Assembly: GCA_017545325.1 (NCBI GenBank)
Contig: JAFWOX010000092.1
Coordinates: 1-22,747 of the forward strand
DNA from: Oscillospiraceae bacterium
GTDB taxonomy: Bacteria; Bacillota_A; Clostridia; Oscillospirales; Oscillospiraceae
Direction: 5' to 3'
Length of the DNA stretch: 22,747 nucleotides
Shown here: positions 1 to 22,747 of the stretch, one piece after another
Layout of the letters: each line of letters begins with the position of its first letter
Numbering within the stretch: the first letter of the stretch is position 1
Notes under the pieces: generated by a model
Database searches by the model: none
The model's input: only the letters and a program-made list of their open reading frames with translations
Told to the model about the DNA's origin: nothing
Made by a program: the position numbers and the translations under genes

Positions 1-2
1 AG

Positions 3-572
3 ATGTACGCCGTCATCGGTCCCAGCGGCAGCGGAAAAAGCACCCTGCTGAGCATGCTGGCGGGGCTGGACCTCCCCACGGAGGGGGACGTGTATTTCGG
101 AGAGGAAAAGCTCCGGGATATGGACCTGGACCGGTACCGCCGGGAGGATATCGCCATGATCTTCCAGGCCTTCCACCTCTTCCCCCTGATGACCGTGGAG
201 GAAAACGTCTGCTACCCCATGGAGCTCTGCGGGATGCATCCCAGGGAGGCGAAGGAGCGGGCCCGGCCCCTCCTGGAGGGGGTGGGGATCCGGAAGGAGA
301 AGCACGGCCGCTTCCCCTCCAACCTCTCCGGCGGAGAACAGCAGCGGGTGGCCATCGCCCGGGCCCTGAGCTCCGGGGCGAAGGTGATCCTGGCGGACGA
401 GCCCACGGGGAACCTGGATGCGGGGAACACGGTGAACGTGATCAAGCTCCTGGGGCAGCTGGCCCATGAGCAGGGCTGCTGCGTCATCGTGGTGACCCAT
501 GATCCGGAGGTGGCGGAGCTGGCGGACAGGGTCTACCGGGTGAAGGACGGGGTGCTTTCCCTGGAACGCTGA
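3..572 (+). CDS. ABC transporter ATP-binding protein, LolD/MacB-like (5' end outside window)
   Basis: This is the ATPase of an ABC transporter or export complex, acting at the inner face of the membrane. The visible 189 residues contain Walker A GPSGSGKST near residues 6-14, the Q-loop in MIFQAFH, the signature LSGGEQQR near 108-115, Walker B VILADEPTGNLD and the H-loop VVTHD. The ADEPTGNLD wording and compact size are typical of the MacB/LolD/YknY group, which pairs with FtsX-like permeases and exports peptides, lipoproteins or antibiotics. The first visible ATG follows the window edge directly. The family has about 30 residues ahead of Walker A, so the true start lies upstream and the partner permease is not seen. 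A hairpin at 634-662 follows the stop. The family is certain; the substrate is unknown. Confidence 0.9.
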   Translation: MYAVIGPSGSGKSTLLSMLAGLDLPTEGDVYFGEEKLRDMDLDRYRREDIAMIFQAFHLFPLMTVEENVCYPMELCGMHPREAKERARPLLEGVGIRKEKHGRFPSNLSGGEQQRVAIARALSSGAKVILADEPTGNLDAGNTVNVIKLLGQLAHEQGCCVIVVTHDPEVAELADRVYRVKDGVLSLER

Positions 573-633
573 CCGCTTCCGCTCCCCCGGTTTTCCTCCG
601 TTTACCCCTTTCTCTCCTTTGCTTCCAGCGGGC

Positions 634-668
634 GGGGACCTCCGGATATGCCGGAGGTCCCCGTTCCA
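634..668 (+). terminator. Probable intrinsic terminator after the ABC ATPase
   Basis: A perfect 12-bp GC-rich stem (634-645 with 651-662) closes a 5-nt loop. It is followed by GTTCCATTT, which is only moderately T-rich. It lies 62 nt after the ABC gene and there is no T-run on the other strand, so plus-strand termination is the better reading. The weak T-tract keeps confidence moderate. Confidence 0.55.
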
Positions 669-759
669 TTTCGTCCGCTTTTCGCCCCGAGATCGGCGCC
701 GTCCCCTCCCGGGACGCCGGTCTCCCTCCCCCGCCTCCGGCACCCCGCCGCCCGGCGGC

Positions 760-796
760 GCATACACTGTATCGGAGCGCTTCCGCTCCAGTATGC
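760..796 (+). promoter_or_regulatory. Leader hairpin just upstream of the DUF11 gene
   Basis: A 6-bp stem GGAGCG/CGCTCC (774-779 with 784-789) closes a CTTC loop. It is nested inside a second inverted pair, GCATAC/GTATGC (760-765 with 791-796). It ends about 20 nt before the ATG at 818. There is no T-run, so it is not a terminator. It may shape the 5' end of the mRNA; no function is established. No convincing promoter was found between 573 and 760. Confidence 0.3.
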
Positions 797-817
797 AAGC
801 AAGGGTGTGTTGCCCAA

Positions 818-1663
818 ATGGCAAGCTTTACGAACTATGCGACGCTGCGCTACGGCGGCGTCACCGTCACTTCCAACACCGTCACCGGGACCCTGCCGGA
901 CGTCCTGGTCCTGACCAAGACGCCGGTGAACGGGGTTTATGTTCCCGGGGGAACGGTGACCTACCTGCTTTCCCTGGTGAATCCCGGGGAGACGGAGCTC
1001 ACCGGCCTTACCCTGACGGACGATCTGGGTGGCTACGTCTTCGGGGAGGAGACCCTGTATCCCCTGGCCTATATGCCGGATTCCCTGCAAATGCTGGTGA
1101 ACGGACTGCCCCAGGCGGCGCCTGCGGCTGCCCCCGGTCCGCCGCTGGTGATCAGCGGGATCACGGTCCCCGCCGGAGGCACGGTCATCCTGGCCTATGA
1201 AGCCCGGACAACGGACTTCGCCCCCCTGGCCCAGGGCCGGGAGATCATCAATACAGCTGAGGTCGGGGGCCTCCCCGTCCCTGTGACCGCCTCCGCCTCC
1301 GTCACCCCGGAGGAGGCGGCCGACCTGAGGATCACCAAAGACCTGGCGATGGAGGAGGCCCGGCTGCCGGGAGAGATCACCTACACCTTCACCATCGAGA
1401 ACCTGGGCAGCGTCCCCGCCGCCGCGGCGGAGGCCGTGGTGCTGGAGGACCTGTTCCGACCCGCTCTCTCCGGGCTCCGGGCCTCCCGGGACGGCGTGCC
1501 CTGGACCCAGGGGACGGATTACACCTATAATGAGGCCACCGGCCTCTTTGCCTCCCTGCCGGGGGCCATCACCGTACCGGCGGCGGAATACGCCCAGGAC
1601 GAGAACGGCGTCTGGACCATCACCCCCGGCCAGACCGTGGTCACGGTGACCGGGAACATCTGA
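818..1663 (+). CDS. DUF11 repeat protein (two tandem beta-sandwich repeats)
   Basis: This 281-residue protein consists almost entirely of two repeats of the DUF11 / conserved-repeat type, at about residues 28-162 and 168-281. Each opens with a 'L.ITK' or 'LVLTKTP' strand followed by a 'PG..TYT..I.N.G' stretch. The N-terminus MASFTNYATLRYGG matches the usual start of short clostridial DUF11 proteins, which supports this ATG; a weak AAGGG lies 12 nt upstream. DUF11 modules normally sit in secreted or wall-bound proteins. Here there is no signal peptide, no LPXTG motif and no membrane segment, so location and function are unknown. The stop is 7 nt before the base of the terminator that ends the convergent opp operon. 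Confidence 0.8.
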   Translation: MASFTNYATLRYGGVTVTSNTVTGTLPDVLVLTKTPVNGVYVPGGTVTYLLSLVNPGETELTGLTLTDDLGGYVFGEETLYPLAYMPDSLQMLVNGLPQAAPAAAPGPPLVISGITVPAGGTVILAYEARTTDFAPLAQGREIINTAEVGGLPVPVTASASVTPEEAADLRITKDLAMEEARLPGEITYTFTIENLGSVPAAAAEAVVLEDLFRPALSGLRASRDGVPWTQGTDYTYNEATGLFASLPGAITVPAAEYAQDENGVWTITPGQTVVTVTGNI

Positions 1664-1665
1664 AG

Positions 1666-1702
1666 AAAAAGGACACGCTGCTTCAAAAAAAGCAGCGTGT
1701 CC
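1666..1702 (-). terminator. Intrinsic terminator of the opp operon
   Basis: A perfect 13-bp stem (1671-1683 with 1690-1702) closes a 6-nt loop. Read on the minus strand, the stem is followed at once by TTTTTCTTC, a good U-tract. On the plus strand the following bases are GAATTCC, so it mainly terminates the minus-strand operon. It lies 12 nt after the last gene of that operon. Confidence 0.85.
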
Positions 1703-1714
1703 GAATTCCTATGC

Positions 1715-2083
1715 TTATCCCATCAGGCTCCGCAGGAGGATCCCGGCGAGAAGGAACAAAGCGCCCACGAGGATAAAGGGCATGAAACCCAGCGGCTCCC
1801 GGCTCCGCTTCTCCCCCTTGGCCTGGGTGTACTCCACCAGATCCCTGTACCTGGGCCGCCAGATCTTGCTGATACCGTAGCCCACGGTATCGAAGGCGCC
1901 CAGCCGGGCCACAAGCCCCAGAAGCCCCAGGAGGACCAGCACCGCCCCCGCCGTGCTCAGGGCGTCCGCCCACCGGAAGAGGAGCCCGCTGCCCCGGGAC
2001 CAGAGGTTCAGGGCGGCGAGGGCCGCCCCCAGGACCAGGGCGAGGACATAAGCCTTAGGCGAATGGAGGAACAGCCGTCTCAT
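1715..2083 (-). CDS. Small membrane protein, DUF3899-like
   Basis: The protein has 122 residues and three hydrophobic segments: about 11-27, a long one near 42-62, and 101-118. Between the last two is a cytoplasm-like basic stretch containing GAFDTVGYG and YTQAKGEKR. This layout and the 'G.FD..GY' motif resemble DUF3899 membrane proteins, whose function is unknown. It is the last gene of the opp operon, starting 9 nt after the oppF stop and ending just before the terminator, so it is made together with the importer. No Shine-Dalgarno sequence sits at good spacing, so translation probably depends on coupling to oppF. A role in Opp assembly or regulation is only a guess from position. Confidence 0.7.
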   Translation of the reverse strand: MRRLFLHSPKAYVLALVLGAALAALNLWSRGSGLLFRWADALSTAGAVLVLLGLLGLVARLGAFDTVGYGISKIWRPRYRDLVEYTQAKGEKRSREPLGFMPFILVGALFLLAGILLRSLMG

Positions 2084-2092
2084 GGGATCGGC

Positions 2093-3410
<1,318 letters not shown>

Positions 3411-3427
<17 letters not shown>

Positions 3428-4901
3428 GGCTGTCCTCCTCCAAAGAAATGCGGATACGCTCCTTTACGATCCTGGGCATCTCCACCTCGGGCGCCCGGGG
3501 ATCCAGAAGCCAGGTGGCGGCATAGTGGGTATCGCTCACCTTATAGAAGGGCGGCTGCTCCCGGTAGTCGATATTCATGGCATACCGGCTCCGGTTGGCG
3601 AAGGCGTCCCCCTTGGGCGGGTAGATCATATTGGGCGGGGTGCCGGGGATGGCCTCCAGCTTCTCCTTGCTGTCCACATCCGGGATGCTGGAGAGGAGCG
3701 CCCAGGTATAGGGGTGGCGGGGGTCATAGAAGATCTCGTCCGCCGTGCCGTATTCCACGATCTTCCCCGCGTACATCACCGCCACCCGGTCCGCCATGTT
3801 GGCCACGACGCCCAGGTCATGGGTGATGAAGATGCAGGAGAGGTTGCGCTCCGCCTTGATGCGGTTGATGAGCTCCAGGATCTGGGCCTGGATGGTCACG
3901 TCCAGGGCGGTGGTGGGCTCGTCGCAGATGAGGATCTCCGGGCTGACGGTCAGGGCGATGGCGATGACGATGCGCTGGCGCATGCCGCCGGAGAACTCGA
4001 AGGGGTACTGTTCGAAGCGCTTTTCCGGCTCCGGGATGCCCACCTCCCGCATGATCTCCAGGGCCCGGCGCCTGGCCTCCGCCTTGGTGATGCTCAGCCG
4101 GTTCATGAAGCTCAGCTTCTCTTCCTCCAGCTCCTTCTGCAGCTTTTCCTTTTCCGGGCCGGAGGCGGTGCGCAGCCGTTCCCGGATGGCGGACTCCTTC
4201 GCCTTGTGCTCCGCCGTGACCTTGGCCTTGTATTCCTTCACCTGGGCCTTGGCCTCTCTGCTCTTCTGGTCCAGGACGGCCTTCAGGGTCCTGGCCTGGT
4301 TCATATATTCCGCCCTGGTGCTTTGAACGAAGGTCTTGAAGGCGGCCTGCTTTTCCTTGATCTCCGCCTTGTCCGCTTCCGTGAGCTTGCCCTTCTCCCC
4401 CAGGGAGGCGATATAGCTGTCCAGCTTCTTTTTCTCGCTGTCGATCTGGATGTTCATCTTCGCCAGGGTGTTCTTGTAGCGGATCAGGTCGTCGCTGATG
4501 ATATCGTTGTACATCAGCTTCAGCTTATCGGAGTTGATGAGGGTGGCCTCGGTGATCTGCTTGCCGATCTTCACGATGGGATTCAGGGAGCTGAGGGGGT
4601 CCTGGAAGATCATGCCGATCTTGTGCCCCCGGATCTTGTAGAATTCCTCCTCGGAGACCTCCAGCAGGTTTTCGCCCCGGTAGATGATATTGCCGTTTGC
4701 GATGATGGCGTTGTTCGCCAGGATGCCCATGATGGCCTTGCTGGTGACGCTCTTGCCGGAGCCGGATTCCCCCACGATGCACAGGGTCTCCCCCTGCTTC
4801 AGATCGAAGGAAACATCCCGCACCGCCTGGACCAGCCCATTGTCCGTCTTGAAGTTGATGACCAGGTTATTGACGGATAATACCGTATCTCTCTCCGCCA
4901 T
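3411..4901 (-). CDS. oppD: Oligopeptide ABC transporter ATP-binding protein OppD/AmiE with coiled-coil insertion
   Basis: This is the second Opp ATPase. With the ATG at 4901 it has 496 residues: Walker A GESGSGKS (44-51), Q-loop Gln100, signature FSGGMRQR (303-310), Walker B ILICDEP (323-329), D-loop TALD and H-loop His361. Family members have about 60 residues between Q-loop and signature; here there are about 200, because a Lys/Glu/Ala-rich, probably coiled-coil segment (about 126-267) is inserted. The C-terminal oligopeptide domain lacks the four cysteines that bind an Fe-S cluster in many OppD/DppD proteins (it reads GDAFANRSRYAMNID), as in the Ami/Opp branch of Firmicutes. The ATG at 4901 is preferred over a GTG at 4910 because AAGGAAG lies 8 nt before the ATG. 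It sits just after the oppC stop. Confidence 0.93.
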
Positions 4902-4902
4902 G

Positions 4903-6804
4903 TCATTCACTTCCTTTCAGGGACGGGTTGAAGGCGTCCCGCAGGCCGTTGCCGAAGAGGTTGAAGGAGATCATCATCAGGCTCATGACAATGGCCGGGA
5001 AGATGACCAGGTTGGGGTAAATGCCCAGGTACTGCTGGTTCGAGGACATCATGACGCCGAAGGACTGCAGCCCCTGCAGGCCCAGGTTCAGGTAGGCCAG
5101 GGTGGCCTCGGAAAAGATGGTGGAGGGGATCATGAGCACGCTGCTGGTGATGATGGTGCCCATGGAGTTGGGCAGGATATGCCGGGTGATCAGGCGCATA
5201 TCCGAGGCGCCCAGGGTCCGGGAGGCCAGCACATATTCCCGCCCCTTGAAGCGGTAGAACTGGGTCCGGGTCCGGGCGGCGGTGCTCATCCACCCGGTGA
5301 GACACAGGGCCAGGAAGAAGGTGAAGAAATTGTTGCCCAGATGCAGGATGCACAGGGTCATGACCACGATCCAGGGGACGCCCCCCAGGATATCGCAGAA
5401 GCGCTCCATGAACAGGTCCACATTGCCGCCGAAATAGCCGGAAACGGAGCCCCACATGAGGCCGAAGCAGAAGCAGAAGGCGGCGGTGCAGACGCCCAGG
5501 ATCAGGCTGGTGCGCAGACCGGCGAAGGCCCGCTTGAACAGGTCGAAGCCGGAAACATCCGTGCCCAGGATGAACTTGGGCATTTTGTCGTACCCCAGCT
5601 TCCGGTAGTTCCAGCTGGTGCCGGTGACGCTGCTGAGCTTCTTGGTCACGCTGAGAACGGTCTGGCTCTCCACCTGGTCCAGGGGGCAGGCGTCGGTGAG
5701 CTTGACGAAGCTCTCGGGCCCGATCTTGTAGTCGTACTGACACCAGCCGTTCTCGATCCAGGCGGCCAGCTCCGTGGCGGAGTAGGTGCGCAGGTCCGCG
5801 TTGCCGTAAACCAGCATATAGGTGTCGATAACGTAGTCGCAGTAATAGATCTCGCTGTTGTGGATGCCCTTGCGGCCGGAGCAGGACCAGTAGCCAAGAC
5901 TGGCGCTGTCCCCGTTATTGACCATGCTCGTGGCGTCCGTGAAGCCGATCTCCCCCAGCTCCTCCAGGTTCCTGGCCCGCTCGCCGCCGGAGAAAACCAC
6001 GCTCTCCAGCAGGATATAGCGGAAGGCGTCGGAGGCACCCCGCAGATCGAAGACCAGCTGGGCGTTCACCACCTTCAGGTTCTGCTCATCCATGGCGGCG
6101 CTGATGTTGAAATCGATGGGGCTGTAATCCCGGCTGAAATCCCGGATCATGATCCGGTCCTCCGGCCCTTCCCCGTAGCGCAGGTAGACGGCGTATTCCC
6201 CCAGCTTGGAGCTGCTGACCCCTTCCTCATCGGAGAAGCGGATGGAAACGGTATAGTCTCCCTTGTTGCTGAATTCCGCGCTCTTGGACTGGAGGAAGGC
6301 GTCCCGCCCCGCCACCGCCGCATCCGTGGCGAAGACGACTACGCCGCCGGTGCCGTAGGTGCTGGCGGTATCGATATAGGTGGGCTCAGCCTCCACGGTG
6401 AGGGACACCAGGGACTGGCGGATCGCCTCGGGAGAGTACTTATCCGACAGCGCGGGGACCTGATTCTCCGTATCGTACACGATATGGCTCTTGCTCCGGG
6501 TGCCGTCCCAGAAGCCGGTGCCGGCCTCGAAGAGCTTGGGGGCCAGGAAGCCCTCGGAGGAGCTGACGATCTCGATATTATGCGGGGACGCGATGGGCAC
6601 CACGATGGCCAGAAGGATAAGGACCGCCAGGATGAAGGCCCCGGCTACGCTGGATTTGTTCTTGCGGAAGCGGCGCAGGGCGTCCCGGAAGAAGGTGGTG
6701 GGCTTGGTATCCAGCTTGGTATCCATGATGCGGGTATCGGTCTGGATGAGCAGGAAATCGTCGTCCCGGAACCGGATGCTTTTCTCTTCAAAATTGGACT
6801 TCAT
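4903..6804 (-). CDS. oppC: Oligopeptide ABC transporter permease OppC/AmiD with a very large extracytoplasmic loop
   Basis: This membrane subunit forms half of the peptide channel. After a cytoplasmic N-terminus, TM1 spans about 54-73. The transport core begins near residue 408 with FILGTDVSGFDLFKRAFAGLRTSL, the family's 'LGTD..G.D...R...G.R.SL' landmark, followed by five TM segments. The ATPase-docking EAA loop is REYVLASRTLGASD...HILPNS (522-546). The total is 633 residues, against about 300 usually. The excess lies between TM1 and TM2 (about 74-408), which faces outside. This loop looks beta-rich and holds four cysteines (308, 322, 355, 373) that could form disulfides. The start overlaps the oppB stop by 4 nt (ATGA). 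The permease assignment is secure; the loop's role is unknown. Confidence 0.93.
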   Translation of the reverse strand: MKSNFEEKSIRFRDDDFLLIQTDTRIMDTKLDTKPTTFFRDALRRFRKNKSSVAGAFILAVLILLAIVVPIASPHNIEIVSSSEGFLAPKLFEAGTGFWDGTRSKSHIVYDTENQVPALSDKYSPEAIRQSLVSLTVEAEPTYIDTASTYGTGGVVVFATDAAVAGRDAFLQSKSAEFSNKGDYTVSIRFSDEEGVSSSKLGEYAVYLRYGEGPEDRIMIRDFSRDYSPIDFNISAAMDEQNLKVVNAQLVFDLRGASDAFRYILLESVVFSGGERARNLEELGEIGFTDATSMVNNGDSASLGYWSCSGRKGIHNSEIYYCDYVIDTYMLVYGNADLRTYSATELAAWIENGWCQYDYKIGPESFVKLTDACPLDQVESQTVLSVTKKLSSVTGTSWNYRKLGYDKMPKFILGTDVSGFDLFKRAFAGLRTSLILGVCTAAFCFCFGLMWGSVSGYFGGNVDLFMERFCDILGGVPWIVVMTLCILHLGNNFFTFFLALCLTGWMSTAARTRTQFYRFKGREYVLASRTLGASDMRLITRHILPNSMGTIITSSVLMIPSTIFSEATLAYLNLGLQGLQSFGVMMSSNQQYLGIYPNLVIFPAIVMSLMMISFNLFGNGLRDAFNPSLKGSE

Positions 6805-7838
6805 TTCTTCGCCCCCATTCTGATCCGCGGATCGATGAAGCCGTAGCTAAGGTCCAGGACCACCCCGGCCAGGAGACTGATGGTGGTGAAGATGGCCATA
6901 TCCACGAACAGGATATCATAGTCCTTATAGCTCAGGGAGAGGATGAAGAGCTTGCCGATGCCCGGGATGCCGTAGAGGGATTCCAGGATCATGGAGCCCC
7001 CCAGGATGCCGATGAACTCCGCCAGGATGGAGGGAAAGATGGGGACCATGGCGTTCTTCAGGGCATGGCGAATGATGGCCTGCCGCCGGGTGAGCCCCTT
7101 GGTGCGGGCCAGGAGGAGATAGTCGCTCTCCATCACCTCGCAGAGCTCCGCCCGGGTGAAGCGGCAGTAGCCGCAGATGGAGCTGAAGGAGAGGCAGAAC
7201 ACGGGGATGATATATCCCTTCACCTTCACCCCCAGGGCGGCGGTATCCGCCGGCCAGGAGGAGGGCAGCCAGCCCAGGTTATAGCAGAAGATGCGAAGGA
7301 CGAAGGAGATCAAAACGAAACTCGGTATGGAGATGAACACCATGACCACGGTGGAAATGATATGGTCCGTCATGCTGTTCTTCTTCAGGGCCGCCCAGAT
7401 CCCCAGAAGGATGCCGATGGGCACCGAGAAGATGACCGAGATGATATTCAATCGGATGGAGTAGCCGATCCTGGACATGATGATGACCGAGGCGGCCACG
7501 TTGGGCTGGAAGGTCTTGCTGCAGCCCCAGTCCCATTTGGTGATGATGTTTTTGAGCCAGCTGACATACTGCTCCATCACCGGGACGAGATAATAATAGT
7601 TGGAAACGCCCTTGACTGCCGGTGCTTTATAGAGGTATTCCCCGTACTGGGGCATCTGCCGGTCAAAGCGGTACACATAGCCCAGACTGTACTGCTTATC
7701 AAAGTAGGCGATCTGCTTGGTATCGTCGCCGATGGGCCGCTCGAAGGGGAGCAGCTTCACCAGGATAAAGGTCAGCGAAAGGATGATGAAGGCGGTGATG
7801 ATGGCAAGCCCGATCCGTTTCAGAACATACTTTCCCAT
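6801..7838 (-). CDS. oppB: Oligopeptide ABC transporter permease OppB/AmiC
   Basis: This is the partner membrane subunit of OppC. TM1 lies at about 9-30. A polar loop of about 95 residues follows, rich in Tyr and Trp and ending in KWDWGCSKTFQPNV, which resembles the 'WDLG.S' element before TM2 in OppB/DppB proteins. TM2 begins near 130. The EAA coupling loop is about 244-266 (ARTKGLTRRQAIIRHALKNA), and the C-terminus ends in the family-typical D.SYGFIDPRIR. The 345-residue length is near normal. AAAGGGG lies about 8 nt before the ATG. The 132-nt gap to oppA contains two hairpins, so its level relative to oppA may be set by mRNA processing. The last codons overlap the oppC start. Confidence 0.94.
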   Translation of the reverse strand: MGKYVLKRIGLAIITAFIILSLTFILVKLLPFERPIGDDTKQIAYFDKQYSLGYVYRFDRQMPQYGEYLYKAPAVKGVSNYYYLVPVMEQYVSWLKNIITKWDWGCSKTFQPNVAASVIIMSRIGYSIRLNIISVIFSVPIGILLGIWAALKKNSMTDHIISTVVMVFISIPSFVLISFVLRIFCYNLGWLPSSWPADTAALGVKVKGYIIPVFCLSFSSICGYCRFTRAELCEVMESDYLLLARTKGLTRRQAIIRHALKNAMVPIFPSILAEFIGILGGSMILESLYGIPGIGKLFILSLSYKDYDILFVDMAIFTTISLLAGVVLDLSYGFIDPRIRMGAKK

Positions 7839-7863
7839 GCTTTAACCCCTTTCTCTCCCTGGA

Positions 7864-7902
7864 ATAGCGGAGGGACCCCCCGCGGGGGACCCCCTCCGCT
7901 AT
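7864..7902 (-). repeat. Intercistronic hairpin 1 between oppA and oppB
   Basis: An 11-bp perfect outer stem (7864-7874 with 7892-7902) encloses a C-run/G-run that can pair further, giving a very stable hairpin. There is no T-run on either strand, so it is not an ordinary terminator. It carries CGGAGGGACCCCC (7868-7880), which also occurs in hairpin 2. In bicistronic importer mRNAs such hairpins often protect the abundant binding-protein transcript from 3' decay; that role is inferred here. Confidence 0.7.
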
Positions 7903-7914
7903 GGCACATGCGGC

Positions 7915-7949
7915 AAGTGATGGGGATGCCGGAGGGACCCCCATCACTT
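7915..7949 (-). repeat. Intercistronic hairpin 2 between oppA and oppB
   Basis: An 11-bp perfect stem AAGTGATGGGG/CCCCATCACTT (7915-7925 with 7939-7949) has a 13-nt loop. It lies 21 nt after the oppA stop. The loop and right arm contain the same CGGAGGGACCCCC (7930-7942) as hairpin 1. It lacks a T-run. It may act with hairpin 1 as an mRNA 3'-end stabiliser or processing site, or both may be remnants of a dispersed intergenic repeat. Confidence 0.7.
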
Positions 7950-7970
7950 GCGAGAAAGGCTTGCCGATGA

Positions 7971-10814
7971 TTATTCAGCCGCGTCCTCCGCAGCCGCTTC
8001 GACTTCGAAGTAGTCCTCGACGCTCTCATAGAGGCCGCCGGTGAAGCTGCCGTCGAAGTCCATGCTGTAGTACAGGTCGAAGCCGGTGTAGCCGGTGGGC
8101 TCCTCGGAGGTGCCGCTGCCGGTGGCGTAATCCGCAGCCAGCTCCGCAGGCACGGTGAAGGTGACGGTGTAGGTGCCGGCGCCCTCAGCGACCTCGAACT
8201 CGACGGAGGATTCGTCATACTCCATATCGCCGTTGTAGTACCGCTCGTAGTTGCAGCAGACCACATCGTCGATGGTGATGGTGGTGATATCGGGCAGGGT
8301 GGTGGTGATCTCGAAGGAACCGGTGTAGCTGCCGTCCTCGTTCTTGCTCATGCCCTGGTAGTCGATGTTCATGACCGCCTTGTTCTGGCCGTTCTGGGCG
8401 ATAGCCTTGGAGTTCACGGCGTTGTACAGGGCGTCGAAGGACCAGGCCAGACCGTCGTAAACGATGGGGTAAGCCGCAGGATCGTTGGTGTCCACGCCCC
8501 AGTTCAGGGTGAAGCTGTGGCTGATGGCCTGATCGCTGGAAAGCACGTTCACGAAGCCGATGGGATCCAGCGCGTTGCCGCTGATGGAGCCGAAGCCGAT
8601 GTCGAACTGGCCGACCATCATCTTGTTGTAGTACACGTCGGACCAGACGTTGCCGCACCAGAAGTCGGCGCTCAGCTGATACACGCCGCCGCAGACGGAC
8701 TCATCATTGAAGGCGGTCTCGAAGAAGGTCTTGATCTCGTTATGGTACTGCTCCTCCTGGGTGGGCCGCATCCAGGCGATCTCGATATGCAGCACGGTGG
8801 GATTCTCCTTGGTGCCCGGAGTGATGGCGCCCTCGGCCTCCAGCTCGGTGAGGGCCAGGCGGAAGTAATCCCGGGCCAGCTCCAGGGAGTAGCCGTAGCC
8901 GTCGGTATCCTCAAGCAGGGTCTCCACAGCCTTCTTATGGGGCTCGGTGACGGCGTAGCTGAGGCCGTTCTCGGGATCGGACATATAGTTGGAGCTCAGG
9001 TAGTCAACGGAGGGGATGCTGCCCCGGGCGTTGGCGAAGGTGAGGCGGTCGATGGAGTAGCTCAGAGCCTGGACGAAATGGTGGTTGGCCAACCAGGGCT
9101 TCAGCTCCCAGTAATCGCTCTTGGCGGTCTGGGTGACGGTGCCCTCCTCGCCGAACAGGTATTCCCAGGTCTCGGCGTCGGTGGCGTTCACGTTCAGCTT
9201 GAAGTTGGAGGTACCGGTGGTGCTCCGGGTGCGGGGATCGTTCCGGTACTCATCCAGGTAATCCTTGGGGATGCCGGAGGCGTCGAAGTGGCCCGCCAGG
9301 AACTCATTGAAGCCGGCGGTGGTATCCTCGTTCGCCGCGGTGAAGATCTTCACATGGATGCCGGGGATGGAATACTTGGTATCCGCAAAGACATAGTTGG
9401 GGTTCTTGGTGTAGACGATCTGCTGATCCTGGTCGTAGCGGCTCAGGTAGTAGGGGCCGACGGACAGGGCATTGTCCACGGGGGTCTCGGTGGCGTCGGC
9501 ATTGAAGCCGAAGATGTTGGTCACGGTGACCAGGTCGATGAACTCCTGGGGCAGGGGCACGTACAGAACGCTGGAGATGTTGTACATGGCATAGAACTGG
9601 GTCTGCTCATCGGTGAAGGTGACCTCGAAGTAGTTCTTGCCGTCCTCGTTGTAGACCTTCACGCCCACGTTCGCCCACAGGTCGTCGTTGGGGCCGGAGG
9701 CGGTGGCGTCATAGTAGGCCTTGGCGCCCGCGATGCCGGCGGTATCCATATTGGCCAGCTCGGAGCCGCGGTACAGGTTGTTGGACTGGGTGAGCATCAT
9801 CTTGAAGGTGGTCACATAGTCCTCCAGGGCTACGGGGCGGCCGTTGAAGGCCTTCCGGGATTCCATCTCGGAGCCGGTGGTGTACACCAGGCCGTCGTCC
9901 CCGGTGCGGACCTCGAAGCGCCAGGTGGTGGCCATGCCGTCCCCGTCGTCATCGTTCACGGCAACGGGCTTCTCCTTGGCCAGCTCGGGGATCCAGTCAT
10001 AGCCGTCCTTGGTGGCGTTCATGAAGTTGGTGTTGAAGCTGGCGCCCTGATAGGTGAAGAGGTCGCCCACCTGGCTGCCCTGGTCGTTCCAGTAGTTCAT
10101 GGTGCCGGGGTCGTTGGCTTCAAAGATGTGGTAGTACTGCTTCCACTCGGGGTTCTCCTCGTACTCCAGGTCGGCGGTGATGGCGCCCTCAGCCAGGATG
10201 CCGAAGCCGTAGCCGACAATGTAGTTCTCGGTGCCCAGGGTGATGCGGGGGTTGTACATGACATAGCCGCCGTCCTCAAAGAGGGAGACGCCGGTGATGC
10301 CGGTGCTGACGGCGTAGCGCTCCAGGATGCCCAGGACGCGGGTCCGCTCGGCATTGGTCTCCTTCTTATAGGTGAAGAGACCGTCGGCCAGGGGGATCTC
10401 CGCCTGGATCGCCGCAACGGCGTCCTCGTAAGCGCCCTTGATCTCGGCTACGGTGTTGGCCCCTTCGATGGCCTCAAGACCGGCCTCGTAGGCGGCGTTG
10501 GCGGCAGCCCATTCGCTGCCGATCTCGCCCTCGATGGAGGCCCAGAGGTTGTCCAGGTCATGGGCGGTGTAGGCGCGGAAGTCCTCCCGATCGATGTAGG
10601 CCCCGTCCCAGGGGATCTCGGGGGTGGGTTCGGGGGTGGGCTCGGGGGTGGGCTCGGGCGTCGGCTCCGCGGTGGGCTTCGGAGCGTCTGTGGCGGGGGC
10701 GGCTGTCGCGGGAGCGTCGGTCTGGACGGGCTGCACGGTATTGTTGCAGCCGGCCAGCAGCGCCAGCACCAGCAGAGCACTCAGCAGAAGCGCGATGAGT
10801 TTCTTGCTGTTCAT
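7971..10814 (-). CDS. oppA: Oligopeptide-binding lipoprotein OppA/AmiA (solute-binding family 5), enlarged
   Basis: This is the extracellular receptor that captures peptides for the OppBCDF importer. The N-terminus is a lipoprotein signal with lipobox LLAGC; Cys23 would be lipidated. It is followed by a Pro/Thr/Ala linker with PEPT repeats (about 24-67). Residues about 70-142 form an Ala/Glu-rich helical stretch, and the binding fold starts near 145. Family-5 features include the 'V.LEDYVTTFKMML' and 'VGPYYLSRYD...I.YTKNPNY' motifs. It has 947 residues, against about 550-660 usually; the C-terminal part from about 800 is beta-rich and ends in an acidic tail. GAGGAGG lies 7 nt before the ATG. 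It is first in the operon, behind a promoter near 10920-10948. Confidence 0.93.
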   Translation of the reverse strand: MNSKKLIALLLSALLVLALLAGCNNTVQPVQTDAPATAAPATDAPKPTAEPTPEPTPEPTPEPTPEIPWDGAYIDREDFRAYTAHDLDNLWASIEGEIGSEWAAANAAYEAGLEAIEGANTVAEIKGAYEDAVAAIQAEIPLADGLFTYKKETNAERTRVLGILERYAVSTGITGVSLFEDGGYVMYNPRITLGTENYIVGYGFGILAEGAITADLEYEENPEWKQYYHIFEANDPGTMNYWNDQGSQVGDLFTYQGASFNTNFMNATKDGYDWIPELAKEKPVAVNDDDGDGMATTWRFEVRTGDDGLVYTTGSEMESRKAFNGRPVALEDYVTTFKMMLTQSNNLYRGSELANMDTAGIAGAKAYYDATASGPNDDLWANVGVKVYNEDGKNYFEVTFTDEQTQFYAMYNISSVLYVPLPQEFIDLVTVTNIFGFNADATETPVDNALSVGPYYLSRYDQDQQIVYTKNPNYVFADTKYSIPGIHVKIFTAANEDTTAGFNEFLAGHFDASGIPKDYLDEYRNDPRTRSTTGTSNFKLNVNATDAETWEYLFGEEGTVTQTAKSDYWELKPWLANHHFVQALSYSIDRLTFANARGSIPSVDYLSSNYMSDPENGLSYAVTEPHKKAVETLLEDTDGYGYSLELARDYFRLALTELEAEGAITPGTKENPTVLHIEIAWMRPTQEEQYHNEIKTFFETAFNDESVCGGVYQLSADFWCGNVWSDVYYNKMMVGQFDIGFGSISGNALDPIGFVNVLSSDQAISHSFTLNWGVDTNDPAAYPIVYDGLAWSFDALYNAVNSKAIAQNGQNKAVMNIDYQGMSKNEDGSYTGSFEITTTLPDITTITIDDVVCCNYERYYNGDMEYDESSVEFEVAEGAGTYTVTFTVPAELAADYATGSGTSEEPTGYTGFDLYYSMDFDGSFTGGLYESVEDYFEVEAAAEDAAE

Positions 10815-10919
10815 TATGGTTCCTCCTCAAAAATACTATATCCAGGCGAAGACCTGTGATATACGGACTTTATTTGTGTGAAGCGATAGTGTATAAAATT
10901 GCCCGCACAAATATACATT

Positions 10920-10948
10920 ATCATAGCATTTATTCATCCGCTTGACAA
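10920..10948 (-). promoter_or_regulatory. Sigma-A-type promoter of the opp operon
   Basis: On the minus strand, TTGTCA (10943-10948) and TATGAT (10920-10925) are separated by 17 nt in an AT-rich island. They match the housekeeping consensus 5/6 and 5/6. The leader to the oppA ATG would be about 100 nt. No riboswitch, T-box or clear operator was recognised in that leader. Confidence 0.7.
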
Positions 10949-11033
10949 GGATTTTTTCTTTTCTCCGGCGCGATTTGACAGGGCCGCCTACGAATAGACG
11001 GGAGCCGCCGCCGGAGCGGGGTTCAGGCACAAA

Positions 11034-11069
11034 ATATGGACCGGGGAGGCCGTTTCCGACGGCCTCCCC
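11034..11069 (-). terminator. Intrinsic terminator of the dehydratase/CoA-transferase operon
   Basis: An 11-bp perfect GC-rich stem (11043-11053 with 11059-11069) closes a 5-nt loop. On the minus strand it begins 8 nt after the CoA-transferase stop and is followed by GGTCCATATTTTG, a weak U-tract. Position and stem strength support termination. The rest of 10949-11033 shows nothing else recognisable. Confidence 0.65.
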
Positions 11070-11077
11070 TCCTCCGT

Positions 11078-12298
11078 TCAGATGACGCCCTTTTCTTTCA
11101 GCTCCGCCATCTCGGCGTCCGTGAGCCCCAGGAGGCCCTGGTAGACCTTCCCGTTATGCTCCCCCAGCTTCGGGGAACACTTGTATTCCAGTTCATTGCC
11201 GCTCATCTTTGGGGCGAAGCCCGGCACCACCAGCTTTCCCCGCTCCGGATGCTCGATCTCCACCATGGTGCCCCGGCTCCGCAGGTAGGGATCGTTCGTC
11301 AGATCATCCATATCCAGCACCGCCCCGGCGGGGATATCCGCCCGGCACAGGATATCCATCGCCTCCTGCTTGGTATGCCGGCCGGTCCACTCCGCGATCA
11401 GGGCGTCCAGCTCCTCCCGCACCAGGTACCGGGACTGGGGCGTCTTCATCCGGGGATCCTCCAGCAGCTCCTCGTGGCCGATGATTTTGCAGAGGCGCTC
11501 GAACTGGGTGCTGCCGGGGTGCCGGGAGCAGTAAATATGCAGATAGTCGTTATACCCGAAGGGCTTGCAGGGGTACATCCCCGCGGGGGCCACGTTCTCC
11601 ATGGGCATGCCGTTGCCCACCCGCTTGGGGGTCTTGCCCCCGCCCAGGTAGTAGGGCTCCCAGTTGGCCCGGCCGAAGCAGACGCAGGTATCCTGCATAT
11701 CCACCTCGATGCGCTGCCCCTCTCCCGTGTGCTCCCGCTGGAACAGGGCGGCGCAGATGCTGATGGCGGTCATGTAGCCCATGCCCGAATCCCCCACGTT
11801 CACCCCGGGCTGACAGGGGATCCCGTCGGCGAAGCCCGTCATGGCGGGCACGCCGCCCACGGCCTGGCCGATGGGGGCGAAGGCGGGATAGTCCGCATAG
11901 GGCCCATCCATGCCGAAGCCCTTCAGCTGGGTATAGATCAGCCGGGGATTGATCTCCTTCAGCACCTCATAGCCCAGGCCCAGGCGCTCCACGGAGCCGG
12001 GGCCCATATTCTCCACAAAAACGTCCGCCTCCGCCGCCAGCCGCTTCAGCAGGGCCAGGCCCTCGGGGGTCTTTGCGTTGCAGGTGATGGATTCCTTGTT
12101 CATATTCAGCAGGATGAAGCCGAAGCCGTCCTGATCCGGGGAGACGAAGCTGTATCTGCCCTGCTCCCCCTTCACCGGGCGTTCCACCTTCCAGACCTCC
12201 GCGCCCATCCAGGCCAGGGTCTCCGTACACACGGTGCCCGCCTCGAACTGGGTCATGTCCAGCACCTTGATTCCCGTCAGGGGTCCCGTTCCGCTCAT
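11078..12298 (-). CDS. Family III CoA-transferase (CaiB/BaiF), probable 2-hydroxyacyl-CoA transferase
   Basis: The enzyme moves CoA between carboxylic acids. Its 406 residues match the family length. It opens with the typical PLTGIKVLDMTQFEAGT...TLAWMGAEVWKVE and has the nucleophile Asp170 in NVGDSGMG, equivalent to the catalytic Asp of formyl-CoA transferase. Other family motifs are FILLNMNKESI, 'ENMGPGSVERLGLGY' and 'RLIYTQLKGFG'. In clostridial hadA and fldA operons such an enzyme activates the 2-hydroxy acid for the neighbouring dehydratase, which is the likely job here; the exact substrate cannot be read. GGAGG lies upstream of the ATG, and the start overlaps the previous stop by 4 nt. 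It is the last gene before the terminator. Confidence 0.9.
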   Translation of the reverse strand: MSGTGPLTGIKVLDMTQFEAGTVCTETLAWMGAEVWKVERPVKGEQGRYSFVSPDQDGFGFILLNMNKESITCNAKTPEGLALLKRLAAEADVFVENMGPGSVERLGLGYEVLKEINPRLIYTQLKGFGMDGPYADYPAFAPIGQAVGGVPAMTGFADGIPCQPGVNVGDSGMGYMTAISICAALFQREHTGEGQRIEVDMQDTCVCFGRANWEPYYLGGGKTPKRVGNGMPMENVAPAGMYPCKPFGYNDYLHIYCSRHPGSTQFERLCKIIGHEELLEDPRMKTPQSRYLVREELDALIAEWTGRHTKQEAMDILCRADIPAGAVLDMDDLTNDPYLRSRGTMVEIEHPERGKLVVPGFAPKMSGNELEYKCSPKLGEHNGKVYQGLLGLTDAEMAELKEKGVI

Positions 12299-13590
12299 GC
12301 TTCCTTCCCTCCTATGATCCGTTCCTCAATGAACCGGCCCACCAGCCCGGTCATGTTTTCCCGATTCCATTTCCGGTCGTCCACCGGGTCTCCCCGGAAG
12401 AGCAGCACGGGGATCCCCGCCTTCTCCAGGGCTTTCACGATGAAGCCGGAGCCCTCCACCGCCTGCATGCAGTTGGCGGGGGCCATGTACACCACGCCGT
12501 CGATGCGGTTGTTCTTCGCCTCCCGCACGAACCAGCCGCTGTTCCAGGGGGGCATGTGGAGAAAATCCTCCATGCCGATATACCGGGCGGCCAGGGCCCG
12601 GAGGGGGTCCTTCTCGAAGCCCTCCCGGATATAGGCGTCCGCCCCCATGGCCAGGTACATGCTCCAGACGAAGGCGGCGCCGTACTTCTGCTCAAAGTTC
12701 TGATAGAAGGCGAAATCGTGCCACAGGCCCCGGCCCAGCCACATGAGCCGGTATTTCTCATTGGGCACCGCCGCATGGCCGGCGTCCGCCAGAGCCTTGA
12801 TCTCCTCATACATCCGCCGGGCGTGGCCCGCCGCCCATTCCGTGCCCCGCTGCCACTGGGCCTGCATGGTGGCGTTGATGGTGTCCACCACCGTCACGGG
12901 GGCCTTGGGAGCCGCGGCGATCAGGTCCCGGGTCCTCCGGTACCATCCCTCCTGCTCGTTGATGAGGGCCATGACCCGAATGAGCCGGTCATAGTCGAAG
13001 GTCCGCCCGGTCTTCCGCTCCAGCCAGGCGATAAGCTCCTTCAGCTCCTCCACCGCCAGATCCAGCCGGTCGGCGTCATACAGCTCCTCCCACCGGTCCG
13101 CAGCCAGGTCCCACCAGTTTTCCGGCACGGTGCGGGGCAGGGTATTCTCCATCATATACAGCTCCGCCCCATAGTTCCTGGCGAAAAGGCCGAAGATCTT
13201 TCCCTGGCAGTCGCAGGTGAGGCGGGTCACCGCCATGGTGGGCCGGGGCAGACCGCCCCAGGGGCCCAGCTGCGCATCCTCGGGATCCAGGCTCTCCCCC
13301 AGCACGGCGGAGCAGTAGGAGCACAGGTCGTCCCGGTAGCCCGCCTCCCTCAGGAAGTTTACATAACGCGGCGTCATCCGCTTGGCGGAGCAGATGGCCG
13401 CCCACCACTGGTTCACACAGAAGGGAATATCCATGGCCCGGAAGATCTCCATGGGCACGTCCGCATTCAGGTAGGCGAAATCCTCCCCGGCCTTCACCCG
13501 GTCGTGGAGGGAGCGGAACCATTCCTTCTGATAGGCCCCGGATTCCTGGGCCGCCTTCAGGGTCTTCACCGCCCTGCGTTCCTCAGCCAT
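12295..13590 (-). CDS. 2-hydroxyacyl-CoA dehydratase, larger (alpha-like) subunit
   Basis: This subunit belongs to the HGD-D family, whose members bind a [4Fe-4S] cluster and, after one-electron activation, remove water from (R)-2-hydroxyacyl-CoA. Its 431 residues resemble the alpha subunits of 2-hydroxyisocaproyl-, phenyllactyl- and 2-hydroxyglutaryl-CoA dehydratases. Candidate cluster ligands are Cys90 or Cys93 (DLCSYCSAVLG), Cys126 or Cys128 (RLTCDCQG) and Cys374 (APANCMQA). The C-terminal GIPVLLFRGDPVDDRKWN is the family's substrate-side motif. GGGAGGGG lies 6 nt before the ATG, which overlaps the preceding gene by 8 nt. Benzoyl-CoA-reductase-like relatives share this fold, but the CoA-transferase partner favours the dehydratase reading. 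Confidence 0.85.
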   Translation of the reverse strand: MAEERRAVKTLKAAQESGAYQKEWFRSLHDRVKAGEDFAYLNADVPMEIFRAMDIPFCVNQWWAAICSAKRMTPRYVNFLREAGYRDDLCSYCSAVLGESLDPEDAQLGPWGGLPRPTMAVTRLTCDCQGKIFGLFARNYGAELYMMENTLPRTVPENWWDLAADRWEELYDADRLDLAVEELKELIAWLERKTGRTFDYDRLIRVMALINEQEGWYRRTRDLIAAAPKAPVTVVDTINATMQAQWQRGTEWAAGHARRMYEEIKALADAGHAAVPNEKYRLMWLGRGLWHDFAFYQNFEQKYGAAFVWSMYLAMGADAYIREGFEKDPLRALAARYIGMEDFLHMPPWNSGWFVREAKNNRIDGVVYMAPANCMQAVEGSGFIVKALEKAGIPVLLFRGDPVDDRKWNRENMTGLVGRFIEERIIGGKEA

Positions 13591-14755
13591 TGGCCGCCCC
13601 TCCCTTCAATTCCTCAACAAATGCCGCCAGCCTTGCCGGAAGCGTCTCCTCCTTCTCCGCCGGGTAAGGGAGTTTGCAGAACTCCGCCCCCCGGATGCCC
13701 TCGGCCTCCAGCGCCCGCTTCTGCTCCGGGAAATCCCAGCTGGCGGCCTCCTCAAACTGATCCATGCACACCGCAACGCCCTGGGCCCGGGCTTCCAGGG
13801 CCTGGCATACCAGGGCCTCCACCCGCCGGTCCACGGTGGCCTTCTTCGGGGAGGGGACGCGGCAGGTATACCGGGTCACCACCGCCTCCTCCGGCGGGCT
13901 CTCCGGATCCGTGAGGCGCATATAGTACCGCATGCCGCAGTCCTGCTCCTCCCCCACGATCACCGCCCCGGCGCCCTCCAGGCAGGAGTACACCGTCAGG
14001 TCATACTGCTCCGTGCCGCTGAAAAACAGCCGGGGGCCGGGGAGCTCCGGCCAGGCCGCCGCGGCGTCCGCAAGGTCGTTCACCAGGTCCCGGTGCCGGG
14101 CCCGGTCCATGTAGAAGCCCGCCCCGGCGATGACCAGGGCCTCCGACCCGCTCACCCGGGGCCGTTCCGCCTGACGCAGAGCATAAATGCGTCCCATGGC
14201 GGAGCGCTGACCGTTCAGCACATGGATGGCCTCCCGGATATCTGCGTCCGTGACGGGTCTTTCCGCCCATTCCTCCGCCTTTTTCCTGAACTCCGCCGCC
14301 CGGGCCTCGTTATACAGCCGGAATTTCCGGGAAGGGGTAAAGAGCCAGTCCAGAAAGGCCGTATCCGGCACCGGCACATCCGGCTCTGTGCGCCGCAGCT
14401 CCCGGAGATAGAGATAGGCGCGCACCAGCACATCCGTGGAGTTGGATACGGCGAGATAATCCCAGGGCTTCTCCCCCGGGCGCACGATGCGGTCGAACTG
14501 GCTCCGCACCATGGGGTCGAAGCAGGCCTCCAGGTATCTGTCCGCCCAGGCCAGGTCGCTTTTGGGATCCGGGGCGATGCGGATGGGCAGCAGGCCGCCG
14601 GCCAGCAGGTATTCCTCCGGCACGTCCGCCCCCAGGCAGCCCACCACCCTGCCCCCTGCGGCCCGATGGACGGCGGCCGCCTGATTTCCCCGGTCCAGCC
14701 AGACCCGGTACAGCTCCAGAAACGCCGGGTTTTCCAGGGCGCATTCCCGCAGCAT
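13583..14755 (-). CDS. 2-hydroxyacyl-CoA dehydratase, smaller (beta-like) subunit
   Basis: This is the partner HGD-D subunit, 390 residues, close to HadC/FldC size. The N-terminal VVGCLGADVPEEYLLAGGLLPIRI is the family landmark (usually 'G..C.YVPEELI.AAG..P.R'). Cluster-ligand candidates are Cys78 (YLEACFDP) and Cys330 (AVCMDQFEEA). The middle ligand, normally in a 'TCD' motif, reads NSTD (105-108), so a cysteine seems to be missing. It is the first gene of the operon, with AAGGAGG 7 nt before the ATG and a minus-strand promoter at 14793-14821. It overlaps the next gene by 8 nt. The ATPase activator that this enzyme class requires (HadI/HgdC type) is not in the window and must lie elsewhere. 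Confidence 0.83.
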   Translation of the reverse strand: MLRECALENPAFLELYRVWLDRGNQAAAVHRAAGGRVVGCLGADVPEEYLLAGGLLPIRIAPDPKSDLAWADRYLEACFDPMVRSQFDRIVRPGEKPWDYLAVSNSTDVLVRAYLYLRELRRTEPDVPVPDTAFLDWLFTPSRKFRLYNEARAAEFRKKAEEWAERPVTDADIREAIHVLNGQRSAMGRIYALRQAERPRVSGSEALVIAGAGFYMDRARHRDLVNDLADAAAAWPELPGPRLFFSGTEQYDLTVYSCLEGAGAVIVGEEQDCGMRYYMRLTDPESPPEEAVVTRYTCRVPSPKKATVDRRVEALVCQALEARAQGVAVCMDQFEEAASWDFPEQKRALEAEGIRGAEFCKLPYPAEKEETLPARLAAFVEELKGGAANG

Positions 14756-14792
14756 AGGCTTTCCTCCTTTTCCGTTTTCTCCTTTTATTTAT

Positions 14793-14821
14793 AGTATACC
14801 GCAGATCCCGGCAAACGGAAA
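14793..14821 (-). promoter_or_regulatory. Probable promoter of the dehydratase operon
   Basis: On the minus strand, TATACT (14793-14798) matches the -10 consensus 5/6. TTTCCG (14816-14821), 17 nt upstream, is a weak -35. The first gene starts about 38 nt downstream with a strong Shine-Dalgarno sequence. It is back to back with the promoter of the CapA-like gene, whose -35 lies 25 nt away. Confidence 0.6.
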
Positions 14822-14845
14822 GGGGGAATCCGAAAACCTTCGGCA

Positions 14846-14875
14846 TTGACAGAGACCCCGCCCAGGCGCTACCAT
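14846..14875 (+). promoter_or_regulatory. Probable promoter of the CapA-like gene
   Basis: A perfect -35 TTGACA (14846-14851) is followed after 18 nt by TACCAT (14870-14875), which matches the -10 consensus 4/6. The leader to the ATG at 14901 would be about 20 nt. The arrangement with the divergent dehydratase promoter would allow a shared regulator, but no clear operator palindrome was seen. Confidence 0.6.
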
Positions 14876-14900
14876 AGGAAAAAATGCGGGAGGTATGGGC

Positions 14901-16079
14901 ATGGCGTCGGGGGATCTCACCCTGGTATTCGGCGGGGATACCAGCATCGGCTTAAACTGCGAATGGATGTTCCGGGGCGTGGACCCGCTTCTGGCCTCCG
15001 CGGACCTGCGGATGCTCCAGCTGGAGGAGCCCTTCGTGGCCCGGGAGACGGAGGCGGCGGGGCCGGACCGGACCACCGCGGCCCTGACCCCCCTGAAGGG
15101 GCGGATCGACCTGGTCACCCTCTCCGGGAACCACTTCTACGACCTGGGAGAGGACGGGGTGCGGGACACCCTGGACTGGTGCCGCCGGAACGGCGTCGCC
15201 GCCTGCGGCGGCGGCCTGACCCTGGGGGAGGCGGAGAAGCCCGCCTTCGTGGAGAAGAACGGGGTTCGGGTGGGGGTCCTGGCCTGGAACGCCGTGGGGC
15301 CGAAGCTCAGCTTCGCCTCGGAGACCCGGGGCGGCACGTCTTATGTAAACTTCACCCGGGCCTACGTCCCCCTGGAGGAGGAAGACTCCGGGCGGCTGGA
15401 AAACGATATCTGGTCCCTGAAGAAGCCCTTCCGGCTGGAGGGGGAGTTCCTGGGCCGGAATTTCCCGGATCCGGCGAGCCTGGACCGGATGGCGGCGCAC
15501 ATCGCCGGGGCGAAGGCGGAGTGCGACGTCCTCATCGCCTATTTCCACAAGGGCTACGTCCATCAGGCGGCCCGGCTGGGGGATTACGAAAGGCTCATCA
15601 GCCACATGGCCGTGGATAACGGCGCGGATACGGTGATCGGCACCCACTCCCATCTGCTGCACGGGGTGGAGCTGTATAAGGGCCGGGCCATCTACCACGG
15701 CCTCAACAATTTCATCATGTATACCCCTCAGCTCTCCCCCCTGTACAAGGGTCAGGTGAAGGACACCGCCACCAGCCATAACGCGGAATGGGTGAAGAAG
15801 CGGGTGGAGCGCTTCGGCTTCGTGCCGGATCCGGAGTATCCCACCTACCCCTTCCACCCGGACAGCGTCCACTGCGCCTGCGCCAAGCTCGTCATCCGGG
15901 GGGGAAGGATCGCGGCGTATCGCCTTGTCCCCATGCTGGTGGAGAAGGACGGCGCCCCCCGCGTCCACGGCTGCGACGAAAAGGGCCGGGCCACGGCGGA
16001 TTACCTCCGGCGGATCACCGCCGAAGCCGGGCTCAACGCCCGCCTGCGCTGGGACGGGGACGAGCTGATGATCGAATGA
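14901..16079 (+). CDS. CapA-family metallophosphatase-like protein, no signal peptide
   Basis: The 392-residue protein has the PGA_cap/CapA calcineurin-like fold. Metal-site motifs in order are FGGDTSIG near the N-terminus, SGNHFYDLG (the GNH motif), YFHKGYVHQ (usually HWG) and GTHSHLLHG, followed by IYHGLNNF (the usual 'Y.LGNF'). CapA-type proteins are linked to poly-gamma-glutamate export, but many homologues are uncharacterised phosphoesterases. Most have an N-terminal membrane anchor or signal; here the fold starts at residue 5, so a cytoplasmic enzyme is likely. The ATG at 14901 is preferred over the one at 14895 because GGGAGG (14888-14893) is then 7 nt away instead of 1. It stands alone, divergent from the dehydratase operon. 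Substrate unknown. Confidence 0.82.
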   Translation: MASGDLTLVFGGDTSIGLNCEWMFRGVDPLLASADLRMLQLEEPFVARETEAAGPDRTTAALTPLKGRIDLVTLSGNHFYDLGEDGVRDTLDWCRRNGVAACGGGLTLGEAEKPAFVEKNGVRVGVLAWNAVGPKLSFASETRGGTSYVNFTRAYVPLEEEDSGRLENDIWSLKKPFRLEGEFLGRNFPDPASLDRMAAHIAGAKAECDVLIAYFHKGYVHQAARLGDYERLISHMAVDNGADTVIGTHSHLLHGVELYKGRAIYHGLNNFIMYTPQLSPLYKGQVKDTATSHNAEWVKKRVERFGFVPDPEYPTYPFHPDSVHCACAKLVIRGGRIAAYRLVPMLVEKDGAPRVHGCDEKGRATADYLRRITAEAGLNARLRWDGDELMIE

Positions 16080-16134
16080 AGCCCGCTGCGCCGGTGCCCC
16101 GAACCGCGCCGGAGCCTTTGCTGCAAATTTTTCC

Positions 16135-16163
16135 TTGCAATATGCAGTATCGTGTGGTATACT
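16135..16163 (+). promoter_or_regulatory. Strong sigma-A promoter of the rimP-nusA-infB operon
   Basis: TTGCAA (16135-16140) and TATACT (16158-16163) are separated by exactly 17 nt, within a local AT-rich stretch. Transcription would start near 16170, leaving a leader of about 80 nt before rimP. It is the best promoter match in the window. Confidence 0.8.
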
Positions 16164-16190
16164 CCAAATGTTAGTAGAGTAGGTATGGAC

Positions 16191-16217
16191 AGAGTGGGTC
16201 GATCCCCACTCTTTTTT
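16191..16217 (+). terminator. Leader attenuator/terminator upstream of rimP
   Basis: A perfect 8-bp stem AGAGTGGG/CCCACTCT (16191-16198 with 16205-16212) closes a 6-nt loop and is followed directly by a T-run to 16217, a textbook intrinsic terminator. It sits between the promoter and rimP, starting about 20 nt after the predicted transcription start, so the operon must read through it. NusA, encoded in this operon, modulates pausing and termination, so autoregulation is plausible (inference). No large alternative antiterminator fold was found. Confidence 0.8.
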
Positions 16218-16248
16218 CTGGCCCCTGTGGCCCTTGTCGGAGGTACGC

Positions 16249-16698
16249 ATGAAGATCACGGAGCTGGTGGCAAGCCTGGCGGCGGAGCCTGCGGCGGCGG
16301 TCGGCTGCTTCGTCTGGGACGTGGAATTCGTCAAGGAGGGCGGCGAGCGCTACCTCCGGGTGAGCATCGATAATGACGACGCCCAGGTGGACATTGACCA
16401 GTGCGAAGCGGTGAGCAAGGCGCTGGATGCGAAGCTGGATGAGCTGGATCCCATCCAGGAATCCTATATCCTGGAGGTCTGCTCCGCCGGGGCGGAGCGG
16501 GCGCTGAAGCGGCCGGAGGATTTCGCCCGGTTCCTGGGCAGCCCGGTCACCGTCAAGCTGTACAGCGCCAAAAACGGGCGCAAGGAGTATCCCGGGATCC
16601 TGAAGGCCTGGGAGGAGGGGGACGTGGTGCTGGAGGACGGCGCCCGCTTCCGGAAGAACGAAGTGGCGCAGGTCCGCCTGCGGGTGACCTTTTCGTAA
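16249..16698 (+). CDS. rimP: Ribosome maturation factor RimP
   Basis: RimP assists late assembly of the 30S ribosomal subunit. The 149 residues match the family length. The N-terminal alpha/beta domain includes DVEFVKEGGERYLRVSIDN and 'VDIDQCEAVSKALDAKLD', and ESYILEVCSAGAERALKRPEDFARFLG corresponds to the conserved 'YxLEVSSPGldRPL' motif, here with SAGAERAL. A C-terminal SH3-like barrel follows. The ATG at 16249 has GGAGG 5 nt upstream; an in-frame TTG at 16234 lies before that ribosome-binding site and is unlikely. It is first in the operon, 23 nt before nusA, as in most Firmicutes. Confidence 0.95.
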   Translation: MKITELVASLAAEPAAAVGCFVWDVEFVKEGGERYLRVSIDNDDAQVDIDQCEAVSKALDAKLDELDPIQESYILEVCSAGAERALKRPEDFARFLGSPVTVKLYSAKNGRKEYPGILKAWEEGDVVLEDGARFRKNEVAQVRLRVTFS

Positions 16699-16721
16699 GC
16701 AAAAGAAAGGAACGACGAAGC

Positions 16722-17858
16722 ATGGACAGCGAATTCTTCCTGGCTCTGGACGAGATCGAGCGGGACAAGGGCATCTCCAGGGACTATATGCTGGAGAAGA
16801 TCAACCAGGCCCTCACCACCGCGGTGAAGAAGGATAATCCCGCCGCGGCGGACGGCGTCGTGGTGGAGACCGACGTGGAAAAGCGGAAGGTCCGCATTTA
16901 TATCGAAAAGACCGTGGTGGAGGAGGTCACAAACCCCGAGCTGGAGCTGACCCTGGAGCAGGGCCGGAAGCTGGACCCCAGGGCGGAGCTGGGCACCAAG
17001 ATCCCGGTGGATATGGAGACCAAGAAGTTCGGCCGCATCGCCGCCCAGGCGGCGAAGCAGGTGATCATCCAGGGCATCCGGGAAGCGGAGCGGGGCATGG
17101 TATTCGACCGCTTCGCCTCCAAGGAGCATGAGGTCCTGACGGGGCTGGTGAGCCGCATCGACCCCAAGACCGGCAACGTCTATGTGAAGCTCAGCACCGC
17201 CAGCGGCATGACGGAGGGCGTCATGCCCCAGACCGAGCGGATCAAGGGCGAGCTGATCCGGGAGGGGGACCACCTGAAGGTGTATGTGGTGGAGGTCCGC
17301 CGTCCCACCCGGGGACCCCAGGTGATGGTGAGCCGCACCCACCCCGGCCTGGTGAAGCGCCTCTTCGAGCAGGAGGTGCCCGAGATCGCCGACGGCATCG
17401 TGGAGATCCGCAGCATCGCCCGGGAGGCGGGCACCCGCAGCAAGATCGCCGTCTGGAGCTCGGATCCCCAGGTGGATCCCATCGGCTCCTGCGTGGGCCC
17501 CAGGAGCGGCCGGGTCAACGCCGTGGTGGAGGAGCTCCGGGGGGAGAAGATCGACATCGTGAAATGGAGCGAGAACACGGAGGACTTCGTCGCCGCCGCC
17601 CTGGCTCCCGCGGAGGTGTACAGCGTCTCCCGGCTGGAGAACGACCACAGCTTCCGGGCCGTGGTGCCGGATAATCAGCTCAGCCTGGCCATCGGCAAGG
17701 AGGGGAAGAACGCCCGCCTGGCCGCCAAGCTCACCGGCTGCCGCATCGATATCCGCCCCGCCTCGGAGATGATGGAGCACAGCCGCATCAGCATCGACCT
17801 GGATAAGCTGGATCTGACTCCGGAGGAGGATCCGGAGCCCGTGGAAGAAGAAGAATAA
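16722..17858 (+). CDS. nusA: Transcription termination/antitermination factor NusA
   Basis: NusA binds RNA polymerase and nascent RNA to control pausing, intrinsic termination and antitermination. The 378 residues show the N-terminal polymerase-binding domain (1 to about 130, opening SEFFLALDEIERDKGIS), an S1 domain (about 136-200), KH1 with the GSCVGPRSGRV loop (255-265) and KH2 with AIGKEGKNARLAAKLTGCRIDI (323-344). The C-terminus is a short acidic tail without the extra AR repeats of E. coli, as usual in Firmicutes. AAAGGAA precedes the ATG. It lies in the rimP operon and could act on the leader terminator of its own operon. Confidence 0.97.
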   Translation: MDSEFFLALDEIERDKGISRDYMLEKINQALTTAVKKDNPAAADGVVVETDVEKRKVRIYIEKTVVEEVTNPELELTLEQGRKLDPRAELGTKIPVDMETKKFGRIAAQAAKQVIIQGIREAERGMVFDRFASKEHEVLTGLVSRIDPKTGNVYVKLSTASGMTEGVMPQTERIKGELIREGDHLKVYVVEVRRPTRGPQVMVSRTHPGLVKRLFEQEVPEIADGIVEIRSIAREAGTRSKIAVWSSDPQVDPIGSCVGPRSGRVNAVVEELRGEKIDIVKWSENTEDFVAAALAPAEVYSVSRLENDHSFRAVVPDNQLSLAIGKEGKNARLAAKLTGCRIDIRPASEMMEHSRISIDLDKLDLTPEEDPEPVEEEE

Positions 17859-17883
17859 ACGGAGCTGGGAGGAAGCAGACAGT

Positions 17884-18180
17884 ATGCCGAAGCATGTGCC
17901 GCTGCGTCAATGCCTGGGCTGCCGGGAACACAGGCCCAAGCGGGAGCTGGTGCGGGTGGTCCGCACCCCCGAGGGGGAGCTGCGCCTGGACCGGACGGGG
18001 AAGCTCTCCGGCCGAGGGGCCTACCTGTGCACCCGGCCCGACTGCTTCCGGAAGGCGAAGAAATCCAAGGCTCTGGACCGGGCGCTGAACGTCAGCGTTC
18101 CGGAGGAGCTTTACGATAAGCTGGCCGCGGAGCTGGCGTCCCTGCCCCCGCCGCCGGAGGAGGTGACCGGGGATGGATAA
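17884..18180 (+). CDS. rnpM: RNase P modulator RnpM (YlxR family)
   Basis: This small RNA-binding protein has 98 residues. It carries the YlxR signature: PLRQCLGCREHRPKRELVRVV near the N-terminus and GRGAYLCTRPDCF near residue 43, with paired Cys residues. The family member in Bacillus subtilis has been described as a modulator of RNase P and was earlier known as YlxR. It lies 25 nt after nusA, with GGGAGG upstream of its ATG, and overlaps ylxQ by 8 nt, the standard Firmicutes order. The Pro-rich C-terminal end is not conserved. Confidence 0.93.
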   Translation: MPKHVPLRQCLGCREHRPKRELVRVVRTPEGELRLDRTGKLSGRGAYLCTRPDCFRKAKKSKALDRALNVSVPEELYDKLAAELASLPPPPEEVTGDG

Positions 18181-18535
18181 GGCCCTGAGCTTTCTGGGGC
18201 TCTGCCGCAGGGCAGGCAAGCTCCTGATCGGGAAGGACGGCGTCTCCGGCGCCGCCCGGAGCGGGCAGGCCGTCCTGCTCATGGTGGCCTCGGACACCGC
18301 GGACAATACGAGGAAGAAGGCGGGGAACCTGAGCCGCTGGTACGGGATCCCCATGATCGCGCTCCCCTGGGACAAGGATACCCTGGGCGAGCTGCTGGAT
18401 AAGCGGGTCTGCGCCATCCTGGCGCTGACGGACAAGGGCCTTGCCGCCGCCCTGCAGAAAAAGCTGGCCGCCCCGCCCGGGCGGGACGGGGAGACTGCGG
18501 CGGACAGGACCGGGAAAGGGAGGACAGAGCAATGA
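18173..18535 (+). CDS. ylxQ: L7Ae-family RNA-binding protein YlxQ
   Basis: The 120-residue protein has the L7Ae/L30e/Gadd45 fold. Its family wording includes [20 protein letters not shown] at the start and '[17 protein letters not shown]' in the middle. Such proteins bind kink-turn RNAs and associate with ribosomes, but the precise role of YlxQ is not settled. About 20 residues at the C-terminus are a charged, non-conserved tail. It overlaps rnpM by 8 nt and infB by 4 nt (ATGA), so translation is coupled. GGAGGAGG within rnpM precedes its ATG. Confidence 0.92.
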
Positions 18536-21036
18536 TCAAATACCGCGTGCATGAGGTTGCCAAGGATTTCGGCACCACGTATAAGGCGCTGGCGGAGATC
18601 CTGACCAAGTACTCCGAGGCGCCCAAAAACCACATGCAGGTGCTGACGGACCGGGAGCTGAACATCATCTTTGATTATCTGACCTTCCATAACCAGGTGG
18701 CCAGTCTGGACGAGATCTATGCCGAAGGCCGCCCCCCTCAGCCCAAGGCCCCGGAGAAAGCCCCCGAGCCGATCCAGTCGGCTCCGGAGAAGGGCCCGGA
18801 GAAGGCCCCGGAGGCGGCGAAGCCTCAGCCCCAGAAGCCGGCGCCCGCCCAGGGCCAGAAGCCGGTCCAGCCGGCGGCCCAGGGCCAGAAGCCGCCCCAG
18901 CCCCAGCAGCCGGGCAGCAAGCCGCAGCAGGCGGCAAAGCAGCCTCAGCCGGCGGCGAAGCAGCCCCAGCCCGGGCAGAAGCCCGCGCAGCCTCAGCCTC
19001 AGACCCAGGCCCAGGGACAGGGCGGCAAGCCCCAGCAGGGCCAGCCCTCCTCCCGGGTGCCCCAGAAGCGGGTCATCGATACCCGCAGCACGACGCTGAA
19101 TACCGCGAAATACGATGAGCGGCTGGATAAATTCGTGCCGGAGAAGCTCCAGAACGCCCGGCAGGGCAAGGAGAAGATCGGCGGCCGGAAGGATAAGCGC
19201 CCCGGCGCCAATGCCGCGGCCTCCGGCGCCAAGCGGCGGCAGGAGCAGCGGGCCCAGATGCAGAAGCTCCAGCTGGAGATCGCCAAAAAGGCCCCGGTGA
19301 AGGTCACCATCCCCGATGAGATCAGCGTGGGCGAGCTGGCCAGCCGCATGAAGAAGACCGGCGCGGAGGTGGTGCGCACCCTCATCAAGATGAAGGTCAT
19401 GGCCTCCCTCTCCGATGTGATCGATTACGATACCGCCGCCCTGGTGGCCATGGAGCTGGGCTGCAAGGTGGAGCACGAGGTCGTTGTCTCCATTGAGGAA
19501 CAGCTCATCGACGACCGGGAGGATACGGCGGAAGAGCTGAAGCCCCGGAGCCCCGTGGTGGTGGTCATGGGCCACGTGGACCACGGCAAGACCTCCCTGC
19601 TGGATAAGATCCGCCACGCCCACGTGGCGGAAGGGGAGGCCGGCGGCATCACCCAGGCCATCGGCGCCTATCAGGTGGAGATCAACGGAAAGACGATCAC
19701 CTTCCTGGATACCCCTGGCCACGAGGCCTTTACCTCCATGCGGGCCCGGGGCGCCATGGTGACGGATATCGCCATCCTGGTGGTGGCGGCGGACGACGGC
19801 ATCATGCCCCAGACCGTCGAGGCCATCAACCATGCCCGGGCGGCCAACATCCCCATCGTAGTGGCCATCAACAAAATGGATAAGCCGGGAGCCAATCCCG
19901 AGCTCATCAAGCAGCAGCTCACCAAGTACGACCTGCTCAGCGAGGAGTGGGGCGGCGATACCATCATCTGCGAGGTATCCGCCCGCACGGGACAGGGCAT
20001 CGACAATCTTCTGGAGATGGTCGCCCTGAGCGCCGAGATGCGGGAGCTGAAGGCGAATCCGGACCGGGCCGCCCGGGGCACCGTGATCGAGGCCCGGCTG
20101 GATAAGGGCCGCGGCCCCGTGGCCACGGTCCTGGTGCAGAACGGCACCCTCCGCTCCGGCGACGTGGTGATCGCGGGCACCGCCGTGGGCCGCATCCGGA
20201 CCATGGTGGGGGACAAGGGCCAGCGGCTCACCGAGGCGGGCCCCAGCGTTCCCGTGGAGGTCACGGGCCTCAGCGAGGCGCCGGAGGCCGGCGACGTGTT
20301 CAACGTGGTGGCGGACGAGCGCATGGCCCGGGTCCTGGTGGAGCAGCGGAAGGAAGAGAAGAAGAAGGCCAGCACCGGCGGCGAGCGGAAGGTCACCCTG
20401 AACGACCTCTTCGCCCAGATCAAGGAAGGGGAGCTGAAGGAGCTCACCCTCATCGTGAAGGGCGATGTGCAGGGCTCCGTGGAGGCGGTGAAATCCAGCC
20501 TGGAGAAGCTCAGCAACGAGGAAGTCCGGGTGCGGGTCATCCATGGCGCCGTGGGCGCCATCAACGAGAGCGACGTCATGCTGGCGGCCACCAGCAACGC
20601 CATCATCGTGGGCTTCAATGTCCGGCCCGAGGCCGCCGCCCGGGACAGCGCCGCCCGCAGCGGCGTGGATATCCGCCTGTACCGCATCATCTATGAATGC
20701 ATCGCGGAGATCGAAGCCGCCATCAAGGGCATGCTCGCCCCCAAGTTCCAGGAAAGCCTGATCGGCCATGCCCAGGTGCGGCAGCTCTACCATGTATCCA
20801 AGGTGGGCACCATCGCGGGCTGCTATGTGCAGGACGGGAAGATCACCCGGAACGCCGGCGTGCGGGTGGTGCGGGACGGCATCGTGGTCTTCGAAGGGGA
20901 GCTGGCCTCCCTGCGCCGGTTCAAGGACGACGTGAAGGAGGTCGCCGAGGGCTACGAATGCGGCATGAGCATCGAGCGCTTCAACGACCTGAAAGAAGGG
21001 GACATCCTGGAAGCCTTCGTCATGGAACAGATCTAA
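18532..21036 (+). CDS. infB: Translation initiation factor IF-2
   Basis: IF-2 is the GTPase that places initiator tRNA on the ribosome and promotes subunit joining. The 834 residues comprise an IF2N domain (1 to about 55), a low-complexity Pro/Gln/Lys/Ala linker (about 66-178), a basic helical region, a second IF2N-like domain (about 256-320), the G domain with GHVDHGKT (347-354), DTPGH (393-397) and NKMD (447-450), and then domains II, III and C-terminal IV. All GTPase motifs are intact. The ATG overlaps the ylxQ stop. GGGAGG precedes the start. A terminator follows 24 nt after the stop, so rbfA and truB, which often follow, are not part of this operon here. Confidence 0.98.
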
Positions 21037-21060
21037 GGTATTTTCGTCGGATATACGGGA

Positions 21061-21099
21061 GGGAAGAGCGAGGGAGGAAGCCCCTCTCTCTTCCCTTTT
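21061..21099 (+). terminator. Terminator of the rimP-infB operon
   Basis: A stem of 8 bp (GGGAAGAG/CTCTTCCC, 21061-21068 with 21088-21095), one mismatch and 5 more pairs closes a 7-nt loop. TTTTCGGTCTTT follows, a fair U-tract. It lies 24 nt after infB. Confidence 0.75.
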
Positions 21100-21140
21100 C
21101 GGTCTTTAGCCGGATAGAGGATCAAAAAGGAGGAATTTGT

Positions 21141-21665
21141 ATGAAAAAGACCGTTCTGGGCATATCATTGGGAATCATTCTGGCCTGCGCCGTGTTCGCC
21201 GGTTTCCTCTATGCCAACCACGATATCGGCATGCCTTCTTCCCGGCTGGAAGCGGATATCCGCTCCTCCCCGAAAATCGCGGCGGATTGGTCCGTCGACG
21301 GATGCGTTTCCGATACCATGGCCGCCTATATCTCCTATCCCCAGGACAGGAGGGACCACAGTTTTTCCGTCTATGTGAACCGTCCCGGGCTCTCCTTCGG
21401 CTATTTCTTCCGGGGCGGCGGAAACCTTTCCGGCGTGGACCGGGGAATCCTGGCGTATACCGTTGAAGGGTATTCGGAACGCGCATTCATCTCCATGAAT
21501 CAGCAGAAGGTGTGCCGATTGGAGATCAACGACGGCAACTCCGTTCAGGTGACGGAGCTGGACAGCGGAAAGCCCTTTGCCCTCGTTCTTCCCGTAAATG
21601 CCGGAATTGTTGCGTTTTACGATGTGAACGGAAATACGGTGGAATACTGGACTAACCCGCTCTGA
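21141..21665 (+). CDS. Hypothetical exported or membrane-anchored protein
   Basis: The 174-residue protein is not recognised. Residues 4-25 are hydrophobic after two lysines (MKKTVLGISLGIILACAVFAG). This could be a signal peptide or a membrane anchor; Cys16 is not in a standard lipobox. The rest is soluble and beta-rich, with Tyr/Gly/Asn-rich stretches and two cysteines (55, 125). An AAAGGAGGA sequence lies 6-8 nt before the ATG, which supports translation. The reading frame continues upstream into infB, but the ribosome-binding site and signal sequence clearly mark this start. It lies between the infB terminator and the repeat-flanked nuclease gene, outside any visible operon. No promoter was identified with confidence. 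Confidence 0.75.
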   Translation: MKKTVLGISLGIILACAVFAGFLYANHDIGMPSSRLEADIRSSPKIAADWSVDGCVSDTMAAYISYPQDRRDHSFSVYVNRPGLSFGYFFRGGGNLSGVDRGILAYTVEGYSERAFISMNQQKVCRLEINDGNSVQVTELDSGKPFALVLPVNAGIVAFYDVNGNTVEYWTNPL

Positions 21666-21722
21666 CCGCCTGCCGCCATTCGCGCCTCTGAATGATTTCG
21701 TGCTTCCGGGGCCGCACACTCG

Positions 21723-21765
21723 GGCTTCCCCTGGGGGAAGCTGGCGCGGAGCGCCTGATGAGGGA
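21723..21765 (+). repeat. Double-hairpin REP-like repeat, copy 1 (forward)
   Basis: This 43-bp unit folds as two adjacent hairpins: an 8-bp stem around GCTTCCCC/GGGGAAGC and a 5-bp stem GGCGC/GCGCC, ending in the tail GATGAGGGA. It differs from copy 3 at a single loop base. It lies 55 nt before the DUF559 start codon. Similar palindromes are, to my knowledge, common between genes of gut Clostridia. Confidence 0.85.
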
Positions 21766-21819
21766 CATTTTCTGTGACCGAACCATAGCGGCAACTCACC
21801 TTGGGCAAAGGAAACAGAC

Positions 21820-22191
21820 ATGCAAAATCTGAGCAACAGCCATCTCACCCCATTCGCCAAATCGCTGCGCAGGAATATGACGAAAGAGGAACGGAAGCTC
21901 TGGTACAACTTTCTGAAACTCCTTCCGGTCACTGTGAATCGGCAAAAGGTCATCGGCAATTCCATCGTTGATTTCTGTATTTATTCGGCAAAACTAGTAA
22001 TCGAACTGGACGGGGATCAGCACGGAGAGCCGGAAGGTCTGGCCAAGGATGCGAACCGGGACGCCTGGCTGGCAGAACAGGGTTTTACCGTGCTGCGATA
22101 TGGCAATTATGCCATAAATTCCGCTTTCGAAGAGGTCTGTCGGGATATCCTGGCGCATTTGCCCGGGGTTGCCGCTCCGGTGATCGAATAA
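21820..22191 (+). CDS. DUF559 (Vsr-like) endonuclease-domain protein
   Basis: The 123-residue protein has the DUF559 fold of the PD-(D/E)XK/Vsr endonuclease superfamily. The N-terminal part reads LTPFAKSLRRNMTKEERKLWYNFLK. The putative catalytic core is IVDFCIYSAKLVIELDGDQH (49-68), with Asp51, Glu62, Asp64 and His68 as candidate active-site or metal ligands. DANRDAWLAEQGFTVLRY (77-94) is the other family hallmark. Length is normal and all motifs look intact. AAAGGA lies 7 nt before the ATG. Its biological role is unknown; relatives are suspected DNA nucleases. It is bracketed by inverted REP-like repeats, suggesting it belongs to that element rather than to the neighbouring core operon. Confidence 0.88.
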   Translation: MQNLSNSHLTPFAKSLRRNMTKEERKLWYNFLKLLPVTVNRQKVIGNSIVDFCIYSAKLVIELDGDQHGEPEGLAKDANRDAWLAEQGFTVLRYGNYAINSAFEEVCRDILAHLPGVAAPVIE

Positions 22192-22202
22192 CCGCGATAC
22201 AT

Positions 22203-22245
22203 TCCCTCATCCGCCCCTGCGGGGCACCTTCCCCCGAGGGAAGGC
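22203..22245 (-). repeat. Double-hairpin REP-like repeat, copy 2 (inverted)
   Basis: Read on the minus strand, this 43-bp copy matches copy 1 at 33 of 43 positions and keeps the GATGAGGGA tail. Of the ten differences, six form three paired changes that preserve stem pairing: outer pair of hairpin 1, and pairs 2 and 4 of hairpin 2. It begins 12 nt after the DUF559 stop. Confidence 0.8.
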
Positions 22246-22315
22246 AGACCGCGCGGCGGGGACGAAAGACGGGAACTCGGGGAACTATGTGAGACGGGGC
22301 AGCGACGCGCACCCT

Positions 22316-22358
22316 GGCTTCCCCTGGGGGAAGCTGGCGCGAAGCGCCTGATGAGGGA
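22316..22358 (+). repeat. Double-hairpin REP-like repeat, copy 3 (forward)
   Basis: It is identical to copy 1 over 42 of 43 positions; the one difference (G to A) falls in the loop of the second hairpin. Similarity fades within about 10 nt on either side, which marks the unit's borders. It lies 70 nt beyond copy 2 in opposite orientation. Confidence 0.85.
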
Positions 22359-22413
22359 CTCTCGCCCCGCCGGGCGGACTGTCTTCTCGCTGCGGCTCGG
22401 TCAGGCGCGGCTC

Positions 22414-22434
22414 TGACATGCCACCGGCATGTCA
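22414..22434. repeat. Perfect 9-bp hairpin
   Basis: TGACATGCC and GGCATGTCA (22414-22422 with 22426-22434) flank a 3-nt loop. There is no T-run, so it is not a terminator. It could be a protein-binding palindrome or part of the repeat-rich tail. Confidence 0.6.
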
Positions 22435-22632
22435 TTCACTACCGCGCCCCTGCTTCGCAGCCCCCGGGAAAGCCAGGGCGGTAATCTCCCTGCGCCGGTG
22501 CGGCGAAGGGCACCCTGAAAAGCAAACGACTATTGCCAAGCAGATTCAAAGTCGGCAAGCTGACGTTCAGCACCCGCTTGTTCACCGCCGCGCCTTTGCC
22601 CCCTTCGCTTCAGCGCCCGCCGCACCGGGGGT

Positions 22633-22650
22633 GCAGGGGAACACCCCTGC
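22633..22650. repeat. 7-bp GC-rich hairpin
   Basis: GCAGGGG and CCCCTGC (22633-22639 with 22644-22650) enclose AACA. It lies 11 nt before the longer hairpin at 22662. There is no T-run; function unknown. Confidence 0.5.
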
Positions 22651-22661
22651 CGCGCTCTTTC

Positions 22662-22691
22662 CCCGGTTTCTCTCGCGCAAGAGAAACCGGG
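22662..22691. repeat. Perfect 12-bp hairpin near the right edge
   Basis: CCCGGTTTCTCT and AGAGAAACCGGG (22662-22673 with 22680-22691) flank a 6-nt loop. It lacks a T-tract on both strands. It may be a repeat-family member or a terminator-like structure of a gene lying beyond the window. Confidence 0.6.
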
Positions 22692-22747
22692 CCGCCGGAG
22701 GCCTCGTCGGAATGGACCTCACAGGCTTCCTCGTCGTCGCAAATCTC

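Follow-up and report, generated by a model that had tools for sequence, protein, structure and literature searches.

What role does a nuclease gene play between inverted copies of a folded repeat? The window (the whole stretch of DNA analyzed, 22,747 nucleotides) contains a DUF559 gene of 123 aa (21820..22191, + strand; PF04480) for a predicted EDxHD/Vsr-fold nuclease. An earlier note had placed the gene between a forward and an inverted copy of a repeat, with a third copy 70 nt further on, and the coordinates confirm this arrangement. We consider it probable that a repeat–nuclease system is present in the window in one copy, with a DUF559 nuclease that recognizes and spreads its cognate hairpin repeats.

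Repeat units and nuclease of the window

The unit (43–44 nt) is built of hairpin 1 with a CTTCCC arm, then hairpin 2, then the tail GATGAGGGA. Copy 1 (type B; 21723..21766, + strand) has the stems GCTTCCC/GGGAAGC and GGCGC/GCGCC, and its tail, TGATGAGGGA, is directed towards the DUF559 gene. Copy 2 (type A; 22202..22245) is inverted and lies on the − strand. Its stems are CCTTCCC/GGGAAGG and GCCCC/GGGGC, and its tail, GGATGAGGGA, is likewise directed towards the gene. Copy 3 (type B; 22316..22359, + strand) turns its hairpin-1 side towards copy 2, with 70 nt between them. All 12 stem pairs are intact in each of the three copies. The two hairpins of the 43-bp unit proposed earlier are real, but its anatomy had to be corrected, since the conserved 3′ tail GATGAGG belongs to the unit.

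Between copies 1 and 2, the first 43 sites show ten differences. Six of these form three compensatory pair swaps, exactly as first counted; three others lie in loops and one is the T/G preceding GATGAGG. DNA folding gave z values of −2.4, −2.7, and −4.0 for the window copies. The pair test on these three copies is weak alone (25 of 500 shuffles scored equally high). Among 14 same-length units from other genomes, both-side changes numbered 20 against 5.9 in shuffled units, and none of 500 shuffles reached this value. Selection for the folded form, which the earlier note had proposed for single-stranded DNA or RNA, is supported by these changes; of the two, the triplex rules described below point to DNA. 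No Rfam family was found in the window at the gathering score.

Beyond copy 3, an inverted repeat at 22461–22478 is 89% complementary to 22312–22329 at the start of copy 3, and a 15-bp palindrome pair (93% complementary) occupies 22662–22691. A rimP-nusA-ylxR-L7Ae-infB-like operon, identified by reading only, lies immediately upstream (16234–21036), so that the window element sits behind a conserved housekeeping operon.

The window ORF matches PF04480 with an E value of 8e−29 (100.1 bits against a cut-off of 20.6). This is the sole family over the cut-off, and the Y1/HUH domain PF01797 was not matched in the protein. A protein search returned 5135 relatives. D51 and H68 (numbering of the window protein) are conserved residues. 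A structure model of the window protein (pLDDT 75, pTM 0.68) matches 3hrl, 3r3p (I-Bth0305I), and 1cw0 (Vsr). The match to 3r3p has a TM score of 0.74 by target length and an E value of 4e−4, and that to Vsr an E value of 9e−3. The entry 3hrl is NGO0050 of N. gonorrhoeae, an uncharacterized, endonuclease-like protein that is also a solved DUF559-like structure, with a profile E value of 1e−20 to the window protein. The DUF559 protein is thus predicted to share the fold of EDxHD homing endonucleases and Vsr. I-Bth0305I and Vsr resemble it in fold; the DUF559 gene differs in that it stands by itself, bounded by hairpin repeats, and lies outside any intron or intein.

Selection on the protein was assessed from dN/dS in 15 pairs, of which three with an in-frame stop (all involving locus L027) and one with saturated dS were left out. 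The ratio is 0.05–0.11 in nine of the 11 computed pairs, which argues for selection on the protein; it is 0.15 and 0.29 in the two most similar pairs. The L027 frame as delimited contains an in-frame TAA and may be a pseudogene or have a wrong boundary. In the open literature searched, with subscription papers and preprints largely outside, DUF559 appeared in no title or abstract. The available part of PMC9403480 assigns a DUF559 gene to the EDxHD homing endonuclease family, and that of PMC12907096 connects 5mC repair in Caulobacter with the DUF559 protein VsrA.

Units at DUF559 genes and their proposed third strand

Enrichment of the repeats beside DUF559 genes was measured on relatives, with genome-wide counts taken from the relatives' genomes. 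We used 80 gut-Clostridia loci, the best 80 of 571, picked by protein likeness and not by repeats (30-sequence alignment). Scanning these best 80 of 571 loci (1,149,975 bases) with a simple pattern gave 175 units, spread over 72 of the 80; shuffled sequence gave none. Of the 175 units, 153 lay no more than 500 bp from a DUF559 gene, a zone that makes up 6.5% of the bases. After removal of 11 loci with short flanks, 59 of 69 DUF559 genes had a unit within 300 bp, compared with 15 of 546 ORFs situated over 1.5 kb from the gene. Units stood on both sides of 31 of these 69 genes, and both tails faced the gene in 27; the units bracket many DUF559 genes, with the tail mostly towards the gene. Of 76 upstream flanks, 68% scored at least 12 for a generic double hairpin, as did 52% of 73 downstream flanks; among 372 random pieces the share was 6%. 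The enrichment that the earlier note had looked for is present in the relatives, and the association of DUF559 with the repeats is close to certain.

The tail itself follows a rule. The available part of PMC4666352 describes a class II intrastrand triplex motif as a pyrimidine arm, a purine arm, and then a third strand. When the tail is read against the 5′ arm, C pairs with G, and T with A or T. In a purine-motif triplex an inverted G-C pair takes T. Of 179 units, 144 are simple, the other 35 having long linkers. Among these 144, a closing C-G pair with G before the tail occurs 100 times and a G-C pair with T 41 times; three units show other combinations and the crossed combinations are absent. 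In 19 lineages read by eye, 7.6 of eight places obeyed the triplex rule, compared with 5.0 when arms and tails were swapped; the window lineage obeys it at seven of eight. Stem and tail co-vary by purine-motif rules, and the sequences give strong support to a putative third-strand code.

An automated test, applied to either strand and tolerant of small shifts in register, was adopted after the result of a stricter one had been seen. The stricter test demanded a perfect match of the outermost 8 nt and gave little contrast (9.8% near DUF559 and 6.7% far from it; shuffled, 0.6% and 0.9%). By the automated test, the rule is obeyed close to DUF559 by 84% of 170, 87% of 105, and all 19 hairpins in three sets, against 28%, 25%, and 43% of their shuffled counterparts. 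Hairpins far from DUF559 also fit (45% of 145 against 19% shuffled), which we count against DUF559 as the mobilizer of the repeats. On plasmids, eight of nine far hairpins fit, compared with 19% shuffled.

Scored by gene, the three sets had a triplex-capable hairpin within 350 bp of DUF559 in 70 of 74, 47 of 54, and 11 of 14 cases; shuffled flanks of the same three sets contained none. Loci with short flanks (six of 80 and two of 56) had been left out, and the three failures among the 14 scored plasmid loci are L141, L146, and L153. Controls were available for the first and third sets, in which 48 of 471 and none of three ORFs, respectively, had such a hairpin. The 48 control ORFs weigh against DUF559 as the mobilizer, and would suit a reading of the units as ordinary terminators or mRNA-stability hairpins that stand at the gene by chance. 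That reading is contradicted by units on both sides and in both orientations, by the conserved third-strand tail, and by the specificity of the families described below. We rejected it and give it hardly any credence, the least of all the explanations weighed.

The folded form points to DNA and not RNA, because the tail obeys purine-motif rules and such triplexes, according to the part of PMC4666352 available, cannot form in RNA. CD and NMR data for the E. coli motif are published in that source. It also reports in vivo footprinting in E. coli with no stable triplex, a result that speaks against the reading favored here. The T-for-inverted-pair rule is part of the code kept by evolution, and this suggests that folded DNA matters in cells.

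The units resemble the intrastrand-triplex repeats BoxC/PIT/TM, because the tail matches the pyrimidine arm by purine-motif rules. Like BoxC/PIT/TM_ECO they have the class II order (pyrimidine, purine, reverse Hoogsteen) and follow the third-strand rules, and they too are intergenic with many copies. They differ in the loops, which are 1–6 nt in BoxC/PIT/TM by database definition; in the 144 Clostridia units the second loop is a hairpin of 11–34 nt. In E. coli and some alphaproteobacteria the second loop is short.

Repeat families, co-occurrence, and dispersal

A DUF559 match is present in 40 of 147 genomes of one order, and is strong (cut-off 1e−20) in 32. Many of the inspected genes without a GATGAGG unit carry other units of the same build, with CTCTCCC, CTCCCTTG, CCCTCTTT, or CCTCCCCC as arms and GAGAGGG, GAGGGATT, GGGTGTTT, or GGAGGGGG as tails. 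Ten tail patterns, of which three are subtypes of GATGAGG, together account for 112 of 137 loci, with some genes counted twice. Read by eye, the four DUF559 paralogs of genome G004 each carry a different repeat family, and paralogs also differ in family in G001, G002, G003, G005, G006, and G012. A single GATGAGG type is shared by both paralogs of G010, by both of G011, and by two of the three in G012, and these cases weigh against a nuclease that mobilizes its own repeats.

Repeat labels cluster on a protein tree: they required 18 changes, against 22.8 when shuffled (none of 200 shuffles as low). The 137 loci hold 104 different proteins of suitable length. The tree kept 87 of 137 rows, after removal of L102, L108, L131, identical or odd-length proteins, and those labeled 'none'; it is poorly resolved, the sample leans to one family, and the label of L094 conflicts with its own nearest flank. 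Both this test and that on the 19 lineages carry selection, because the tail families and the arm/tail pairs were read by eye.

At the level of genomes, strong DUF559 matches occur in 15 of 30 genomes with GATGAGG repeats and in 17 of 117 others (odds ratio 5.9, p 1e−4). Matches to the pattern number 2–56 per genome in 12 genomes, and the reversed GATGAGG control gave zero matches throughout the genomes scanned. With three patterns taken together, 28 of 32 DUF559 genomes have a repeat, compared with 31 of 115 without DUF559 (odds ratio 19); the p value of 6e−10 is partly circular, because two of the three were derived from the flanks of DUF559 genes in this very set. Taken by itself, the GAGAGGG pattern falls short of significance (p 0.06). 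When reversed it is not a clean control, as several genomes match: G018, G042, G061, and G106, none with a strong DUF559 match, have 4 to 16 matches each, counted over both strands. In these matches the order is third strand, purine arm, pyrimidine arm, which by sequence would place them in a family of class I triplex repeats.

None of the three patterns was found in four of the 32 DUF559 genomes, which again counts against DUF559 as mobilizer. Conversely, 31 of the 59 genomes with any of the patterns have no strong DUF559 match, some of them with dozens of copies. The chief evidence against strict dependence on DUF559 comes from these repeat-only genomes; lost genes and broken assemblies are a possible explanation of them.

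The layout recalls REP sequences and their RAYT genes. In the available part of PMC2817692, REP/RAYT genes lie between two inverted palindromes, the repeats are dispersed, two repeat types stand beside one gene, and gene and repeat co-evolve. The DUF559 units share these features, with the gene between two inverted palindromes that are dispersed elsewhere in the genome. They differ in the enzyme, which has the EDxHD/Vsr fold and is not a Y1/HUH tyrosine transposase, and in the unit, where a triplex third strand follows two hairpins. The GT(A/G)G head of REPs is missing: none of the 179 units starts with GTAG, and ten contain it internally. GTAG palindromes stand beside two of 48 units and 11 of 1600 random places. 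The resemblance to REP/RAYT noted earlier is therefore one of layout and not of kinship.

A rival reading has the units moved by an HUH (Y1) transposase, RAYT or IS200/IS605, with DUF559 as a passenger. Apart from the REP-like layout, it can draw on some Y1_Tnp match in nine of 14 repeat genomes. The other five (G003, G004, G009, G010, and G072) have repeats and no such match; since all 14 are drafts or of unknown completeness, this absence is not proof. A similar hairpin lay near one of the 11 scored Y1_Tnp genes, six of the 17 matches being unscored. From these two counts a Y1 transposase seems unneeded, and we rejected this explanation as very unlikely.

Evidence on mobility comes from G003, which contains gene-less unit–spacer–unit elements of approximately 165 bp. 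In six aligned copies the left end is AAGGCTT (6/6) and the right end GGCTT (5/6), and the flanks differ, save for two copies that follow a similar GTAG palindrome. One of these six sites is empty in five relatives (G004, G169, G183, G196, and G202). At three further sites with an element, G004 has a shorter stretch that is unrelated or scar-like. In an Anaerovibrio relative whose glyQ is 98% identical, the whole repeat–DUF559–repeat segment between tRNA-Arg and glyQ is absent, with an inexact junction and gene names assigned by reading. Of 27 DUF559 pairs with at least 80% identity, 23 have no match in flanking DNA, a figure subject to contig ends and divergence. Dispersal of the repeats as discrete elements, with gene-less copies at different sites, is well supported.

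No clear target-site duplication was seen among the elements examined, nor did any relative show an exact empty site for an element that carries the gene; both results tell against mobilization by the nuclease. The comparison of empty and filled sites that the earlier note had in mind, made on relatives, did not refute its hypothesis: there are sites that lack the unit pair and one that lacks the whole segment. No empty counterpart of the window's own site was found: three of 391 genomes matched the upstream gene, and its nearest homologue (65%, G545, L262) lies in another context.

Two further observations concern the G003 sites. The gene-less copies at G003:C22 47206 and C23 54277 lie directly beside palindromes starting with GTAGGGG, which recall classical REPs. 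At G003:C14 8500, 10115, and 21165 and at G003:C12 14450, compared with G004:C7, the same intergenic sites carry different families or tails, as if sites were reused by hairpin elements.

DUF559 might instead be a homing-like nuclease that invades repeat pairs, cutting within unit–spacer–unit so that repair copies the gene in, while the repeats spread by other means. The model and profile matches to the EDxHD homing endonuclease I-Bth0305I favor this, as do the assignment in PMC9403480 cited above and the occurrence of gene-less unit pairs whose outward ends match those of gene-bearing elements. Paralog-specific repeat families fit homing and mobilization alike. Homing alone, however, leaves unexplained the gene-less spread in G003 and G004, which have no Y1_Tnp match, and we regard it as unlikely, although it is the strongest of the alternatives.

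Mobilization of the repeats by DUF559 is in our view the most likely role, but unproven; we infer recognition, cutting, and spreading. As single-stranded DNA, the unit could fold into an intrastrand purine-motif triplex, in which the second hairpin serves as the linker and the third strand is G-rich. The DUF559 protein may then bind its own folded unit, probably when this is single-stranded at replication, and nick or cut at the element end. Such cutting could drive the copying of gene-bearing and gene-less elements, as is thought for TnpA-REP/RAYT on REPs. If this is true, DUF559, a common family, would have a testable function as a repeat-mobilizing nuclease unrelated to RAYTs. Relative to the open literature searched, with subscription papers and preprints largely outside, the pairing of DUF559 genes of very different bacteria with matching dispersed repeats suggests a new kind of mobile DNA system.

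DUF559 genes in other phyla and E. coli ycjD

A tblastn search of plasmid records with the window protein returned 30 records, of which 16 were examined together with two phage pieces. Related palindromes stand at DUF559 genes in Deinococcus, Azospirillum, Shinella, and at E. coli ycjD. All four Deinococcus genes lie between inverted repeats, the longest of approximately 56 bp with one mismatch. Their tails, read by eye, point outward, which counts against DUF559 as mobilizer; tails of the plasmid set may also point outward. In Shinella the arm is CCTTCTCC and the tail GGATGAGG.

In three Deinococcus records DUF559 occupies different junctions of the hpa operon, and it also occurs in the paa operon; in Sphingomonas the gene lies between sufB and sufC. 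The loci at which DUF559 interrupts hpa, paa, or suf operons at gene junctions are L140, L143, L148, L145, and L144. These positions bear on another alternative, by which DUF559 serves the host as a nuclease for repair or clean-up (similar to Vsr, or resolving triplexes or cruciforms) and is kept beside its hazard, the repeats being spread otherwise. The Vsr fold, the tie of Caulobacter VsrA to 5mC repair, and the strong purifying selection would suit such an enzyme. A trans-acting enzyme, however, needs neither its own flanking repeat family nor different junctions of one operon. We think this reading improbable, somewhat more so than homing.

We judge the chances even that spreading by DUF559 defines a wider class of mobile elements. 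BoxC/PIT/TM of E. coli and the related repeats of cyanobacteria, Deinococcus, and alphaproteobacteria would then be products or relics of DUF559 nucleases that spread their own triplex repeats, with ycjD as the E. coli member. Widespread repeats, one known in E. coli among them, might then have their origin in such systems.

E. coli ycjD belongs to DUF559 and has sapF and fabI as its neighbors. At least 80% of its locus is covered in 3332 of 5426 complete E. coli genomes. Absence of ycjD was considered as a simple empty site and dropped, because efflux genes replace it: four inspected strains carry them directly after sapF. According to the part of PMC4666352 available, transposase or integrase remnants are absent beside the E. 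coli motifs and no mobility gene lies nearby; its main text contains no mention of DUF559, ycjD, or an endonuclease. Table 1 of the same source gives five inverted pairs, each of type A and type B; its motif 9 lies between ycjD and fabI in MG1655. In that genome ycjD spans 1351407–1351760 and TM_ECO motif 9 spans 1351204–1351239, 168 nt apart. The 36-mer of motif 9 is also present in L156, L157, and L158.
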